DNA from: Mucilaginibacter sp.
GTDB lineage: Bacteria > Bacteroidota > Bacteroidia > Sphingobacteriales > Sphingobacteriaceae
Assembly (NCBI RefSeq): GCF_025359345.1
Contig: NZ_JANYGQ010000026.1
Coordinates: 124,001 to 188,000, forward strand
Length of the DNA: 64,000 nt
Reading direction: 5' to 3'
A model generated the notes under the pieces. That model did no database searches. It saw nothing but the letters and a program-made list of their open reading frames with translations, and was not told the DNA's origin. Shown here in pieces: positions 1 to 64,000 of this stretch (positions are counted from its first letter, which is position 1; the number at the start of each line of letters is the position of its first letter). The position numbers were made by a program, and so were the translations under genes.

Positions 1-1229
1 CTAACCACATCGTAGTGGGTTCGGGTGAATTGGTTAACCCACTGGAGGTTTATACACCGGCACAGGTAAAACGCTGGGCCCAGGCTGCTGCGAGCGAAAA
101 AACCGTAGTTATCCGTTCTGCTACCGAAGTTACCGATCCTGCATCTCGTCCGGCCGGCAAAAAGATGCTGACCTGGCACTTTAAAATAAAGAATGCACGC
201 GACGCGTCATGGGCATCTTCTGCATCGTTTATTATAGATGCTGCTAAAATGGATTTGCCAAGCGGAAAGAAAACAATAGCAATATCAGCCTATCCGGTTG
301 AGAGCGATGGCGATAACGCCTGGGGCCGCTCAACTGAATACGTGAAAAAATCGCTGGAATATAATTCAAAAAAATGGTTCGAGTATCCTTACCCGGCTGC
401 TACTGCCGTTGCTGGTGTAGTTGGCGGTATGGAATATCCCGGTATTGTTTTTTGTGGCTACAAGGCTACAAAGGGTAGCCTTTGGGGTGTTAACGACCAC
501 GAGTTTGGCCATACCTGGTTCCCGATGATAGTAGGCTCGAACGAAAGGCTGCACGGCTGGATGGACGAAGGGTTCAATACCTTTATTAATACACTTTCTA
601 CAGACGACTTTAATAAAGGGGAATATGCCCAGAAGAATCCGACTGATCTGCATAAGATTGCTGACGCCCTGACACGCGTTGGTGTTGAACCAATTTTAAG
701 CCAGGCCGATGGGTTCAAAGAAAACGTTAAAGGCCTGAATGAATATTTTAAACCAAGCACAGGATTAGTACTGCTGCGCGAACAGGTAATGGGGCCTGAG
801 CGTTTCGACCGTGCTTTCAGAACTTACGTTGAGCGTTGGGCGTTTAAGCACCCAACACCTGACGACTTTTTCCGCACTATGGAAAATGTATCGGGCGAAA
901 GTTTGCAATGGTTTTGGAAAGGCTGGTTCCAGAATAACTGGAGACTTGACGTTGGTGTACGCAGCGTTGATTATGTAGATAACGACCCAACAAAAGGCGC
1001 CATTATTACCATTGATAATCTTGAAAAACAGGTAATGCCGGTTATACTTGAAATTAAAACCGTTAGCGGTAAAACCGACCGTGTAAAACTACCGGTTGAA
1101 GTATGGCAGCGCAATAAATTCTGGAGGTTACGGTACAATTCAACCGAAGCTATCGAGTCTGTTACTTATGACCCGGACCATGTTTTCCCTGATGTAAACG
1201 AGGCTAATAACGTTTGGAAGAAACAGTAA
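1..1229 (+). CDS. M1 family metallopeptidase (gluzincin), C-terminal part; 5' end outside window
   Basis: Partial gene: the frame is open from base 3 with no start before it, and the GTG at 15 is only an in-frame valine. The protein carries the M1 aminopeptidase zinc signature HEFGH followed 18 residues later by the third ligand Glu (His codon at 498, Glu codon at 567). A GGMEYP motif upstream corresponds to the GAMEN exopeptidase loop, here with Tyr in place of Asn. M1 enzymes remove N-terminal residues from peptides. About 409 residues are visible, roughly the last two thirds of a normal Bacteroidota M1 protein. The catalytic domain is followed by a beta-rich C-terminal domain. Any signal peptide lies outside the window. 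The family call is firm; substrate is unknown. Confidence 0.93.
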
Positions 1230-1232
1230 GCT

Positions 1233-1387
1233 AGTGAGTAGTGAGGGGTGAATGGTGAGTAGTTGGATATCCCTAATCATATTAAGTCGGCTGGCAATTT
1301 TACTGTCAGCCGATTTTTTTATGTATTGTCGATTGCATAAGAGGGTATGGCACCCATTCACTACTCTCCACTCCCTATTCTCCACCT
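1233..1387. repeat. Imperfect inverted repeat flanking the terminator
   Basis: The GTGAGTAGTGAGGGG-type stretch at 1233-1262 is matched by an imperfect reverse complement at 1352-1387 (CACTACTCTCCACTCC). The arms bracket the peptidase terminator. Similar AGTGA-rich arms flank the fusA leader. Function unknown. Confidence 0.4.
1287..1320 (+). terminator. Rho-independent terminator after the M1 peptidase
   Basis: TCGGCTG (1287-1293) pairs with CAGCCGA (1307-1313) across a 13-nt loop, followed directly by seven T. It sits 58 nt after the peptidase stop codon. Confidence 0.75.
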
Positions 1388-1470
1388 CCGTGTAAAATAT
1401 TTATCTAAATGTTAAAATCAAAACCTTTATTAACTAAATAAGGTTATTTTAACAGTGTAATTCATCTGCC

Positions 1471-2160
1471 ATGAAAATGAGGTATATTTTGATTTTGCTG
1501 TTGGTTATAATAGCAACGTCAGCAAATGCACAGGGACTGTTAAAAGGAACCGTTTACGAAAGCGCGACTGGTAATAAACTAGCTGATGTTTTTATCAGGA
1601 ACAGCAACAGTAAACAACTCGGGATTACCGATAAAAACGGCAACTTTAGTATAAAGGCCGAAGTTGGCAACCTGCTGATATTTGATTCGCCGGGCTATGT
1701 GTCTGATACCTTGTATCTGGTCGATTTGGTGCCTAAAAAAATACAAATGTTTACCAAAACCATCGCCCTGCGCGAGGTTACGGTTAACTCAACCCGGGAG
1801 GCATTCGATCCCCATAAAGAATACCCTGAAATATACACCAAGAGCAAGCTTTACGTACTATCGCCAACCACCTGGTTTGGCAAGGAAGCCACTGATGCAC
1901 GCAGGCTAAAACGCTATTTTAAACGGGAACAGGAAGAGCGCCGCATTGATGCCGTATTTACCCGCACTTATGTAGGCAGTATAGTTCCGTTAAAAGGAAT
2001 TGAACTGGAGGATTTTATGCTGATGTATCGCCCCACCTATGCATTTATTAAAGGCAACAACAATGTTTCGCTGGCGGTGTATATAAACGACAGCTACAAA
2101 AAATACCAGGCATTGCCGCCAGAGAAACGCAAACCACAGAGTTTGACGGGAGGGAATTGA
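1471..2160 (+). CDS. Secreted carboxypeptidase-regulatory-like domain protein
   Basis: A 229-residue protein with a clear signal peptide (hydrophobic MRYILILLLVIIATSANA, cleavage before QG). Residues about 22-95 look like the CarboxypepD_reg-like beta-sandwich common at the N-terminus of Bacteroidota outer-membrane and periplasmic proteins: a GTVYES start, a TDKNGNFSI turn and a DSPGY strand. The rest (about 110-229) is basic and tyrosine-rich, with no domain I recognise. No TonB or SusC region follows, so it is a stand-alone protein of unknown role in the envelope. The stop codon TGA at 2158-2160 is immediately followed by a heptad tandem repeat. It was probably transcribed alone, since a terminator lies upstream and the next gene has its own start region. 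Confidence 0.75.
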   Translation: MKMRYILILLLVIIATSANAQGLLKGTVYESATGNKLADVFIRNSNSKQLGITDKNGNFSIKAEVGNLLIFDSPGYVSDTLYLVDLVPKKIQMFTKTIALREVTVNSTREAFDPHKEYPEIYTKSKLYVLSPTTWFGKEATDARRLKRYFKREQEERRIDAVFTRTYVGSIVPLKGIELEDFMLMYRPTYAFIKGNNNVSLAVYINDSYKKYQALPPEKRKPQSLTGGN

Positions 2161-2204
2161 AGTCTGAAGTCTGAAGTCTGAAGTCTGAAGTCTGAAGTCT
2201 GAAG
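2161..2204. repeat. Heptad tandem repeat (AGTCTGA)x6, copy 1
   Basis: Six perfect AGTCTGA units plus AG begin exactly at the base after the upstream stop codon. Because 7 is not a multiple of 3, TGA occurs in all three forward frames within 21 nt, while the reverse strand has no stop. A second, 8-unit copy is at 59433-59488 at the 3' end of the antiporter gene. Both copies are followed by a shared tail: ACATTATGTTAA, then TCGGTGAAATCAT. Confidence 0.95.
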
Positions 2205-2293
2205 AACATTATGTTAACCGAATGGCGAAATCGGTGAAATCATAAAATAAAAACAATTAAATATTTATGGTGGTTATACTTAAAAACACTACC

Positions 2294-2416
2294 ATGAAAA
2301 AGAAAATAATAACCATGATGTTGCTTACCGCTGTGTATGCAATGTTGAGCACAAGTTGTGCCCCTCCAAAACATTTAAGTGCACCGCCCGCACCACCAGG
2401 AGCACCAGCCCATTAA
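2294..2416 (+). CDS. Very short proline-rich lipoprotein (40 aa)
   Basis: ATG at 2294 to TAA at 2414-2416. MKKK is followed by a hydrophobic stretch and the lipobox LSTSC (Cys22). The mature part would be only about 19 residues, rich in Pro and Ala (APPKHLSAPPAPPGAPAH). The architecture resembles the short lipoprotein at 5353. I do not recognise a function; entericidin-like or cell-wall-anchored lipopeptides are a loose comparison only. The good lipobox and the N-terminal MKKK argue for a real gene; the short length argues for caution. Confidence 0.6.
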   Translation: MKKKIITMMLLTAVYAMLSTSCAPPKHLSAPPAPPGAPAH

Positions 2417-2472
2417 TTATTGGGGATTACACCGATTTTTAAGATGATTACACCGATTATTGTCTGAACCTT

Positions 2473-2543
2473 GATTAAAGGATTTTTGGATTTCATGATT
2501 ATCTTCTGCTGCAAAAATCATATAATCTTAAAATCCTTTAATC
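2473..2543. repeat. Inverted repeat between convergent genes
   Basis: GATTAAAGGATTT (2473-2485) is a perfect 13-nt reverse complement of AAATCCTTTAATC (2531-2543). It lies between the short lipoprotein (+) and the DUF885 gene (-). The 45-nt loop makes a conventional terminator unlikely. ACACCGATT motifs occur just before it. Confidence 0.6.
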
Positions 2544-2548
2544 ATAGT

Positions 2549-4306
2549 TTACATTACATTACCCCACGTACTCTTATCCTTCAGCATAACTTCGCGGAGC
2601 AAACGCAGTTGCGGCATGCCGTGGTTTAGCACTTCATCATGGAATTTTTTGAGCGAGAAGCTGGTGCCTTCCTGTTTTTCGTAGTCTGCGCGCAGTTTCA
2701 GTATTTCCAGCTTGCCAATGGTATAAAATAAATAGCCGGGATCGAAAGTGCCACGCAGGGCTTCCTGGTACGATGGTTTTTCGCCCTGGTACCAGTTGGC
2801 CATAAAGAACTTTGTAGCATCGTTAAGCTTCATGCCCTGGCAATGGGTTTTTATGGAAACGCACAGCCTGCACAAACGCAACAGCGCATCACCCGATTGG
2901 GTAAGCCTGTATTTTGCTGCTTTAACCGTATCGCCGTTGTGCCCATAGCCTTCATCGGCCATCATTTTTTCGCAATAGTGCGCCCAGCCTTCCACAAAAG
3001 CATAGCTGCCAAATATCTTTTCAATTTTAGTAGCGGGCGAAGCATTCAGGTGTAAAAACTGGGCGTAATGGCCGGGGTATGCTTCGTGTATAGTAATATT
3101 ATCGGTAGTATAGTAGTCAAACTGACGCAGCCAGTCTTCCTTTTGTTTGGCCGTCCATTTGGCATCAACGGGGGTAACGTAGTAAAATGCTTCGGTAGCC
3201 TTGGTTTCAAATGGTCCCGGGTCATCGTTTGATGCTGTGCTGGTTGCACGGGCGTATTGCGGGGTTTCAGTAACCTTCAGGTTTACCGAATCAGGCATCG
3301 ACACAATGTTTTTATCGGTCAAAAACTTGCGGATAGCTTCTACGTTTTTCCTTACCTCGGGTATCAGGTTTTCGGCAGTCGGATGCTCTTTTTGCAGGTC
3401 CTGGTATACCTCGATGGGTTTTTTATTGGGGTTGATGGTTTTTGCAGCGGCATTAAATACGGCTTGTTCTTTTTTTAATTCGCTTAAGCCGATCGCTAAT
3501 ATTTTTTCGGGCTCAAGCGTCAGGCCTTCGCTGTAGAGCAGCATCTTCTTGTAGCTTATTTTGCCAATGGCGTACTTGTTATTTGCTTTCGGCAGCTTTT
3601 GTTTTTGCAGCCAGGTGGCGTAGTTATTTATGGAGGCTATAGCAGTTTTATTAACCGCATTGAAAACCTTCATCAGCGAATCGTTTTTAACATCCTTAAG
3701 GGCAATTTTTAAATCTCCGCCTAAAAAATCAGCTGTGCCGTGTGCAATTTCAATAGCAGTTTCAACGTATGGTTTGGCCAGTGTATCTTTAAGATTGGCT
3801 TTTGCTGCTATAAAGACATTTGCTGCATTTTTTTCGATAGCTATTATCGATTTCAGCCTTTCTTCGAGCGGGGCGAAGTTACGTTTAATGTAAATGCTCA
3901 CATCAACAGCTCCGGCGTATGTCATGGGGTTACGGTCGAACTCGCCCATATCCTCGAAATTGAAAATCTCGTTCTTAATAGCCGAGCGTAATATCCTTAA
4001 ATCAAAAAAATCTTTAGTGCTTAGCGATGCGGTATCTGTAGCAGCTAATTGCTGGTCAAAATCCTTTAACCGCCCCAACTCTTTGCCGATAGATTCCTTG
4101 CCCATGTCTGTTACCTTACCATCGTATTGATGATAGCCCAATGCAACGCCATTTGCCGGGCGCCAGGCCAGGAATCCTGTTAAATAGTTTTCCGATAATT
4201 TTTCAAACGCAGCATCACCCGAAACAGGCACCGCCGCTTGTTTGGTTTTTTGTTCGCAACTAAATAAAACTGCCAGGGGGATAATTAACAGGATGGATTT
4301 TTTCAT
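2549..4306 (-). CDS. DUF885 family lipoprotein, predicted zinc metallopeptidase
   Basis: About 585 residues. I prefer the MKKS start at 4306 over the ATG nine bases upstream because it gives a standard lipoprotein signal with lipobox LFSC. The body matches the DUF885 family: a helical N-terminal part (YLTGFLAWRP...GYHQYDGK), then near residue 407 the motif HEAYPGH and about 30 residues later EGWAHYCE. These resemble the HExxxGH and downstream Glu of M1/M3-like metallopeptidases. DUF885 proteins are thought to be peptidases, but substrates are not established. It is a single gene on this strand, anchored in the inner or outer membrane by the lipid. Family call is strong; activity is inferred. 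Confidence 0.88.
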   Translation of the reverse strand: MKKSILLIIPLAVLFSCEQKTKQAAVPVSGDAAFEKLSENYLTGFLAWRPANGVALGYHQYDGKVTDMGKESIGKELGRLKDFDQQLAATDTASLSTKDFFDLRILRSAIKNEIFNFEDMGEFDRNPMTYAGAVDVSIYIKRNFAPLEERLKSIIAIEKNAANVFIAAKANLKDTLAKPYVETAIEIAHGTADFLGGDLKIALKDVKNDSLMKVFNAVNKTAIASINNYATWLQKQKLPKANNKYAIGKISYKKMLLYSEGLTLEPEKILAIGLSELKKEQAVFNAAAKTINPNKKPIEVYQDLQKEHPTAENLIPEVRKNVEAIRKFLTDKNIVSMPDSVNLKVTETPQYARATSTASNDDPGPFETKATEAFYYVTPVDAKWTAKQKEDWLRQFDYYTTDNITIHEAYPGHYAQFLHLNASPATKIEKIFGSYAFVEGWAHYCEKMMADEGYGHNGDTVKAAKYRLTQSGDALLRLCRLCVSIKTHCQGMKLNDATKFFMANWYQGEKPSYQEALRGTFDPGYLFYTIGKLEILKLRADYEKQEGTSFSLKKFHDEVLNHGMPQLRLLREVMLKDKSTWGNVM

Positions 4307-4425
4307 GAGGTGCATTGATTGGTAAAGTCGAATTTAGGATTAAATTATTGGATTGTCATTAGTAAATTAGTCGTTTGGCATCGCAAGTCTTCGCCGGATC
4401 TTCCTAAACAATATACTAATCATGT

Positions 4426-4571
4426 CGTCATTGCGAGGAACGAAGCAATCTCTGAACTACGCAAGTCATGAACCTTTAATTATCGCGAAGAGGAAGCGGC
4501 TGAATGCTTCACACATGAATTATCCTCCCTGATTGTCCTATGTAGAGGTTGCTTCGTTCCTCGCAATGACG
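4426..4571. mobile_element. MITE-like palindromic element, family A copy 1
   Basis: A 146-bp element with terminal inverted repeats of about 28 nt starting CGTCATTGCGAGGAACGAAG; the right end is the reverse complement with one mismatch in that stretch. It has no coding capacity. Related copies lie at 7867-8014 and 11943-12087, and a collapsed end-to-end remnant at 63041-63056. It fills most of the 290-bp gap between two minus-strand genes. Confidence 0.85.
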
Positions 4572-4607
4572 GGTTTGTTATTAAACCTCAGTTTTGATTA
4601 TCATTAA

Positions 4608-5132
4608 CTATTTCAAATACTCTGCCGGTATTGGGTTGTCCTTGCGCTCACCATCATAAAACCAGCCCAGTATCCAAAAGCGGGTGCCGTCGTTAAATAG
4701 TTCGATACTGTTGATGCCGCGGTCGATTATTGGTCCGCCGGCTACGTTGCGCGATTCGTAGGTGCTCCAAACATGATAAATGGCGCCGAACCTTTCGGTT
4801 TTGCGGGCTATTTCGCGCTCATCGAAGCCGTCTTTTTCTACATAGGGGTCTGATAGTTCATGAAATCTTTTCAGGCTAACAAAGCCGATTACCGGTTTGC
4901 CGTCCTTATTCATACTTACACCGCCAACCCTTACATCTTTCCAGTGCAGCAGGCTATCGCGTTCAAAATAAACCTTGCCGCCTTTTTGTACGCTAACCAC
5001 ATCGTAAAAAGCTTTAATAATGCCATCGAGTGTGCTTACGTTATCGCCGTATTTAGTTGTTACCTGTGCCGATGCGCGGAAGCCGGTGGATAATAAAAAT
5101 AGTGCGATGATAATTAAGGCTGCTTTTTTCAT
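4608..5132 (-). CDS. Secreted NTF2-like (SnoaL/DUF4440 type) protein
   Basis: About 174 residues with a signal peptide (MKKAALIIIALFLLSTGFRASA, cleavage before Q). The start at 5132 is chosen over the ATG at 5141 because it leaves a clean MKK signal. The mature part opens with a helix containing GIIKAFYDVVSVQKGG, followed by alternating strands, and ends with strands containing GTRFWILGWFYDGERKDNP. This layout fits a cone-shaped NTF2-like fold. The fold call is by pattern only, and no catalytic residues can be assigned. Monocistronic; a MITE-like element lies immediately downstream. Confidence 0.6.
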   Translation of the reverse strand: MKKAALIIIALFLLSTGFRASAQVTTKYGDNVSTLDGIIKAFYDVVSVQKGGKVYFERDSLLHWKDVRVGGVSMNKDGKPVIGFVSLKRFHELSDPYVEKDGFDEREIARKTERFGAIYHVWSTYESRNVAGGPIIDRGINSIELFNDGTRFWILGWFYDGERKDNPIPAEYLK

Positions 5133-5352
5133 AATTAACACGATTTACAGGATTTCTTTGATTATCAAATATAAGGTTTGGGTTTTACCTATTATAGGTG
5201 GATTTCACCTAACACGACTTAACTGTTGATTCTTTTTGATTACCTGCAGGGTTGATAGTATTTTCTCTTTGTGATTAATCCTTTTCAATTTAAAAGCATC
5301 CAACATACAAACGCCGCAACATTTGAGGCATTAAAATTAAAAGCTAATCACC

Positions 5353-5508
5353 ATGAAAAAGAAATTTGTTGCATTCGCGCTAGTAATATGCGCTATAGTA
5401 TCAGTAACCTCGGGTTGTATCGTTCGTGAAGGCTACGGCGGTGGGCACAGGGATCATGACCATGAGGGCCATTGGCATCACGGCCGTGATTATAATCGCG
5501 GTTATTAA
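5353..5508 (+). CDS. Short His-rich lipoprotein (51 aa)
   Basis: ATG at 5353, TAA at 5506-5508. MKKKFVAFALVICAIVSVTSGC gives a lipoprotein signal with lipobox VTSGC (Cys22). The 29-residue mature part has seven His plus Asp, Glu and Gly (HRDHDHEGHWHHGRD), suggesting divalent metal binding. Metal binding is inferred from composition only. A terminator follows at 5556. Similar small His-rich lipoproteins are often annotated as hypothetical. Confidence 0.7.
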   Translation: MKKKFVAFALVICAIVSVTSGCIVREGYGGGHRDHDHEGHWHHGRDYNRGY

Positions 5509-5555
5509 TTAAGATAAGGTTCATAGTTTTTGGATAAGTGAGGTGTGTTTTGAAG

Positions 5556-5589
5556 GCCCTGGTGCAAACCGGGGCTTTCTGTTTTTTTT
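5556..5589 (+). terminator. Rho-independent terminator after the His-rich lipoprotein
   Basis: GCCCTGGT (5556-5563), loop GCAA, ACCGGGGC (5568-5575), then TTTCTGTTTTTTTT. The stem is eight pairs including one G-U. A near-identical stem-loop is found at 45779-45809. Confidence 0.85.
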
Positions 5590-5754
5590 GAGGGATTGCA
5601 CCGATTGGAGTATGATTTTTTCCTTTTGCTTGTTTTTAAAGGCGCTCAAGAGGGTTTCGCCGTTGCACCGATTTTTAGCGCGGATGTTTACGGATGATTT
5701 TGGTGAAGCTGATGTTAATATTTATACTTTTGCTTTTAACAATCAAGCCTTGTT

Positions 5755-6243
5755 ATGATCTATTTCAAAAGTGTGCAATTACCCTGTAACGAAAAACAAC
5801 TGCTTGAAAAGGCAATGCGAAAAGTAGCGATTAAACGCACACGTTCACTTGATTTTGCGTCAGTAGCCTATAATACAGGTGCCGAAAAGCTTTTTTTGGG
5901 TCTTGATAATAAGCGCGACGTTAAATTTACGCGTTTGCATACTTCGCTTGAAAAGCTTTTGCCAACAATTATTATCAGTTTTCCAAAGGATGAGGCTGAT
6001 AGCAGATACCGGCTGCGGCTTGGCTTTTTTCCGACACTCTTTTTTGCCCTATTTGTATTGCTTTTTTTGATACCGGGCGTTTTATGGCTTATAAATCACG
6101 ACAGTTACGATGGTGACAATTACGATGTTATAGTTGTGCCGGTATTTTTCCTTGGTGTATTTATCTTGTTAACGTGGTTAGAATTAAAGATTGTTGATAG
6201 ACAAATGAAGAAGGCGGTAGAACGGTATGAAAAGGAAAATTAG
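5755..6243 (+). CDS. Hypothetical two-TM membrane protein
   Basis: 162 residues. The N-terminal 95 are soluble and basic (KRTRSLDFASVAYNTGAEKLF). Two membrane segments follow (about 90-113 and 124-145), separated by a short Asp-rich loop (HDSYDGDNYD), and a charged C-terminal helix (KIVDRQMKKAVERYEKEN). No family is recognised. It stands alone in a repeat-rich neighbourhood; the ACCGATT-type motifs in the 245-nt gap upstream recur elsewhere in the window. Coding is supported by length and the consistent membrane pattern. Confidence 0.6.
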   Translation: MIYFKSVQLPCNEKQLLEKAMRKVAIKRTRSLDFASVAYNTGAEKLFLGLDNKRDVKFTRLHTSLEKLLPTIIISFPKDEADSRYRLRLGFFPTLFFALFVLLFLIPGVLWLINHDSYDGDNYDVIVVPVFFLGVFILLTWLELKIVDRQMKKAVERYEKEN

Positions 6244-6428
6244 TGAGAATTTTCAACTTTGTTTTATTTCGTTACGAGAAAATATTTTTCTTTATTAAGC
6301 TGCGCTGACAAACGTTCGCATTGTTAACCGTTACTTTGGCGGCAGATAATCTACCTGTAACCGTCATCCCGGCCAGTAAAACCCGGGGTGACGGTTCATT
6401 CAAAAAATTTCCTGCTTATTATTCCACT

Positions 6429-6480
6429 GTTACGCCTGGAACGTTTGGAAAGGGGGATAACACGCGTTCCAGGCGTTACA
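6429..6480. repeat. 53-bp palindrome family B, copy 1
   Basis: Left arm TGTTACGCCTGGAACG and right arm CGCGTTCCAGGCGTTACA are near-perfect reverse complements around a G-rich centre (AAAGGGGGATAAC). Other copies are at 6579-6632 and 7782-7834. Confidence 0.85.
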
Positions 6481-6578
6481 AATACTTTAATGGTGCGAAC
6501 GGCGAAGCCCTCTTGAACGCCTTAAAAATAAACACCTGTGAAAAATCATGGTTCAGACAAATTGCTCATGCAAACCAC

Positions 6579-6632
6579 TGTAACGCCTGGAACATTTGTA
6601 AAGGGGAATAACAGGCGTAACAAGCGTTCCAG
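6579..6632. repeat. 53-bp palindrome family B, copy 2
   Basis: TGTAACGCCTGGAAC left arm and GGGGAATAACA centre are conserved. The right arm is rearranged: AGGCGTAACA comes before GCGTTCCAG instead of after it. Confidence 0.8.
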
Positions 6633-6700
6633 CTATTTCGTATTGAAAAAAGTTTACGCTGTCGACGATTAATCCTGTTGTGGGTTTACATTTTTATCTC

Positions 6701-6751
6701 CTGTATCGCTTGTATTGCTGTATTGGTCAGTACGATGATACAGAACAGCAG
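6701..6751. repeat. TGTATCGC element, copy 1
   Basis: CTGTATCGCTTGTATTGCTG, then TATTGGTC and a GATACAG end. An inverted, slightly diverged copy is at 7696-7748 on the other side of the DUF1801 gene. Confidence 0.6.
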
Positions 6752-7007
6752 GTAAAGGTCTATAACTAAATTGCTATATTAAGAGGTATAAAAAGGCAAT
6801 ATATCAGTTAGAATTATTTTGATATACCAGTTAATTTTACTAAATTTGTTAGTATAAGATCCTTTTAGGCAATTCAATCAGTTTTCCCGGTATTTAGTTG
6901 CAAAGCAGTCCTTTACTTATAGTAGTAAGCGGGTAAGGAGGGAGTGTATTTAAATATCAAGGAGATATTTTGAACCTTGATAATCGCAGTTGAAATAAAT
7001 GGAGCAA

Positions 7008-7439
7008 TTACTTGTCCCTTGTAATCTCAACGCCATCCTTTATTGCTGCTTCAAGTACATCAATATTTATATCTTTTAATTTTTTAAACTTAATGCAATA
7101 CCCGGTAACGCTTGCCTTGCCGAGGTCTTTACCATACGTTTGGGCCAGGTATGTTTTATCTGTAAGACCGAGAATATAGACCGATATCCCGGTTGTGTTA
7201 GCACTCAAACCAATCTGAAAAAAATCCCTGGTCTTTCCATCGGCATATTTTATGGTGTAAAACCCATAGCCAATATTAGGGTTGCTAACGGTTTTATTGT
7301 CGGCGTTTTTACCGTCCTCGAACCATAGTTTACAGCCGGGTAATGCCTGGAGTATGCGTGTATGCAATGCTTGCATTTCACTGCGTTTTGGTTCAGGCTG
7401 GCTGGTAATATAGTTTTCTATTTGTTCTGGTATGCTCAT
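7008..7439 (-). CDS. DUF1801 (YdhG-like) domain protein
   Basis: 143 residues, predicted cytoplasmic. It shows the DUF1801 pattern: an N-terminal helix (QIENYITSQPEPKRSEMQALHTRILQALPGCKLWFEDGKN), a central GYGFYTIKYADGKTRDFFQIGLSA block with the strand-turn-strand of the family, and a C-terminal YCIKFKKLKDINIDVLEAAIKDG segment that usually closes this fold. Proteins of this family are small single-domain factors of unclear biochemistry; one relative is linked to iron handling. Monocistronic, flanked on both sides by repeat-rich DNA. Confidence 0.82.
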   Translation of the reverse strand: MSIPEQIENYITSQPEPKRSEMQALHTRILQALPGCKLWFEDGKNADNKTVSNPNIGYGFYTIKYADGKTRDFFQIGLSANTTGISVYILGLTDKTYLAQTYGKDLGKASVTGYCIKFKKLKDINIDVLEAAIKDGVEITRDK

Positions 7440-7508
7440 ATTGATATTGAATTATGGGTTTGCTTAACTACCTTCTCAAATGGCAAATCAAATTGTAGCT
7501 CATACATT

Positions 7509-7643
7509 TTTGGCTAAAGCCGTCAACACGCTTTTTAAATCCCGTCCCTTAAAAGGGACGGCAATGAAATAGTTCGTTCTTTACTTCATTGCCGTCGGTT
7601 TTAACCGACGGTTAGGGAATAACGAAATGAGGCTTTAGCCAAA
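7509..7643. repeat. Nested palindromic element (GGCTAAAGCC family)
   Basis: Outer arms TTTGGCTAAAGCC (7509-7521) and GGCTTTAGCCAAA (7631-7643) are perfect reverse complements. Inside are two hairpins, CCGTCCCTTAAAAGGGACGG and CCGTCGGTTTTAACCGACGG, and between them GGCAATGAA faces TTCATTGCC. This is a four-arm cruciform layout without coding capacity. Confidence 0.8.
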
Positions 7644-7695
7644 TTCCACCATCCTGAAGAATTCAATATTAAGCATTTGAGCGATAATTTGATTT

Positions 7696-7748
7696 GTACC
7701 GCTGTATCGCCATGGCGACTAATACAGCGATACAAGCGATACAAATCT
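7696..7748. repeat. TGTATCGC element, copy 2 (inverted)
   Basis: Reverse complement reads TTTGTATCGCTTGTATCGCT then GTATTAGTC, matching the copy at 6701-6751. The two copies face each other across the DUF1801 gene. Confidence 0.6.
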
Positions 7749-7781
7749 GCACAATTTAATAAGTAAAAGCTAAAATATATC

Positions 7782-7834
7782 TGTAACGCCTGGAACGTTT
7801 GGATTGGGGATTAACAGTCGTTCCAAGCGTTACA
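7782..7834. repeat. 53-bp palindrome family B, copy 3
   Basis: TGTAACGCCTGGAACG left arm, TTTGGATTGGGGATTAACA centre, CGTTCCAAGCGTTACA right arm with one mismatch. Same size and layout as the copies at 6429 and 6579. Confidence 0.85.
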
Positions 7835-7866
7835 GTGTCATTTGTATGTGCCGGGTAACTCTTTTT

Positions 7867-8014
7867 CGTCATTGCGAGGAACGAAGCAACCTCTACGCAC
7901 GCAAATCAATGAAGCATAAACTTTGTGGTAACCTGTCAGCCGCATTTAGGTCACCATTGACATAAAGGTTAGTGACTGTCCTTCGTAGAGTTTGCTTCGT
8001 TCCTCGCAATGACG
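7867..8014. mobile_element. MITE-like palindromic element, family A copy 2
   Basis: 148 bp with the same CGTCATTGCGAGGAACGAAG ends as the copies at 4426 and 11943. Its interior differs and contains a GTAACCTGTCAGCCGC...GGTCACC block that also occurs, diverged, at about 47258-47285. It ends about 90 bp before the rpsL promoter. Confidence 0.85.
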
Positions 8015-8100
8015 CGGGGGGTAACCAATCCGCCAACCCCGCCTTTTCCCAACCCTTTCAGCCCCTGCAACTTAAACCGCAAACTTTTTTCATCAACCTA

Positions 8101-8131
8101 TTGAAAATCACAAATTAAGTCCGTACTTTTG
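8101..8131 (+). promoter_or_regulatory. Bacteroidota-type promoter for rpsL operon
   Basis: TTG (8101-8103), 20 nt, then TACTTTTG (8124-8131), matching the -33 TTTG and -7 TAnnTTTG consensus. It gives a leader of about 60 nt that contains TCCCG...CGGGA arms able to pair. Confidence 0.75.
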
Positions 8132-8200
8132 CAGTCCCGAAAAACTGCCCGCTGTGTTGGTGGGTTACGGGATAAAAACAAATAAACAAAAAAAGGAAGA

Positions 8201-8623
8201 ATGCCTACTATTCAACAATTAGTTAGAAAAGGTAGAGTAGCTCTGGTTGACAAGAGTAAGTCGCCAGCGTTGGACAGCTGTCCACAGCGAAGAGGCGTAT
8301 GCACACGCGTGTATACCACTACCCCTAAAAAACCAAACTCAGCAATGCGTAAAGTGGCCCGTGTGCGCCTTACCAACGGAAAAGAAGTTAACGCTTATAT
8401 CCCAGGTGAAGGTCACAACTTACAGGAACACTCTATTGTTTTGATCCGTGGCGGACGTGTTAAGGATTTGCCAGGTGTACGTTACCACATCATCCGTGGT
8501 GCATTAGATACATCAGGTGTAGCAGGCCGTAACCAACGCAGAAGTAAATATGGAACTAAACGCCCTAAACCAGGTCAGGCAGCAGCTGCGACTAAGGGTG
8601 CACCAGCTAAGAAAAAGAAATAA
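8201..8623 (+). CDS. rpsL: 30S ribosomal protein S12 (uS12)
   Basis: 140 residues. S12 lies at the decoding centre of the small subunit and controls translational accuracy. The conserved core is intact: [36 protein letters not shown] and the second loop [10 protein letters not shown]. The lysine in KKPNS and the lysine before DLPG are the wild-type, streptomycin-sensitive forms. A basic Ala/Lys tail ([14 protein letters not shown]) extends beyond the Escherichia coli length, as is usual in Bacteroidota. First gene of rpsL-rpsG-fusA-rpsJ, served by the promoter at 8101-8131. Confidence 0.99.
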
Positions 8624-8625
8624 TT

Positions 8626-8633
8626 AAAGGAGG
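8626..8633 (+). promoter_or_regulatory. Full-length Shine-Dalgarno site before rpsG
   Basis: AAAGGAGG ends 9 nt before the rpsG ATG at 8643. It is complementary to the whole CCUCCUUU anti-SD. Most genes in this window have no such site, which is normal for Bacteroidota, so this one stands out. Confidence 0.8.
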
Positions 8634-8642
8634 ATAGTAACA

Positions 8643-9110
8643 ATGAGAAAGTCGAAACCAAAAAAAAGAATCCTTCTTCCTGATCCAAGATTCAATGATG
8701 TTCTGGTAACCAGGTTTGTAAACAACATGATGTATGACGGTAAAAAATCTACCGCATATTCTATTTTCTACAATGCTGTTGATATAGTTGAGAAAAAAAC
8801 TAACGAAAACGGCCTTGATACATGGAAAAAAGCTTTAAACAATGTAATGCCTGCTGTTGAAGTTAAAAGCCGCCGTGTAGGTGGTGCAAACTTCCAGGTG
8901 CCTACTGAAGTTCGTCCTGAGCGTAAAGTAGCTTTAGGTATGAAATGGCTGATCAGCTATGCCCGTCGTCGTGGCGAAAAAACCATGATGGAGAAATTAG
9001 CAGGCGAAATTATTTCGGCAGCTAAAGGTGAAGGTGCAGCAGTGAAGAAGAAAGAAGATACGCACAAAATGGCTGAAGCCAACAAAGCGTTCTCGCACTT
9101 CCGTTTCTAA
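8643..9110 (+). CDS. rpsG: 30S ribosomal protein S7 (uS7)
   Basis: 155 residues, normal length. S7 nucleates assembly of the 30S head and contacts E-site tRNA and mRNA. Conserved segments are [25 protein letters not shown], the beta-hairpin region [24 protein letters not shown] and the C-terminal [12 protein letters not shown]. It lies 19 nt after rpsL and has a full Shine-Dalgarno site. A 151-nt gap containing an inverted repeat separates it from fusA. In enterobacteria S7 represses its own operon; whether the strong SD plays a regulatory part here is untested. Confidence 0.99.
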
Positions 9111-9130
9111 TAAAAATTAGTGATTGAGTG

Positions 9131-9250
9131 AATTAGTGAATTAGTGATTTAGTAACATTATGCTAATCGTTAATTCGTTACTTCGCTCTTTCATTCAGAT
9201 AATTAGTGTTTGGTGCACATAAAATTCACTAACTCACTAATTCACTAATT
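9131..9250. repeat. 17-bp perfect inverted repeat in the fusA leader
   Basis: AATTAGTGAATTAGTGA (9131-9147) is exactly reverse-complementary to 9234-9250. Each arm is an 8-nt tandem repeat (GAATTAGT). The arms extend to about 24 nt with two mismatches. The interior carries AACATTATG, shared with the tail of the heptad elements at 2205 and 59490. The right arm ends 11 nt before the fusA start codon. Confidence 0.85.
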
Positions 9251-9261
9251 AAATAATTAAC

Positions 9262-11373
9262 ATGTCAAGAGATCTTAGATATACAAGAAATATAGGTATT
9301 GCCGCTCACATTGATGCCGGCAAAACTACTACTACAGAGCGTATACTGTACTACTCGGGCTTTAGCCACAAAATTGGCGAGGTTCACGAAGGTGCAGCTA
9401 CGATGGACTGGATGGCACAGGAGCAGGAGCGTGGTATTACCATCACTTCGGCTGCTACTACTATCGACTGGAAATACCGTGGCAAACAATACCACATCAA
9501 CATTATTGATACCCCGGGACACGTGGATTTTACCGTTGAGGTAAACCGCTCGTTGCGCGTATTGGACGGTTTGGTGTTTTTGTTTAGCGCGGTTGACGGT
9601 GTTGAGCCACAATCTGAAACTAACTGGAGGCTTGCCAACAACTACAACGTTGCCCGTATAGGTTTCGTTAACAAAATGGACCGCAGCGGCGCCGACTTTT
9701 TAAATGTTGTAAAACAGGTGAAAAGCATGTTAGGCAGCAACGCTGTTCCGCTTCAGTTGCCAATTGGCGCCGAAGAGAACTTTAAAGGTGTTGTTGACTT
9801 AATTAACTGGAAAGGTATTGTTTGGAATGAGCATGATAAAGGTATGACCTTTACCGAAGTGCCTATCCCTGCTGATATGATTGAAGAAGCAACCGAGTGG
9901 AGAGAAAAACTGCTTGAATCGGTAGCTGATTATGATGAGAGCCTGATGGAGAAATTCTTTGACGCTCCTGAAACAATTACTGAGCGCGAAGTGCTTGACG
10001 CTTTACGCAAGGCTGTTTTGGATGCCAAGATTGTTCCTATGGTTTGCGGTTCATCGTTCAAAAACAAGGGTGTTCAAACCATGCTTGACTACGTGATGGA
10101 ATTACTTCCTTCGCCGATGGACGTTGATGGTATTGTGGGTACTAACCCTGATACAGGCGAAGAAATTGTTCGTCAGCCATCAGAAAAAGAACCATTTGCA
10201 GCGTTGGCGTTTAAAATTGCAACCGACCCGTTTGTGGGCCGCTTGTGCTTTATCCGCGTATACTCAGGTAACCTTGAAGCTGGTTCGTATGTGCACAACA
10301 TGCGTTCGGGCAACAAAGAGCGTATCAGCCGTATATTCCAGATGCACGCTAACAAGCAAAACCCTATACCTAACGTAGGTGCAGGTGATATTGCTGCGGT
10401 AGTAGGCTTTAAGGATATTAAAACAGGTGATACCCTTTGCGACGAGAAACACCCGATTGTATTGGAATCGATGAATTTCCCTGAGCCGGTTATCGGTTTA
10501 GCTATTGAGCCTAAAACACAGGCCGACGTAGATAAATTAGGTATGGCTTTAGGCAAGTTATCTGAAGAGGATCCAACCTTCCGTGTAAAATCAGACGAAG
10601 AAACCGGCCAGACTATAATTTCAGGTATGGGCGAGCTTCACCTTGATATCATCATGGACCGCTTAAAACGTGAGTTTAAAGTTGAGGTTAACCAGGGTGC
10701 TCCGCAAGTAGCTTACAAAGAATCAATTACCGGTACTGTACAGCACCGCGAAACTTATAAGAAACAAACCGGTGGTCGCGGTAAATTTGCCGATATCCAG
10801 GTTATTATTTCGCCAAATGACGAAGGTAAAGAAGGTTTACAGTTTGTGAATGAAATTTCAGGTGGTTCAATACCGCGTGAGTTTATTCCATCTGTCGAAA
10901 AAGGCTTTGCTGCTTCAATGGCGAATGGTGTATTGGCAGGTTACCCGTTAACCAGCTTAAAAGTACGTTTAATTGATGGTTCGTTCCACGCAGTCGATTC
11001 GGATGCGTTATCTTTCGAGATAGCCGCTAAATCTGCTTACCGCGAGGCGTTGCCAAAATGTAAACCGATGTTGCTTGAGCCGATCATGAAAATTGAGATA
11101 TTAACCCCTGAAGAAAACATGGGTGATGTTATCGGTGACATGAACCGTCGTCGTGGCCAGCTGTTAGGTATGGATTCACGTGCAGGTGCACAGGTAATTA
11201 AAGCTACTGTACCACTTTCTGAAATGTTTGGTTATGTAACCCAGTTACGTACCATTACTTCGGGCCGTGCTACTTCAACCATGGAGTTTGATCACTATGC
11301 TGAAGCGCCACGTAACGTACAGGAAGAAGTAGTTGCCAAAGCAAGAGGCAAAAAAGCTGCAGCTAACGCTTAA
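9262..11373 (+). CDS. fusA: Elongation factor G
   Basis: 703 residues, full length. This GTPase drives translocation of tRNA and mRNA and, with RRF, ribosome recycling. The G domain has [12 protein letters not shown] (residues 15-26), DTPGH (83-87) and NKMD (137-140), and the switch region contains [11 protein letters not shown]. Domains II to V follow in the normal order: [18 protein letters not shown] is at the domain III end, and domain IV has [13 protein letters not shown] and the loop [16 protein letters not shown]. The C-terminal tail is Lys/Ala rich. Third gene of the str-type operon. An inverted repeat lies just upstream and a hairpin with a T-run just downstream. Confidence 0.99.
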
Positions 11374-11383
11374 TTAGAGATTA

Positions 11384-11423
11384 GTTGATTGGTGATTAGA
11401 GATTAGTTGCCAATCAACTTTTT
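11384..11423 (+). terminator. Hairpin with short T-run between fusA and rpsJ
   Basis: GTTGATTGG (11384-11392) and CCAATCAAC (11410-11418) are perfect 9-nt arms followed by TTTTT. It may act as a weak terminator or attenuator inside the operon. The T-run is short. Confidence 0.5.
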
Positions 11424-11524
11424 AAATACAATAACGTCAATCCTAACAAATAGCTCTTAGGGGAGACAATCAAACAAATCGGTGAAATCGCCTAAATCGG
11501 TGAAATCATCACAAAAAAAACAAC

Positions 11525-11830
11525 ATGAGCCAAAGAATCAGGATCAAACTAAAATCGTACGATTATAACCTGGTTGACAAGTCAGCCGAGAAAATCGTAA
11601 AAACAGTAAAGCCTACGGGCGCTGTAGTTAGCGGACCACTTCCGTTACCAACTGAAAAGAAAATCTTTACAGTATTGCGTTCACCGCACGTAAACAAAAA
11701 AGCACGTGAGCAATTTCAATTATGCTCATACAAACGCTTATTAGACATTTACAGCTCGAACTCGAAAACTGTTGATGCCCTGATGAAACTTGAATTGCCA
11801 AGCGGCGTTGAGGTTGAAATTAAGGTGTGA
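11525..11830 (+). CDS. rpsJ: 30S ribosomal protein S10 (uS10)
   Basis: 101 residues, normal length. S10 sits in the 30S head and, as NusE, bridges to NusG and NusB in transcription antitermination. Recognised by [24 protein letters not shown], the long-loop segment [28 protein letters not shown] and SGVEVEIKV at the C-terminus. It follows fusA by 151 nt and is followed by a terminator at 11890. It therefore ends this transcription unit instead of starting the S10 operon, since rplC lies about 8.9 kb downstream. Confidence 0.99.
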
Positions 11831-11889
11831 TAGTACCGGAAGAGTAGGTATTTAGAATCAAGAGCCAAGAATCAAGATTCAAGATAGAT

Positions 11890-11921
11890 AAAAAAGCCAT
11901 TTCGAAAGAGGTGGCTTTTTT
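11890..11921 (+). terminator. Terminator after rpsJ (likely bidirectional)
   Basis: AAAAAAGCCA and TGGCTTTTTT pair around a loop TTTCGAAAGAGG, ending in a T-run on either strand. It closes the rpsL-rpsJ unit, and on the minus strand it could serve the gene at 12173. Confidence 0.85.
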
Positions 11922-11942
11922 GTTGGCAAAATAATCTGCTAT

Positions 11943-12087
11943 CGTCATTGCGAGGAACGAAGCAATCTCTGAGCTATGCAGATCATGAACCTTTAACTAT
12001 GTGGAGAGAAAGCGGCCGTATGCTTCACACAAGCGTTATCCTCCCTGATTGTCCTTCGCAGAGGTTGCTTCGTTCCTCGCAATGACG
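11943..12087. mobile_element. MITE-like palindromic element, family A copy 3
   Basis: 145 bp, ends as in the copies at 4426 and 7867. Its interior is very close to copy 1 (shared CATGAACCTTTAA, GAAGCGGC-type and TTATCCTCCCTGATTGTCC blocks). It sits 21 bp after the rpsJ terminator, at the left edge of the non-ribosomal block that splits the r-protein cluster. Confidence 0.85.
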
Positions 12088-12172
12088 AGTTTGTTATGAG
12101 GTGGAGAAATGTACCTGTCCGCACCGTCCACCACCTATGGCCTCTCAAAACCGGACGGACAAACACCCCTAA

Positions 12173-12466
12173 TTAATACACCCCATCCGGCGCACTATAA
12201 TCCAATATAAAATCAGCAACCTGCTTTTGTTCGTCGCTGTTTAGCTTGTCGCCGTTATATTCCCAGGTCGCGTCGTCTTTGTCTATAATAAGCTCACCTA
12301 AAAAGTTAGCCTTTTTTATATCATGCGGTTCAGATTCAGGCTTTGCGCCCTCGTGTACAAAGTGTGCCGAAAATAAATGGTAGCTGCCGTTTGCCCAGTC
12401 GCCTTTTTCGTTTACTATTTCCAGTTCGCGTTCGTTGTTTTCTTTACCGATTTTTATAATAACCAT
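12173..12466 (-). CDS. Hypothetical small acidic protein
   Basis: 97 residues, predicted cytoplasmic, no signal peptide. It begins MVIIKIGKENNERELEIVNEKGDWANGSYHLFSAHF and ends DEQKQVADFILDYSAPDGVY. It is rich in Glu, Asp and aromatic residues and reads as alternating strands with a C-terminal helix. I recognise no family. It lies 60 bp downstream of the lipoprotein at 12527 on the same strand, so co-transcription is possible. Confidence 0.6.
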   Translation of the reverse strand: MVIIKIGKENNERELEIVNEKGDWANGSYHLFSAHFVHEGAKPESEPHDIKKANFLGELIIDKDDATWEYNGDKLNSDEQKQVADFILDYSAPDGVY

Positions 12467-12526
12467 GTTTTGTGAGTATACAAGATACTACAAGGATTGG
12501 TGGAACTTGTTTGGTTAAACAAATTC

Positions 12527-13813
12527 TTATTTCCCCTCAAAATACATATCCCTAAAATTATACACCACTTCGTTAAACTTATTTAAAAAATCCTGGCCTA
12601 TGTTGCCATAGAATTTCTCGCCGGGAGAGATGACTTTGGTAAGCACGCTCACGCTATCAATAGTTACGGTTCTGCCGCCTAAGGTTAAATTAAGCTTTGG
12701 CAACACATACACTTCTTTTTTTTCAGAGCCACCTGCGCCGGCAAAGCCCTGCGTCTTTTTAACGGCAGTTTTCAGCACTGTTGCATTATACCTGTTAAAG
12801 TACGCCAGGTACAACATCGACGTGCTGGCACCCGAATCAAAGTGAAAAGATAAGGTATCATTACCTGATTTTAAGGCAAGCACAGGGTCGAGGCCATCCA
12901 GCGCAAAATTGTGCAAATCACTTTTGGCTGGTGTTGCAGGGATGGTCATTTTGCCGTCTTTAAAAATATGAACCTCCTGCATTTGCGCTATAACCGGGAA
13001 CCCGATAATAATATTAAGCTGGACCTTAATCGGTGCAATATAAAGTATGCTATCGGGCATCACCTGGAAGAACACGTTCTTTACCAGTATATCGCCTATA
13101 TAAAGACTGTCGGCAATGCCCATGCCGGTTTTAAATGTGATACCAGTGGCCCCACTGCCCTCGTTATAGGTTACATCCAAAATATGCAGCCCCAGTTTTT
13201 TGGCGTAGGTTTTTGATATGGTGGAGATATTGGCGCGGGTATCAAATATGGCATCGAAGTTTTGCGCATTAGCTTTAATGGGGAACTCAATCAGCCCCAA
13301 CATATCCCTGTGCCAGGGGATGGTGGTGTTGGCTTTTATTAGCGTTTGCTGCGCCGGGATATTTTTAAGACCGTTGCGGATTACTAGGTCGTTGTTGATA
13401 TCATCGATTACATCCTTATGCAGGGCGTGTTTGTATTTTGATAATATCATGCTGTCGCACTGCGCAGCCCTTAAATACTGGAAAGTTTTGAAATAGCTGT
13501 CGCCCTGCAGGCGCTTTAACGTAGATTTTACTGAATCCGGCGCAGTAAAGTTAGCCAGGTTAAAAAGGGAATCAACATCCTTCACGCATTCTTCGTTGCG
13601 GTTAAATGCGTTATCGATAAATGCTTTGAAATATAAACGGTTACTTTCATCAAGCTCAATACCCGATTGCTTGTACCGTGCATCCAGTTTAAAATATTCG
13701 TTTTTTGCTAAAAGGTCTTTAAGCTGCTTTTCAACAACGGGGTTGTTTTGCTGACGGCATCCTGCCATCAAAACTGCAAAAGCAGCAATAAAAGGGAGGT
13801 ATCTAAGGTTCAT
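12527..13813 (-). CDS. Lipoprotein with two retropepsin-like aspartyl protease domains
   Basis: 428 residues. It has a lipoprotein signal with lipobox LMAGC (Cys19). Residues about 25-150 are helical and may be TPR-like. Two retropepsin-like repeats follow: the first has FDTRANIST (Asp191), the second FHFDSGAST (Asp326). Each is followed by a strand pattern ending in a hydrophobic-hydrophobic-Gly motif (IIIGFP, and NIGQDF near the end). Active aspartyl proteases need a D-T/S-G triad from each lobe; here the first lobe reads DTR instead of DTG, while the second reads DSG. Activity is therefore uncertain. Anchored in the envelope; substrate unknown. Confidence 0.82.
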   Translation of the reverse strand: MNLRYLPFIAAFAVLMAGCRQQNNPVVEKQLKDLLAKNEYFKLDARYKQSGIELDESNRLYFKAFIDNAFNRNEECVKDVDSLFNLANFTAPDSVKSTLKRLQGDSYFKTFQYLRAAQCDSMILSKYKHALHKDVIDDINNDLVIRNGLKNIPAQQTLIKANTTIPWHRDMLGLIEFPIKANAQNFDAIFDTRANISTISKTYAKKLGLHILDVTYNEGSGATGITFKTGMGIADSLYIGDILVKNVFFQVMPDSILYIAPIKVQLNIIIGFPVIAQMQEVHIFKDGKMTIPATPAKSDLHNFALDGLDPVLALKSGNDTLSFHFDSGASTSMLYLAYFNRYNATVLKTAVKKTQGFAGAGGSEKKEVYVLPKLNLTLGGRTVTIDSVSVLTKVISPGEKFYGNIGQDFLNKFNEVVYNFRDMYFEGK

Positions 13814-13958
13814 AGCTATTAGATAGGCTGGGCAATTGGATGTTACATCGGTTACCAGGCAAATTGTAAAATGGGTATTTTCGCATACTGGCTAAATAAC
13901 ATCCACAGACCAGGCTCCACCGGAGCTGACCATGCCGATAATATTCAAGATTAAATAA

Positions 13959-14330
13959 CTACGCCACTACTTCGCCAAACGTTATTCGGTTGCCGAATGG
14001 ATCGTGCACGGTCATGTTGATGACTTTTTCATTCCACTCCGGTACTTCCAGGCCCGGGCGGCCATATTTGTATCTTTTAGCATTAATGTCGCGGTTATAA
14101 GCTCTGAGGTTTTCAAAATCATCGATGTTAATGTGCGAACCGGGGCTGCCGTCGCCGTGATGTTCTGATAAATGAATGATAACATCTCGGAGGGATACCT
14201 GCAGATACTTTGGTGTTGTTCCCGGTTCAAACTCGTGCTCCCAGTCAATAGTGAAACCGAGCCATCTTATGTAAAACTCAATAGCTTTATCATAGTCAAA
14301 AATGCGGAAGATGGGTTTTATTACACTCAT
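13959..14330 (-). CDS. VOC (glyoxalase/bleomycin-resistance) superfamily protein
   Basis: 123 residues, the size of a single VOC unit with two beta-alpha-beta-beta-beta modules. It matches the Ble-like group: PIFRIFDYDKAIEFYIRWLGF opening, a PKYLQVSLRDVIIHLSEHHGDGSPG block, and the closing MTVHDPFGNRITFGE. Members either bind bleomycin-type drugs as dimers or act as metal-dependent lyases and dioxygenases. Two bases separate it from the upstream EVE-domain gene, so the pair is almost certainly co-transcribed. The binding ligand cannot be told from sequence. Confidence 0.85.
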   Translation of the reverse strand: MSVIKPIFRIFDYDKAIEFYIRWLGFTIDWEHEFEPGTTPKYLQVSLRDVIIHLSEHHGDGSPGSHINIDDFENLRAYNRDINAKRYKYGRPGLEVPEWNEKVINMTVHDPFGNRITFGEVVA

Positions 14331-14332
14331 AA

Positions 14333-14779
14333 TTAGATATCAAAAAGGTGTTGTTCATCCAAGAAACTAAGCCAAACGCCTTCTAACTCATCAACCAGTT
14401 GTGGCTTTATGGAAATCCCCGATGCTTGCGGCGTCCAATTTTGTGCTGCTAAATTCCCGGTTTTTAAAATATCCATACCAAGTATGTTTTGTTTGGTGGG
14501 GTTTAGCAAAACATCGAGCGCAATAGTTATCCGGTAATAATGCCTGCCGTTGCGAAAAGCAGGGTATGGCTCAGAAGCTATAGTACCCGAACCAAAAATA
14601 CCTCTCGGCTCAACGCCAAGCCTTATCATGTAAGCCCTGTCGCCCGGTCGTATGCTTTTGTGGCTGATTACGCTCCAGTTATCTTCCAGCTTACCGGTTG
14701 TTTTTAGTTTTTCGATATCCTGGTCAAGATCGGGCCATTCCCATTTAACGGGATTCCAGCCAAAGAGGTAGGCTTTCAT
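14333..14779 (-). CDS. EVE/PUA-like domain protein
   Basis: 148 residues. AYLFGWNPVKWEW at the start, SHKSIRPGDRAYMIRLG and PRGIFGSGTI in the middle resemble the EVE domain, a PUA-related fold that binds modified bases. It is also found at the N-terminus of some McrB-type and HNH restriction enzymes. No nuclease or ATPase domain is attached, so this is a stand-alone EVE protein. It is the first gene of a tight pair with the VOC protein (2-bp gap). Recognition of modified nucleotides is inferred from the fold only. Confidence 0.7.
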   Translation of the reverse strand: MKAYLFGWNPVKWEWPDLDQDIEKLKTTGKLEDNWSVISHKSIRPGDRAYMIRLGVEPRGIFGSGTIASEPYPAFRNGRHYYRITIALDVLLNPTKQNILGMDILKTGNLAAQNWTPQASGISIKPQLVDELEGVWLSFLDEQHLFDI

Positions 14780-14791
14780 GCAATAACCGGA

Positions 14792-15484
14792 CTAGCTTCT
14801 GCCCATTAATTCATCCACCTTATTACGCTCAGTTTGCAGTTCGCGGGCAAGCTTCTTTTCCTTTTCGTTGGCTTTGGCTTTGTAGGTTTTAAACTCTTCT
14901 TCCAGTTCGTTATAAAGGCCAATGCGATAACGTGCCTCCCGGCTATAACTGCCCGAGCGGTAGATGACTATTGCTGCCGTAAGCCCCAGCACAATTACCA
15001 GGCCCCACATTATCAGGTTATAAACGCCTTTATCGATATAAATACCCAACAGGTTTATGGCGTTAACCCGTGAGTTTGATTGAGCCAGCGATTTTTCCTT
15101 TTCAGATACATTGCTTTGTAGATCGGTAGTGGTTTTGGTTGCAGCGGCAAGTTTTGCTTCAGCGTCCTGTAGTTTTTTGCGGTCCACGTTCATCGTGTCA
15201 CGCATGTTTTTGTAAAACGACGTAACAAAGGGTTCCTGCATATGGTATACTTTGGTTAAAAGGTATTTATACTGCCCGCTTATTGATTTATCGCGCATAA
15301 GCAACGTGTCTTCGTGGGTGGCTTTACGAAACCTGAACGTGGGGGCTTGTCTGTAAGCTGGTTTGGCTTGTACAGGTTTTGCTGCCGGCGGCGGTGTTTG
15401 CAAATTAACGGAAAGTGCACGTCCGTAACCGGTTATTATTATTAGGATAATGATAAATGGTCTTACTATAAAAAGCTTGTTCAT
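14792..15484 (-). CDS. Hypothetical membrane protein with two coiled coils
   Basis: 230 residues. An N-terminal signal or anchor segment (FIVRPFIIILIIITGYGRALS) leads into a Pro/Ala/Lys linker. A coiled coil rich in Lys, Ala, Gln and Glu follows (about 95-140), then a membrane span (about 155-180, YNLIMWGLVIVLGLTAAIVIY), then a second coiled coil reaching the C-terminus (YNELEEEFKTYKAKANEKEKKLARELQTERNK). The topology suggests a periplasmic coiled coil linked to a cytoplasmic one. No family recognised. It is 12 bp upstream of the EVE gene on the same strand, so may share its transcript. Confidence 0.65.
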   Translation of the reverse strand: MNKLFIVRPFIIILIIITGYGRALSVNLQTPPPAAKPVQAKPAYRQAPTFRFRKATHEDTLLMRDKSISGQYKYLLTKVYHMQEPFVTSFYKNMRDTMNVDRKKLQDAEAKLAAATKTTTDLQSNVSEKEKSLAQSNSRVNAINLLGIYIDKGVYNLIMWGLVIVLGLTAAIVIYRSGSYSREARYRIGLYNELEEEFKTYKAKANEKEKKLARELQTERNKVDELMGRS

Positions 15485-15614
15485 AGGGTGAGTTTAGTTC
15501 AACAATATTAACAAAACAGGGCTTTTACGGTTTTTATTGCCTTAAAATACCCTTTTATAAATGCGAATGTAAGGTTTCGTACGGAATTTTGCTACTCATA
15601 GCTATATTAGCAGC

Positions 15615-16874
15615 ATGAATATAGGCATTATTGGCTTGGGCGATATGGGGCGTTTATACGCCAAAGCTTTTGCAGAAGCAGGCTACAAAGTGTGTGGCTG
15701 CGACTTGCCCGCAAACCGCGACCGGTTGGAAGAGGAGCTTACACCGTATGATATTAAAGTGATGGATAGCGGGAAAGATGTATCGCGCATCAGCGATTTA
15801 ATCATCTATTCGGTTGAAGCCGACCGCATGGCGCATGTTGTTGGCGAGTTTGGTTCATCAACCAAATATGGTGCCATAGTAGCCGGCCAAACGTCTGTTA
15901 AAACCCCGGAGATAACCACATTCGAAAAATACCTGCCTGCCGATGCGCAAATCATCACCTTTCACGGTATGCACGGCCCGGGCTTTAAGCCGAAAGGGCA
16001 GAAGCTGATATTGATACGCCATCGCGCTGATGACGCAGCGTACCAGCGCATGCTGGATTTGTTTACGGCCATCGGCTCGGATATTGTTGAACTCGGCGAT
16101 TACCACGAGCACGACAAGATGGTTGCCGATACGCAGGCTGTAACACACGTAGGTTTCGAAAGCATGGGCACAGCATGGAAAGAAGCCGGGTTTTTCCCAT
16201 GGGAGAATGCGTCATACGTCGGGGGTATAGATAATGTAAAGATATTGACCACCCTCCGTATATTCAGCTACAAAGCGCACGTATACGCGGGCCTGGCGAT
16301 ACTGAACCCCTATGCAAGGCAACAGGTGAAACGGTATGCCACATCCGAGTCGGAGTTATTTAAACTGATGATAAAGGAGGAGGAGGAAGCGTTCCGCGCC
16401 AGGCTTTACCGTGCCCGCGATTTTGTTTTCCACGAAAGTCGCAAGCCAATTATGCTGAATGACTCGGTGATGAAGGAGTTTTCATTGTCAGACAATGCGC
16501 ATCTTCGCAAGCCCAACTCGCACCTTAGTATATTAAGTATGGTTGATGCCTGGTACCACCTGGGCGTAAACCCTTATGATAACCTTATTTGCCAAACCCC
16601 GCCATTCCGTTTACGCCTGGGTATTGCCGAATATTTGTTTAAAAATGAAGAACTGCTGGAAGAATCGATAGAAACAGCGCTATATGATAAAACCATTCGT
16701 GGTGATGATCTGGAATTTCACTCGGCCGTACGCGAATGGTCGTCGATAATTGGTTACGGCGATATGCAGGGCTACAAAAAGCATTTTAACGATGTACAAG
16801 CCTTTTTTGACGGCAGGCTGGAAGAAGGGAATAAGCAGAGCGCGGAGTTGATTAGGAGGTTGATGAGCGAGTAA
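15615..16874 (+). CDS. tyrA: Fungal-type (TYR1-like) prephenate dehydrogenase
   Basis: 419 residues. Prephenate dehydrogenase oxidatively decarboxylates prephenate to 4-hydroxyphenylpyruvate on the tyrosine pathway. A Rossmann fold opens the protein (IGIIGLGDMGRLYAKAFAEA). From memory the whole length closely follows yeast Tyr1p and not the usual bacterial TyrA: GLGDMG, IIYSVEA, GQTS, FEKYLPADAQIIT, HDKMVADTQAVTH, NVKI-TLRI-S-K-HVYAGLAI-NP, YATSESELF, PNSHLS, DDLEF--A-REWSS. There is no chorismate mutase or ACT domain. The residues around HDK...DTQAVTH match the prephenate-binding His region of the family. It stands alone inside the block splitting the r-protein cluster, with no other aro gene nearby. 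Function confident by similarity; cofactor choice not tested. Confidence 0.85.
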   Translation: MNIGIIGLGDMGRLYAKAFAEAGYKVCGCDLPANRDRLEEELTPYDIKVMDSGKDVSRISDLIIYSVEADRMAHVVGEFGSSTKYGAIVAGQTSVKTPEITTFEKYLPADAQIITFHGMHGPGFKPKGQKLILIRHRADDAAYQRMLDLFTAIGSDIVELGDYHEHDKMVADTQAVTHVGFESMGTAWKEAGFFPWENASYVGGIDNVKILTTLRIFSYKAHVYAGLAILNPYARQQVKRYATSESELFKLMIKEEEEAFRARLYRARDFVFHESRKPIMLNDSVMKEFSLSDNAHLRKPNSHLSILSMVDAWYHLGVNPYDNLICQTPPFRLRLGIAEYLFKNEELLEESIETALYDKTIRGDDLEFHSAVREWSSIIGYGDMQGYKKHFNDVQAFFDGRLEEGNKQSAELIRRLMSE

Positions 16875-16933
16875 ACCGCTGATTTGATTGATTACGTTGA
16901 TTTGCGATAAAAGATTATTATAAAATATTTATT

Positions 16934-16974
16934 TATATTTGTACGTTATAAAGTACATCTGAAAGTACAAATAT
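16934..16974 (+). promoter_or_regulatory. Promoter -7 box and palindromic operator of the yefM-yoeB pair
   Basis: TATATTTG (16934-16941) fits the Bacteroidota -7 box. ATATTTGTAC (16935-16944) and GTACAAATAT (16965-16974) form a perfect 10-nt inverted repeat, with another GTAC at 16953-16956 between them. The right arm overlaps the antitoxin ATG at 16973. YefM proteins in enterobacteria bind palindromes with a TGTACA core, so autoregulation at this site is likely. No good -33 box is seen. Confidence 0.75.
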
Positions 16975-17227
16975 GAAAGCAATTACAATATCGTCGTTAA
17001 GAACAAAGATGAAAGCTTACTTTGACGGGGTAAGCGGTTCGCAGGATGTTATTGTCGTTCCCAGGAATAATAATGACGACGATGCCATAGTAATTATTTC
17101 GATTAAGGAATATAATTCGTTAAATGAAACAGCCCATTTACTATCCACTGGTGCAAACAGGAAGAGGCTGGAAGAGTCTATCGAACAGCTTAATGCCGGA
17201 GAAGTGATTCCTTACGCCTTTGATTAA
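16973..17227 (+). CDS. yefM: Type II antitoxin, Phd/YefM family
   Basis: 84 residues. The N-terminal half has the Phd/YefM fold that binds DNA as a dimer ([54 protein letters not shown]). The C-terminal part ([23 protein letters not shown]) would wrap and neutralise the toxin. It precedes a YoeB-type toxin by 17 nt, and a palindromic operator overlaps its start codon, giving the usual conditional autoregulation. The pair sits between tyrA and the C45-like gene inside the split r-protein cluster. Confidence 0.93.
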
Positions 17228-17244
17228 ACTCAATACGCGTTAGC

Positions 17245-17523
17245 ATGAACACGGAGTTTACAAAAAATGGCTGGGAAGATTTTGAATATTGGCTTGAGAA
17301 TGACCCCGAAACCGTTAATAAAATACGGGATCTTATAAAGTCCATCAAACAAACACCATTTGCAGGCTTAGGAAAACCAGAACCCCTGAAGCATGGCCTC
17401 AAAGGGTTCTGGTCGAGAAGAATTACGGGTGAGCATAGGTTAGTTTACCAAATATCCGGTACAAAAGGCTCGGATCAGAAATGCTCAATTTTGCAGTGCC
17501 GGTTTCATTATGGCGATAAATAA
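17245..17523 (+). CDS. yoeB: Type II toxin, YoeB (Txe) family mRNA interferase
   Basis: 92 residues. YoeB toxins enter the ribosomal A site and cut mRNA after the start codon. Family signatures are clear: WEDFEYWLENDPETVNKIRDLI, GKPEPLKHGLKGFWSRRITGEHRLVYQI and CRFHYGDK at the end. Catalytic positions known from Escherichia coli YoeB are present as Glu46 and Arg65 at the same numbers, with His in the terminal FHY (His88 here). There is a small insertion (SGTKGSDQ) before the last strand. Its antitoxin is encoded 17 nt upstream. Intact and probably active. Confidence 0.95.
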   Translation: MNTEFTKNGWEDFEYWLENDPETVNKIRDLIKSIKQTPFAGLGKPEPLKHGLKGFWSRRITGEHRLVYQISGTKGSDQKCSILQCRFHYGDK

Positions 17524-17540
17524 CACTGCCCAATCAAAAA

Positions 17541-18956
17541 TTAGTTAGCAGCCGCGCTAAACAACGTCCACGGATAAGCTTTCATATTCCTCAAATATTT
17601 ACCCTGGGTTTTAACATATTCCGGGTGTTTTTTAAGAAACGGCCCGGCCAGGAAGTCGGCGCCACCGGGATGGCCCATGTGTGCCCACATCTGCATTTTA
17701 CCGGCCAGGTTGCTGGTTGTTACCTTCCCTTGTACGGCACCCATCGGGAAAAATGCAGGTTCATTAAATTCCTTACATCCCATTGGGTCTTCTTCTACGT
17801 GGCCATCAATAACGCAGCGGTTATAGGCGTCTTTGTTATTTAATGCGTCGTACGTATCGCCTTCGATGGTTTTGCCGGTGGTGTCGCTAAGCTTGCCTTT
17901 ATAATCTACATAAACCAGTTTTTCCATGCGCTTCCTGCGTGCATTTGGCGATGTAGTTTTGTCGTTTACGTCAAAAGTGGTTTCCTCTTTAATAAGTTTA
18001 GGGTCTATGGCGAAATTGGAACCAATAATGGCCGTGTCTTTCGAGCGCCATACTTTGAAGTTTTTAAGCCCGAGTTCAAGCTTGGCAACCTCGTTGGTTT
18101 TGGTATCGCCAATCAGCCAGTCGTTGGCATAGCCGCCGTTGTTGTCGGTTGTCATTATTTTTACAAAATCGTCGATGTTGTTGGCGTACTGGGCGGCTTT
18201 GCGGGCACGTACAAATTCGGCTGTTTTGGTGGTATCGTAGCCCTTAAACTGGGTTATGGTAGTTTCGGTTATCAATACACCGCTCTTGCTTACCACAAAA
18301 TCGTCGCCGCTATGAATAAAGCCGGGGCCGGTATCCATTAAAAATTCGTTGCCCTTTTCGGGTTTTATATCGGCAATTACGTTCCAGCGTTCGCCAACAA
18401 TATAGTCGGTCCAATTATTATGGGCAATCACAATTTTATGGTCCTTTGTAAAGCTGCCGGTGGCAATAAATGCGCTGCAATTGCCGGGAGCCCGGTTATT
18501 GCCGCTGCCGGGTTTAAGTTTGTTCATTAATAAAGGCACATAATATCCAGGCAGTTCGTAATAAGCATTCAACGCAGTTATGTCGAGCGAATCGTACTTA
18601 AAACCTTTAGCCCGCAGTCCCTCGGCAATACCTTTCATTTCATCCTGGTATTCCTTGTCGACCTTCTTCCATAAAAACCTGGCGGAAGCTGCGCGATAAA
18701 ATTCCCATGTTTTGCCGCTGCTGCTTGGCAGGTAATATTGCATTACCTTAATCATGGTATCAATTTCTTTAGCTGCCAGGAAACCGTGCTGGTAACCAAT
18801 GTCGGCCGGTGCGCCTGCCAGGTGCAGGTATATCCAGCCATTTTTGTCTTCGCGACTGGCATTGGCCAGGCGGTTGTTTGTTTTGGGTGCTTCTTTACAA
18901 CTGAAAAGTACAGTTACTAGTAATAAAGTAATGAGAATTTTTAAAGGGGATTTCAT
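17541..18956 (-). CDS. C45 / phospholipase B-like N-terminal-nucleophile hydrolase, lipoprotein
   Basis: 471 residues. Lipoprotein signal with lipobox LFSC (Cys20). The body resembles acyl-CoA:6-APA acyltransferase-like (peptidase C45) and phospholipase B-like Ntn hydrolases: GYQHGFLAAKEI near the start, and GNCSAFIATGS with the probable nucleophile Cys160 exposed by self-cleavage. These are followed by IVIAHNNWTDY and a C-terminal MQMWAHMGHPGGADFLAGPF. Such enzymes hydrolyse amide or ester bonds of lipids or peptides; the substrate here is unknown. Convergent with yoeB, with 17 nt between the stops, and no shared operon. Confidence 0.8.
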   Translation of the reverse strand: MKSPLKILITLLLVTVLFSCKEAPKTNNRLANASREDKNGWIYLHLAGAPADIGYQHGFLAAKEIDTMIKVMQYYLPSSSGKTWEFYRAASARFLWKKVDKEYQDEMKGIAEGLRAKGFKYDSLDITALNAYYELPGYYVPLLMNKLKPGSGNNRAPGNCSAFIATGSFTKDHKIVIAHNNWTDYIVGERWNVIADIKPEKGNEFLMDTGPGFIHSGDDFVVSKSGVLITETTITQFKGYDTTKTAEFVRARKAAQYANNIDDFVKIMTTDNNGGYANDWLIGDTKTNEVAKLELGLKNFKVWRSKDTAIIGSNFAIDPKLIKEETTFDVNDKTTSPNARRKRMEKLVYVDYKGKLSDTTGKTIEGDTYDALNNKDAYNRCVIDGHVEEDPMGCKEFNEPAFFPMGAVQGKVTTSNLAGKMQMWAHMGHPGGADFLAGPFLKKHPEYVKTQGKYLRNMKAYPWTLFSAAAN

Positions 18957-19124
18957 TTTGAGTCAGTTAGTTAGCGATGGCTGAATATAGGAAAAACATA
19001 TGAAGTTTTCAAAACGGCATAAGTTTTTGACAATGACGATTTCTTATATTTGGATACAGGGGAACGCCAACTCTTTAGGTCTGCACGGCTACGCGCCAAA
19101 GGAAAAAATAGGTTACCAGCTCCG

Positions 19125-19188
19125 CAAAGCGTTCCATTTTTACATTTTGGAACACCTCGGGTAAAGTGGAACTCGCTGATTATCAATG
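19125..19188. repeat. Diverged copy of the AGCGTTCC repeat (family D)
   Basis: AAGCGTTCCATTTTT and GGAACACCTCGG, then GCTGATTATCAA, appear in the same order as in the four copies at 46777, 46915, 47073 and 48152. The GAACGCT end is lost. It lies in the 380-bp gap between the C45-like gene and the membrane protein gene; otherwise I see nothing in that gap. Confidence 0.6.
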
Positions 19189-19336
19189 ATTCCAATTTTA
19201 TTAAATGGTCAGATTTAAGTAAGTGGCTAGCAACCAACACTACGTAAGCGCATTTTTTTGGCAATACCGCTGTAAGTGCTTAATAATCAAGTATCCCGTC
19301 TTTTTTACCAGCCCGATTTTTGTCTCGCTGAGGTAA

Positions 19337-19966
19337 TTAATTGTTAATTTTTGCTGTGTTTATTAATTCTCCCCGGTATAAATGATAAAAGAACATGGGC
19401 AGAAATACGAGGTTGAGCAGCAAAACGCCTGCTACTATTTGTGCGCCTGCTGTTGGATAATGAAGTGATTTAAAAATAGCGCCAACAGAGATTAGTAATG
19501 CAGCCAAGAACCCTGCTATTACCCGTACATTATATCCAGCTGTATGAGATTTCCAATGTTTTATGGAACTTGAGAACAGGATAATGGCGGTGGCGATTAC
19601 TAAAAGGAAAGCGATTAGGAACAAGACGGAAGCGCCCGGCCAATGCATGGTTTTGAACATAATAACTGTGGAGATACAGAATACGGTTAAAAAACCGGCG
19701 AAATAAATGGTGCGTTTCATGATCGTTTGTTGTTTATGGTTTAAAATAAAATAAAGTTCCTCCTGTATTTCGTGCATACCGTTGGGTGTAATGGCCTGGA
19801 ATGCAGTTTTATAAGCCGATTCAAAATCAGCGCCGGTTAATAGTATTTCTTCAATAAAGCAGCAATAATGGTCGAGCAAGTCATTTTGAAGAGCCTTATC
19901 GGTAACCCCATCAGCTATGATGTGCCCAAGAATTATCATTTCCTCATCGTCACTAAGTTGTCCCAT
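19337..19966 (-). CDS. Membrane protein with duplicated GldL-like hairpins, paired with PadR
   Basis: 209 residues. The N-terminal 80 are soluble (DDEEMIILGHIIADGVTDKALQNDLLDHYCCFIEEIL), resembling the HAAS/DUF1700-type cytoplasmic domain often found with PadR regulators. Four membrane segments follow as two similar hairpins. Each contains the same short motif: FKTMHWPGA in the first, FKSLHYPTA in the second. FK-x-x-H-x-P-x-A between membrane segments recalls the N-terminus of the gliding protein GldL. The gene overlaps padR by 14 nt and must be translated from the same mRNA. Function unknown; a membrane partner controlled by the PadR protein is the likely arrangement. Confidence 0.72.
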   Translation of the reverse strand: MGQLSDDEEMIILGHIIADGVTDKALQNDLLDHYCCFIEEILLTGADFESAYKTAFQAITPNGMHEIQEELYFILNHKQQTIMKRTIYFAGFLTVFCISTVIMFKTMHWPGASVLFLIAFLLVIATAIILFSSSIKHWKSHTAGYNVRVIAGFLAALLISVGAIFKSLHYPTAGAQIVAGVLLLNLVFLPMFFYHLYRGELINTAKINN

Positions 19967-20303
19967 ATGGTTTTGATGGCGGTGCGTTAATTAATTGATG
20001 TATGGTTTGTAAGAATGCCAACAATTCATCTACGGATGCTTTAGCCGATATTTTTCCGGATGGTGTAAGGCTATAATACTTACGGATCCTTTTACCGATA
20101 AATACTTCCTCGGCAACTAACAATTTATCTGCTTCCAGTTTATGAAGCGCGGGGTAAAGCGAGCCTTCTTTAACCAGTATTTTTTCATCCGACATTTCTT
20201 TAACCAATTGCACTATCTCGTAACCATACATCCGGCCTTTTTCTTCCAGTAATTTAAGAATAATGGTGCTTAGTGTGCCCTTCAGTAATTCCGTTTGTAT
20301 CAT
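19953..20303 (-). CDS. PadR family transcriptional regulator
   Basis: 116 residues. Winged-helix PadR pattern: LLKGTLSTIILKLLEEKGRMYGYEIVQLVKEMS, then EGSLYPALHKLEADKLLVAE, the wing IGKRIRKYYSLTPSGK, and a short C-terminal dimer helix. This is the short PadR-s2 type. It heads a two-gene unit with the overlapping membrane protein. The region upstream contains ATGTATTTAAATTTAACAT (from about 20343), a loose ATGT/ACAT dyad of the kind PadR proteins bind, although the 11-nt spacing differs from the classical 8. Confidence 0.92.
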   Translation of the reverse strand: MIQTELLKGTLSTIILKLLEEKGRMYGYEIVQLVKEMSDEKILVKEGSLYPALHKLEADKLLVAEEVFIGKRIRKYYSLTPSGKISAKASVDELLAFLQTIHQLINAPPSKPYGTT

Positions 20304-20620
20304 GGTTGTTTATTGCATCAGTTAACAATGCATCACAAAGCTATGTATTTAAATTTAACATGCAAATTTTTTATTTTAGGATGCACAACACAAACTATCA
20401 TTCAAACTAATGACGCATGCCGTATAAAAAAAAATGCCGCAACCAAAGATTTTTAGGCAAAGTGCACCGGTCCATCCTCAAAATAAATCACGCAAAACAA
20501 TAATTCATCCCGCGGTAAGTATAATCTAACCTGATTCCGCCAATCAACCACTCACTTTATCAAGCAATTCCCTCACAAATCGCCATCAAAATAAATTATA
20601 AAAAAATAACTCACTAACTA

Positions 20621-20651
20621 TTTGATAATTACTGTAAAGTTTCTATCTTTG
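20621..20651 (+). promoter_or_regulatory. Promoter for the rplC-rplQ cluster
   Basis: TTTG (20621-20624), 19 nt, TATCTTTG (20644-20651): a full match to the Bacteroidota -33/-7 consensus. It explains how rplC and the following genes are transcribed despite separation from rpsJ. The rest of the 421-bp gap upstream shows no gene. Confidence 0.88.
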
Positions 20652-20684
20652 CCGTCCCTTTCGGGGGGAATAATATGTCTTGAA

Positions 20685-20702
20685 CGAAGCCCTACTGCTT
20701 CG
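20685..20702 (+). promoter_or_regulatory. Leader hairpin before rplC
   Basis: CGAAGC (20685-20690), six-nt loop, GCTTCG (20697-20702), in the 70-nt leader of rplC. Possible site for r-protein autoregulation; small and unproven. Confidence 0.45.
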
Positions 20703-20725
20703 ATGGACACAAACTAAAAAAGAAA

Positions 20726-21343
20726 ATGTCAGGAATTATTGGTAAAAAGGTAGGAATGACCAGCATTTTCGATGAAGCAGGAAAAAACATTCCCTGCACA
20801 GTAATCGAAGCTGGCCCTTGTGTGGTAACACAGATTAGGTCTGTTGAAACCGACGGATATGCAGCTGTACAGCTTGCATATGGCGAGAAAAAAGAAAAAC
20901 ACACTTCAGGTCCTTTAAAAGGTCACTTCCAAAAAGCCGGCACTACACCAAAACGTAAGCTGGTTGAATTTAAAACTTTCACGGACGAAAAAGCATTAGG
21001 AGACACTATTTCGGTAGATATCTTCGAGATAGGCGACTTTGTTGATGTGGTTGGTACCTCAAAAGGTAAAGGTTTTCAAGGTGTTGTAAAACGTCATGGT
21101 TTTGCGGGTGTGGGTATGCAAACTCACGGTCAGCACAATCGTTTACGTGCACCAGGTTCAATGGGAGCGTCTTCATGGCCTTCACGTGTATTTAAAGGTA
21201 TGCGTATGGCCGGACAGATGGGAAATGAGCGTGTGAAGATTCAGAACCTACAAGTTGTGAAAATTTTCGCCGAGCAAAATCTGCTGGTTGTTAAAGGTTC
21301 CATCCCCGGAGCTAAGGGTTCATTCGTAATAGTGGATAAATAA
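20726..21343 (+). CDS. rplC: 50S ribosomal protein L3 (uL3)
   Basis: 205 residues. L3 is an early-assembly 23S rRNA binder whose extended loop reaches the peptidyl transferase centre. Starts [27 protein letters not shown]; the signature loop [41 protein letters not shown] is intact. First gene of the long cluster after its own promoter at 20621-20651, and one base before rplD. Confidence 0.99.
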
Positions 21344-21344
21344 G

Positions 21345-21974
21345 ATGGAAGTTAAAGTAGTAAATGTATCAGGTAAAGAAACAGGTGCCAAGGTGCAACT
21401 TCCTGAGTCCGTATTCGGTATCGAACCAAACGATCACGCAATTTATCTTGATGTTAAGCAGTATTTAGCTAACCAGCGTCAGGGTACACACAAATCAAAA
21501 CAGCGTAACGAAATTGCAGGTTCAACCCGCAAGTTATATAAGCAAAAAGGTACCGGTGGTGCCCGTGCAGGTAGCGTAAAATCTCCATTGTTTAATGGTG
21601 GTGGCCGTGTATTCGGTCCGCAGCCGCGCGATTACAGCTTCAAGTTAAACAAGAAGCTTAAATCACTGGCCCGCAACTCTGCTTTATCATACAAAGCAAA
21701 AGACAGCAACATAGTAGTTGTAGAAGACTTTACTTTTGACGCAATCAAAACTAAAAGCTACATACAGCTTCAGTCAGATCTTAATGTTAGTGATGTAAAA
21801 ACACTTTTAGTATTAGGCGCTGCAAATGACAATGTTTATTTATCAAGCAGGAACCTGAAAAAAACTAAGGTTATTGTGGCAAACCAGTTAAACACATATG
21901 ATGTGTTAAACGCAGGCAAGCTAATTTTAACTACAGGCGCCCTTAAAACTTTGGAGGAAGCATTAGCTAAGTAA
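21345..21974 (+). CDS. rplD: 50S ribosomal protein L4 (uL4)
   Basis: 209 residues. L4 lines the nascent-peptide tunnel with L22 and in enterobacteria represses the S10 operon. The tunnel loop is recognised by [43 protein letters not shown]; the C-terminal Rossmann-like part ends KTLEEALAK. One base separates its start from the rplC stop, so translation is coupled. Confidence 0.99.
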
Positions 21975-21976
21975 TT

Positions 21977-22267
21977 ATGGAAATTTTAAAGAAACCCTTA
22001 CTTACTGAAAAAGTAACTCAATTAACCGAGAAGCTTAACCGTTATGCTTTCAAAGTTGATCCAAGAGCTAACAAGATTCAGATTAAAGGAGCCATTGAGG
22101 CTATGTATGGTGTTAATGTGAAAGCTGTAAACACCATGAAATACGTTGGTAAACTTAAAACCCGCAATACAAAAGCAGGCGCCGTTAGCGGCCGCGCTGC
22201 AGCGTATAAAAAAGCGGTTATTACGTTGAAAGACGGAGAAGTAATTGATTTTTATAGCGGTATATAA
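21977..22267 (+). CDS. rplW: 50S ribosomal protein L23 (uL23)
   Basis: 96 residues. L23 sits at the tunnel exit and docks trigger factor and SRP. Pattern [12 protein letters not shown], then [32 protein letters not shown] and the basic loop [19 protein letters not shown]. It starts two bases after rplD. Confidence 0.99.
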
Positions 22268-22275
22268 ATAAAGAG

Positions 22276-23103
22276 ATGGCAGTTAAAAGATTTAAACCGG
22301 TTACACCCGGTACCCGCTTCCGCATAGATACCAGTACATCGGATATCACAACAAACGTTCCTGAAAAGTCGTTGGTTGTGTCTGCGAACACTCGGTCAGG
22401 CGGACGTAACAACAGCGGTAAAATGACCATGCGCTACATGGGCGGTGGCCATAAACAAGCCTACAGGTTAATTGATTTCAAACGCAATAAATTTGATATC
22501 CCTGCAAAAGTTGCAACTATCGAGTACGATCCTAACCGTTCGGCACGTATAGCTCTGTTACACTTTGTTGACGGAGAGAAAAGATATATGATAGCGCCGG
22601 AAGGTTTAACAGTTGGATTAACTGTTATATCGGGCGAAACAGCGCCACCTGAAATTGGTAACACCTTACCATTAAAAAATATACCGTTAGGCTCAATTAT
22701 TCACAATATTGAATTGAACCCAGGCCAGGGCGGTACCATAGCACGTAGTGCAGGTACTTACGCACAGCTTTCGGCACGTGACGGTAAATATGCTATCATC
22801 AAATTGCCTTCAGGCGAAACACGTATGATATTGTCAACTTGCTTGGCAACTATCGGTACCGTTTCAAATGGCGACAAAGCAAACGCTGTGTTAGGTAAAG
22901 CCGGCCGCAAACGCTGGTTAGGCCGTCGCCCAAGAGTTCGTGGTGTAGCCATGAACCCGGTAGATCACCCTATGGGTGGTGGCGAGGGCAGGGCCTCAGG
23001 TGGTCACCCACGTTCGCGCAAAGGTTTATTAGCTAAAGGCTACAAAACCCGCGACAAAAAGAAAACATCGGATCGTTATATCATTGAAAGAAGGAAGAAA
23101 TAA
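22276..23103 (+). CDS. rplB: 50S ribosomal protein L2 (uL2)
   Basis: 275 residues. L2 is needed for subunit joining and peptidyl transfer. Conserved ends and core: [31 protein letters not shown], the OB-fold, and the highly conserved [30 protein letters not shown], whose His in DHPMGGGEG lies near the catalytic centre. Eight bases after rplW. Confidence 0.99.
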
Positions 23104-23105
23104 CA

Positions 23106-23372
23106 ATGGCACGTTCAATTAGAAAAGGACCTTACATCGATCATAACCTTGACAAAAAAGTTATGGTTCTGAATGATTCAAATAAGAAATCGGTTGTAAA
23201 AACATGGTCAAGACGCTCCATGATCTCTCCGGATTTCGTTGGTCATACATTCGCAGTACACAACGGTAATAAATTTATCCCTGTGTACGTAACAGAAAAC
23301 ATGGTTGGACACAAGCTGGGAGAGTTTGCACCAACACGTACATTCCGTGGTCACGCAGAAAAGAAAAAATAA
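23106..23372 (+). CDS. rpsS: 30S ribosomal protein S19 (uS19)
   Basis: 88 residues. Located in the 30S head with S13, contacting A-site t[43 protein letters not shown] and [16 protein letters not shown] are all present. Two bases after rplB. Confidence 0.99.
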
Positions 23373-23375
23373 GGC

Positions 23376-23804
23376 ATGGAAGCAACAACAAAAATTAAAA
23401 GGTCTGTATTAATCAGACAGCAAAAGGAAGCTGCAAAATTGCAGGTTGGTGGTGCATCTGTTGCCAAATTACAGAACTGCCCTACCTCACCGCGTAAAAT
23501 GCGTTTGGTGGTTGACCTTATCCGTGGTATGAACGTTGAGAAAGCGATATATACCCTAAAATTTTTAAATAAAGAAGCCGCAATACGCGTTGAAAAGCTT
23601 TTGTTATCAGCCATCAAAAACTGGGAAGCAAAAAACGAAGGCAAGCGTGTTGAAGACAGCAACTTATATGTAAAAGAGGTTTCAGTAGGCGGTGGTCGTC
23701 AGCTAAAAAGGTTACGCCCTGCTCCGCAAGGAAGGGGATACCGTATCCGCAAACGCTCAAACCATGTACACCTGATCGTAGACAGTAAAAACGACAACAA
23801 TTAA
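23376..23804 (+). CDS. rplV: 50S ribosomal protein L22 (uL22)
   Basis: 142 residues, longer than Escherichia coli L22 by about 30 because of an N-terminal extension ([21 protein letters not shown]) typical of Bacteroidota. L22 lines the exit tunnel and carries macrolide-relevant residues. Core: [28 protein letters not shown]; beta-hairpin loop [24 protein letters not shown]. Confidence 0.99.
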
Positions 23805-23810
23805 TTTGAA

Positions 23811-24722
23811 ATGGGACAGAAAGCACATCCAATAGGTAACAGATTAGGAATCATCAGAGGTTGGGATTCTAATTGGTTCGGTGGCAATCACTATGCCGAC
23901 AAATTAGTTGAAGACGAAAAGATCCGCAAATATCTATCAGCACGTATCTCAAAAGGTGGTGTATCAAAGGTAGTTATCGAGCGTACTTTAAAACGTATTA
24001 CTGTAACTATACACACTGCCCGTCCGGGTATTGTTATAGGTAAAGGCGGTCAGGAAGTTGACAAGATAAAAGAAGAGTTAAAGAAATTAACTAAAAAGGA
24101 AGTTCAGATCAATATATTTGAGATCAAACGCCCTGAGCTTGATGCACAATTAGTTGCTGAAGGCATAGCAAAACAGCTTGAAGCTCGTATTTCATTCCGT
24201 CGTGCAATGAAAACCACTATTGCTTCAACCATGAGAATGGGTGCTGAAGGAATAAAGGTGATGACATCAGGCCGTTTAGGTGGCGCTGAGATGGCACGTA
24301 CCGAGCAATATAAAGAAGGAAGAATTCCACTACATACTTTCCGTGCAGACATTGATTATGCATTAGCTGAAGCATTAACTACTTATGGTAAAATAGGTGT
24401 TAAGGTTTGGATTTGCAAAGGCGAGGTTTACGGCAAACGCGATTTATCGCCAAACATTGGTGGCGCAAGCAGCGCCAGCGGTAAAGGCGGACGCCCTGAA
24501 GGCGGCGCGGCAGGCTTCGGCGGCCGTGGCGGCAACGAAAGAGGCGGCGAGCGCGGTGGCGAACGCAGAGGCGACAGGAAACCAGGCGGTGATCGCCGTG
24601 GCGGTCCAGGTGGCCCAGGCGGAAATCGTGGCCTAGGCGGTCCGGGCGGTAATCGTCCCGGTGGACAAGGCGGAGGAAGCCGTCCAGGCGGAAATCGCCC
24701 GGGTGGTCCAGGAAAGAGATAA
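23811..24722 (+). CDS. rpsC: 30S ribosomal protein S3 (uS3) with long Gly/Arg-rich tail
   Basis: 303 residues against about 233 in Escherichia coli. The normal S3 body is complete: [22 protein letters not shown], the KH domain with [17 protein letters not shown], and the C-domain [24 protein letters not shown]3 lies at the mRNA entry channel and has helicase activity there. After residue about 215 follows a low-complexity tail of about 85 residues made of GG, RGG, GERGG and PGGNRPGG units. Such RGG-like tails bind RNA loosely. The tail is GC-rich compared with the neighbours. No frameshift: the frame stays open and ends in GKR. Confidence 0.98.
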
Positions 24723-24740
24723 TAATATTTAGTAGAAAAA

Positions 24741-24757
24741 TATATCGTTACGATATA
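24741..24757 (+). promoter_or_regulatory. Leader hairpin before rplP
   Basis: TATATCG, loop TTA, CGATATA: seven perfect pairs, 13 nt before the rplP start, in the 48-nt rpsC-rplP gap. Confidence 0.5.
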
Positions 24758-24770
24758 AAAGCTTAAGAAA

Positions 24771-25193
24771 ATGCTACAGCCAAAAAGAACGAAGTTCAGA
24801 AAGATGCAAAAAGGCAAAATGAAAGGTAACGCCAGTCGTGGCGCTGAGCTTTCATTCGGATCTTTCGGTATAAAATCACTCGAGCCTGCCTGGATAACCA
24901 GCCGCCAGATCGAAGCTGCACGTATAGCTGTAACACGTTTTATGAAACGTGAAGGCCAGGTGTGGATCAGGATATTTCCTGACAAGCCTGTAACCAAAAA
25001 ACCAGCAGAGGTACGTATGGGTAAAGGTAAAGGTGCTCCTGAGTACTGGGTAGCGGTAGTACGCCCCGGAAGGATCATTTTTGAAGCAGAAGGTGTGCCT
25101 TTGGATGTTGCCAAAGAAGCATTACGCCTGGCAGCACAGAAATTGCCAGTGCAAACAAGATTTATAGTACGTAGAGATTACGTAGAAGCATAA
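24771..25193 (+). CDS. rplP: 50S ribosomal protein L16 (uL16)
   Basis: 140 residues. L16 helps position A-site tRNA at the peptidyl transferase centre. [88 protein letters not shown] are standard. The gap before rpmC contains a long hairpin. Confidence 0.99.
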
Positions 25194-25205
25194 ATAAAAA
25201 TGAAC

Positions 25206-25254
25206 GTTATAAATGTGTTGTAATACGTTTAGTACAACAGGTAACTTTTATAAC
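25206..25254 (+). promoter_or_regulatory. Long nested hairpin between rplP and rpmC
   Basis: Outer stem GTTATAAA (25206-25213) with TTTATAAC (25247-25254); inner stem TGTTGTA (25216-25222) with TACAACA (25233-25239). Fifteen perfect pairs in two blocks make it the strongest leader structure in the cluster. There is no T-run, so it is not a terminator. Confidence 0.65.
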
Positions 25255-25285
25255 CTCTTCAACATAACACAAACAGTTAAATAAA

Positions 25286-25489
25286 ATGAAGAACTCAGAA
25301 ATTTTGGAGTTGTCAACTGAAGAATTGGTTGCCAGGGTCAGTGAGGAACGAGCTACGCTTACCAAACTGAAATTTGCACATGCGGTTTCTGCTATTGAAA
25401 ACCCTACCCGTATCACAAAGGTACGTAAGGACATCGCCCGCTTAACTACGGAGTTAACAAAGCGCAAATCGGCGGCAGCTTCTGAATAA
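25286..25489 (+). CDS. rpmC: 50S ribosomal protein L29 (uL29)
   Basis: 67 residues. Small helical hairpin protein at the tunnel exit beside L23. MKNSEILELSTEELVARVSEERATLTKLKFAHAVSAIENPTRITKVRKDIARLTTEL fits the family well. Separated from rplP by 92 nt holding the nested hairpin; 17 nt before rpsQ. Confidence 0.98.
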   Translation: MKNSEILELSTEELVARVSEERATLTKLKFAHAVSAIENPTRITKVRKDIARLTTELTKRKSAAASE

Positions 25490-25506
25490 ATTAAGCATCG
25501 GGAAAA

Positions 25507-25761
25507 ATGGAAAGAAATTTAAGAAAAACTCGTACCGGCCTGGTAGTAAGCAACAAGATGGAAAAATCTATTGTGGTTGCCGTTGAGCGTAAAGTGAAAC
25601 ACCCTATCTACGGTAAATTCGTTAAGAAGACTACCAAATTTATGGCTCATGATGAAGCCAATACTTGTGGTGTAGGTGATACCGTATTGATTATGGAAAC
25701 ACGCCCGCTTAGCAAGAACAAAAACTGGAGATTAGTTCAAATTTTAGAAAGGGCTAAATAA
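25507..25761 (+). CDS. rpsQ: 30S ribosomal protein S17 (uS17)
   Basis: 84 residues. OB-fold protein that binds 16S rRNA early in 30S assembly. [49 protein letters not shown] and [22 protein letters not shown] are diagnostic. Confidence 0.99.
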
Positions 25762-25762
25762 G

Positions 25763-26131
25763 ATGGTACAACAGGAATCAAGATTAAACGTAGCTGACAA
25801 CAGCGGTGCTAAAGAAGTTTTAGTAATCCGCGTGTTAGGTGGTACCGGTAAAAGGTATGCATCAATCGGCGATAAGATAGTAGTTACCGTAAAAAGCGCC
25901 CTGCCATCAGGCAACGTTAAAAAAGGTACTGTTTCAAAAGCTGTAGTTGTAAGAACTAAGAAAGAGATCCGCCGCAAGGATGGTTCATATATCCGTTTTG
26001 ACGACAATGCCGCGGTGTTATTAAACAACCAGGATGAGCCAAGAGGAACACGTATTTTTGGCCCGGTAGCAAGGGAATTGCGTGAAAAACAATTTATGAA
26101 AATTGTATCATTAGCACCGGAGGTATTGTAA
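25763..26131 (+). CDS. rplN: 50S ribosomal protein L14 (uL14)
   Basis: 122 residues, standard length. Part of the intersubunit bridge with 16S h14 and the binding site of Rsf[45 protein letters not shown] and [29 protein letters not shown] are intact. One base after rpsQ. Confidence 0.99.
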
Positions 26132-26133
26132 TA

Positions 26134-26478
26134 ATGGAAAAGAAACAACACACACAGCCAACCAAACTAAAGATCAAAAAAGGTGATCTGGTTAAGGTTA
26201 TAGCCGGCGATTCAAAAGGATCGCAAGGTAAAATATTAGAAGTAATATTAGAAAAGGGCAGAGCTATTGTTGAAGGTGCTAATTTAGTATCAAAACACAC
26301 TAAGCCGAATGCAGCAAAACCAAACGGTGGAATTGTTAAGCAGGAAGCTGCCATAGCAATCTCAAACCTGATGCTGGTTGATCCTAAAACAGGAAAAGCA
26401 ACCCGCGTTGGCCGTAAAAAGAATGATGCAGGTAAATTAGTAAGGTTTGCAAAAATATCAGGAGAGGAAATTAAGTAA
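26134..26478 (+). CDS. rplX: 50S ribosomal protein L24 (uL24)
   Basis: 114 residues. Assembly initiator at the tunnel exit. The KOW motif is seen in [69 protein letters not shown] follows. Its stop codon overlaps the rplE start by one base, giving coupled translation. Confidence 0.99.
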
Positions 26479-27047
26479 TGGAATACGTACCAAGATTAAA
26501 AACGAAGTATAAGGACGAAATTCGTACTGCACTGAAAGACAAATTTCAGTACAAAAGCGTAATGCAGGTTCCTAAGCTTGAAAAAATCGCCATTAACCAG
26601 GGTGTTGGTGGTGCTACGACTGATAAAAAGCTTATTGAAAATACAATTACCGAATTGACCACTATTACCGGTCAGCAGGCTGTATCTTCAAAATCTAAAA
26701 AAGATATCTCGAACTTTAAATTGCGTAAAAACATGCCTATCGGCGTACGTGTTACGTTGCGCGATAATACAATGTACGAGTTTCTTGACCGTTTAATTGC
26801 TGTTGCATTGCCACGTATACGTGACTTTAAAGGCATTAACGATAAAGGTTTTGACGGACGCGGAAACTATACTTTAGGTGTAACTGAGCAAATCATTTTT
26901 CCTGAAATCAATATCGATAAGATAAACAAGATACAGGGTATGGATATTACCTTTGTAACCTCGGCAACAAATGATGTTGAAGCATTAGAGTTACTGAAAC
27001 AATTTGGTTTACCATTTAAAAATCAAACTCCAACTAACAATGGCTAA
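26478..27047 (+). CDS. rplE: 50S ribosomal protein L5 (uL5)
   Basis: 189 residues. Binds 5S rRNA and the P-site tRNA elbow. [78 protein letters not shown] and the [15 protein letters not shown] motif are standard. The last eight bases overlap the rpsN start. Confidence 0.99.
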
Positions 27048-27309
27048 AGAAGGTGTAAAGGCACGTGAAGTTAAACGTGCTAAATTAGTAGCTAAATACG
27101 CTGAAAAAAGAGCGGCCCTTAAAGCTGAAGGTAACTTTGCAGCATTAGATGCATTGCCAAAAGGCTCATCACCGGTTAAATTACATAACCGTTGCAAATT
27201 AACAGGCCGTCCGCGCGGATACATGCGCCAGTTTGGTATATCACGTGTTACATTCCGTGATATGGCCCTGGCCGGAAAGATCCCCGGAATAAAGAAAGCA
27301 AGCTGGTAA
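27040..27309 (+). CDS. rpsN: 30S ribosomal protein S14 (uS14), zinc-free type
   Basis: 89 residues from the ATG at 27040, which overlaps the end of rplE by 8 nt. The frame stays open upstream to 27004, but the family begins at MAKEG, so the extension is rejected. Ends [41 protein letters not shown]. The CxxC pairs of the short zinc-binding form are missing, so this is the longer C-minus form. The 172-bp gap that follows holds an inverted-repeat element. Confidence 0.98.
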
Positions 27310-27312
27310 ATT

Positions 27313-27413
27313 GATGTCGGATTTCGGAATTACGATTTCGGAATTTGAATATCAGCAGGAATAGGACAGCGCGAACGGTAAATCCGAAATCGAACATCCG
27401 AATTCCGAAATAC
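27313..27413. repeat. TCCGAAAT inverted-repeat element (family C), inside spc operon
   Basis: Left arm (27313-27345) contains TCGGATTTCGGAATTACG; right arm (27380-27413) contains AATCCGAAATCGAACATCCG then AATTCCGAAATAC. The right arm is nearly identical to the reverse complement of the arm at 56370-56402. It occupies most of the rpsN-rpsH gap, between two essential r-protein genes. Confidence 0.85.
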
Positions 27414-27481
27414 AAAGAATTAACCGATAGAAGGTCGCCCGGGACGTTACCGGAAGGAAACCACTATCATAACACAATAAA

Positions 27482-27880
27482 ATGAATACAGATCCAATCG
27501 CAGATTATCTTACACGAGTAAGGAATGCTATTAAAGCCAACCACCGGGTTGTTGAAATTCCTGCATCAAATCTGAAGAAGGAAATCACTAAGGTGCTTTT
27601 CGACAAAGGTTACATTGCTAATTTTAAGTTTGAAGACAACGGTCCTCAAGGTACCATCAAGGTAGCTTTGAAATACCACCCGATAACTAAAATTTCTGCT
27701 ATCCGCAGCATCGCACGCATCAGTAAACCAGGTTTGAGGAAATACGCAGGCATGGATAATATGCCAAGAGTATTAAATGGTTTAGGTATCGCCATCCTGT
27801 CGACTTCTAAAGGTGTAATGACCGATAAAGAAGCTCGCGCACAGAATGTTGGTGGTGAGGTTTTATGCTACGTATATTAA
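27482..27880 (+). CDS. rpsH: 30S ribosomal protein S8 (uS8)
   Basis: 132 residues. Key central-domain assembly protein and the spc-operon repressor in enterobacteria. MNTDPIADYLTRVRNAIKANHRVVEIPASNLKKEI and the C-terminal GLGIAILSTSKGVMTDKEARAQNVGGEVLCYVY are typical. The 172-nt leader contains the repeat element at 27313-27413. Confidence 0.99.
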   Translation: MNTDPIADYLTRVRNAIKANHRVVEIPASNLKKEITKVLFDKGYIANFKFEDNGPQGTIKVALKYHPITKISAIRSIARISKPGLRKYAGMDNMPRVLNGLGIAILSTSKGVMTDKEARAQNVGGEVLCYVY

Positions 27881-27881
27881 T

Positions 27882-27887
27882 AGGAGG
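27882..27887 (+). promoter_or_regulatory. Strong Shine-Dalgarno site before rplF
   Basis: AGGAGG ends 10 nt before the ATG at 27898. With the site before rpsG it is one of only two clear SD sequences seen in the cluster. Confidence 0.7.
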
Positions 27888-27897
27888 AAATTAAGCA

Positions 27898-28455
27898 ATG
27901 TCAAGAGTAGGAAAATCACCTATAGCACTACCTCAAGGGGTTACAATTTCGGTATCGGCAGGTAATGTTGTTACTGTAAAAGGCCCAAAAGGGGAGTTGC
28001 AACAGGCTGTTGACAGTGATATCACTGTTGAACAGGAAGAAGGAAACCTGGTTGTAAAACGCCCTTCTGATCAAAAACGCCATAAAGCATTACATGGTTT
28101 ATACCGTGCGCTTATAAACAACATGGTTGTTGGTGTAACCACAGGTTACAAAATTGAGCAGGAATTAGTGGGTGTGGGTTACCGCGCAACCAATACAGGT
28201 AACACATTAGATTTAGTGTTGGGATATTCTCACCACTACGTTTTTGAATTACCAAAAGAGATTAAAGTTTCAACAACTGCTGATAAGGGTAAAAACCCAA
28301 CTATCATTTTAGAGTCAATTGATAAACAACTTATAGGCCAGGTAGCAGCGAAAATACGCTCGTTACGTGCACCGGAACCATACAAAGGTAAAGGTATCAA
28401 GTTTGTTGGCGAAGTATTGAGAAGAAAAGCAGGTAAATCAGCATCTAAAAAATAA
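27898..28455 (+). CDS. rplF: 50S ribosomal protein L6 (uL6)
   Basis: 185 residues. Two similar alpha-beta domains at the base of the L7/L12 stalk near the factor-binding site. [34 protein letters not shown] and the C-terminal [26 protein letters not shown] fit the family. Preceded by an AGGAGG site. Confidence 0.99.
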
Positions 28456-28460
28456 TCGTC

Positions 28461-28820
28461 ATGGCAGCTAGAGCAAAATTATCAAGAAGAGACAGAATTA
28501 AGATGGGGATCAGGAAGCGCCTTTCAGGTTCTTCAGCACGCCCTCGTTTGTCAGTATACAGGAGCAATAAAGGTATTTATGCACAGATCATTGATGATGT
28601 AAGCGGTAAGACATTAGTGTCGGCCTCATCGTTATCAAAAGATTTTACTGCAGCAGAAGGTACTAAAATTGATCAGTCGGTTGCCGTTGGCAAGTTGGTT
28701 GCTTCAAAAGCTATTGCAGCTGGTATAGTAGATGTGGTTTTCGACAGGAACGGTTATTTGTACCATGGTCGTGTTAAATCATTGGCTGAAGGTGCACGTG
28801 AGGGTGGTTTAAACTTTTAA
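28461..28820 (+). CDS. rplR: 50S ribosomal protein L18 (uL18)
   Basis: 119 residues. Brings 5S rRNA into the 50S subunit together with L5. [49 protein letters not shown] and the closing [26 protein letters not shown] are standard. Five bases after rplF. Confidence 0.99.
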
Positions 28821-28832
28821 TCGAAAAGAGAA

Positions 28833-29351
28833 ATGTCAACAATCAACATAAAAAGAGTAAAAACAAGCGAGATCGAATTAAAAGACCGCTTGGTGAGCAT
28901 ACAGCGTGTAGCCAAAGTAACTAAAGGCGGCCGTACTTTCAGCTTCAGTGCCATTGTGGTAGTGGGCGATGAGAATGGTGTTGTAGGTTATGGTTTAGGT
29001 AAAGCTAAAGAGGTTACTGAAGCTATTGCAAAAGGTATTGATGATGCTAAAAAGAACCTGGTAAAAGTTCCAATTATCAACAGCACTATACCTCACGAGC
29101 AAATTGGTAAATTTAGCGGTGGTTTTGTTTTCATAAAACCAGCAGCAAACGGTACCGGTGTAATTGCAGGTGGTGCAATGCGTGCAGTATTGGAAAGTGC
29201 CGGTATACACAACGTATTGGCAAAATCAAAAGGTTCATCAAATCCGCACAACGTGGTTAAAGCAACTGTATCGGCATTATCACAATTACGTGATGCTTAT
29301 ACTGTAGCCCAGCAACGCGGCGTTAGTTTAGGTAAAGTATTTAACGGATAA
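28833..29351 (+). CDS. rpsE: 30S ribosomal protein S5 (uS5)
   Basis: 172 residues. Shapes the mRNA entry channel and affects fidelity; spectinomycin-relevant loop region is [34 protein letters not shown]. The second domain has [44 protein letters not shown]. Six bases before rpmD. Confidence 0.99.
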
Positions 29352-29357
29352 TCTGTC

Positions 29358-29537
29358 ATGGCAAAAATCAAAATAACCCAGATTAAAAGCGTGATCGATA
29401 GAAGTGAGCGCCAAAAACGTACGGTTGAGGCCCTGGGCTTAAGAAAGATCAACCACAGTGTAGAAGTTGAAGCTACTGCGGCTATCATCGGTATGGTTAA
29501 AAAAGTTAATCACCTGGTAGCGGTAGAAAATATTTAA
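29358..29537 (+). CDS. rpmD: 50S ribosomal protein L30 (uL30)
   Basis: ATG at 29358, TAA at 29535-29537; 59 residues. Recognised by AKIKITQIKSVIDRSERQKRTVEALGLRKINHSVEVE and IIGMVKKVNHLVAVENI, and by its normal place between rpsE (6-bp gap) and rplO (4-bp gap). Confidence 0.98.
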   Translation: MAKIKITQIKSVIDRSERQKRTVEALGLRKINHSVEVEATAAIIGMVKKVNHLVAVENI

Positions 29538-29541
29538 TATC

Positions 29542-29988
29542 ATGAATTTAAGTAATCTGAAACCTGCAGAAGGTTCTACTAAAAATAGAAAAAGAATTGG
29601 CCGTGGTACAGGCTCTGGCCGTGGCGGAACATCAACCCGTGGCCATAAAGGCGCCGGTTCACGTTCAGGTACCAGCACTAAAGTTGGTTTTGAAGGTGGC
29701 CAGATGCCATTGCAGCGCCGTGTGCCTAAAGTTGGATTTAAAAATCCTAACCGTACTGAGTACACAGGTGTAAACCTTGACGTGTTACAGGCATTAACTG
29801 AGAAATATTCTTTATCATCAGTTGATTTTGATACACTGAAAGAACACGGACTGGCATCACGTAACGACCTTGTTAAAATATTAGGCCGTGGCGAATTAAA
29901 AGCCAAATTAGAAGTTAAAGCCCATGCATTTACTGCTACAGCACAAAAAGCTATTGAAGCAGCAGGTGGTACCATAGTTAAGCTATAA
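29542..29988 (+). CDS. rplO: 50S ribosomal protein L15 (uL15)
   Basis: 148 residues. Late-assembly protein with a long N-terminal extension into 23S rRNA: MNLSNLKPAEGSTKNRKRIGRGTGSGRGGTSTRGHKGAGSRSG, then GFEGGQMPLQRRVPKVGF. The globular C-domain ends AIEAAGGTIVKL. Seven bases before secY. Confidence 0.99.
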   Translation: MNLSNLKPAEGSTKNRKRIGRGTGSGRGGTSTRGHKGAGSRSGTSTKVGFEGGQMPLQRRVPKVGFKNPNRTEYTGVNLDVLQALTEKYSLSSVDFDTLKEHGLASRNDLVKILGRGELKAKLEVKAHAFTATAQKAIEAAGGTIVKL

Positions 29989-29995
29989 TTTTTCG

Positions 29996-31339
29996 ATGAA
30001 GAAATTTTTCACCACATTATCCAATATTTGGAAAATCGATGATTTAAGAGTGCGTATTACTAACACACTCTTATTTCTTTTGATATACCGCGTAGGGTCA
30101 TACGTGGTCCTGCCAGGCGTTAGTGCTGCTTCGCTGAACCATGATCAAAACAAAGAAGGCATAGCCGGGCTGCTCAACATGTTTGCCGGGGGCTCGTTTT
30201 CACGTGCGTCAATTTTTGCGTTAGGTGTAATGCCTTATATTTCGGCTTCCATTGTGGTGCAGTTATTGGGTATAGCGGTGCCTTATTTTGCAAAACTTCA
30301 AAAGGAAGGTGAAAGTGGTCGTAATAAAATTAATCAGTGGACACGCTATCTTACTATCGGTATTACTGCTTTGCAGGCTATCGGTTACTTAAGGTCGCAG
30401 ATATCTCCTGAGCAGATGGAGCTGGCAAACCCATATTTCACTATTTTGAATATGTTCGTGTTAACTTCCGGTACTATGTTTGTGATGTGGCTTGGTGAGA
30501 AAATTACCGATAAAGGTATTGGCAATGGTATATCACTCATCATCATGGTTGGTATCATCTCAGCTTTGCCAGGTGCATTTTTAACAGAGTTCCAGTCTCG
30601 CACTTCAAGTGTAGCAGGTGGTTTGGTAACTTTCATAGTTGAAATTGTAGCACTTATTGCTGTAGTAATGTTTACTGTACTAATTGTGCAGGGTACCCGC
30701 AAAATTGCTGTTCAGTATGCAAAACGTATCGTAGGTAACAAACAGTATGGTGGTGTTCGCCAGTACATACCGTTAAAAGTAAATGCTGCGGGTGTAATGC
30801 CTATTATATTTGCCCAGGCGTTAATGTTTATCCCAGCGACCGTTCAGCAATTTTTCCCGAATGCGGCACAAAATAAAGTGTTAATGGCATTGTCTGACTA
30901 TACGTCATGGGGGCATAATGCGCTGTTTGCAATATTGATTATCCTGTTTACGTATTTCTATACTGCTATTACTGTTAATCCGAACCAAATGGCTGAGGAT
31001 ATGAAAAAGAATGGCGGTTTTATTCCCGGTGTTAAACCAGGCAGAGATACAGGTAGCTTTATTGATGGTGTAATATCAAGAATTACGTTACCCGGCTCAA
31101 TAGCCCTGGCTATCATAGCTATCCTTCCTCCCCTGGCCAGCATGGTAGGTATAACCAGTTCGTTTTCGCGTTTCTTCGGCGGTACTTCACTAATCATATT
31201 AGTAGGTGTTGTATTGGATACGTTACAGCAAATTGAAAGCCACCTGTTAATGCGTCACTATGATGGCTTAATGAAAACAGGAAGAATTAAAGGGCGCACC
31301 GCTATCCCATCAGGCGATACCGGCCAGCCTGTTATCTAA
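29996..31339 (+). CDS. secY: Preprotein translocase subunit SecY
   Basis: 447 residues, ten membrane segments. SecY forms the SecYEG protein-conducting channel used by SecA and by the ribosome. Signature regions include FAGGSFSRASIFALGVMPYISASIVVQLL, the plug-side segments, and the cytoplasmic loops KRIVGNKQYGGVRQYIPLKVNAAGVMPIIFA and ENPNQMAEDMKKNGGFIPGVKPGRDT (read as VNPNQMAEDMKKNGGF). Translated from the spc part of the cluster, seven bases after rplO and seven before map. Confidence 0.98.
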   Translation: MKKFFTTLSNIWKIDDLRVRITNTLLFLLIYRVGSYVVLPGVSAASLNHDQNKEGIAGLLNMFAGGSFSRASIFALGVMPYISASIVVQLLGIAVPYFAKLQKEGESGRNKINQWTRYLTIGITALQAIGYLRSQISPEQMELANPYFTILNMFVLTSGTMFVMWLGEKITDKGIGNGISLIIMVGIISALPGAFLTEFQSRTSSVAGGLVTFIVEIVALIAVVMFTVLIVQGTRKIAVQYAKRIVGNKQYGGVRQYIPLKVNAAGVMPIIFAQALMFIPATVQQFFPNAAQNKVLMALSDYTSWGHNALFAILIILFTYFYTAITVNPNQMAEDMKKNGGFIPGVKPGRDTGSFIDGVISRITLPGSIALAIIAILPPLASMVGITSSFSRFFGGTSLIILVGVVLDTLQQIESHLLMRHYDGLMKTGRIKGRTAIPSGDTGQPVI

Positions 31340-31346
31340 ATTAACA

Positions 31347-32138
31347 ATGTCAAAGATCCATTATAAGTCTGTCGAGGAGATAGAGCTCATAAGAGAAAGT
31401 TCTTTACTTGTTTCCAAAACACTTGGGGAGATTGCGAAAGTTATACGCCCCGGTATCAAAACTATCGAATTAAATAAGCTTGCAGAAACATTCATCCGTG
31501 ACAACGGGGGTGTTCCTGCATTCTTAAATTATCACGGTTTTCCGTATTCATTATGCATTTCGCCTAATGACCAGGTGGTACACGGTTTCCCAAGCCAGAA
31601 AGAACTGGTTGAGGGAGACATGGTATCGGTTGATTGCGGCGTGGTATTGAATAAATACATCGGCGATTCGGCGTTTACATTTGCCATTGGCGAAGTTAGC
31701 GATGCTGTAAAAAGACTAATGCGCGTTACCCGGGAGTGTCTTGACCTTGGGGTTGAGAAAGCTGTTGCAGGTTTACGCATTGGCGATATAGGTTACGCCG
31801 TTCAGGAGCATGCCGAAAAGCATGGTTATGGCGTAGTAAAGGAACTGGTAGGACACGGGGTAGGAATAGAGCTGCACGAAAAGCCCGAAGTACCTAACTA
31901 CGGTAAACGTGGTTCTGGTGTAAAACTGGAAGAAGGAATGGTGATTGCTATTGAACCGATGATTAATGCCGGCAAAGCCCGTGTTAAGTTTTGGGACGAT
32001 GGATGGACCGTATCAACCATTGATGGCAAGCCGTCGGCTCATTACGAGCATACAGTGGCTATCAGGAAGGGACAACCGGATATTCTTTCAACGTTTTCGT
32101 ACGTAGATAATGTTTTAAAAGAAATTAATAATAATTAA
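31347..32138 (+). CDS. map: Methionine aminopeptidase, type I
   Basis: 263 residues. Removes initiator methionine from nascent proteins. Pita-bread fold with all five metal ligands in their usual motifs: DCGVVLNKYIGDSAFTF (two Asp), GHGVGIELHE (His), AIEPM (Glu) and HYEHTVAI (Glu). No N-terminal zinc-finger extension. The secY-map-infA order is typical of Bacteroidota. Confidence 0.98.
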   Translation: MSKIHYKSVEEIELIRESSLLVSKTLGEIAKVIRPGIKTIELNKLAETFIRDNGGVPAFLNYHGFPYSLCISPNDQVVHGFPSQKELVEGDMVSVDCGVVLNKYIGDSAFTFAIGEVSDAVKRLMRVTRECLDLGVEKAVAGLRIGDIGYAVQEHAEKHGYGVVKELVGHGVGIELHEKPEVPNYGKRGSGVKLEEGMVIAIEPMINAGKARVKFWDDGWTVSTIDGKPSAHYEHTVAIRKGQPDILSTFSYVDNVLKEINNN

Positions 32139-32149
32139 AATATTTTTAT

Positions 32150-32157
32150 TAATTTTG
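32150..32157 (+). promoter_or_regulatory. Possible -7 box before infA
   Basis: TAATTTTG matches TAnnTTTG and lies 45 nt before the infA start, just after the map stop codon. No TTTG is seen at the right distance upstream, so this would be a weak internal promoter at best. Confidence 0.4.
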
Positions 32158-32201
32158 CATCCCGGTTTTAAGGCGGATAATTAAGTAATAATCAGTAAAA
32201 T

Positions 32202-32420
32202 ATGGCTAAACAATCATCGATTGAACAGGACGGAACAATTCGGGAAGCATTATCAAATGCTATGTTCAGGGTTGAACTGGAAAATGGTCATGAGATTATT
32301 GCGCATATTTCCGGAAAAATGCGGATGCACTACATCAAAATTTTACCTGGCGACAGGGTTAAACTGGAGATGAGTCCGTATGATTTAACAAAGGGTAGAA
32401 TAACCTATAGATATAAATAA
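32202..32420 (+). CDS. infA: Translation initiation factor IF-1
   Basis: 72 residues, normal length. OB-fold factor that occupies the 30S A site during initiation. [71 protein letters not shown] is the expected sequence along its full length (quoted here in part: [17 protein letters not shown]). Eight bases before rpmJ. Confidence 0.99.
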
Positions 32421-32428
32421 TAACAGAG

Positions 32429-32545
32429 ATGAAAGTTAGAGCATCCATTAAAAAACGCAGTGTTGATTGCAAAATCATCCGCCGCAACGGGAAACTTTAC
32501 GTTATAAACAAAAAGAACCCAAAATTTAAGCAGCGTCAGGGATAA
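32429..32545 (+). CDS. rpmJ: 50S ribosomal protein L36 (bL36), zinc-free type
   Basis: ATG at 32429, TAA at 32543-32545; 38 residues. [20 protein letters not shown] start and NPKFKQRQG end are diagnostic. Of the four zinc ligands of the classical form only Cys14 remains: the first Cys is Ser, the third position is Asn and the His is Phe. So this is a non-zinc form. In its usual place between infA and rpsM. Confidence 0.97.
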
Positions 32546-32570
32546 TTAAAGAGATTGTGATAATTCGTAC

Positions 32571-32587
32571 AACGGTGGCCCGCCGTT
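32571..32587 (+). promoter_or_regulatory. Leader hairpin before rpsM
   Basis: AACGG (32571-32575), loop TGGCCCG, CCGTT (32583-32587), in the 73-nt gap between rpmJ and rpsM. Confidence 0.4.
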
Positions 32588-32618
32588 CGGTTATTACCTA
32601 AAAACACAAACAAAAAAT

Positions 32619-32996
32619 ATGGCAAGGATTTCAGGTATTGATTTACCAAAGAATAAAAGAGGCGAGATTGGCCTGACCTACATTTACGGCATTGGCCGCT
32701 CAACAGCTCAAAGAATTTTGACTGAAGCCGGTATTGATTTTGATACCAAAGTACAAGAATGGAATGATGAGCAATTAGCTACTATACGTGGTATAATTAA
32801 TGACCAGATAAAAGTTGAAGGCTCGCTGCGTTCAGAAGTTCAGCTTAACATTAAGCGTTTAATGGATATAGGTTGCTACCGTGGTACCCGTCACCGTAAA
32901 GGTTTGCCTTTGCGTGGTCAGCGTACTAAAAACAACTCACGTACCCGTAAAGGTAAACGTAAGACAGTTGCTAACAAGAAAAAGGCTACTAAATAG
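32619..32996 (+). CDS. rpsM: 30S ribosomal protein S13 (uS13)
   Basis: 125 residues. Forms head bridges to the 50S subunit and contacts P-site tRNA through its basic tail. [34 protein letters not shown] and [29 protein letters not shown] are standard. Confidence 0.99.
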
Positions 32997-33068
32997 TGAT
33001 TAATGATTGAAGGGCAGAAATTAGTTTCCGCTCTTTCGTCGTTAGGATTACCTGATTAAATAACTTAT

Positions 33069-33107
33069 CAATGGGTCCGGATTATTCGTTAATCCAGTAA
33101 TTCATTG
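33069..33107 (+). promoter_or_regulatory. Nested leader hairpin before rpsK
   Basis: Inner stem GGATTA (33079-33084), loop TTCGT, TAATCC (33090-33095); outer CAATG (33069-33073) with CATTG (33103-33107). In the 131-nt rpsM-rpsK gap. Confidence 0.5.
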
Positions 33108-33127
33108 GTTCAAACATTAAAGAAAAA

Positions 33128-33517
33128 ATGGCTAAAGCTAAAAAAGTAACCAAAAAGCGTATTGTAATTGTTGAGTCGGTTGGCGAAGCACACATCAACG
33201 CTACTTTTAACAACATCATCATCACCCTTACCAACAAATCAGGCCAGGCTATTTCATGGTCGTCTGCAGGTAAAATGGGTTTCAAAGGTTCAAAAAAGAA
33301 CACCCCGTATGCTGCCGGTCAGGCTGCATCTGATTGCGGTAAAGTAGCTTATGATTTAGGCTTACGCAAGGTTGAAGTATTTGTAAAAGGCCCTGGCGCC
33401 GGTCGCGAATCAGCTATCCGTACTTTGCAAACTGCAGGCATCGAGGTAACTACAATAAAAGATATTACACCGCTTCCGCACAACGGATGCCGCCCTTCAA
33501 AAAGGAGAAGAGTTTAA
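33128..33517 (+). CDS. rpsK: 30S ribosomal protein S11 (uS11)
   Basis: 129 residues. Platform protein contacting the mRNA exit side. [53 protein letters not shown] and the C-terminal [17 protein letters not shown] are diagnostic. Confidence 0.99.
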
Positions 33518-33545
33518 TTAACAATTTTTTTAAAGCTAAGATTCG

Positions 33546-33560
33546 GCAGCTGCGGGCTGC
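33546..33560 (+). promoter_or_regulatory. Leader hairpin before rpsD
   Basis: GCAGC, loop TGCGG, GCTGC, ending 24 nt before the rpsD start codon. Confidence 0.45.
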
Positions 33561-33584
33561 TTGATACTTTAAAAACCACAAAAA

Positions 33585-34193
33585 ATGGCTAGATATACAG
33601 GACCAAAATCCAAAATTGCGCGCCGTTTCCGTGAACCAATCTTTGGTCCGGATAAAGCGCTTGACAGAAAAAATTACCCACCGGGCATGCATGGTGCTTC
33701 CAAAAGAAGAGGAAAGCAATCAGAGTATTCAACCCAGTTGATGGAGAAACAAAAAGTTAAATACACTTATGGTGTGTTAGAACGTCAGTTCGAAAACCTG
33801 TTTCACCGTGCTTCAGCTAAAGAAGGTATCACAGGCGAAAACCTGCTGAAATTTTTAGAAGCCCGTTTAGATAACGCCGTATACCGTTTAGGTATATCTC
33901 CAACCCGTTCAGGTGCACGCCAGTTAGTTGGCCACAAGCACATCACTGTTAACGGTGAGGTTGTAAACATTGCATCATATGCATTAAGAGCAGGTGACGT
34001 TATCGCGGTTCGCGAAAAATCAAAATCACTTGAGTCAATTACAAACTCGGTAGCCGGCCGCAGAATTAACAAATACAGCTGGCTTGAGTGGGATGCTGCC
34101 AATTTAACAGGCAAATTCCTTAACTATCCGAACCGCGATGAGATTCCTGAAAACATTAAGGAAAACCTTATCGTCGAGTTGTACTCAAAATAA
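33585..34193 (+). CDS. rpsD: 30S ribosomal protein S4 (uS4), zinc-free type
   Basis: 202 residues. Primary 16S rRNA binder and alpha-operon repressor in enterobacteria. [47 protein letters not shown] and the S4 RNA-binding domain [35 protein letters not shown] are present. No N-terminal Cys cluster, as in the C-minus form. Confidence 0.99.
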
Positions 34194-34213
34194 TAACGAT
34201 ACTTATCCGCGTT

Positions 34214-34238
34214 ATGATTGGCACATTCTGTCAATCAT
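34214..34238 (+). promoter_or_regulatory. Leader hairpin before rpoA
   Basis: ATGATTG (34214-34220) and CAATCAT (34232-34238) form seven perfect pairs around an 11-nt loop, in the 94-nt rpsD-rpoA gap. Confidence 0.5.
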
Positions 34239-34287
34239 TTCGTGGTTTAAATCATTTCAATTAGTAAACAATAAATAAAGGATATAA

Positions 34288-35280
34288 ATGGCAATTTTAG
34301 CATTTCAAAAACCAGACAAGGTTATCATGCAGAAATCAACTGATTTTGATGGCACGTTTGAGTTTCGTCCGTTAGAACCAGGCTTCGGTATAACCATTGG
34401 TAATGCTCTGCGTCGTATCTTACTTTCTTCGCTTGAAGGTTTTGCGATTACTTCAGTACGTTTTTCGGGAGTAATGCATGAGTTTTCAACCATTAAAGGC
34501 GTTGTAGAAGACGTTACCGAAATTATACTTAACCTCAAACAGGTTAGGTTTAAGAAAACCGGTGAATCTGGCGACAGCGAAAAGATATTTGTTATCATTA
34601 ATGGCCAGGATGCTTTTAATGCAGGTGATATCACCAAGTTTTCAAACAACTTTGCGGTTTTAAATCCTGAGCTTGTTATTTGTAACATGGACTCGTCAGT
34701 AACGCTTGAAATTGAGCTTACTGTTAACAAGGGCCGCGGTTATGTTCCAAGTGAAGAAAATAAAAATCCTGACGCTAACGTAGGTGTAATAGCAATCGAC
34801 TCGATTTACACACCTATCAAAAACGTTAAATATACCATCGAAAACTATCGTGTGGAACAAAAAACAGACTATGAAAAATTAGTTCTGGATATTACCACCG
34901 ATGGCTCAATCCATCCTGAAGATGCACTTAAAGAGGCGGCTAAGATCCTTATTCAGCACTTTATGCTGTTCAGTGATGAGAACATGATGCTTGAAGCACA
35001 GGCTAAAGAAGAAACCAAAGAAGTTGACGAGGAAATTTTACACATGCGTAAAATCCTTAAAACCGAACTGGTTGATCTTGACCTTTCAGTACGCGCATTA
35101 AATTGCCTTAAAGCTGCCGACATCCGTAGCCTGGCCGATTTAGTATCATACGACGTTGCTGACATGCTTAAGTTTAGAAACTTTGGTAAAAAGTCATTAA
35201 CTGAAATTCAGGACCTGGTTAAATCAAAAGGCTTATCTTTTGGTATGAACCTGTCGAAATTTAAGTTAGACGAAGAATAA
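34288..35280 (+). CDS. rpoA: DNA-directed RNA polymerase alpha subunit
   Basis: 330 residues. The dimeric N-terminal domain assembles the core enzyme ([39 protein letters not shown]). The C-terminal domain contacts UP elements and activators ([43 protein letters not shown]). It lies in the alpha part of the cluster, 94 nt after rpsD and about 200 nt before rplQ. Confidence 0.99.
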
Positions 35281-35427
35281 TCAGTGAATGGTGATTAGAG
35301 AATAGAAATTAGTTTCAGTTCTTTAATCGCCATTTTACATTTAATAACAACAGAGCAACGTACTGAGGCGATCTCACTACCCATCACTCAAATTTACAAC
35401 TGAGTATTTGCATAATTCCAAGGACTT

Positions 35428-35442
35428 GACGGAAACGCCGTC
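35428..35442 (+). promoter_or_regulatory. Leader hairpin before rplQ
   Basis: GACGG, loop AAACG, CCGTC, followed by another CGACGG. It sits in the 197-nt rpoA-rplQ gap, whose first part contains AGTGAATGGTGATTAG-type repeat sequence like that beside fusA. Confidence 0.45.
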
Positions 35443-35477
35443 CGACGGTATGCACGTGCCACAACAACAAAAAAACA

Positions 35478-36092
35478 ATGAGACACGGTAAAAAATTAAA
35501 CCACTTAGGCCGCACAAACAGTCACCGCAAGGCGATGATGAGCAACATGGCCACTTCGCTTATCTTACACAAGCGCATCACTACAACATTAGCAAAAGCA
35601 AAAGCTTTACGCGGTTATGTTGAGCCAATTCTTACAAAAGCAAAAAACGATACTACGCATTCACGCCGTACAGTATTTAGCTATCTGCAGGATAAAGATG
35701 CTGTGAGCATCCTGTTCCGCGAGATTGCTGAGAAAATAGCTACCCGTCCGGGCGGTTACACACGTATCATCAAAATGGAAAACCGTTTGGGTGACAACGC
35801 TGAAATGGCAATGATTGAGTTAGTTGATTACAACACTGTTTACGGTACCGACGTTGCTAAAACTGAAAAGAAATCAACCCGTCGTCGTGGTGGTTCTGCT
35901 AAAGCTAAAACTGCTGAGCCTGCTGTTAAAGCTGCTCCTGTAGCCGAAGCTGTTGAAGTTGCCCCGGTTGCTGAAACACCAGTTGCTGAAGCCCCTGTGG
36001 CAGAGGCACCGGTAGCTGAAGCTCCTGCTGCTAAACCAGAAGCTCCTGAGGCTCCTGCTGCAAATGAAGAAAATGCAGAAAAAGGCGAATAA
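35478..36092 (+). CDS. rplQ: 50S ribosomal protein L17 (bL17) with Ala/Pro/Glu-rich tail
   Basis: 204 residues against about 127 in Escherichia coli. The bL17 core is normal to about residue 130: [89 protein letters not shown]. Then a basic linker ([14 protein letters not shown]) and about 60 residues of Ala/Pro/Val/Glu repeats (PVAEA units), ending acidic. Similar extended L17 tails occur in Bacteroidota. Last gene of the cluster; a strong terminator follows 32 nt later. Confidence 0.98.
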
Positions 36093-36124
36093 TTTTAAAT
36101 CCAAATAAATCTAATTATTAAGGA

Positions 36125-36156
36125 AATGCCCCGCTTTTGGCGGGGCATTCTTTTTT
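36125..36156 (+). terminator. Strong terminator after rplQ
   Basis: AATGCCCCGC (36125-36134), loop TTTTG, GCGGGGCATT (36140-36149), then CTTTTTT. Ten perfect pairs. Closes the rplC-rplQ cluster. Confidence 0.95.
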
Positions 36157-36201
36157 ATAAGGAAATATACATTTATAGTTCCAGCAATGGCTACAGTTTA
36201 A

Positions 36202-36735
36202 TTAGGTTGAACTTCTAATCAACCGGAACGTCATAAGCCCATCTGCATCCACCCCAACTTCTTCAAATCCGGATTTAATCAGTATTCTTCTTGATGGCAG
36301 GTTATCCTGGTAGGTATGCACAATAACAGATCCAACCCTTGCATCAGTAAAAGCCCAGTTGCTTAATAATTGCAGCGCCTCGGTCGCGTAGCCTTTGTTT
36401 TGGTGCTGCTCATCAATCATGTAACCTGTTTCTGCCTCGCCGTTCTCGTTCGGTTCACCATTAAAGCCCATGCCACCAACGGACGTGTTGATACTTTTGA
36501 GCACTATTTCCCAATCTGTGTACCATTTAAATGCATTAGGGTTTGCAAGAGTTTTTGGCAGCCAAAAGTTTATCATCGCATCGTCTATCTCTTTTTGATA
36601 AAATTCGCTTACCTGGTAATTTGATGTCTTTAGGCCGAGCGCCTGCTCCATTACGGCCCTGCTGTTGTGTAATAACTGTAATAATTCGTGTGTTAACGGT
36701 ATCATTAGCAACCGTTCCGATTCGATAAAAAACAT
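36202..36735 (-). CDS. GNAT family N-acetyltransferase (RimJ/RimL type)
   Basis: 177 residues. Acetyl-CoA-dependent transferase fold: start FIESERLLMIPLTHELLQLLH as in RimJ-like enzymes, a central strand VGGMGFNGEPNENGEAETGYMIDEQHQNKGYATEALQLL with the acetyl-CoA-binding Q-x-x-G-x-A loop, and the closing TYQDNLPSRRILIKSGFEEVG. The substrate may be an N-terminal amine of a protein or a small molecule; sequence does not decide. Convergent with rplQ and not part of an operon. Confidence 0.88.
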   Translation of the reverse strand: MFFIESERLLMIPLTHELLQLLHNSRAVMEQALGLKTSNYQVSEFYQKEIDDAMINFWLPKTLANPNAFKWYTDWEIVLKSINTSVGGMGFNGEPNENGEAETGYMIDEQHQNKGYATEALQLLSNWAFTDARVGSVIVHTYQDNLPSRRILIKSGFEEVGVDADGLMTFRLIRSST

Positions 36736-37176
36736 TTGATTTTTGAAATTAATAACAATAAAAAACTTTGTCCAATTTATTAATTGAAGTTTTAGCCGGG
36801 TGTATTTGGCTAATTGTTATACAATTCCAGGCAGTGTAGTCTGCCTTTTGAGTGTGTTGAGTTGCAGAGGCGTTTTATTTATACCCAAATATAAATATTT
36901 ATTGATAGCAGAACGATGTTTTGCTGCGTATAAGAAGAAACTCCGGCACCTGGCTTATGAAATTAAATTGCACAGAAAATTTTGTTTTGTAGGATAAGTT
37001 TATGTAGTTTTATCTTAACCTAAACGCAACACAATGCCTCAACCGCTTTTTTGCTTTGGGCCATTTTCATTGAATTTTTTATTGATTGATCAGTTAAATC
37101 AGCTATAGATCAGCCTCAAAAAGGTAGTGAGCCTTGTACCTTTTAAAAACCAGGGCCAGAAAACAAATATCAAATT
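36736..37176. other. Intergenic region; weak promoter candidate for the Cys-rich peptide
   Basis: 441 bp, AT-rich, without a gene I can support. TTTG (36981-36984), 20 nt, TAGTTTTA (37005-37012) fits the Bacteroidota promoter with one mismatch and would give the downstream peptide gene a long leader of about 160 nt. Confidence 0.4.
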
Positions 37177-37368
37177 ATGAATTCCAACTTAGGAAAACCC
37201 CTTTCTAAAAAAGAGATGAGAGCAGTTCAGGGCGGCAAATTACCAGGCTGCGCTATGCACGGACAAAACGGCGTATCGTACAGCCAAGGCTGCTGCACTG
37301 GATTATTCCAATGCGCTGCAACCAAAACCTGTTTAAATCCAGGTGAATGCCCTTGTCCAACTTGCTAA
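37177..37368 (+). CDS. GG-leader, cysteine-rich putative RiPP/bacteriocin-like precursor peptide
   Basis: 63 residues. The first 20 (LGKPLSKKEMRAVQGG) match the Bacteroidota natural-product precursor leader of the L-x-x-x-E-M-x-x-(V/I)-x-GG type, with the double glycine at 19-20 as the expected cut site for a C39-peptidase transporter. The 43-residue core has eight Cys (25, 39, 40, 46, 52, 58, 60, 63), Gly, Pro and no long hydrophobic run. This suggests a disulfide or thioether-linked product. No ABC transporter, radical SAM enzyme, lanthionine synthetase or peptidase is nearby, so the gene is an orphan in this window. Modification and activity are inference. Convergent with the secreted protein at 37423. 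Confidence 0.75.
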   Translation: MNSNLGKPLSKKEMRAVQGGKLPGCAMHGQNGVSYSQGCCTGLFQCAATKTCLNPGECPCPTC

Positions 37369-37422
37369 GTTAGCAACTATGACAGGCAATTGTTGTTGGG
37401 GACGCCCGGCAGCTATTGCCGC

Positions 37423-37968
37423 TTATTCATTTTCGACAATGGCTCTGCCAAGTAATTGCCAATTGCCGTTTTTAAACTCGCACAGTAATAAATCTATCCT
37501 CCCGCATACCATCCCGCAAATAAATGACTCGCCTATTAAAACCCGCGAATTGTTTTTATTTAAAAAAAGCGGCTCTGAAAAAGTGTATACCATAAATGGA
37601 GCGTTTTGTACTTCTTTATGCTCGACATAATCGTCGGTAACAAATTTAACCTTCAACTTTGAGTGCTTTTTTTTCCAATCGGTTTGCATCAGCATACGTG
37701 GTACGGTTTTAAAGGCCTCAACTTCACATGGAGAGAGCATATCCTTTATACATAAGTTGGGGATGTTTTTAAGGGATTCGTCGACTAAACTTTGCTTTTT
37801 TAGATAACTGGTATCGTAAAACACGCCTGCGTTACTTTTTCTTTCAAGATGGGTAATATGATCTTTCTGAATAAGCCAGGTTAAGAGGGAGTTGGTTTTC
37901 GCGAGTTCGTTTTGACCGCGGGCGACAGACGATAGCAGTATAAATGCAAATAATAGAAATGCTTTCAT
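37423..37968 (-). CDS. Hypothetical secreted protein
   Basis: 181 residues with a signal peptide (MKAFLLFAFILLSSVARG, cleavage before Q). The mature part has six Cys (NLCIKDMLSPCEVEAF, ESFICGMVCGRIDLLLCEF), a Lys-rich middle and a closing LLLCEFKNGNWQLLGRAIVEN strand pair. The pattern resembles short Bacteroidota periplasmic proteins of the same layout but I recognise no family. It is convergent with the Cys-rich peptide, with 54 nt between the stops. There is no sign that it processes the peptide. Confidence 0.65.
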   Translation of the reverse strand: MKAFLLFAFILLSSVARGQNELAKTNSLLTWLIQKDHITHLERKSNAGVFYDTSYLKKQSLVDESLKNIPNLCIKDMLSPCEVEAFKTVPRMLMQTDWKKKHSKLKVKFVTDDYVEHKEVQNAPFMVYTFSEPLFLNKNNSRVLIGESFICGMVCGRIDLLLCEFKNGNWQLLGRAIVENE

Positions 37969-38101
37969 AACTGCAATATACTACCTGCGATTGTCGAATC
38001 CTACTGGCCATTTCCTGCCAACCTGTCACCGTTTTTATACAATTAACTGACGGTTTTTAACCTTTCTCCTTCATCATTTCGTCATTCCCCGCCATTTTTC
38101 C

Positions 38102-38132
38102 TGCCAAAGTAATGATTGGCACATGCCTTGTT
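38102..38132 (+). promoter_or_regulatory. Sigma-54-like promoter and palindrome upstream of dnaK
   Basis: TTGGCAC (38116-38122), five bases, TTGTT (38128-38132) resembles the -24/-12 sigma-54 promoter TTGGCAC-N5-TTGCW, with T for C in the -12 element. TGCCAA (38102-38107) and TTGGCA (38116-38121) also form an inverted repeat with an 8-nt spacer. Transcription would start about 40 nt before the dnaK ATG. Confidence 0.5.
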
Positions 38133-38180
38133 AAATAGCTGTAGTAAATTAATAACAATCAATCAGGAAAATATAATCAT

Positions 38181-40094
38181 ATGTCTAAAATAATTGGAAT
38201 CGACTTAGGAACAACTAACTCCTGCGTTGCAGTAATGGAGGGTAACGAGCCCGTAGTTATTGCCAACAGCGAGGGTAAACGTACTACGCCGTCTGTAGTA
38301 GCTTTTATCGACAACGGCGAACGTAAAGTAGGGGACCCTGCGAAACGCCAGGCTATTACAAATCCTACAAAAACTATTTCATCAATAAAACGCTTTATGG
38401 GTAACCAGTTTAACGAGGTTACCAAAGAGGCTGCGCGCATGCCATACAAAGTGGTTAAAGGCGATAACAATACCCCGCGTGTTGAAATTGGTGACCGCAT
38501 GTACACCCCACAGGAAATCTCGGCCATGATACTTCAGAAAATGAAGAAAACAGCCGAAGACTTTTTGGGCCATGAAGTTACCGAAGCGGTTATTACCGTA
38601 CCGGCTTATTTTAACGATGCACAGCGCCAGGCCACTAAAGAAGCAGGTGAAATTGCAGGCTTAAAAGTTCGCCGTATTATAAACGAACCTACTGCTGCTG
38701 CCTTGGCTTACGGCCTTGACAAAGCACACAAGGATATGAAGATTGCCGTATTTGACTGCGGTGGTGGTACACATGACGTTTCGATCCTTGAATTAGGTGA
38801 TGGCGTGTTTGAAGTAAAATCAACCGATGGTGATACACACCTTGGTGGCGACGACTTTGACCAGGTGATCATTGACTGGATGGCTGACGAATTTAAGAGC
38901 GACGAAGGTGTTGACCTGCGTAAGGACCCAATGGCTTTACAACGCTTAAAAGAGTCTGCAGAAAAAGCTAAAATTGAGTTGTCGAGCTCGGCTCAAACCG
39001 AAATCAACTTACCATATGTAACTGCAACTGACGGCGTGCCTAAGCACCTTGTTAAAACTTTAACCCGTGCCAAATTTGAGCAACTGGCTGACAGTTTGAT
39101 CAAACGTACTATCGAGCCTTGCAAAACTGCTTTGAAAAATGCAGGTTACAGCACATCTGATATCGACGAAGTGATTTTGGTAGGCGGTTCAACTCGTATA
39201 CCTGCTATACAGGAAGCTGTTGAGAAGTTCTTTGGTAAAGCGCCTTCAAAAGGTGTTAACCCCGATGAGGTTGTTGCTATTGGTGCAGCTATACAAGGTG
39301 GTGTATTAACCGGCGAAGTAAAAGACGTGTTATTGCTTGACGTTACCCCGCTTTCATTAGGTATTGAAACTATGGGTGGTGTAATGACCAAACTGATAGA
39401 ATCAAACACTACTATCCCGACCAAAAAATCGGAAGTGTTCTCTACAGCGTCTGACAACCAGCCATCAGTTGAAATTCACATCCTGCAGGGTGAGCGCCCG
39501 ATTGCTTCGGCTAACCGTACAATAGGCCGTTTCCACCTGGATGGTATTCCACCAGCACCTCGTGGCGTGCCACAGGTTGAGGTAACTTTTGATATCGATG
39601 CTAATGGTATACTACACGTATCCGCAAAAGATAAAGCAACAGGTAAAGAACAAAAAATCCGTATCGAAGCATCTTCAGGCTTAACTGATGCCGAGATCAA
39701 AAAGATGAAGGACGAAGCCGAAGCAAATGCTGATGCTGACCAAAAGGCAAAAGAAGAAGTTGAAAAACTGAACGGTGCCGATGCCCTGATCTTCTCGACT
39801 GAAAAGCAGCTGAAAGAATACGGCGATAAAATTTCTGCAGATAAAAAAGCTCCGATTGAAGAAGGTTTGAAAAAACTGAAAGAAGCTTATGCAGCTAAAA
39901 ACTTCAGCGATATTGATGCAGCCCAGGCTGAATTAAGCAACGCATGGAATGCAGCGTCTGAAGAGATGTACAAAGCGACAGGTGATGCAGGCCAGCAAGG
40001 CGGCGCACCAGGTGCTGACGGTGGCGCAGGCGCGCCTCATGCTGAAGGCAACGCTGACACAGTTACAGATGTTGACTTTGAAGAAGTAAAATAA
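38181..40094 (+). CDS. dnaK: Molecular chaperone DnaK (Hsp70)
   Basis: 637 residues, full length. ATP-driven chaperone working with DnaJ and GrpE. The nucleotide-binding domain begins [18 protein letters not shown] and includes [46 protein letters not shown] and [12 protein letters not shown]. The usual phosphate loop reads DLGGGTFD, so CGGGTHD is a variant with Cys and His. The substrate domain follows from [20 protein letters not shown], then the helical lid. The Gly/Ala-rich tail ends FEEVK. Monocistronic, between a sigma-54-like promoter and a terminator; no dnaJ or grpE adjacent. Confidence 0.99.
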
Positions 40095-40124
40095 TCCCAA
40101 TCTCCTAAGAGATTTATAAACTAT

Positions 40125-40158
40125 AAAACCCTGGCTATTTATTTAGCCGGGGTTTTTT
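40125..40158 (+). terminator. Terminator after dnaK
   Basis: AAAACCCTGGCT (40125-40136), loop ATTTATTT, AGCCGGGGTTTT, with a T-run to 40158. One G-U pair. Thirty nt after the stop codon. Confidence 0.9.
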
Positions 40159-40177
40159 GTTGTATCGAAAATGTAAT

Positions 40178-40217
40178 CGTTTGTTTCAGCATTGGAAGCC
40201 GTTTGATAAAACAAACG
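40178..40217. repeat. Inverted repeat CGTTTGTTT
   Basis: CGTTTGTTT (40178-40186) and AAACAAACG (40209-40217) are perfect 9-nt arms, and ATCGTTTG recurs at about 40239. It lies between the dnaK terminator and the convergent gene at 40267. Confidence 0.5.
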
Positions 40218-40266
40218 AATGTGCGGCGTAAAATAGCAATCGTTTGACGTCGTTGGCACTTTTCAA

Positions 40267-40677
40267 TCAATCCTTAATTTCGTTCACTGCGAAATCGAAA
40301 ATGTTGAAAATTTTGTCAATATCAAAATCGCCATCTTTTGGTAAATTTATTGTCGCGATGCCCCCAAAATCTACCTGCCAAAATCCGCCATTCTTTACTA
40401 TTTCATCGCCCAACAGTCGGTAGTCCGATGACCTAAATTGTGAGGTAAGAAAAAAACGCCGGGTTATAAACCCGGACTCTTTGGTAATCTTAATAATTTC
40501 ATGGCAGCCTTCTTCATTGGTACGGGTTTTAAACTCAGTTCCAAGAGTTAAACGGCAATTGAATATGTCATTATCAATACATTTAAATTGATTTTCGGCA
40601 AGTTGCTCCACATAAATTGTTGAGGTGGATTTTTCTCTTTTGTCGTAGATTTTTATTTGAACCGGCTCATTTTGCAT
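40267..40677 (-). CDS. Hypothetical protein, possibly DUF4265-like
   Basis: 136 residues, cytoplasmic. The layout (CIDNDIFNCRLTLGTEFKTRTNEEGCHEIIKI in the first half, then SDYRLLGDEIVKNGGFWQVDFGGIATINLP) has the GTEF and GG-x-W patterns of DUF4265-like proteins, but the match is by eye only. It is followed on the same strand, upstream, by the HicB-like gene with an 80-nt gap. Role unknown; possible association with HicB is positional. Confidence 0.6.
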   Translation of the reverse strand: MQNEPVQIKIYDKREKSTSTIYVEQLAENQFKCIDNDIFNCRLTLGTEFKTRTNEEGCHEIIKITKESGFITRRFFLTSQFRSSDYRLLGDEIVKNGGFWQVDFGGIATINLPKDGDFDIDKIFNIFDFAVNEIKD

Positions 40678-40757
40678 ATCGGTTGTTTAAATTTATCGGA
40701 AAACGCTGGTAGTTAGTATACAAAGTAACCATACTATCAACTTTATGCGTTCGTTGC

Positions 40758-40982
40758 TCATGTAAAAAGTTGCAGATTATATTCGAGCACGTCTTCGTCA
40801 GAGGGGATTTCTTCGCCATGCGCCTTTAAACTTTCAATATACAACTCAATGGCTTCTCTGGCATTTAGTTTGGCTTCCTCCAAGTCAACCCCATAAGTAA
40901 CACAGCCCGGAAGCGCTGGCACGTTTACTGTATAGCCGCCTTCAGGCTCGGGTTTAAGCAGAATTTTGTAGGACAATGACAT
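40758..40982 (-). CDS. HicB-like antitoxin (solitary)
   Basis: About 74 residues from the MSLSYK start at 40982; an in-frame ATG 15 bases upstream would add MVALN. The partial RNase H-like fold of HicB is clear: YKILLKPEPEGGYTVNVPALPGCVTYGVDLEEAKLNAREAIELYIESLKAHGEEIP. HicB neutralises HicA, a dsRBD-like mRNA interferase. No HicA frame is present upstream (only 22 bp to the GH31 stop) or in the 80 bp downstream, so this copy is solitary. No C-terminal DNA-binding domain is attached. Confidence 0.85.
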   Translation of the reverse strand: MSLSYKILLKPEPEGGYTVNVPALPGCVTYGVDLEEAKLNAREAIELYIESLKAHGEEIPSDEDVLEYNLQLFT

Positions 40983-41004
40983 ATTTAAAGCTACCAAATA
41001 TTAG

Positions 41005-43287
41005 CTAAAAATCAATTTTAAATAAGCTATTGATATTTTTATGCTGATAACGTTTTTCGACTTTTCTCTTTGTACCAGGCAAATCCTCAAATCCATGCAG
41101 CAACAACTGGATGTGGCTGAACTTTGATTTAAATGATCCCTCGGCTTCTGAAAATGTAACCGTTCTTTTAGCCGGGTTAAAAGTTATTTCCCGTTTATTA
41201 TAATCTCCGTTTTCGTAATCGTAAGATGTTCCGTCATCCTCATAATAAACAAAACTACAAACCTCGCTACCGTACCAAACATTAAGTTCCAATATGCCAT
41301 CGCCTTTTTCATTGGTGCTTTGCACTATGTTTTGCATGGGGATAATTGCTCCGGCTTTTATAAACACAGGAAGGTCGGTTAAGGGTGTATCAACATTGTA
41401 GACTTGTCCGCCGGCATATTTTTCCCCGCTGCTGAGCCGGTACCAATTACCTGAAGGCAGGTAAACTTCAGCAGTAAGTTGGGTGCTTTCTACCGGGGCT
41501 ACTAAAACGCTGTCGCCGAATAAAAATTGGTTGTGGTATTTTACATCGTACACGTTTTCATCATGCGTATGATCAATAGCAAGCGTACGGCTAAGTGGTA
41601 TGCCGGTTTTGTGCGATTGGTAAAAACCGGAATAGATATAAGGCAGTAAACGGTAGCGCAGTTCGATATCCTTTTTGATAATGGCCATGTTCTTTTTGCC
41701 CCATTGCCACGGTTCGCGCATAATGGTGCCCTGCATGGCATGGTTACGGAACATGGGGGTAAAGACACCCAGTGAATTCCAGCGTGCCATGAGTTCGGGA
41801 GTTGGATCGCCGGTAAAACCGCCGATATCAACGCCAACGAAAGACATGCCTGTAATACCCAAACTGCTCACCATGCGCTGGCCCATCAGCATGTGCTCAT
41901 CGTAAGCAGAGTTATCACCCGTCCACACCGCCGAATAGCGCTGTGTGCCGGCATAAGCTGCTCGTGTAAGTATAAATGGCCGTTTGTCGCCTAAAATCTT
42001 CCTTGTGCCTTCGTATGTGGCGCGCGCCATTTGCATGCCGTACGCGTTCCTTACCTCGGGCATAAATTTATCGCCAAACTTTACCAGCCAGGGCATGTTC
42101 TGACCCCAGGCCGCGGGTTCGTTCATATCGTTCCAGAACCCTTCGACGCCGGGTTCGGTTAATGCAGTAAAAGCTGCACCCCACCATTCGCGCACATCGT
42201 CCCGAAAGAAGTCGGGGAAATGACAGCGGCCGGGCCAAACATCGGCAGTATAGTTTTCGCCGTTGGGATATTTGGCAAAGTAATCTTTATCGACCCCTTC
42301 ATCATATTGCTTGTAACCATCTTCAATCTTGATCCCGGGATCTACAATAATAACTAGGCGAAAATTCATAGCTTTTAGCTTAGCAATAAATGCTTTCGGG
42401 TTGGGGAAAGTCTCCTTATTCCACGTGAATATTTTAAATCCGTGCATGTAATCTATGTCGCAATACATCACATCGGCCGGGATTTTTTCTTTGCAGAAAC
42501 GTTGTGCAATATCCAATACCTCGGCAGCGCTCATATAACTCCAGCGGCATTGCTGGTAACCCAGGCTCCACAACGGCGGCATTTCCATTCTGCCGGTTAG
42601 CCAGGTGTAATCTTCAATTATTTTTGCCACGCTTTGGGAACCGAAAAAGTAATAGTTCATATCGCCACCATCGGCGTCAAACCAGCTCATTTGTTCGTCG
42701 GTAGTAGCGCCAAAATCGAAATAGCTTTTATGCGTGTTATCAAAAAATAGCCCATAGGTAAGACCGCTATGGATGCCGATAAAAAAGGGGAAGGTTTTGT
42801 ATAACGGGTCGCTTTTGGTATCGTGCAAGGCTGCATCAGTGTTCCAGTTGGTAAAGCTGCTGCCGCGCTTGTCGAGGTTGCCGGTCTTTTCACCCAGGCC
42901 GATAAACTTTTCATCGGCGTACAGCTTTCGGTAGTTGATTACCCGCTCGCCCTGCCAGTTGATGCCGAAGCGCTCATCATCTTTGCTTAGTTCTTTGTCA
43001 TCGGCAGTATAAAAATTGAGACGGAGTGGAGATTTGTTGATACGGAGTTTTAATAGCGACGTAGTTATAACGATTTCATCTGTGGTTTCCGAATAATCAA
43101 GTTGGCCTGCCGGGCTTTGTATAACTGCGAAAGAAGGATCTGTTTCATCAAATGCCTTGCTGACGTTGACCCGGATGACGGAATCGCTGTAAACCCAGAT
43201 GCGGGCGGTTGCCTCTGGAGTTTTTATGAGGAGGTGGTTAGTGCTATTTTTTACGCTTTCAATATTTCCGATGATTTCAAGTTGCAT
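41005..43287 (-). CDS. GH31 family alpha-glucosidase
   Basis: 760 residues, no signal peptide, so probably cytoplasmic. It hydrolyses alpha-linked glucosides (or related xylosides) from the non-reducing end with retention. An N-terminal beta-sandwich (1-220, with GLGEKTGNLDKRG) leads to the TIM barrel. The barrel carries the GH31 signature GFWNDMNEPA with nucleophile Asp387, and the acid/base region WTGDNSAYDEHM with Asp458. PLWSLGYQQCRWSY and GVDIGGF are also typical. C-terminal beta domains follow (YEDDGTSYDYENGDY). Its stop lies 22 bp before the HicB start. Exact specificity is not readable. Confidence 0.95.
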   Translation of the reverse strand: MQLEIIGNIESVKNSTNHLLIKTPEATARIWVYSDSVIRVNVSKAFDETDPSFAVIQSPAGQLDYSETTDEIVITTSLLKLRINKSPLRLNFYTADDKELSKDDERFGINWQGERVINYRKLYADEKFIGLGEKTGNLDKRGSSFTNWNTDAALHDTKSDPLYKTFPFFIGIHSGLTYGLFFDNTHKSYFDFGATTDEQMSWFDADGGDMNYYFFGSQSVAKIIEDYTWLTGRMEMPPLWSLGYQQCRWSYMSAAEVLDIAQRFCKEKIPADVMYCDIDYMHGFKIFTWNKETFPNPKAFIAKLKAMNFRLVIIVDPGIKIEDGYKQYDEGVDKDYFAKYPNGENYTADVWPGRCHFPDFFRDDVREWWGAAFTALTEPGVEGFWNDMNEPAAWGQNMPWLVKFGDKFMPEVRNAYGMQMARATYEGTRKILGDKRPFILTRAAYAGTQRYSAVWTGDNSAYDEHMLMGQRMVSSLGITGMSFVGVDIGGFTGDPTPELMARWNSLGVFTPMFRNHAMQGTIMREPWQWGKKNMAIIKKDIELRYRLLPYIYSGFYQSHKTGIPLSRTLAIDHTHDENVYDVKYHNQFLFGDSVLVAPVESTQLTAEVYLPSGNWYRLSSGEKYAGGQVYNVDTPLTDLPVFIKAGAIIPMQNIVQSTNEKGDGILELNVWYGSEVCSFVYYEDDGTSYDYENGDYNKREITFNPAKRTVTFSEAEGSFKSKFSHIQLLLHGFEDLPGTKRKVEKRYQHKNINSLFKIDF

Positions 43288-43363
43288 AATTTATCCTAAT
43301 TACTTTACCGTATAATAGGTAACCACTAAATTGAGATAACGTTTTCCGGATTGGGATATATTT

Positions 43364-43397
43364 AAAAACAAAAAATCCCGCCATAAAGCAGGATTTT
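43364..43397 (-). terminator. Terminator of the nucleotidyltransferase gene
   Basis: Read on the minus strand: AAAATCCTGC, loop TTTATG, GCGGGATTTT, then U-rich. Ten pairs with one G-U. It lies 20 nt beyond the stop codon of the gene at 43418. Confidence 0.8.
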
Positions 43398-43417
43398 AAT
43401 ATCAAAAGAAAGGACTT

Positions 43418-44320
43418 TTATGCCCACAAATTAGCTGGATAAGTACCGTTCTCCACCAAATCCGAAATGCATTTTTGTACAATTGGTTTATCCTCTTTAT
43501 AAGTAACGCCAAACCATTTTGATGCGGTTGGGATAACTTTAAAAGATGCCTCGCCGCTTTTAATCAAATTGTCGGCTACTATCGGGATAAAAAATTCTGA
43601 TTTTGGGTTGTTTTCATTTGCTGCCACAAAATCCCTGAACATTTGTTCGCTTTGTTTGAACACAGCAGGAGTAAAGCCCCAGAAGTTCATTGACACGCGG
43701 GTATCGCTGCTTAGGTCGTGCTCGCCGGTTGCATCCCTGTAAGCTACGCTGCCGTCAGGCTTAAAGTAAACTTCGGTACGCTCGTTAATTTCAATCATAT
43801 TGCCGGCATCATCAACTTTACATACACCGCGCGATACGGTTCCGTAATCAGATAAAGTCCTGTCGATCTGGTAGCCGATTAGTGAATAAGTATCGTCGGT
43901 TACTTCGGTGGTTAAAAACTTCGCCATTTTTTCGAACGAATCGTAACCGTAAAAGTCATCAGCATTAATAACGCAAAAAGGCTCGTGCACCTGGTTGCGG
44001 GCAGCTAATACAGCATGGGCGGTTCCCCAAGGCTTGGCGCGTTCAATTTCTTTATCGATACCAAAAGGCTTCAGATCGAAATTTTGGAAAACATAATCAG
44101 TTTCTATAAGTCCTTTTAATTTCGGCTCAAAAATCGCTTTGAAATTATCCTGGAATTCTTCTTTAATAATAAAGCTAACTTTCCCGAAGCCGGCTTTAAT
44201 TGCATCATAAATTGAATAATCAATTATAGTTTCGCCATTGGGGCCAAAGCCGTCAACTTGTTTCATGCTGCCGTAGCGGCTGGCCATACCGGCGGCCAAT
44301 ATTAATAATGTAGGTTTCAT
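43418..44320 (-). CDS. Sugar nucleotidyltransferase-like protein (GT-A fold)
   Basis: 300 residues. The start LLILAAGMASRYGSMKQVDGFGPNGE is the NTP-binding loop of sugar-phosphate nucleotidylyltransferases. NADDFYGYDSF carries the metal-binding Asp pair, and DYGTVSRGVCKVDD and ETDYVFQNFDLKPFGI are as in family members. It would transfer a nucleoside monophosphate to a sugar phosphate. It lacks an obvious C-terminal left-handed helix domain. No pathway genes are beside it, so the sugar is undefined. Separate from the M42 gene by 103 nt, on the same strand. Confidence 0.85.
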   Translation of the reverse strand: MKPTLLILAAGMASRYGSMKQVDGFGPNGETIIDYSIYDAIKAGFGKVSFIIKEEFQDNFKAIFEPKLKGLIETDYVFQNFDLKPFGIDKEIERAKPWGTAHAVLAARNQVHEPFCVINADDFYGYDSFEKMAKFLTTEVTDDTYSLIGYQIDRTLSDYGTVSRGVCKVDDAGNMIEINERTEVYFKPDGSVAYRDATGEHDLSSDTRVSMNFWGFTPAVFKQSEQMFRDFVAANENNPKSEFFIPIVADNLIKSGEASFKVIPTASKWFGVTYKEDKPIVQKCISDLVENGTYPANLWA

Positions 44321-44423
44321 AGTTTATTACTGGGCACAATAAATAAATGTAAATATGACGGTTTTATTTTAAATATCCTGTTAAATAATGGTTATCAACA
44401 ATAATTGTTTTGCCGAAGCCGAT

Positions 44424-45548
44424 TTATTTGATGTACCTGAAATCTTGTCCTGCTTTAATATTCAACAGCGTTTCGTAGATCAAACGGATAACGTTATCGA
44501 CGTCCTCTTTGTGTATCATCTCGACCGTAGTATGCATATAACGCAATGGCAGCGAGATCAATGCTGATGGCACGCCATCGTTTGAGTAGGCAAAGGCATC
44601 CGTATCAGTACCTGTTGAACGTGATGACGCCTGGCGCTGGAAAGGGATACCCGCTTTATTGGCCGACTCAATCAATAACTTGTTTAAATTATTCTGCACC
44701 GCAGGCGCATAGGATACTACCGGACCACGACCACAAGCCAAATCGCCCTGGGTGATCTTATTGATCATTGGCGTCTGGGTGTCATGCGTAACATCGGTAA
44801 CAATGGCAACGTTTGGTTTAATATGGTGCGCAATCATTTCTGCGCCACGAAGGCCAATTTCTTCCTGTACGGCATTTACAATGTATAAGCCAAACGGAAG
44901 GGTTACTTTATTTTCTTTCAGCAAACGGGCAACCTCGGCAATCATAAAGCCACCGGCGCGGTTATCAAGCGCACGGCCAACATAATAGCGGTTGTTGAGT
45001 ATCATAAACTCGTCTTCGTAAGTTATTACGCAACCTACGTGGATACCCAGTTTTTCAACTTCTTCTTTGCTGGTGCAGCCGCAATCTAAAAAGATGTTTT
45101 TAAGGGTAGGGGCCTCTTCCTTTTCGCCCGCGCTGCGGGTGTGGATAGCCGGCCAGCCGAATACAGCCTTCACTATGCCGTTATCCGTATGGATGTCAAC
45201 CCTTTTTGAGGGCGCTATCTGGTGGTCGGAGCCGCCGTTGCGGATAACATATATCAAACCATCGCTGGTAATGTAATTTACAAACCACGATATTTCGTCG
45301 GCATGAGCCTCAATAACTACTTTGTAAGGCGCATCTTTATTGATGATACCTACGGCGGTGCCATAGTTATCTACATAATGGTCATCAATATAAGGCTTTA
45401 AATATTCGAGCCATAATTCCTGGCCTTTCCATTCAAAACCGGTAGGCGAGGGGTTATTAATATATTTTTCGAAAAATGCAAGGGAAGCATCGGTTACAAC
45501 AGCAATGTGCTTTGGGGCTTCGGGTGTTTCGGATTGTTTTTTAGCCAT
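44424..45548 (-). CDS. M42 family aminopeptidase
   Basis: 374 residues, cytoplasmic. Di-zinc exopeptidase of the tetrahedral-aminopeptidase/glutamyl aminopeptidase group. It has the M42 landmarks: VIEAHADEISWFV (His, Asp), RALDNRAGGFMIAE (bridging Asp), VNAVQEEIGLRGAEMI (catalytic Glu-Glu), TDVTHDTQTP (Asp) and the C-terminal PLRYMHTTVEMIHKEDVD (His). Older annotations call such proteins endoglucanase M; peptide cleavage is the accepted activity. Followed by the nucleotidyltransferase gene on the same strand. Confidence 0.95.
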   Translation of the reverse strand: MAKKQSETPEAPKHIAVVTDASLAFFEKYINNPSPTGFEWKGQELWLEYLKPYIDDHYVDNYGTAVGIINKDAPYKVVIEAHADEISWFVNYITSDGLIYVIRNGGSDHQIAPSKRVDIHTDNGIVKAVFGWPAIHTRSAGEKEEAPTLKNIFLDCGCTSKEEVEKLGIHVGCVITYEDEFMILNNRYYVGRALDNRAGGFMIAEVARLLKENKVTLPFGLYIVNAVQEEIGLRGAEMIAHHIKPNVAIVTDVTHDTQTPMINKITQGDLACGRGPVVSYAPAVQNNLNKLLIESANKAGIPFQRQASSRSTGTDTDAFAYSNDGVPSALISLPLRYMHTTVEMIHKEDVDNVIRLIYETLLNIKAGQDFRYIK

Positions 45549-45724
45549 ATTTTTAATAACTGCTCCTGGTAGAAGAGGCAGGCAAATATAGTAAATGGTT
45601 GATTAAGTTGATTAAGTGAGTAGTTGTAATTTAGCTAATTGATTCATTTATAGAACCGATGCTGGTTAATATTAATTGTGCTAATATTTATCCCTTCCTT
45701 AACACCGACTTTACATAACAACTG

Positions 45725-45809
45725 TTCCTTTGCGGCGAGTAAATTTTTTAATAATAAGGTCAGTTTAGTTAGTTAAGTAAGCCTGGTGCAAGACCGGGCT
45801 TACTTTTTT
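45725..45809 (+). ncRNA. Candidate short RNA: -7 box followed by terminator
   Basis: TTCCTTTG (45725-45732) is one base off TAnnTTTG. About 50 nt later AAGCCTGGT (45779-45787), loop GCAAG, ACCGGGCTT (45793-45801) and ACTTTTTT form a strong intrinsic terminator. No frame lies between them, and the next gene starts 47 nt further on. This could be a small RNA of about 70 nt or a leader attenuator for the DUF6340 gene at 45856. The terminator is well supported; the transcript is inferred. Confidence 0.4.
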
Positions 45810-45855
45810 CACAACAGTTTCATGTTAAAAGTATACTTTAGACGTTTATAGAGCA

Positions 45856-46758
45856 ATGAAACTATTGAAGCCCATTTTTGCCGCTATTTTTTTGTTTGTA
45901 ACTACCTGTGCTGCTGCGCAAAGCGTTGATGTATCGGTGAACTATGCAGCAAAATATTTCCTGAAGCCCGATACCAATACGGTTGTGGTAATAAACCAGT
46001 TTAACCCCACGCAATTAAGCGGAAATAAAAAGACAGTAGCCGTACTTAAAGAAGCGGCTTACGCAGCAATTAGTCACGCTGCCTTTCAACTTGGCGCGCT
46101 GCCGCATACTAAGATTATAAATATTGTTGATTCAGTTGCGTTGGCCCCTAACACCGACTCGATAAAACAAATAGCGGCAAAATACCATGCTAATTACGTT
46201 TTGGCATTGAAAAACTTTTCGGCAAAAATTACCCTGTTTGAGATAGGTAGTAATGAAACAACATACAACACCAATTCGACCGCTGATTTTATGCTGTACG
46301 AGGACAACGGGATTTTTTACCGCAAGTTAAGCGGAAAAGCCGAAGACCCGTTGGAGCAGACCGTAAACGCAGGTATAATAGCTTCCCTGATTTTCCAGCC
46401 GACTATAAAAGGGCATAAGAGCGAAGTGAAGGCCGCAGCACAGCACGCAGCGGAGAACGCCCTGCAGGATTTCTTCCCTTTTTACATCACCCACACCCGG
46501 CCATTGTTCGACGATAAATTTTTGAGGCCGATAAACCAGGAAATAATTGCCGGCAATTTTGACAAGGCCGACAGCCTTCTGCAACCCTATTTGGTGGACC
46601 CTGATGTGAAAATAGCATCAAAAGCGGCCTATACCCTTGCCATCATATACGAATCGGAGAATAACCTGGAAGATGCTACCGATATGGCAGAAGAATCGAA
46701 TAGTAAAAATAAGAATAGCTATGCCACGGCTATGCTGGCCGATTTGAAAGAGGAGTAA
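45856..46758 (+). CDS. DUF6340-like secreted protein, paralogue 1
   Basis: 300 residues with a signal peptide (MKLLKPIFAAIFLFVTTCAAA, cleavage before Q). It shares its full length with the protein at 55072: TVVVINQF near residue 45, NTDSIKQIAAKYHANYVLAL, YEDNGIFYRKLSG, YITHTRPLFDDKFLRP, a FDKADSLLQPYL repeat-like helix, KIASKAAYTLAIIYESEN and a closing YATAMLADLKEE. The C-terminal third reads as TPR-like helices. DUF6340 proteins are envelope proteins of Bacteroidota with no known function. A terminator-like hairpin lies in its leader, and an array of palindromic repeats starts 18 bp after its stop. Confidence 0.75.
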   Translation: MKLLKPIFAAIFLFVTTCAAAQSVDVSVNYAAKYFLKPDTNTVVVINQFNPTQLSGNKKTVAVLKEAAYAAISHAAFQLGALPHTKIINIVDSVALAPNTDSIKQIAAKYHANYVLALKNFSAKITLFEIGSNETTYNTNSTADFMLYEDNGIFYRKLSGKAEDPLEQTVNAGIIASLIFQPTIKGHKSEVKAAAQHAAENALQDFFPFYITHTRPLFDDKFLRPINQEIIAGNFDKADSLLQPYLVDPDVKIASKAAYTLAIIYESENNLEDATDMAEESNSKNKNSYATAMLADLKEE

Positions 46759-46776
46759 GCATGGTATTGCGGGCTA

Positions 46777-46813
46777 AGCGTTCCATTTTTGCACGCGGAA
46801 CACCCCGAACGCT
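46777..46813. repeat. AGCGTTCC palindrome (family D), copy 1
   Basis: AGCGTTCC, ATTTTTGCACGC, GGAACACCCC, GAACGCT: two nested inverted repeats (AGCGTTC/GAACGCT and GTTCC/GGAAC). Followed by ATGAAACATGCTGATTATCAA. Confidence 0.85.
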
Positions 46814-46914
46814 ATGAAACATGCTGATTATCAAATACTTCAATTTTTACCTGTTTATAATCGATTGACAGTCAAATAATTAAACATTTTTCGGGGAGTT
46901 CTCTCCACATTTTT

Positions 46915-46951
46915 AGCGTTCCATTTTTGTACGCGGAACACCCCGAACGCT
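46915..46951. repeat. AGCGTTCC palindrome (family D), copy 2
   Basis: Same 37-nt core as copy 1, 138 bp further on. The tail GCTGATTATCAAT is paired with ATAATCAGGCG about 60 nt later, so each unit is longer than the core. Confidence 0.85.
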
Positions 46952-47072
46952 GTGAAGTATGCTGATTATCAATTATGTCAATAATTAGGCCTGCGTAAAT
47001 ATTTAATAATCAGGCGTTACGTATTTAGTTAGGAGGATTTTTTTGATGATTTTTCAGTTTTAACTCCGGCTA

Positions 47073-47109
47073 AGCGTTCCATTTTTGCACGCGGAACACC
47101 CCGAACGCT
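47073..47109. repeat. AGCGTTCC palindrome (family D), copy 3
   Basis: Same core, 158 bp after copy 2. The stretch to about 47190 aligns with the stretch after copy 2 (GATTATCAATTA, GGCC, AATATTT, AGGCGTT), so the unit is about 130-160 bp. Confidence 0.85.
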
Positions 47110-47189
47110 GTGGAATATGTTGATTATCAATTAAGTCGCTATTTTGGCCCGTGTGAATATTTGATAAAAGGCGTTTCATATTTCAATCG

Positions 47190-47492
47190 GTGCGATTTTT
47201 TAGATGGGCGAAGGGGCGTTAAGTGCCGCCGCAGCTTAGCAGGCAGCCGGCATAGTTTGTTACCTGTCAGCTGCGCACGGGTCACCTTTGCCCTGCAGGC
47301 CACGTCGTCAGACTCGCGCGAGAAGAGGACTTGATCCGCATAAAAATCATTTGTTTGCGTCAGCGCCCTGCTGAGGTTACTAGATTAAAGTTAGTGGATT
47401 ATCTTTCCGATGTTGTAAAATACCTCTCGTAAGCGGAACACTTACACCTGTTGGGTTCAAGTTGGACGATTGAACCAGACAGAGAGAACCAA
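47190..47492. other. GC-richer intergenic stretch, no gene
   Basis: About 300 bp after the repeat array. It contains TTACCTGTCAGCTGCGC...GGGTCACC (47265-47290), similar to the interior of the MITE-like element at 7867. GGTTCAA and TTGAACC at about 47454-47478 form a hairpin. No tRNA fold could be built around it and no reading frame is convincing. Confidence 0.5.
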
Positions 47493-47789
47493 TTATGATT
47501 TAAACCCGTCCGGTTTCCTTTTCGTATGGAAAACCGAAGTAATAAATACGGTGTTTAAATTATCATCGTACCAAAAAACAATAACGTAGGGGAATTTATT
47601 TAATGGGGTAAAACGCAAATCGGTGTCGTATCTCTTCGCGTACAATTTCGGATTCAAATCGATGAATTGTAGCGAGAATCTTAGTTCCTTTCTGAATTTA
47701 GCTGAAAGACCTACTTGTTGTTTCTCGTACCATTCACAAGCATCAATTACTTCAAGTTCTGCCCGCTTTAATAATTTAATTGTAGGCAC
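47493..47789 (-). CDS. ParE/RelE superfamily toxin
   Basis: 98 residues. ParE-like pattern: IKLLKRAELEVIDACEWYEKQQVGLSAKFRKELRFSLQFIDLNPKLYAKRYDTDLRFTPLNKFPYVIVFWYDDNLNTVFITSVFHTKRKP. The FHTKR(K)P ending and the E-x-x-WYE helix are typical. ParE members poison gyrase, RelE members cut mRNA; the lack of the RelE catalytic set favours ParE type. It overlaps its antitoxin by 14 nt. The pair lies within the family D repeat region. Confidence 0.88.
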   Translation of the reverse strand: MPTIKLLKRAELEVIDACEWYEKQQVGLSAKFRKELRFSLQFIDLNPKLYAKRYDTDLRFTPLNKFPYVIVFWYDDNLNTVFITSVFHTKRKPDGFKS

Positions 47790-48003
47790 CGTTCAGGTCT
47801 TCTTCTATGTCTTTCCAATCGCGCGCAGTTGTTTTACCGTCAATAAAGTCTTGTTTTGATTTTAAAAAGCTTTTTATCTCTGCTTCGTTAAAGCTATAAT
47901 CGGCACTTGCATCTACGATATAAGACAATTCGAAACGGTCTAATGCTTCTTGCACAGCCGCCAAATCTTTATCATCTGGTATGTTTACAGTTAATATCGT
48001 CAT
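47776..48003 (-). CDS. Antitoxin of the ParE-type pair
   Basis: About 75 residues from the MTILTVNIP start at 48003. The frame opens 42 nt earlier, but the extra residues look unlike the family. ILTVNIPDDKDLAAVQEALDRFELSYIVDASADYSFNEAEIKSFLKSKQDFIDGKTTARDWKDIEEDLN matches small Bacteroidota antitoxins encoded before ParE-like genes, with an N-terminal beta strand that may form a dimer and a C-terminal toxin-binding helix. Antitoxin first, toxin second, overlapping by 14 nt. Confidence 0.8.
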   Translation of the reverse strand: MTILTVNIPDDKDLAAVQEALDRFELSYIVDASADYSFNEAEIKSFLKSKQDFIDGKTTARDWKDIEEDLNGAYN

Positions 48004-48151
48004 ACCCAAAGTTACAAAAGAAAAAATCAAATTTTGAGACGCCAATTAAAATAGGAAAATCAGCAAAATTGAAACTTCTTCCGCCGGTTTAAGCGGGAAG
48101 CTGTACCGGCGGGGGATTTACTTTGTGATTTTTCCGCCATGACTCCGGCTA

Positions 48152-48188
48152 AGCGTTCTATTTTTGCACGCGGAACACCCCGAACGCT
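48152..48188. repeat. AGCGTTCC palindrome (family D), copy 4
   Basis: AGCGTTCT with one change, otherwise the same core as copies 1-3, followed by ATGAAACATGCTGATTATCAGG. It lies on the other side of the toxin-antitoxin pair, so the pair is bracketed by the family. Confidence 0.85.
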
Positions 48189-48262
48189 ATGAAACATGCT
48201 GATTATCAGGTGTTCCATTTTTAGCCAGGATATTTTTTTATGATAATTTTTTCGTTTTAGCC

Positions 48263-48946
48263 CTATTGCCGCTGCTTCCCGCCATTCTCGGCCAGATTCG
48301 AGGAATAGTCTTTCTGAATCTTTTCCACCATAAAAATGCTGTCTGCTTGAGTACGCGAGATCGTTTTATTGTTCATCCCCGCTTCGTACCTATAACTGGT
48401 TGAATCGACGCTTCCTGATTTAGAAAAATATGTACTTATGCTAACATATCTGTCAACACTATCGGCATGCTTAAGGTTATAGAAATCTTCTTCGAATTCA
48501 AGCCGGTGCAGCGAGTCGAGAAATATACTTTTATTTTGATGACCAATTGTGTTGCCTTTTTTACGCCATTCAGCATCGCGACCGCCGTAATAAGATGATT
48601 CCCAATTAGCCGGGATAACCGGTATGCCGAATTTAGTGCGCTTTGCGTTGAATGCGGGCCCATATTTAGCGAGCTGCAACTTATTTTGGTGGTCGTTGTA
48701 ATTTCTGCGCAGGTTAAAAAAGGAAATCCATACCATATAAAATGCCAGGTAAGCCACTTGGCCCCAATTGGGACTGCGCCAACTTTTTATGGTTTGCCAC
48801 GAAAGTACCAAAGCAAGCAACGGGAGAAATATCGCCTCAAACTGGTTATCAATACCATACTCCCATATCGCTACGGCCAGCAACCAAATAATAACTACGC
48901 CCATACAGATGCGGTAGAGAATTATTTTAAGCTTAGTCGTATCCAT
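48263..48946 (-). CDS. Hypothetical membrane protein
   Basis: 227 residues. Three membrane segments near the N-terminus (about 9-28, 36-52 and 63-80; IILYRICMGVVIIWLLAVAIWEYG first). A soluble domain of about 145 residues follows, rich in Ser, Tyr and Asp (VPIIPANWESSYYGGRD-type segment, HRLEFEEDFYNLKHADSVDRYVSISTYFSKSG). No family recognised. Stands alone; 307 bp of non-coding DNA separates it from the peptidase gene at 49254. Confidence 0.62.
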   Translation of the reverse strand: MDTTKLKIILYRICMGVVIIWLLAVAIWEYGIDNQFEAIFLPLLALVLSWQTIKSWRSPNWGQVAYLAFYMVWISFFNLRRNYNDHQNKLQLAKYGPAFNAKRTKFGIPVIPANWESSYYGGRDAEWRKKGNTIGHQNKSIFLDSLHRLEFEEDFYNLKHADSVDRYVSISTYFSKSGSVDSTSYRYEAGMNNKTISRTQADSIFMVEKIQKDYSSNLAENGGKQRQ

Positions 48947-49253
48947 TGCTGTAAAATGGTTTGGTTACACAATGATAATAAAAACGTTGAGCATTTCCAG
49001 TTCAGGAGAGAGTCTTGTTCGACGTCCAGATCTGTTGGGGGGCTGAAAGGTAATAACTGTGCTTGTGCTATTGATTGGGAAAAATATCACTTAGTTAACC
49101 TATCTAATGATTACTTAGCATGCAGGCCACAAGTCGGAATGCTTGCGGCTACTAACAGGGAAGCTAATCAACTAATTGCCGGCCCAGCAAAAGGATAAAC
49201 AATTTTTACGCAACACAGCATAAATTTAGATATTCTGATGTTTAAACCCGTTT

Positions 49254-51539
49254 CTAATGCTCCCCAATCTCTCTCCCCGGTGCATCCACGTTGAGCAACT
49301 GCTTAACAAAAAAATCCCTTTTCTTCCTGCGGCCATAAGGTCCGCCATCCGTATGGTTTGAACCCGGGATAACAACCAGGTCGAAGTTTTTATTACTCTT
49401 TTCCAGGGCATCCGCAAAACGAAAAGTAGACTCAGGTGGCACGTTTTCATCTGCCTCGCCGACGATAAGCAAGAGGGCCCCGCCCAATTTACCCGCATTG
49501 GTAATGTTTGATTGTTCATCATAATGCGGTCCAACCGGGTAGCCCATCCACTGTTCATTCCACCATTGCTTATCTATACGGTTATCATGGCAGCCGCAGG
49601 ACGAAACTGCGGCCTTATAGAAATCGGCATGGAACAATACGGCCTGTGCCGAATTCTGGCCGCCTGCAGATGTACCATAGATACCCACCCGTGTAGTATC
49701 AGCCTGCGGATATTTTTTAGCCAGTGCTTTTATCCATAAAATACGGTCGGGGAATCCGCCGTCTACTATATTTTTCCAGCACACGTCGTGAAAAGCTTTG
49801 GACCGGTTTGCTGTTCCCATGCAGTCCACCTGTACCACAATAAAACCAAGCTGGGCAATGCTTTGCATTTCGTTTGCCGGACTAAAGTTTTTGGGCACAA
49901 ACGAATCCTGCGGGCCGGCGTATATATTTTCAATTATGGGGTAGCTTTTCGCGCTGTCAAAATTAGCGGGGCGGTAAACAACACCCCAAATGTCAGTTTT
50001 GCCATCCCTTGCCTTGGCTACAAATACCTCAGGTAATTTAATCCCGGTAGCTAACAATGCCTGGGTATCAGTTTTTTCTACTTCCAGGATTTTTTCAGCG
50101 CTAATAGTTTTACACAGTATGGTTTCTGGCGGAACATTCACTTGCGAATACGTATCGAGATAATAAGCCCTGTCCGGCGAAAATACGACAATATGGTTGC
50201 CCTTTGCAGGTGTCAGGTCGATCATGTTTTTGCCGTCAAATCCTATGCGATAATAGTGGATGAAATACGGGTCTTCATTGGGATTTATACCGCTGGCGGT
50301 AAACCATATCTGCCTTTTTTGGGTGTCGACACTATCGATATCGCGCACAACCCAGTTGCCTTTTGTAACCAGCTTTTGGTCGCCGGTTATATCATTTACC
50401 AAATAAATATGCCGCCAGCCGTCCTGCTCCGTTATCCAGACTATTTCATGGGTATCAGGTAAATAACGGGTATACAGACGCTGTTCATAAATAAACGTAT
50501 TTGTTTTTTCATCAATAACATTCCGGGTTTTGCCGTTGGTAACATCAACTTCAATTACGCGAAAGCGCTGGTGCCCCCTGTCAACCCTTTCATACGTATA
50601 GAACCTGTCGCTGCCTTTTCGCCAATGAGCCTGGGGTGCGCCAAAAAAATCAATTTTGTCTGCATCTACTTTGATTGCGCTCTTATCGTCGATGTTAAAA
50701 ATAAAAGGCGTATAAGTGGTAAACGGGTCTCCCGGCTGGTCATACTCATGCGACTTTAGCTGTCCCCGACTGGTGCCCGCAACCGAACTCAACACATAGT
50801 AAACCTTTTTCGACTCGACCGGATCGCTCAAATACCCGATAAGATGCCTGCTATCCGACGACCAGGAGAAATCGCCATAAGGCTTATCCAAACTTCCGTC
50901 GCGGGTTAACTGCACCTCTTTGCCGGCTTCAAGCTCCTTTATAAAAAGATTGCCCCCTTTGCTGTAAGCCCGCCACTTTTTATCCGGAGAGATAGAATCC
51001 CTTCGCGCCGCTTCCCACCGGTAAGTACGTGATTGCAACGGTTTCGAACTATCATAGCGGTAAAATGAGGTATCGGTGGCCCTTACACAATGGTAGGTAT
51101 TTAAATTACACTGTATCCAGTCGGCGCCCTTTTTTAAAGTGATAGTTTTGGCATCTGCACTGAAAAACATTTTCGATATACTCAATTTCAGCGGCGATAC
51201 ATTTTTGCCCGTCACAGCCTTTATACCTTCCGCCAAACGCTGCTGATCAAACGCTTTCTCCTTACTGCCTTTAACCGCATTAACGAAATAATATTCCTGG
51301 TCGTCGGCTGGTAAATGTTTCACGTACCAAAAGGAATTATCCTGTTGCCAGTTAGCCTGTATGCGGGCGTTGAGCGGGATTGTTTTAAGCAGCGAATCGA
51401 GCCTCGCCTGCTTTATGTACGATTCCACAACCTCCTGTTTAGAGGGATAATATGGCGCAAGTTTTTGCTGAGCATAAACCTGTTGTAAACAAACTATGCT
51501 CAGCGCACCCGGCAGTAACCACTTTGATAAAAAAGGCAT
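49254..51539 (-). CDS. DPP4-like S9 family serine peptidase, secreted
   Basis: 761 residues with a signal peptide (cleavage after VYA, before QQ). Residues about 130-510 form a beta-propeller of the DPPIV N-terminal type (RDSISPDKKWRAYSKGGNLFIKE, TREITWITEQDGWRHIYL-like strands). The C-terminal alpha/beta hydrolase has GTSAGG (Ser624), GEADENVP (Asp697) and GSNHTDGG (His729), a full catalytic triad. Such enzymes release dipeptides, often Xaa-Pro, from peptides in the periplasm. The double-Glu motif of classical DPP4 was not located with confidence. Monocistronic. Confidence 0.9.
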   Translation of the reverse strand: MPFLSKWLLPGALSIVCLQQVYAQQKLAPYYPSKQEVVESYIKQARLDSLLKTIPLNARIQANWQQDNSFWYVKHLPADDQEYYFVNAVKGSKEKAFDQQRLAEGIKAVTGKNVSPLKLSISKMFFSADAKTITLKKGADWIQCNLNTYHCVRATDTSFYRYDSSKPLQSRTYRWEAARRDSISPDKKWRAYSKGGNLFIKELEAGKEVQLTRDGSLDKPYGDFSWSSDSRHLIGYLSDPVESKKVYYVLSSVAGTSRGQLKSHEYDQPGDPFTTYTPFIFNIDDKSAIKVDADKIDFFGAPQAHWRKGSDRFYTYERVDRGHQRFRVIEVDVTNGKTRNVIDEKTNTFIYEQRLYTRYLPDTHEIVWITEQDGWRHIYLVNDITGDQKLVTKGNWVVRDIDSVDTQKRQIWFTASGINPNEDPYFIHYYRIGFDGKNMIDLTPAKGNHIVVFSPDRAYYLDTYSQVNVPPETILCKTISAEKILEVEKTDTQALLATGIKLPEVFVAKARDGKTDIWGVVYRPANFDSAKSYPIIENIYAGPQDSFVPKNFSPANEMQSIAQLGFIVVQVDCMGTANRSKAFHDVCWKNIVDGGFPDRILWIKALAKKYPQADTTRVGIYGTSAGGQNSAQAVLFHADFYKAAVSSCGCHDNRIDKQWWNEQWMGYPVGPHYDEQSNITNAGKLGGALLLIVGEADENVPPESTFRFADALEKSNKNFDLVVIPGSNHTDGGPYGRRKKRDFFVKQLLNVDAPGREIGEH

Positions 51540-51673
51540 TCGATTTGATATTTAATAAGGTATAACGAAGATGTGAGATTTGTCACTCATTTTGCCCTAT
51601 AAATTACCAAATCTTAGCTATATTTTAGCTTAATCTTTTGAAACCTTTAGCCTGTAGTTTCCCCAGCCAAAAC

Positions 51674-52708
51674 TCATTCCCCCAAAAACTTCCCCGTTGC
51701 CTCAATTACACTTTTCTCATTAAAAATCAGGTGTCCTAAATCGTTATCCATAACAATTAATTGGGCCTTTGTCATTTCGGCAAATTTTATGGCGAGGGTT
51801 TGGTTTATAATATGGTCCTGTTTGTTGGCAATGATCAGCAGTTTTGCTTTTATTAGTTTAGCGGCATTCTCCAGTGATCCACCGGCTTTGGTAGTAATAT
51901 CTTGCTTCATCACCGCGTCTGTTTGCCACAGAAAATTATTGGCATCAACTTTAAACGGATTCTTTTCGAGCGATGCAAGGTACGCGGACAAACTATCTGC
52001 AGGTACCGCATTGTTCAAATATGCAGGTGTAGTAAGTATTAATTGCATCATATGGGTGGCCAACCGCGAATCGGGATTAACCGTATAATTGCCGGCATGA
52101 TAAGCCGTGTCGCTTTTTACCGCCGCTTTATAAGTGTTCATCCACAATAGGTCGTAGGTAGTAAGTTTCGGTGTGCCTTCAATTGCGACTACTTTGTCCA
52201 TAAAATCAGGACAACTTACTGCCCATTGTAAGGCCTGGCATGCACCCATGGAACCGCCCACCACAGCGGCTAAATGATGAATATTCAGTTTATCGATAAG
52301 CATTTTATATTGGGTGTTTACCATGTCGCGTATGCTAAATTGCGGAAACGACGTTTTTGGCTGACTAACACTGTTACTTGGCGAAGATGAAACGCCATTA
52401 CCCAAAGCATCTACCAATATGAGGTAAAATCGGGTGGTATCCACCTCAGTACCCGCACCAAAAAGTTCCATCATAGCCGTTGTACTACCGCCGGATGTAG
52501 GGTATATCAACGCGTTAGACCGGGTTGCATTTAGTTTCCCAAATGTGCGGTACCCAATTTTACAATCAACAATATGCTGACCATTTTCCAAAGTAAAATC
52601 GCCGAGCGCTGCGTACTGTTGCCTGCCGCCGGTTGTAGCCTGTGAATATGCATTTTGCCTTGTCGCCAGTTGCAAAATGACAACTAAGAAAAGTATAGCC
52701 TGTTTCAT
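51674..52708 (-). CDS. Secreted alpha/beta hydrolase related to homoserine O-acetyltransferase (MetX-like)
   Basis: 344 residues with a signal peptide (cleavage after AYS, before Q). The body follows the MetX family: FTLENGQHIVDCKIGYRTFGKLNATRSNALIYPTSGG, the PSNS/PQFSIRDMVNTQYKMLID segment, and GGSMGACQALQWA with nucleophile Ser153. A plausible triad is completed by Asp298 (NKQDH) and His326 (DLGHL). True MetX enzymes are cytoplasmic and acetylate homoserine; an exported version is more likely an esterase or peptide hydrolase. That role is inferred from the signal peptide. No met gene or SAM riboswitch nearby. Confidence 0.82.
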   Translation of the reverse strand: MKQAILFLVVILQLATRQNAYSQATTGGRQQYAALGDFTLENGQHIVDCKIGYRTFGKLNATRSNALIYPTSGGSTTAMMELFGAGTEVDTTRFYLILVDALGNGVSSSPSNSVSQPKTSFPQFSIRDMVNTQYKMLIDKLNIHHLAAVVGGSMGACQALQWAVSCPDFMDKVVAIEGTPKLTTYDLLWMNTYKAAVKSDTAYHAGNYTVNPDSRLATHMMQLILTTPAYLNNAVPADSLSAYLASLEKNPFKVDANNFLWQTDAVMKQDITTKAGGSLENAAKLIKAKLLIIANKQDHIINQTLAIKFAEMTKAQLIVMDNDLGHLIFNEKSVIEATGKFLGE

Positions 52709-52790
52709 ATGGATATAGTTTTTGTTTATGATTTGTTTCAGCAGGGTCTCTCAAAGAGGACCCTGCGGGGATTGGAAATTGCAGCTCACG

Positions 52791-52933
52791 CTCTTTCCGC
52801 GCAGCGAAGAGATGGTCGACCAGCAAAGCGTGGTCGGGGAGAGTCGACGCCAGTGCATTTGCGTTAACGCCGCTCGTATATCGACTCACCCGGTCATTGC
52901 TTCGCTCGACCACCCTCTCTGCTCCGCAAAGAG
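52791..52933. repeat. Imperfect palindromic element (GGTCGA family)
   Basis: Left arm from CTCTTTCCGCGCAGCGAAGA to AGAGTCGAC; right arm is its imperfect reverse complement, ending GCTCCGCAAAGAG. A separate hairpin GCAGGGTC...GACCCTGC precedes it (52741-52766). No coding capacity. Confidence 0.7.
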
Positions 52934-52986
52934 GGAAAAGCCAGTTGACTAGTTCCGGCTATGAACCATGAACCATCAACTATGAA

Positions 52987-53568
52987 CTACCCAACCGGCA
53001 CATATTTATTAACTATTTTCCCGCTCTTAAAAGCGACTGAACTTTGCAATTCCAGCACCTTTCGCTCCTTAAAAATGGACAGACCTGCACCGATGGCAAT
53101 TGGGTTAACGATAAGGTAATATTCATCAATCAGGTTGAGGCCAACCAGCGAGCTGACAAAATCGACGCCGCCGTAAACGATGATGTCCTTGCCGGGTTGA
53201 TTTTTAAGGGCCTTTACCGTTGTTTCCAGGTCGCCGTTTTCCACTTCTATGTTGGGGTCGGGCACGCTTGTTTCGGTGTGGCTAAAGGCTATTTTGCGGT
53301 GGTCGGCCATAAGCTGCCCAAAAGGCTGCCAGGGGTTTTCAGGCTGTTTGGCCACATCTTCCCAGTAACCCACAAAACCAGCACCACCAAGTTTGCGGCC
53401 CAGCAGAATGGTATCGCAGCCGGCGGCCAGCTCTACGCCAAACGCGATAACCTGTTGTAAAGCCTCAGGGTCCTGCTTGCCGGGTATAAACACCCAGTCG
53501 TTCTCACCGTTCGGACCAGCAACGAAGCCGTCGAGGGTGGTTTGCATTTGTAATTTTAATTTTCGCAT
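52987..53568 (-). CDS. Dihydrofolate reductase-like (RibD C-terminal) protein
   Basis: 193 residues, one domain. Pattern of the RibD_C/DHFR-like family: LQMQTTLDGFVAGPNGENDWVF at the start, TILLGRKLGGAGFVGYWEDVA, KDIIVYGGVDFVSSLVGLNLIDEYYLIVNPIAIGAGLSIFKE at the end. NAD(P)H-dependent reduction is expected; natural substrate is unknown, and most such stand-alone proteins are uncharacterised. Flanked on both sides by palindromic elements, no operon partner. Confidence 0.9.
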   Translation of the reverse strand: MRKLKLQMQTTLDGFVAGPNGENDWVFIPGKQDPEALQQVIAFGVELAAGCDTILLGRKLGGAGFVGYWEDVAKQPENPWQPFGQLMADHRKIAFSHTETSVPDPNIEVENGDLETTVKALKNQPGKDIIVYGGVDFVSSLVGLNLIDEYYLIVNPIAIGAGLSIFKERKVLELQSSVAFKSGKIVNKYVPVG

Positions 53569-53690
53569 TGTGATTTTTCTTTAATTCATTGTGTTTGTTA
53601 AGTATTCTGTCTCAGCAGGGCCCCTTGCCGGTTTAAGTTAACTCACAAAAATTCCTCAAATATTTGAAGGGCCATCGGCCCGGAACACAT

Positions 53691-53848
53691 TGTAGCCAAG
53701 GGTTTCAACCCGTGGTAGATTGATTGAAAAAATAAAGAGTGCCGTCGGCACGAGCCATATTTAGGTGTAAATATTCCAAAATATTGGTCGAACCTACGGT
53801 TCTGAATCCATTTCGTCTTTATTCCACGGGTTGAAACCCGTGGCTACA
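53691..53848. repeat. Palindromic element with GGGTTGAAACCC ends
   Basis: TGTAGCCAAGGGTTTCAACC (53691-53710) and its reverse complement ending at 53848 (GGTTGAAACCCGTGGCTACA) form the ends. The right end is itself the palindrome CCACGGGTTGAAACCCGTGG. The interior carries a TGCCGTCGGCA hairpin. It fills the 389-bp gap between two minus-strand genes. Similar elements are common in Bacteroidota. Confidence 0.8.
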
Positions 53849-53957
53849 ACATCTGGCCGAGGCTACGCCTCTTTAATTCACCTAACCATCTGCTGCAAAA
53901 TCCGCATATTTTTTATGGGTTAATGTAAACTTGCCTGAAACCCTGCGGAAACCGTAT

Positions 53958-54452
53958 TTATTCCGAAGCCAGTAATTCATCCAGGTTGTTAAAGCTCGCG
54001 CCAGTACCCTGTTTGAAGCCCCCATCCATGAACATTTTTATGGTAGATTCTTCTTCAAAGGTTATCACCGAAGCCACTTTTGACCTGTTACCGTCAATAG
54101 ATAGAAATTTAGTATCGCGGTATGATTTTGGCCCGCCAGCAACCGGGTTGCCATCCCCGTCGCAAAACATACCTGTTGTTGAAATTGCACTGCCATTTTC
54201 TATCGCGGTAAATAATGCATAAACCCAGAACCGCTGCCCGTCAGTGCCAACCATGGCGTAAAGCCATACGCCGCCAACGGTAAAATCCCATGTTTTGGTT
54301 TCGGCCGTCCATGGTTTTGGTGCGATCCATTTCTCGATCAGGGCAGGCTCTGTCCAGGCCCGCCATACTTTTTCAACCGGTGCATTAAATTCACGGCTTA
54401 TATAGATCTTTTTAGCAGCAAGGTCTGGTTCGAACACAAAGTTGTTTGTCAT
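53958..54452 (-). CDS. SRPBCC (AHSA1-type) domain protein
   Basis: 164 residues. START-like fold of the AHSA1 group: KKIYISREFNAPVEKVWRAWTEPALIEKWIAPKPWTAETKTWDFTVGGVWLYAMVGTDG, then strands, and a C-terminal helix (GGFKQGTGASFNNLDELLAS). These proteins bind hydrophobic ligands or partner proteins in a deep cavity. It is encoded directly after an ArsR-type regulator, a very common pairing in Bacteroidota whose regulatory logic is still unclear. The gap is 11 nt, so one transcript. Confidence 0.9.
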   Translation of the reverse strand: MTNNFVFEPDLAAKKIYISREFNAPVEKVWRAWTEPALIEKWIAPKPWTAETKTWDFTVGGVWLYAMVGTDGQRFWVYALFTAIENGSAISTTGMFCDGDGNPVAGGPKSYRDTKFLSIDGNRSKVASVITFEEESTIKMFMDGGFKQGTGASFNNLDELLASE

Positions 54453-54463
54453 AATTTTTTGGT

Positions 54464-54775
54464 TTATAGGTCTTTTAATAAGTCGTCTAATTGGTCAAAA
54501 CGGGTCTCCCATAACTTGCGGAAAGATTCCATCCAATGGTCTATCTCTTTCATTTTATTAATATTTAGCTGGTAATAAATCTCGCGGCCGCGTTGATCCT
54601 GGTCAACCGCGCCGCATTCGGCCAGTATCTGTATGTGTTTTGAAACCGCTTGCCTGCTGCTGCCAAAATGCCCGGCAATGGCATTGGGCGTCATGGCGCC
54701 TACGGTAAGCAGGGTGAGTATGGCCCTGCGGGTGGGGTCGGCTATGGCCTGGTAAATATCTCGTCTGATGTCCAT
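54464..54775 (-). CDS. ArsR family winged-helix regulator
   Basis: 103 residues from the ATG at 54775. A TTG six bases earlier also opens the frame, but ATG is preferred. Winged helix: [23 protein letters not shown], the recognition helix [30 protein letters not shown], and the wing [13 protein letters not shown]. No metal-binding Cys motif (ELCVC) of arsenic or zinc sensors. It is the non-metal type that accompanies SRPBCC genes. First gene of the pair; a 20-nt perfect palindrome overlaps its promoter. Confidence 0.92.
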
Positions 54776-54788
54776 TTGCAACTATTTG

Positions 54789-54824
54789 ATTGCAAATATA
54801 TTTGCAATTATCTGGTTGCGCAAA
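54789..54824 (-). promoter_or_regulatory. Promoter and palindromic operator of the ArsR-SRPBCC pair
   Basis: On the minus strand TTTG (54824-54821), 20 nt, TATATTTG (54800-54793) is a full Bacteroidota promoter. ATTGCAAATATATTTGCAAT (54789-54808) is a perfect 20-nt palindrome covering the -7 box. Another TTGCAA-type half-site lies at 54777. Autorepression by the ArsR protein is the likely use. Confidence 0.8.
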
Positions 54825-54888
54825 TTTTTTTGAAAATATTTTTTGAAATGAGGTTGATATATGGGCTGGCGTATCAAAACTGTTACTT

Positions 54889-54989
54889 CGCCTCACCTAA
54901 ATCCTCTCCAAAGGAGAGGACTTAAGCTTCGCACGCGAAAATATGCTTTTTAAGCCCCTCTCCTTTGGAGAGGGGTTTGGGGTGAGGCG
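54889..54989. repeat. Palindromic element with CGCCTCACC ends
   Basis: CGCCTCACC (54889-54897) and GGTGAGGCG (54981-54989) are the ends. Inside, CCTCTCCAAAGGAGAGG and CCCCTCTCCTTTGGAGAGGGG are two hairpins that also pair with each other. No gene. Lies in the gap between the ArsR promoter and the second DUF6340 gene. Confidence 0.85.
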
Positions 54990-55071
54990 ACCGCTAGCTT
55001 ATATCGAAAAAGCCAATCGGGAATTACAACGGAATTAAACCCTCAACCGGGTTTGCTGTCAAACGGATATC

Positions 55072-55977
55072 ATGAAGCTTTTATCACCGATACTTATCCT
55101 TTTCGTTTTTCTATTTGCATCGTGCGGGGCGCCGCTATACGTTTCTGTTCCTGTTGAATATACGCCGCATTCTTATTTTCGTAAAGACTCTACGACGATA
55201 GTAGTAATCAACCGGTTTGATGCGGATGCACTAAAAATCGGCAACAAAAAAAAGCTCGCCGTTTTTAAAACAGGAGCTTTTACAGCCATCAAATCGGCTG
55301 CTAAACAATTGGGACAATTACAGCATGTAAAGACCATTAACCTTGTCGATTCCGCCGATTTTAAGGTGAATACTGATTCGATAAAGCTGATCGCAAAGAA
55401 CTATAAAGCCGATTATGTACTGGCGCTAACGAATTTCAACGCCGGTATTGAGATGAATGAATTCGATGGCTCTGCTAGTTTTTACAGTTCCAATGTGGCG
55501 GTTAATTTCCTGTTATACGAGCACAACGGAATTTATTCCAAAAAACTCGATGGCATAGCCAGCGACCCAATGGCCGACAAGCTATCCAACAACCTGCTGG
55601 CAGTAATAGCTCTGGAGCCTGCCGTAGGGCGTAACAAGGCGACAGTAAACAGCTCTGCGGAGCATGCAGTGCAAATTGCCCTTCGCGAATATCTCCCATA
55701 CGCTATAACCCACAACAGGCCACTTTATAACGATGATTTTTTGATGCCGGCCGTGAAGGAAATAGTAGCACATAACTTTGAAAAAGCCGATAGCCTGCTG
55801 CAGCCTTTTCTACAGGATAAAGTTAAGGTGCGTGCAAGCAAAGCCGCGTATAATCTGTCGGTAGTATATGAGGCAGAGGGTGATGTAGGTGCGGCCATCA
55901 ACGCTGCACAGCAGTCGTCTGATTTATTTTTTAACGAGTACGCGACTGCTATTTTGTATGATTTGAAACAGGAGTAA
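55072..55977 (+). CDS. DUF6340-like lipoprotein, paralogue 2
   Basis: 301 residues. It is a homologue of the protein at 45856 over its whole length (TIVVINRF, VNTDSIKLIAKNYKADYVLALTNF, YEHNGIYSKKLDG, AITHNRPLYNDDFLMP, FEKADSLLQPFL, RASKAAYNLSVVYEAEGD, YATAILYDLKQE). Here the N-terminus is a lipoprotein signal with lipobox FASC (Cys18), whereas paralogue 1 has a plain signal peptide. Function unknown. Its 3' end overlaps the convergent GNAT gene by 29 nt. Confidence 0.78.
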   Translation: MKLLSPILILFVFLFASCGAPLYVSVPVEYTPHSYFRKDSTTIVVINRFDADALKIGNKKKLAVFKTGAFTAIKSAAKQLGQLQHVKTINLVDSADFKVNTDSIKLIAKNYKADYVLALTNFNAGIEMNEFDGSASFYSSNVAVNFLLYEHNGIYSKKLDGIASDPMADKLSNNLLAVIALEPAVGRNKATVNSSAEHAVQIALREYLPYAITHNRPLYNDDFLMPAVKEIVAHNFEKADSLLQPFLQDKVKVRASKAAYNLSVVYEAEGDVGAAINAAQQSSDLFFNEYATAILYDLKQE

Positions 55978-56413
55978 TTGGCTTTTCCATTACTTCGTAG
56001 TCGATCCCCTTTTTTGTAAAGAACCTGCCGGTTTGCACAAAACCCAGCTTAAGATAAAACGCAACCGCATCAACCCGTGCGTTACACCAGATTAGCGTGC
56101 CGCTGTTTTCTTCGGCGTATTGGGTCATGTAATTTACCAATAATGTGCCGAGGCCTTTGTGTTGGAAAGATGCATTAACCGCCAGCTTACGGAACTGGAA
56201 TGAGGTGCCGTTCTGAAACAGCGAAACAACTCCCGCCAGTTTATTTTCCGTAAAAAGCCCGAAATGGATGCCATCAACATCTTCCTCCATTTCCATTTCA
56301 CGCTTGGTCAACGCAGGGTACAAAATATCCCTGCGCAGTTGCCAGGTATGCTCCGGGCGGATTTGTTCTATTTCGGAATTCGGATGTTCGATTTCGGAAT
56401 TATCAATTTGCAT
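55949..56413 (-). CDS. GNAT family N-acetyltransferase with repeat-encoded N-terminus
   Basis: 154 residues. The GNAT fold runs from IRPEHTWQLRRDILYP; the acetyl-CoA loop is FRKLAVNASFQHKGLGTLLVNYM (Q-x-x-G-x-G), and the C-terminal NARVDAVAFYLKLGFVQTG is typical. Residues about 4-15 (DNSEIEHPNSEIE) are a translation of one arm of the family C repeat at 56370-56402. Because the GNAT core begins right after it and no other start is available before IRPEH, the element appears to provide the start region of the gene. Last 29 nt overlap the convergent DUF6340 gene. Substrate unknown. Confidence 0.88.
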   Translation of the reverse strand: MQIDNSEIEHPNSEIEQIRPEHTWQLRRDILYPALTKREMEMEEDVDGIHFGLFTENKLAGVVSLFQNGTSFQFRKLAVNASFQHKGLGTLLVNYMTQYAEENSGTLIWCNARVDAVAFYLKLGFVQTGRFFTKKGIDYEVMEKPITPVSNHTK

Positions 56414-56513
56414 AACGTTGATAACAATTAGAAAAGGCAGTTTAGTCCTATTACAGAAATTTTAAATAATAAATATTCCCAAATCCGAAATCGAAAATCC
56501 GATATCCGAAATT
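56370..56513. repeat. TCCGAAAT inverted-repeat element (family C), copy 2
   Basis: Arm 1 (56370-56402) reads ATTTCGGAATTCGGATGTTC then GATTTCGGAAT; arm 2 (56481-56513) reads AAATCCGAAATCGAAAATCC then GATATCCGAAAT. The arms are reverse complements with few changes. Arm 1 lies inside the GNAT coding region, arm 2 ends 2 nt before the stop of the carboxylase gene. A third, looser relative is at 58073-58106. Confidence 0.85.
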
Positions 56514-56514
56514 C

Positions 56515-58056
56515 TTACAACGGGATATTCCCATGCTTCTTCCTCGGATTATTCACAACTTTATTTTCCAGCATTTTAAATGCGTGAATTAGCTTGAGGC
56601 GCGTTTCGGCCGGCTCAATTACTTCATCAATAAAGCCACGTTCGGCAGCGCGGTAAGGGTTGGCAAAAATTTCGGCATACTGTTGCTCTTTTTCGCGCCA
56701 TTTGGCTTCCGGGTCTGCGGCCGAGGTTATTTCCCTTTTAAAGATGATCTCTGCCGCGCCTTTGGCGCCCATTACCGCAATCTCGGCAGTTGGCCAGGCG
56801 TAGTTCATATCGGCGCCTATGTGTTTGGAGTTCATTACATCGTACGCGCCGCCGTAGGCCTTGCGGGTAATAACTGTGATGCGCGGTACAGTTGCTTCGC
56901 AAAACGAGTAAAGCAGCTTGGCGCCGTTGGTGATAATGGCATTCCATTCCTGGTCTGTACCCGGTAAAAAGCCCGGTACATCTTCAAACACCAGCAACGG
57001 AATGTTAAAGCTATCGCAAAATCGCACAAACCGCGCGCCTTTGGTTGATGAATGAATATCAAGCACCCCGGCTAAAAACGCGGGCTGATTGGCGACAATA
57101 CCAATACTGCGGCCAGCCAAACGGGCAAAGCCAACCACTATGTTTTCGGCAAAATCTTTATGTATCTCTAAAAACGAACCCTCATCAATCACATGGTCAA
57201 TCACCTCGCGTATGTCGTAAGGTTGCGACGCATTTTCGGGCATTATGGTATTCAACTCCTCCCGCAATTCGTTCTTTATCTCGTACGGGATGTTCGGTGC
57301 AACATCCTCGCAGTTTTGCGGCATGTAGCTCAGCAGGCGTTTTACGTTTTGGATGGCTTCGATCTCGTTAGCACATGCAAAATGGGTTACCCCCGATTTG
57401 GTGGCATGGGTTGTTGCACCGCCTAACTCTTCGGATGTTACCACTTCGTGCGTTACGGTTTTTACCACGTTGGGGCCGGTAACAAACATGTAGCTGGTGT
57501 TCTCCACCATCAATATAAAATCGGTAATGGCAGGCGAATAAACCGCGCCGCCGGCACAGGGGCCCAATATGGCCGATATTTGGGGCACCACGCCCGATGC
57601 CATGGTGTTTTTGTAAAATATATCGGCATAACCGCCTAACGATACCACACCTTCCTGTATACGCGCGCCGCCTGAGTCATTGAGGCCTACAACGGGCGCT
57701 CCGTTTTTCATGGCGAGGTCCATTATTTTGCAGATTTTCTCAGCATGGGTTTCAGACAGCGAGCCGCCGAAAACGGTAAAATCCTGCGAGAAAACATAAA
57801 CCAACCGGCCGTTTACCGTGCCATAGCCGGTTACCACGCCATCGCCGGGGTATTTTTCTTTTTCCATCCCAAAATCGGTTGAGCGGTGCGATACCAGCAT
57901 GCCGATTTCCTGGAATGAGCCCTCATCCAATAAAAAATGTAAACGCTCGCGTGCAGTAAGCTTGCCTTTTTTATGCTGACTTTCAATACGCGCCTGGCCT
58001 CCGCCTAAAAGGGCCTCTTCGCGCTTTTTGTTCAATAATTTTATCCTGTTATCCAC
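56515..58056 (-). CDS. pccB: Acyl-CoA carboxylase, carboxyltransferase (beta) subunit
   Basis: 513 residues, full length. It transfers CO2 from carboxybiotin to an acyl-CoA, most often propionyl-CoA, giving methylmalonyl-CoA. The two crotonase-like halves are recognisable: [60 protein letters not shown], then [16 protein letters not shown] and, in the second half, [23 protein letters not shown] and [20 protein letters not shown]. The biotin carboxylase and biotin carrier subunits are not adjacent. Specificity for propionyl-CoA is the usual assignment in Bacteroidota but is inferred. Confidence 0.93.
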
Positions 58057-58072
58057 AACATCGGTTTAAATA

Positions 58073-58106
58073 AGTCCGGATTCCGAAAAAGGCCGGAAGT
58101 CCGAAA
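58073..58106. repeat. Possible third relative of family C
   Basis: AAGTCCGGATTCCGAAAAAG then CCGGAAGTCCGAAAGATAG resembles the family C arms without a clear inverted partner. Located just upstream of the carboxylase start. Confidence 0.4.
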
Positions 58107-58209
58107 GATAGAAATTAGTCTACGTAAATAATAATTGATGCCAAAATTAATAGGAATACGCTAACCGGCAAGTAAACGAATGGCCGAAAAAGGTTAAATT
58201 CGTCGGGCG

Positions 58210-59445
58210 ATGACTACTTACCATATCATATCTATCCTTATTTTACTAACGGCAATTTTTGCCTATGTAAACGACAGGTGGATAAAATGGCCGCCTACCA
58301 TAGGTATTATGGTGATAGCGCTGCTGTCGTCCATCCTTATAGCCATCTTCGGCAGTTTAATTCCGGGGTTTTCGTCGAAAGCACTGCTGCTGGTATCAAA
58401 TATCAATTTTGAGCAGGTACTGATGAAAATAATGCTGGCATTTTTACTGTTTGCCGGCGCCTTGCATGTTGATGCCAACGAACTAAAAAAGGAATTCTGG
58501 CCGGTTATGCTAATGGCTACCATCGGCACTTTTATATCTACTTTTTTAGTAAGCGTAATGGCTTATTATCTGTTTGGGGCCTTTGGCCTGCAAATACCCT
58601 ACATCTATTGCCTGTTGTTTGGCGCCTTAATTTCACCAACAGACCCCATAGCCGTTATGGGCATACTAAAACAGGCAGGCATCCCCAAAACGCTGGAAGT
58701 AAAAATAACCGGCGAATCGCTTTTTAATGATGGGGTGGGCGTAGTTGTTTTTTTAACGATTTTTGAAGCCGCTGTAAACGGAACGGCTAAATTTTCGATA
58801 GGTAATACCGCACTGCTTTTTTTAAAAGAGGCAGGGGGCGGTTTATTATTTGGGGCGATACTTGGCTACGTTGCGCATCTGCTTATTAAATCAATCGATA
58901 ATTACCGGGTAGAGGTTTTGATAACCCTAACTGTTGTAATGTGCGGGTATTGGCTAGCAGATTATCTTCATCTGTCGGGGCCGCTTGCAATTATCATAGC
59001 AGGTATCATAATGGGCACTAAAGGCAAAAGTGAAGGGCTTTCTGAAACATCGCGCGATTACCTTGGCAAATTCTGGGACCTTACCGATGAAATATTTAAC
59101 GCCATACTTTTCCTGTTGATTGGTTTGGAAATGCTCGTGATAAAAGTTAACCCTACGATTATGATAATTGGCGGCATAATGGTTGGGGTAGTTCTATTTG
59201 CCCGACTACTTTGTGTTGCCGTGCCGGTTCTGTTTTTAAAAATCTGGATAAAATTTGAAAAGAATGCCATCCTGATGCTTACCTGGGGAGGCCTGCGCGG
59301 CGGGCTGTCAGTAGCTATGGCGCTTTCAATACCCGAAGCTATGCACCGCGATGAATTTGTTTTGATAACCTATGTAATTGTAGTGTTCTCTATCGTAGTG
59401 CAGGGATTGACGATTGGGAAACTGGCGAAGATGTCTGAAGTCTGA
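58210..59445 (+). CDS. CPA1 family Na+(K+)/H+ antiporter (NhaP-like)
   Basis: 411 residues, about 12 membrane segments. Exchanges cations for protons across the inner membrane for pH and salt balance. Ion-site motifs are present: SPTDPIAVM (Thr144-Asp145) in TM4 and GESLFNDGVGVVVF (Asn173-Asp174) in TM5, the ND arrangement of electroneutral NhaP types. LTWGGLRGGLSVAMALSIP near the C-terminus is a second hallmark. The protein stops shortly after the last membrane segment: its final residues SEV and stop are encoded by the first units of the heptad repeat at 59433, so any cytoplasmic tail is missing. Confidence 0.94.
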   Translation: MTTYHIISILILLTAIFAYVNDRWIKWPPTIGIMVIALLSSILIAIFGSLIPGFSSKALLLVSNINFEQVLMKIMLAFLLFAGALHVDANELKKEFWPVMLMATIGTFISTFLVSVMAYYLFGAFGLQIPYIYCLLFGALISPTDPIAVMGILKQAGIPKTLEVKITGESLFNDGVGVVVFLTIFEAAVNGTAKFSIGNTALLFLKEAGGGLLFGAILGYVAHLLIKSIDNYRVEVLITLTVVMCGYWLADYLHLSGPLAIIIAGIIMGTKGKSEGLSETSRDYLGKFWDLTDEIFNAILFLLIGLEMLVIKVNPTIMIIGGIMVGVVLFARLLCVAVPVLFLKIWIKFEKNAILMLTWGGLRGGLSVAMALSIPEAMHRDEFVLITYVIVVFSIVVQGLTIGKLAKMSEV

Positions 59446-59488
59446 AGTCTGAAGTCTGAAGTCTGAAGTCTGAAGTCTGAAGTCTGAA
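59433..59488. repeat. Heptad tandem repeat (GTCTGAA)x8, copy 2
   Basis: Eight perfect units. The antiporter stop TGA at 59443-59445 lies within units 1-2. Same unit (as AGTCTGA) and same following tail (ACATTATGTTAA, TCGGTGAAATCAT) as the copy at 2161-2204. A second AATCGGTGAAATCA follows within 20 nt. Confidence 0.95.
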
Positions 59489-59560
59489 GTGACATTATGT
59501 TAAGTCGCCACCGGAGTCGGTGAAATCATGCTCCAATCGGTGAAATCAAAAAAATAGAAA

Positions 59561-60736
59561 TCACAGTTTCGCCCGCGTAGATAATACCACTACGCTCATG
59601 CCCATTATCGCTATAAAAACAAATGAAGCCCGCAGCGTGGCAAGCCCTGCGATAAAGCCTATTACCGGCGGCCCAATCAAAAATCCTATAAAGCCAATGG
59701 TTGAAACTGCTGCCAGCGCAACTCCAGGCGACATTGTCTTTGATTTTCCGGCGGCACTGTAAACCATGGGCACTACTGACGATACGCCGACACCTACAAG
59801 CATAAAACCGGCCATAGCTGTATAAAGATGCGGAAATATAACAGCCGTAAGTAAGCCGGTAACCGTTAATGAGCCGCTAACCTGCAATGTACGCTTTAAC
59901 CCGAACCTGGCGGCAAACAAATCGGCGACGAACCTGCCGCCTGCCATGGTGAGCATAAAGGCCGTAAAACCTGCGCCTTGCATGGCAATAGGGGCATCCA
60001 CTACTTTTTTAAAGTAAATAACGCTCCAGTCGAACATGGCGCCTTCGCATATCATGGAACAGAAAGCAATACTGCCCAACGTTAGCAGCGGGAGCATTAA
60101 ACGTAAACGCTCCAGGAGTTTAATTTTAACAGCAGAATCTATTTTCGGGGCGCCAACATCATCATATAAATATCGCGATGCTATGGTTACACCCAAAGCA
60201 AGTATGGCCAGCACAATTACAAAATGATGAAAGGGATTGATGTGATTAGCTATCATTATGGTGCCTATACCCGCCCCGGCGAACCCTGCCAGGCTCCACA
60301 AACCATGGAATGAAGCCATAATCGGCCGCTCGTACATACGTTCGGCAACAACGGCCTGCGTGTTTACAGAAATATTTACCGCATTGCTCGAAAAGCCGAA
60401 GCAAACCAGGCCGACAATTAACTGGAGGGTGGTTTGTGCCAATCCCAATGATATCAAACAGATGCCGTAAACCAGGATGGCCCCCAGCAACACTTTTTTA
60501 CTGCCCACTTTGGTAATGGCCCAGCCCGAAAAAGGAAGTGATAACATTAACCCAACCGGCAACGAGAATAAAACCGCACCCAAAGCCGCATCTGTTAAGC
60601 CCAGGTTTTGCTGAACAGTTGCTATACGCGATGCCCAGCTGGAAAAGCATAACCCAGCCATAAAAAATAAAACTCCAACAGCAATGCGAAGCGTTTTACG
60701 GGTATTTGTTGCCTGGATTAAAGTAGTTTCTGTCAT
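59561..60736 (-). CDS. MFS transporter
   Basis: 391 residues, 12 membrane segments in two halves. LRIAVGVLFFMAGLCFSSWASRIATVQQNLGLTDAALGAVLFSLPVGLMLSLPFSGWAITKVGSKKVLLG is the first-half pattern, with the MFS A-loop GWAITKVGSKK. The second half starts near residue 205 (LLERLRLMLPLLTLGSIAFCSMICEGAMFDWSVIYF), which recalls fucose-permease-like and YfcJ/MosC-like carriers. Substrate unknown. A perfect inverted repeat 14 nt upstream of the start codon and a TACATTTG -7 box point to control by an unseen repressor. Confidence 0.92.
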   Translation of the reverse strand: MTETTLIQATNTRKTLRIAVGVLFFMAGLCFSSWASRIATVQQNLGLTDAALGAVLFSLPVGLMLSLPFSGWAITKVGSKKVLLGAILVYGICLISLGLAQTTLQLIVGLVCFGFSSNAVNISVNTQAVVAERMYERPIMASFHGLWSLAGFAGAGIGTIMIANHINPFHHFVIVLAILALGVTIASRYLYDDVGAPKIDSAVKIKLLERLRLMLPLLTLGSIAFCSMICEGAMFDWSVIYFKKVVDAPIAMQGAGFTAFMLTMAGGRFVADLFAARFGLKRTLQVSGSLTVTGLLTAVIFPHLYTAMAGFMLVGVGVSSVVPMVYSAAGKSKTMSPGVALAAVSTIGFIGFLIGPPVIGFIAGLATLRASFVFIAIMGMSVVVLSTRAKL

Positions 60737-60749
60737 TAAAAACGGATCA

Positions 60750-60774
60750 ACTAAGTGTATTTTTTACACTTAGT
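60750..60774 (-). promoter_or_regulatory. Operator-like inverted repeat upstream of the MFS gene
   Basis: ACTAAGTGTA (60750-60759), five T, TACACTTAGT (60765-60774): perfect 10-nt arms. On the minus strand a TACATTTG -7 box (60792-60785) lies just upstream, so the palindrome would sit at the transcription start, an efficient repressor position. No regulator gene is adjacent. Confidence 0.65.
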
Positions 60775-60853
60775 ATTATTAACGCAAATGTACCTGATTT
60801 ATAGCAGAATTTGAAGGATAGCTTTAATTTTTACGAAAGAATTAGATAGCCGA

Positions 60854-61351
60854 TTATTTGCTGATTGAAAATGAGCCCGGGCAATTCCGGTAAATTTTTG
60901 TGTTGTCGTTAGCGTCGGCCATATCTGCTGTAAATGTGCCTTCTATTTTTTTGGCGGTAAATATGGTGACATTGATCTGTGCAGAAGGAGACGGCGCAAG
61001 CACAAAATTACCGGCTATTACATCAGGCAGATCGAATGTGCCGGTGGTTGCATTTCTGAATACCAGCGCTATCACATCGGTTTGTGTATTCCCAACGGCG
61101 CCTAAGCTAGTCTGCCCGTCAGTAGCGCCTGCAGCCTGCGCCTCGGATGAACCAGCTGGGTAAGAAGTAAACGACGCGCTATTGCTGAAGGTGTAGTTGA
61201 TGTCGCCTATTTTAATTTTGATGTAGCCAGAAGCTGGCAGGCCGGTGCCAGGAGCTGTTCCGGCAGGATAAATAGGCGGATCCAGTTTACAGCCGGCAAG
61301 GCTGCCAATAAAAAACAGGGCGATAAAGATTTTGTAGTAAAGTTTTTTCAT
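60854..61351 (-). CDS. Hypothetical lipoprotein, DUF6252-like
   Basis: About 165 residues from the MKKLYY start at 61351; the frame opens 21 nt earlier. Lipoprotein signal with lipobox SLAGC. After a Pro/Gly linker the mature part has alternating strands (YIKIKIGDINYTFSNSASF, DVIALVFRNATTGTFDLPD, INVTIFTAKKIEGTFTADM) and ends NCPGSFSISK. The KKIEGTFTADM-ITNGSFSI type closing resembles DUF6252 lipoproteins of Bacteroidota, proposed beta-sandwich proteins. The match is by eye. Function unknown. It is 117 bp upstream of the MFS gene on the same strand. Confidence 0.7.
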   Translation of the reverse strand: MKKLYYKIFIALFFIGSLAGCKLDPPIYPAGTAPGTGLPASGYIKIKIGDINYTFSNSASFTSYPAGSSEAQAAGATDGQTSLGAVGNTQTDVIALVFRNATTGTFDLPDVIAGNFVLAPSPSAQINVTIFTAKKIEGTFTADMADANDNTKIYRNCPGSFSISK

Positions 61352-61430
61352 GCGGACTTGTATACGTTGCAAATTAAGCGTCGGTTAATATGATACGTAA
61401 TTGTAAGCCGCGGGGTTACATTATAATTAA

Positions 61431-62138
<708 letters not shown>

Positions 62139-62224
62139 AACCTTCACCTTTTAATACAAAGTTAATTTACTACCTTGACATCCCCGTAAGGGCAAAGTAA
62201 AATTTACCGCATCGCAAATTCTAT

Positions 62225-63028
62225 ATGAAATCATTACTTAAATATTTTTTTGTTGTAATTTTAATAACGCCGGGTTTTAAATCTGTCGCCCAGCGAAAGG
62301 CACCTGTTACCGGCGGCAATCTGTATAGCGCAGGCTATGCGTCTGCGTTTATTGGCGGATTATATGATGCCTGGTATCCATATAAAAAACTCCACCAGCA
62401 TGGCAATTTTGGCTTGGGTGCGCCGGCTAAACTGGATGGTGAATTGTTAATGCTTGATGGGGTTTTTTACAAAACCCAATACACCGGTAAAACCAGCCCG
62501 ATTAATGATGCCGACGAAACGCCTTACGCAGTTGTTTGCTTTTTCAAGGCCGCTAAGGTTTATAAGCCAGCGGGGCAGCTAACCAAAGCCGGGCTTTTTA
62601 AATATATGGACAGTGTGCTCACCAACCAAAACGGGATTTACGCCATTCACATAAAAGGAAAATTTAAATACGTAAAAACCAGGGCCTTCCCGCCGGTGCA
62701 GCAGAAGCCGTATCTGCCGCTTGCTGCCATGCTCGATAAGCAACATTTTTTTGAATTTAACGCTATAAAAGGCGATTTAGTAGGCTATAAGTTGCCTGTC
62801 TTTATGGAAGGTCCGCATATTGCAGGCTATCATTTTCATTTTTTGTCGGCCGATAAAACCTCAGGCGGTCACATTATCGATGTAATAGCTGATAATGTAA
62901 CTATTGAGGTAGATATGCTCAACAGCTATACTATGGAATTGCCGCCAACTACTGATTTCAGAAATTTCGACTTTAAAAAAGACCGCAAGGAAGAAATTAA
63001 AAGCGTGGAAAACGGGAAGAAGCAGTGA
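62225..63028 (+). CDS. budA: Alpha-acetolactate decarboxylase, exported
   Basis: 267 residues. BudA converts alpha-acetolactate to acetoin. Family motifs are present: NFGLGAPAKLDGELLMLDGVFYKT, IHIKGKFKYVKTRAFPPVQQKPYLPL, and the zinc-binding GPHIAGYHFHFLSADKTSGGH. The three His ligands fall at 203, 205 and 216, the same spacing as in characterised enzymes. A signal peptide (MKSLLKYFFVVILITPGFKSVA, cleavage before Q) sends it to the periplasm, unlike the cytoplasmic BudA of enterobacteria but as in some Bacillus enzymes. No acetolactate synthase (budB) or butanediol dehydrogenase is near. Confidence 0.88.
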   Translation: MKSLLKYFFVVILITPGFKSVAQRKAPVTGGNLYSAGYASAFIGGLYDAWYPYKKLHQHGNFGLGAPAKLDGELLMLDGVFYKTQYTGKTSPINDADETPYAVVCFFKAAKVYKPAGQLTKAGLFKYMDSVLTNQNGIYAIHIKGKFKYVKTRAFPPVQQKPYLPLAAMLDKQHFFEFNAIKGDLVGYKLPVFMEGPHIAGYHFHFLSADKTSGGHIIDVIADNVTIEVDMLNSYTMELPPTTDFRNFDFKKDRKEEIKSVENGKKQ

Positions 63029-63040
63029 CCAACCATCCCG

Positions 63041-63056
63041 TCATTGCAATGACGGG
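63041..63056. repeat. Collapsed end of MITE-like family A
   Basis: CGTCATTGCAATGACG is a perfect 16-nt palindrome (20 nt with flanking CC/GG) made of the two outer ends of the element seen at 4426, 7867 and 11943, with the interior lost. Confidence 0.65.
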
Positions 63057-63138
63057 AGCGGAGGCTATTCGTTTCATCATGCTTTCGCAGCCGACAGCGA
63101 ATCACTAAACGCTTTAACCAAAAATTGGTTGTCTGTCC

Positions 63139-64000
63139 TCAGCATGTTTCGTTTACCTGTAACTTGATGATGCCATCCGGACCTGCGCCGCGAATTATTA
63201 CCTTATGGTTTTCATAAAGCGCCTTCCTGAATTTTTTAACGTCGGTACCGGCCGTTAACTTAAAGTCGAATATGTTACTGCCGCCTTTTAGTGCGGTAAC
63301 ACTTAGACCGGGTACCTTATTCAGCTTTTCAAAAAGGTCTGTGGCTTGTATTGCGGTTTTCTTTAGCCGGTCTTCCAATCCGTCAAGATGATACAGGGCC
63401 ATTGCCGCTTTGCTCCAATTGCTAAAGATGGTGCCGCCGTAAATTTTTATCAAATGCTCCATTTTGTCAATCACCGCTTTTTCACCGCAAAGGATAGCAC
63501 CGCCATCCGCACCCAGGTATTTATAAAGGGAGATGTAAACGGTATCGAAATTGGCAGCATACTCGGCAATGGACGCCCCGCCAAAAGCCGACGCCAAATA
63601 AAGCCGCGCGCCATCCAAATGAAGTTTGTAGCCCTTGCTGCGGCAAAACTCCGATATCTTTTTTATTTCCTCAAGCGGTACCTGCCGGCCATCGCAACGC
63701 CTTACCGGGTTCTCTATGGCTATCGCCCCAATACCGCTTTTAAAAACCTCGCCTTCATTGGTAAAGTTGATGCCAGCTTTCAGATCGTCTAAGGTAAAAT
63801 AGGGTTCATTAGGCGCCAGGGGCATTAATCTTTTATTATGGACGGATTGTGCCGCGTCGGCCTCGTCACGATAAATGTGGCTGGTGTCCTGTACAAATAT
63901 CTTGGTGTTTTCGCCGCTAAGCACCGATATGGCCAGTTGATTGGCCATAGTACCCGTAGGCATATAAACAGCTGCTTCTTTGCCGGTTATTTCGGCAAAT
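63139..64000 (-). CDS. Low-specificity threonine aldolase (beta-eliminating lyase family), start outside window
   Basis: Partial: the frame stays open to the window edge (FAEITGKEAAVY precedes the internal Met at 63963), so about 286 C-terminal residues are seen. PLP-dependent fold-type I enzyme cleaving L-threonine or allo-threonine to glycine and acetaldehyde. MPTGTMANQLAI, HLDGARLYLASAFGG (Asp that binds the pyridine nitrogen) and SLYKYLGADGGAILCG with the PLP lysine are the family landmarks. The usual SLSKGLGAP reads SLYKYLGAD here. No partner gene visible. Confidence 0.9.
   Translation of the reverse strand, partial: FAEITGKEAAVYMPTGTMANQLAISVLSGENTKIFVQDTSHIYRDEADAAQSVHNKRLMPLAPNEPYFTLDDLKAGINFTNEGEVFKSGIGAIAIENPVRRCDGRQVPLEEIKKISEFCRSKGYKLHLDGARLYLASAFGGASIAEYAANFDTVYISLYKYLGADGGAILCGEKAVIDKMEHLIKIYGGTIFSNWSKAAMALYHLDGLEDRLKKTAIQATDLFEKLNKVPGLSVTALKGGSNIFDFKLTAGTDVKKFRKALYENHKVIIRGAGPDGIIKLQVNETC

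Follow-up and report, generated by a model that had tools for sequence, protein, structure and literature searches.

A probable secreted disulfide-rich peptide with a GG leader in Mucilaginibacter and a candidate pseudoknot before its gene

Introduction

How could an eight-cysteine peptide with a GG leader be cleaved, exported and oxidised when nothing around its gene seems able to do so, and what would such a peptide be for? This question is raised by a small gene of Mucilaginibacter sp. located in a stretch of 64,000 nucleotides, positions 124001-188000 of contig C2 in genome G000, which is referred to here as the window. The gene probably encodes a secreted, disulfide-locked, bacteriocin-like peptide of a large family. 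The first-pass annotation had called it an orphan and proposed looking for further copies of its leader in the same genome. The gene is an orphan locally only: no machinery adjoins it, but the leader pattern occurs at five other places in the genome, and a C39-ABC/HlyD exporter and a VKOR/thioredoxin fusion lie 76-86 kb away.

The precursor peptide

The open reading frame at 37177-37368 on the forward strand translates to MNSNLGKPLSKKEMRAVQGG followed by KLPGCAMHGQNGVSYSQGCCTGLFQCAATKTCLNPGECPCPTC and a stop codon, in agreement with the 20-residue GG leader and 43-residue, eight-cysteine core first annotated. The cysteines of the precursor are C25, C39, C40, C46, C52, C58, C60 and C63, with CC, CPC and CPTC motifs in the core, and three internal stops are found on the strand opposite the frame. 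The features are the following:

37177-37236, forward strand: leader peptide, 20 codons, LSKKEMRAVQGG type, with predicted cleavage after GG
37237-37365, forward strand: core peptide, 43 residues with 8 Cys, predicted to be disulfide-bonded
37366-37368, forward strand: stop codon, from the translation

A scan of the precursor against Pfam and NCBIfam gives sub-threshold matches only (E 0.024-0.083), to models of bacteriocin and lantibiotic leaders, and the curated cut-offs of TIGR01847, NF047798, TIGR03949 and Pfam Mersacidin are not reached. The leader region aligns to NF047798 (leader_Chryseo, bacteriocin-like protein) with 13.7 of 23.5 bits and to TIGR01847 (bacteriocin_sig) with 13.6 of 15.7 bits, both below cut-off. 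Solved structures match the peptide only at E 0.76 or worse, and AlphaFold2, run on 3 sequences, reaches a pLDDT of 52 with no confident fold for the peptide. The leader pattern itself is found at six sites in the genome, namely the window gene and five others, and at none when the pattern is reversed.

The family and its locus

The closest ortholog, 97% identical, is found in Mucilaginibacter flavidus RT5R15, and another, 68% identical, in M. phenanthrenivorans. Over 63 codons, the window gene and its M. flavidus counterpart show 5 synonymous and 2 non-synonymous differences, a sign of constraint, though one judged from small numbers. In an alignment of 17 sequences, the window's included, M1, G6, G19, G20, C25, G38, C39, C40 and C52 are invariant, and conservation of the cysteine pattern in close relatives, chosen beforehand in the first-pass annotation as the test of its proposal, is thus what was found. 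A chance open reading frame is ruled out by the M. flavidus ortholog, the few amino-acid changes and the invariant residues.

A search with the single protein gives matches at E 1 or better in 140 of 399 genomes of the bacterial family, which are mostly weak and chance-like, many of them with stops. The profile built from the 17 sequences, one of which comes from another genus, detects the family at E 1e-3 or better in 16 of 149 Mucilaginibacter genomes. Twelve of these are strong (best E 7.4e-25 or better) and four are weak (best E 3.9e-6 to 2e-4); in three of the four weak genomes (G403, G385, G240) the inspected loci carry other GG peptides. Tandem arrays reach four copies (G101).

Ten of the 12 strong genomes have the gene between rplQ and dnaK, both named from their protein sequences rather than by a family search. 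In G433 it stands beside dnaK and a GNAT gene, with rplQ absent among the listed genes, and in G062 it is found elsewhere. The neighbours in the window are:

35478-36092, forward strand: rplQ (ribosomal protein L17), upstream border of the conserved locus by synteny
36202-36735, reverse strand: GNAT acetyltransferase (PF13302), a common but not obligatory neighbour, cluster of 6 loci
37423-37968, reverse strand: convergent gene for a 181-aa protein with a signal-peptide-like start, as seen by eye
38181-40094, forward strand: dnaK, downstream border of the conserved locus by synteny

The 181-aa protein belongs to no Pfam, NCBIfam or PADLOC family, and a 61% identical relative adjoins the peptide in G433. 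Its role as an immunity protein is unlikely, since no such gene is present between the peptide and dnaK in M. flavidus (L047). An anti-phage system was also considered and rejected, given no PADLOC match. Further downstream, at 40667-40997 on the reverse strand, a small ORF (40758-40997), presumably HicB-like, is overlapped by a short ORF that is possibly its decayed partner.

No exporter, oxidase or recognised immunity gene adjoins the window gene. On balance, the gene is best explained as coding for a precursor whose disulfide-rich product would be oxidised, cleaved and exported in trans, most likely to act as a narrow-spectrum class-II-type bacteriocin. A secreted signalling peptide would use the same export and disulfide chemistry and be sensed by kin instead of killing competitors, and an unlinked gene between housekeeping genes, lacking a recognised immunity gene and preceded by a structured 5' UTR that suggests control, would suit it. 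No obvious receptor or kinase gene is seen by eye next to the peptide in the listed loci, however, and genomes with many divergent paralogs, tandem arrays of up to four copies and a variable core resemble an arsenal more than one signal, which leaves signalling an unlikely, if serious, alternative.

A probable pseudoknot before the gene

The mRNA before the gene appears, from its sequence and that of its relatives, to fold into an H-type pseudoknot, a covarying element just upstream of the start codon that had been missed at first reading. A further helix is possible upstream:

37121-37156, forward strand: H-type pseudoknot, presumably within the 5' UTR, whose 3' end is 20 nt from the ATG
37087-37112, forward strand: possible second helix, tentative and by eye, 37087-37091 with 37108-37112, upstream of the pseudoknot

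Two interleaved helices make up the window element, AAGGTA GTGA GCCTTG TACCTT TTAAAAAC CAGGGC. S1 pairs 37121-37126 with 37137-37142, L1 spans 37127-37130, S2 pairs 37131-37136 with 37151-37156, and the A-rich L3 covers 37143-37150. The possible second helix reads TGATC/GATCA in the window and TGATTT/AAATCA in M. flavidus.

The upstream regions of the 17 family members share a block, segmented by eye, that ends 17-24 nt before the ATG, and two of the 17 (G101d, G231b) do not fit the pseudoknot. In an alignment of 22 distinct elements (A3), 81.7% of cells are paired, versus 74.4% in shuffles and 29-50.4% in slid versions. Both sides have changed in 9 of 12 pairs and in 25 cells, neither of which is reached in 500 shuffles, with the caveat, raised as a warning by the tool, that relatedness alone can beat such shuffles. 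Among 24 distinct elements delimited by eye, 131 of 144 cells are paired in S2 and 117 of 140 in S1; whole-strand re-dealings reach neither (0/2000), and column shuffles reach the S2 count in 0/2000 and the S1 count in 4/2000. Only 8 of 20 form the outermost pair of S1. S2 is written as GCCTTG/CAGGGC, GCTTTG/CAAAGC or ACCCTG/CAGGGT, for example, and as GCTATA/TATAGC in G071, which belongs to another genus.

As a sequence pattern, the element is found 20 times in the 149 genomes, 16 of them directly before a GG peptide and in the same orientation: 13 are the family itself and three are other GG peptides, one of these in the window's own genome (C34:211282). The reversed pattern gives four hits, the same as the four off-class hits of the true pattern.

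An Rfam scan of the window detects no family at gathering score, and the pseudoknot before the gene is new within the literature searched, which covered few subscription journals and preprints. Several Bacteroidetes motifs, together with an L17 downstream motif, are catalogued in the part of the source consulted (PMC2864571). The name of the latter recalls the position of the locus after rplQ; Rfam scans, with such families, give no match at threshold.

Pseudoknot-like elements before other GG-peptide genes

A scan for the same topology covered 90 nt upstream of each of 131 genes for GG peptides with Cys, 130 from the genus and one from G071. A score of 12 is reached by 67 of the 131 (51%), compared to 4.8% of 393 dinucleotide shuffles, the form of the scan and this threshold having been set after the type A elements and a first scan, so that only the second-genus test below had prefixed settings. 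A control with wrong (parallel) pairing reaches the score in 18/131 (14%), more than the shuffles do, and other genes of the same loci in 24/274 (9%), with 15/274 for their own shuffles. In 10 of the 67 scoring rows S2 ends less than 16 nt from the ATG, probably as a shifted pairing of type B, and members with very short L1 loops are, by eye, missed by the scan. Once the upstream regions are clustered and represented by random members, the score of 12 is reached by 18 of 61, compared with 3.6% of 305 shuffles.

Many LSRAEMKNVLGG-type peptides are preceded by a type B element, CGCC-AAA-TTGCCG-GGCG-TGGTTA-CGGCAA, whose sequence is unrelated to type A. With 39 of its 52 members aligned, 21 cells (0/500 shuffles) and six pairs (5/500) are doubly changed. 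The second genus, g14, is that of G071 and belongs to the same bacterial family. There, with settings unchanged, the pseudoknot signal is weaker but present: 13 of 58 genes for cores with at least two Cys reach 12, versus 4.5% of 375 shuffles, as do none of the 17 genes for cores with fewer than two. Rfam scans of ten other loci give nine matches at E 1 or better, all under gathering score, the best being BSnc120 on the minus strand of L142 (E 2.6e-5, 35 of 114 bits).

Several further features were observed in these genes. The leader codons of many type B genes, such as CTCAGCAGAGCTGAG, have a 6-bp hairpin written into them, with 6/6 pairing in 31 of 210 distinct leader strings and in 0.2% under synonymous resampling, and the Leu codon CTC occurs 73 times of 210, against a 3.6% background. 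The leader of the window gene starts CTTTCT and is outside the hairpin-bearing leaders. Some type B upstream regions, for instance AAAGGAGCATGCACTTT...ACATGC, contain a second interleaved helix pair further upstream (AAAG/CTTT, GCATG/CATGC), which by eye may be a tandem pseudoknot. In the second genus, Cys-free GG peptides with a LNLNEMKEINGG-like leader and a Ser/Gly/Asn-rich core (L232, L234, L247, L250, L256, L258-L260) also fit the leader pattern, and all score below 12 in the pseudoknot scan.

Could the element be read as DNA? An operator or promoter with two interleaved inverted repeats would look similar, as inverted repeats are also typical of DNA-binding sites, and the excess of the wrong-pairing control over the shuffles indicates that inverted or mirror-like repeats add background. 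This is nevertheless improbable, because partner bases change together (in the 9 pairs and 25 cells given above), the same topology recurs with unrelated sequences, and the spacing to the ATG is held at 17-24 nt, by eye, in the 17 family members.

The apparent RNA pseudoknot, present in many unrelated members, points to a common switch, and one architecture with free sequence would suit an element with a structural role, or one read by a protein, better than a pocket for a metabolite. More tentatively, with the case still falling short of even, these 5' pseudoknots might constitute a new class of cis-acting RNA that keeps its architecture while its sequence drifts and that links the translation of many disulfide-rich secreted peptides, encoded at dispersed sites, to one shared state of the cell. 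If so, orphan precursors across the chromosome would be made only when a common oxidase and exporter can handle them, and what they respond to could be, for example, the redox state of thiols, the occupancy of the exporter or an RNA-binding protein common to all.

Even cysteine numbers

The leader search pattern, which says nothing about cysteine, was run on the 149 Mucilaginibacter genomes and is found in 50 of them. The loci read cover all but 14 of the 150 hits listed and yield 138 distinct complete GG peptides, 137 from the genus and one from G071. Five are Cys-free. The remaining 133 cores (132 of the genus) have four Cys in 11 cases, six in 101 and eight in 21, and an odd number in none, a result in line with the disulfide-rich character first proposed for the peptide. 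In seven complete hits set aside because they lacked a usable ATG, the Cys counts are 0, 0, 0, 2, 4, 8 and 8. Clustering (BLAST E 0.01) groups the 133 cores into 64 clusters, six of which mix even numbers (6/8 in five and 4/6 in one), and 64 clusters with no odd count are far from chance, though related peptides are not independent. In the second genus the number is even in 55 of 59 Cys-containing cores, and the four odd ones comprise two short cores (16 and 31 residues) and two related three-Cys cores. Even-only counts support pairwise disulfides and argue against one-Cys chemistry, such as lanthionine or sactionine bridges.

Knottin-like C-C-CC-C-C cores also occur among GG peptides. Three stand in tandem in G403 (L096:5691-6549), between a VKOR-C39like-Trx fusion and a C39 ABC exporter, and single ones are found in G279 (L100:7964-8143) and in the second genus (L244).

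Export and oxidation machinery

Searches with PF03412 in the own genome and with PF07884 in the genus, this genome included, give no match inside the 64-kb window, so the earlier statement that nothing in view could modify or export the peptide stands, and its supposition of a transporter elsewhere is matched by a C39-ABC/HlyD system 86 kb away on the same contig. Four C39 matches are present in the genome. Two are C39-peptidase ABC transporters of 725 and 735 aa: the 725-aa exporter at C2:247657 is followed by HlyD and has a six-Cys GG peptide just upstream, and the second, at C24:70031, adjoins a radical SAM protein. The other two are C39-like/VKOR/thioredoxin fusions of 532-534 aa, each beside a GG peptide. 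On the contig of the window gene, the distance is 76 kb to the VKOR fusion and 86 kb to the exporter.

In all five aligned fusions, two of which are orthologs, the C39-like domain is without the DCGP block that holds the catalytic Cys and its NHFVV histidine site is altered, and the VKOR CVLC/CVFC and thioredoxin CxxC motifs are kept. Substrate binding by a catalytically dead C39 domain is known from HlyB, and the C39-like domain of the fusion, its catalytic Cys lost, may act as a leader dock.

PF03412 is common in the genus (107 of 149 genomes) and occurs in 12/12 strong-family genomes versus 95/137 others (one-sided Fisher 0.016, phylogeny ignored). For VKOR the numbers are 11/12 versus 61/137 (one-sided Fisher 0.0016, phylogeny ignored), the one strong-family genome without it being 61% complete, and 41/50 leader-positive genomes versus 31/99 (Fisher 3e-9, phylogeny ignored). 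Among the 150 leader hits listed, a VKOR gene lies within 15 kb on the same contig for 51 and not for 99, links interrupted by the end of a contig being left uncounted, and service in trans therefore seems usual in the genus. One unlinked peptide, G291:C15:73424, begins with MKTEFGKSLSRAEMK, as do leaders of the orphan type, and has a core akin to those of the PCAT/exporter-linked peptides.

The radical SAM protein raises another possibility, a RiPP crosslinked by thioethers, for which the genome offers a radical SAM/SPASM maturase at C24:69k beside the second C39 ABC transporter. Its best model is that of the TIGR04463 (rSAM_vs_C_rich) system, at 195.5 against a cut-off of 525. Next to the pair lies a Cys-rich precursor of its own, whose leader differs (L053:6348-6575), and L053:6348-10233 on C24 (precursor, radical SAM/SPASM protein and C39 ABC exporter) is a separate RiPP-like cluster. 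No link of the radical SAM protein to the window gene was seen, and strictly even Cys counts argue for Cys-Cys pairing, making this alternative very doubtful. Equally implausible is a cytosolic Cys-rich metal-binding peptide with an incidental GG, which the CC, CPC and CPTC motifs would suit, as the GG never varies in the family, unrelated cores are preceded by the same leader motif and metal binding needs no even Cys numbers.

Comparison with known systems

Bacteroidetocins, class IIf bacteriocins of Bacteroidales (Coyne et al., 2019), have, according to the parts of their description consulted (PMC6671954), a GG leader of 15-16 aa, a C39 ABC transporter, a thiol oxidoreductase and a mature peptide of ~42-48 aa that contains at least two Cys and starts with K after the GG, its disulfides being inferred there as well. 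As far as those parts allow a comparison, the window peptide resembles them in its GG leader, ~42-residue product starting with K, even Cys number, and C39 exporter and thiol oxidoreductase in the genome, and with 43 aa and 8 Cys it falls within their definition of size and cysteines. It differs from what is described there in having 8 Cys rather than 4, a leader of 20 rather than 15-16 aa, biosynthesis genes that are not adjacent (no C39 or VKOR match in the window, the nearest at 76-86 kb), a VKOR-C39like-thioredoxin fusion as oxidase, and a 5' pseudoknot, which the consulted description does not contain. On leader length and gene neighbourhood, the peptide is not classed as a bacteroidetocin, though it would work like one.

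Small H-type pseudoknots are also known as riboswitches, such as preQ1-I, SAM-II and SAM-V. The element shares with them a short H-type pseudoknot before the start codon and, in type A, an A-rich loop. It differs in having no Rfam match at gathering score and in ending ~20 nt before the AUG, and its stems vary freely, which leaves no obvious conserved ligand pocket.

Proposed mechanism and significance

For the bacteriocin-like reading, the following mechanism can be proposed. The H-type pseudoknot ~20 nt before the AUG, whose structure is backed by covariation, would tune or gate translation. The LSKKEMRAVQGG leader would be recognised in trans by the C39-peptidase ABC exporter at C2:247657 with HlyD, both of which are encoded and presumably paired with it, and this exporter would cut after the GG and export the 43-residue core. 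The VKOR-thioredoxin fusion, whose domains are evident, would pair the cysteines, with its C39-like domain putatively docking the leaders. The mature peptide, with up to four disulfides, would then act outside the cell, most likely on related Bacteroidota, a target suggested by the precedent of the bacteroidetocins, by the copies in tandem and by a core that varies while its Cys scaffold stays fixed.

The apparent orphan is thus one of a large group of Mucilaginibacter peptides with GG leaders, whose cysteines are gained and lost in even numbers, and a second genus in the bacterial family is similar. These genomes frequently encode an oxidase whose fused C39-like domain has no catalytic Cys and may serve to dock leaders. 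Knottin-like C-C-CC-C-C cores are possible stable scaffolds, and the 5' pseudoknot, a testable candidate for an RNA regulator, provides a handle to find silent peptides and switch them on.
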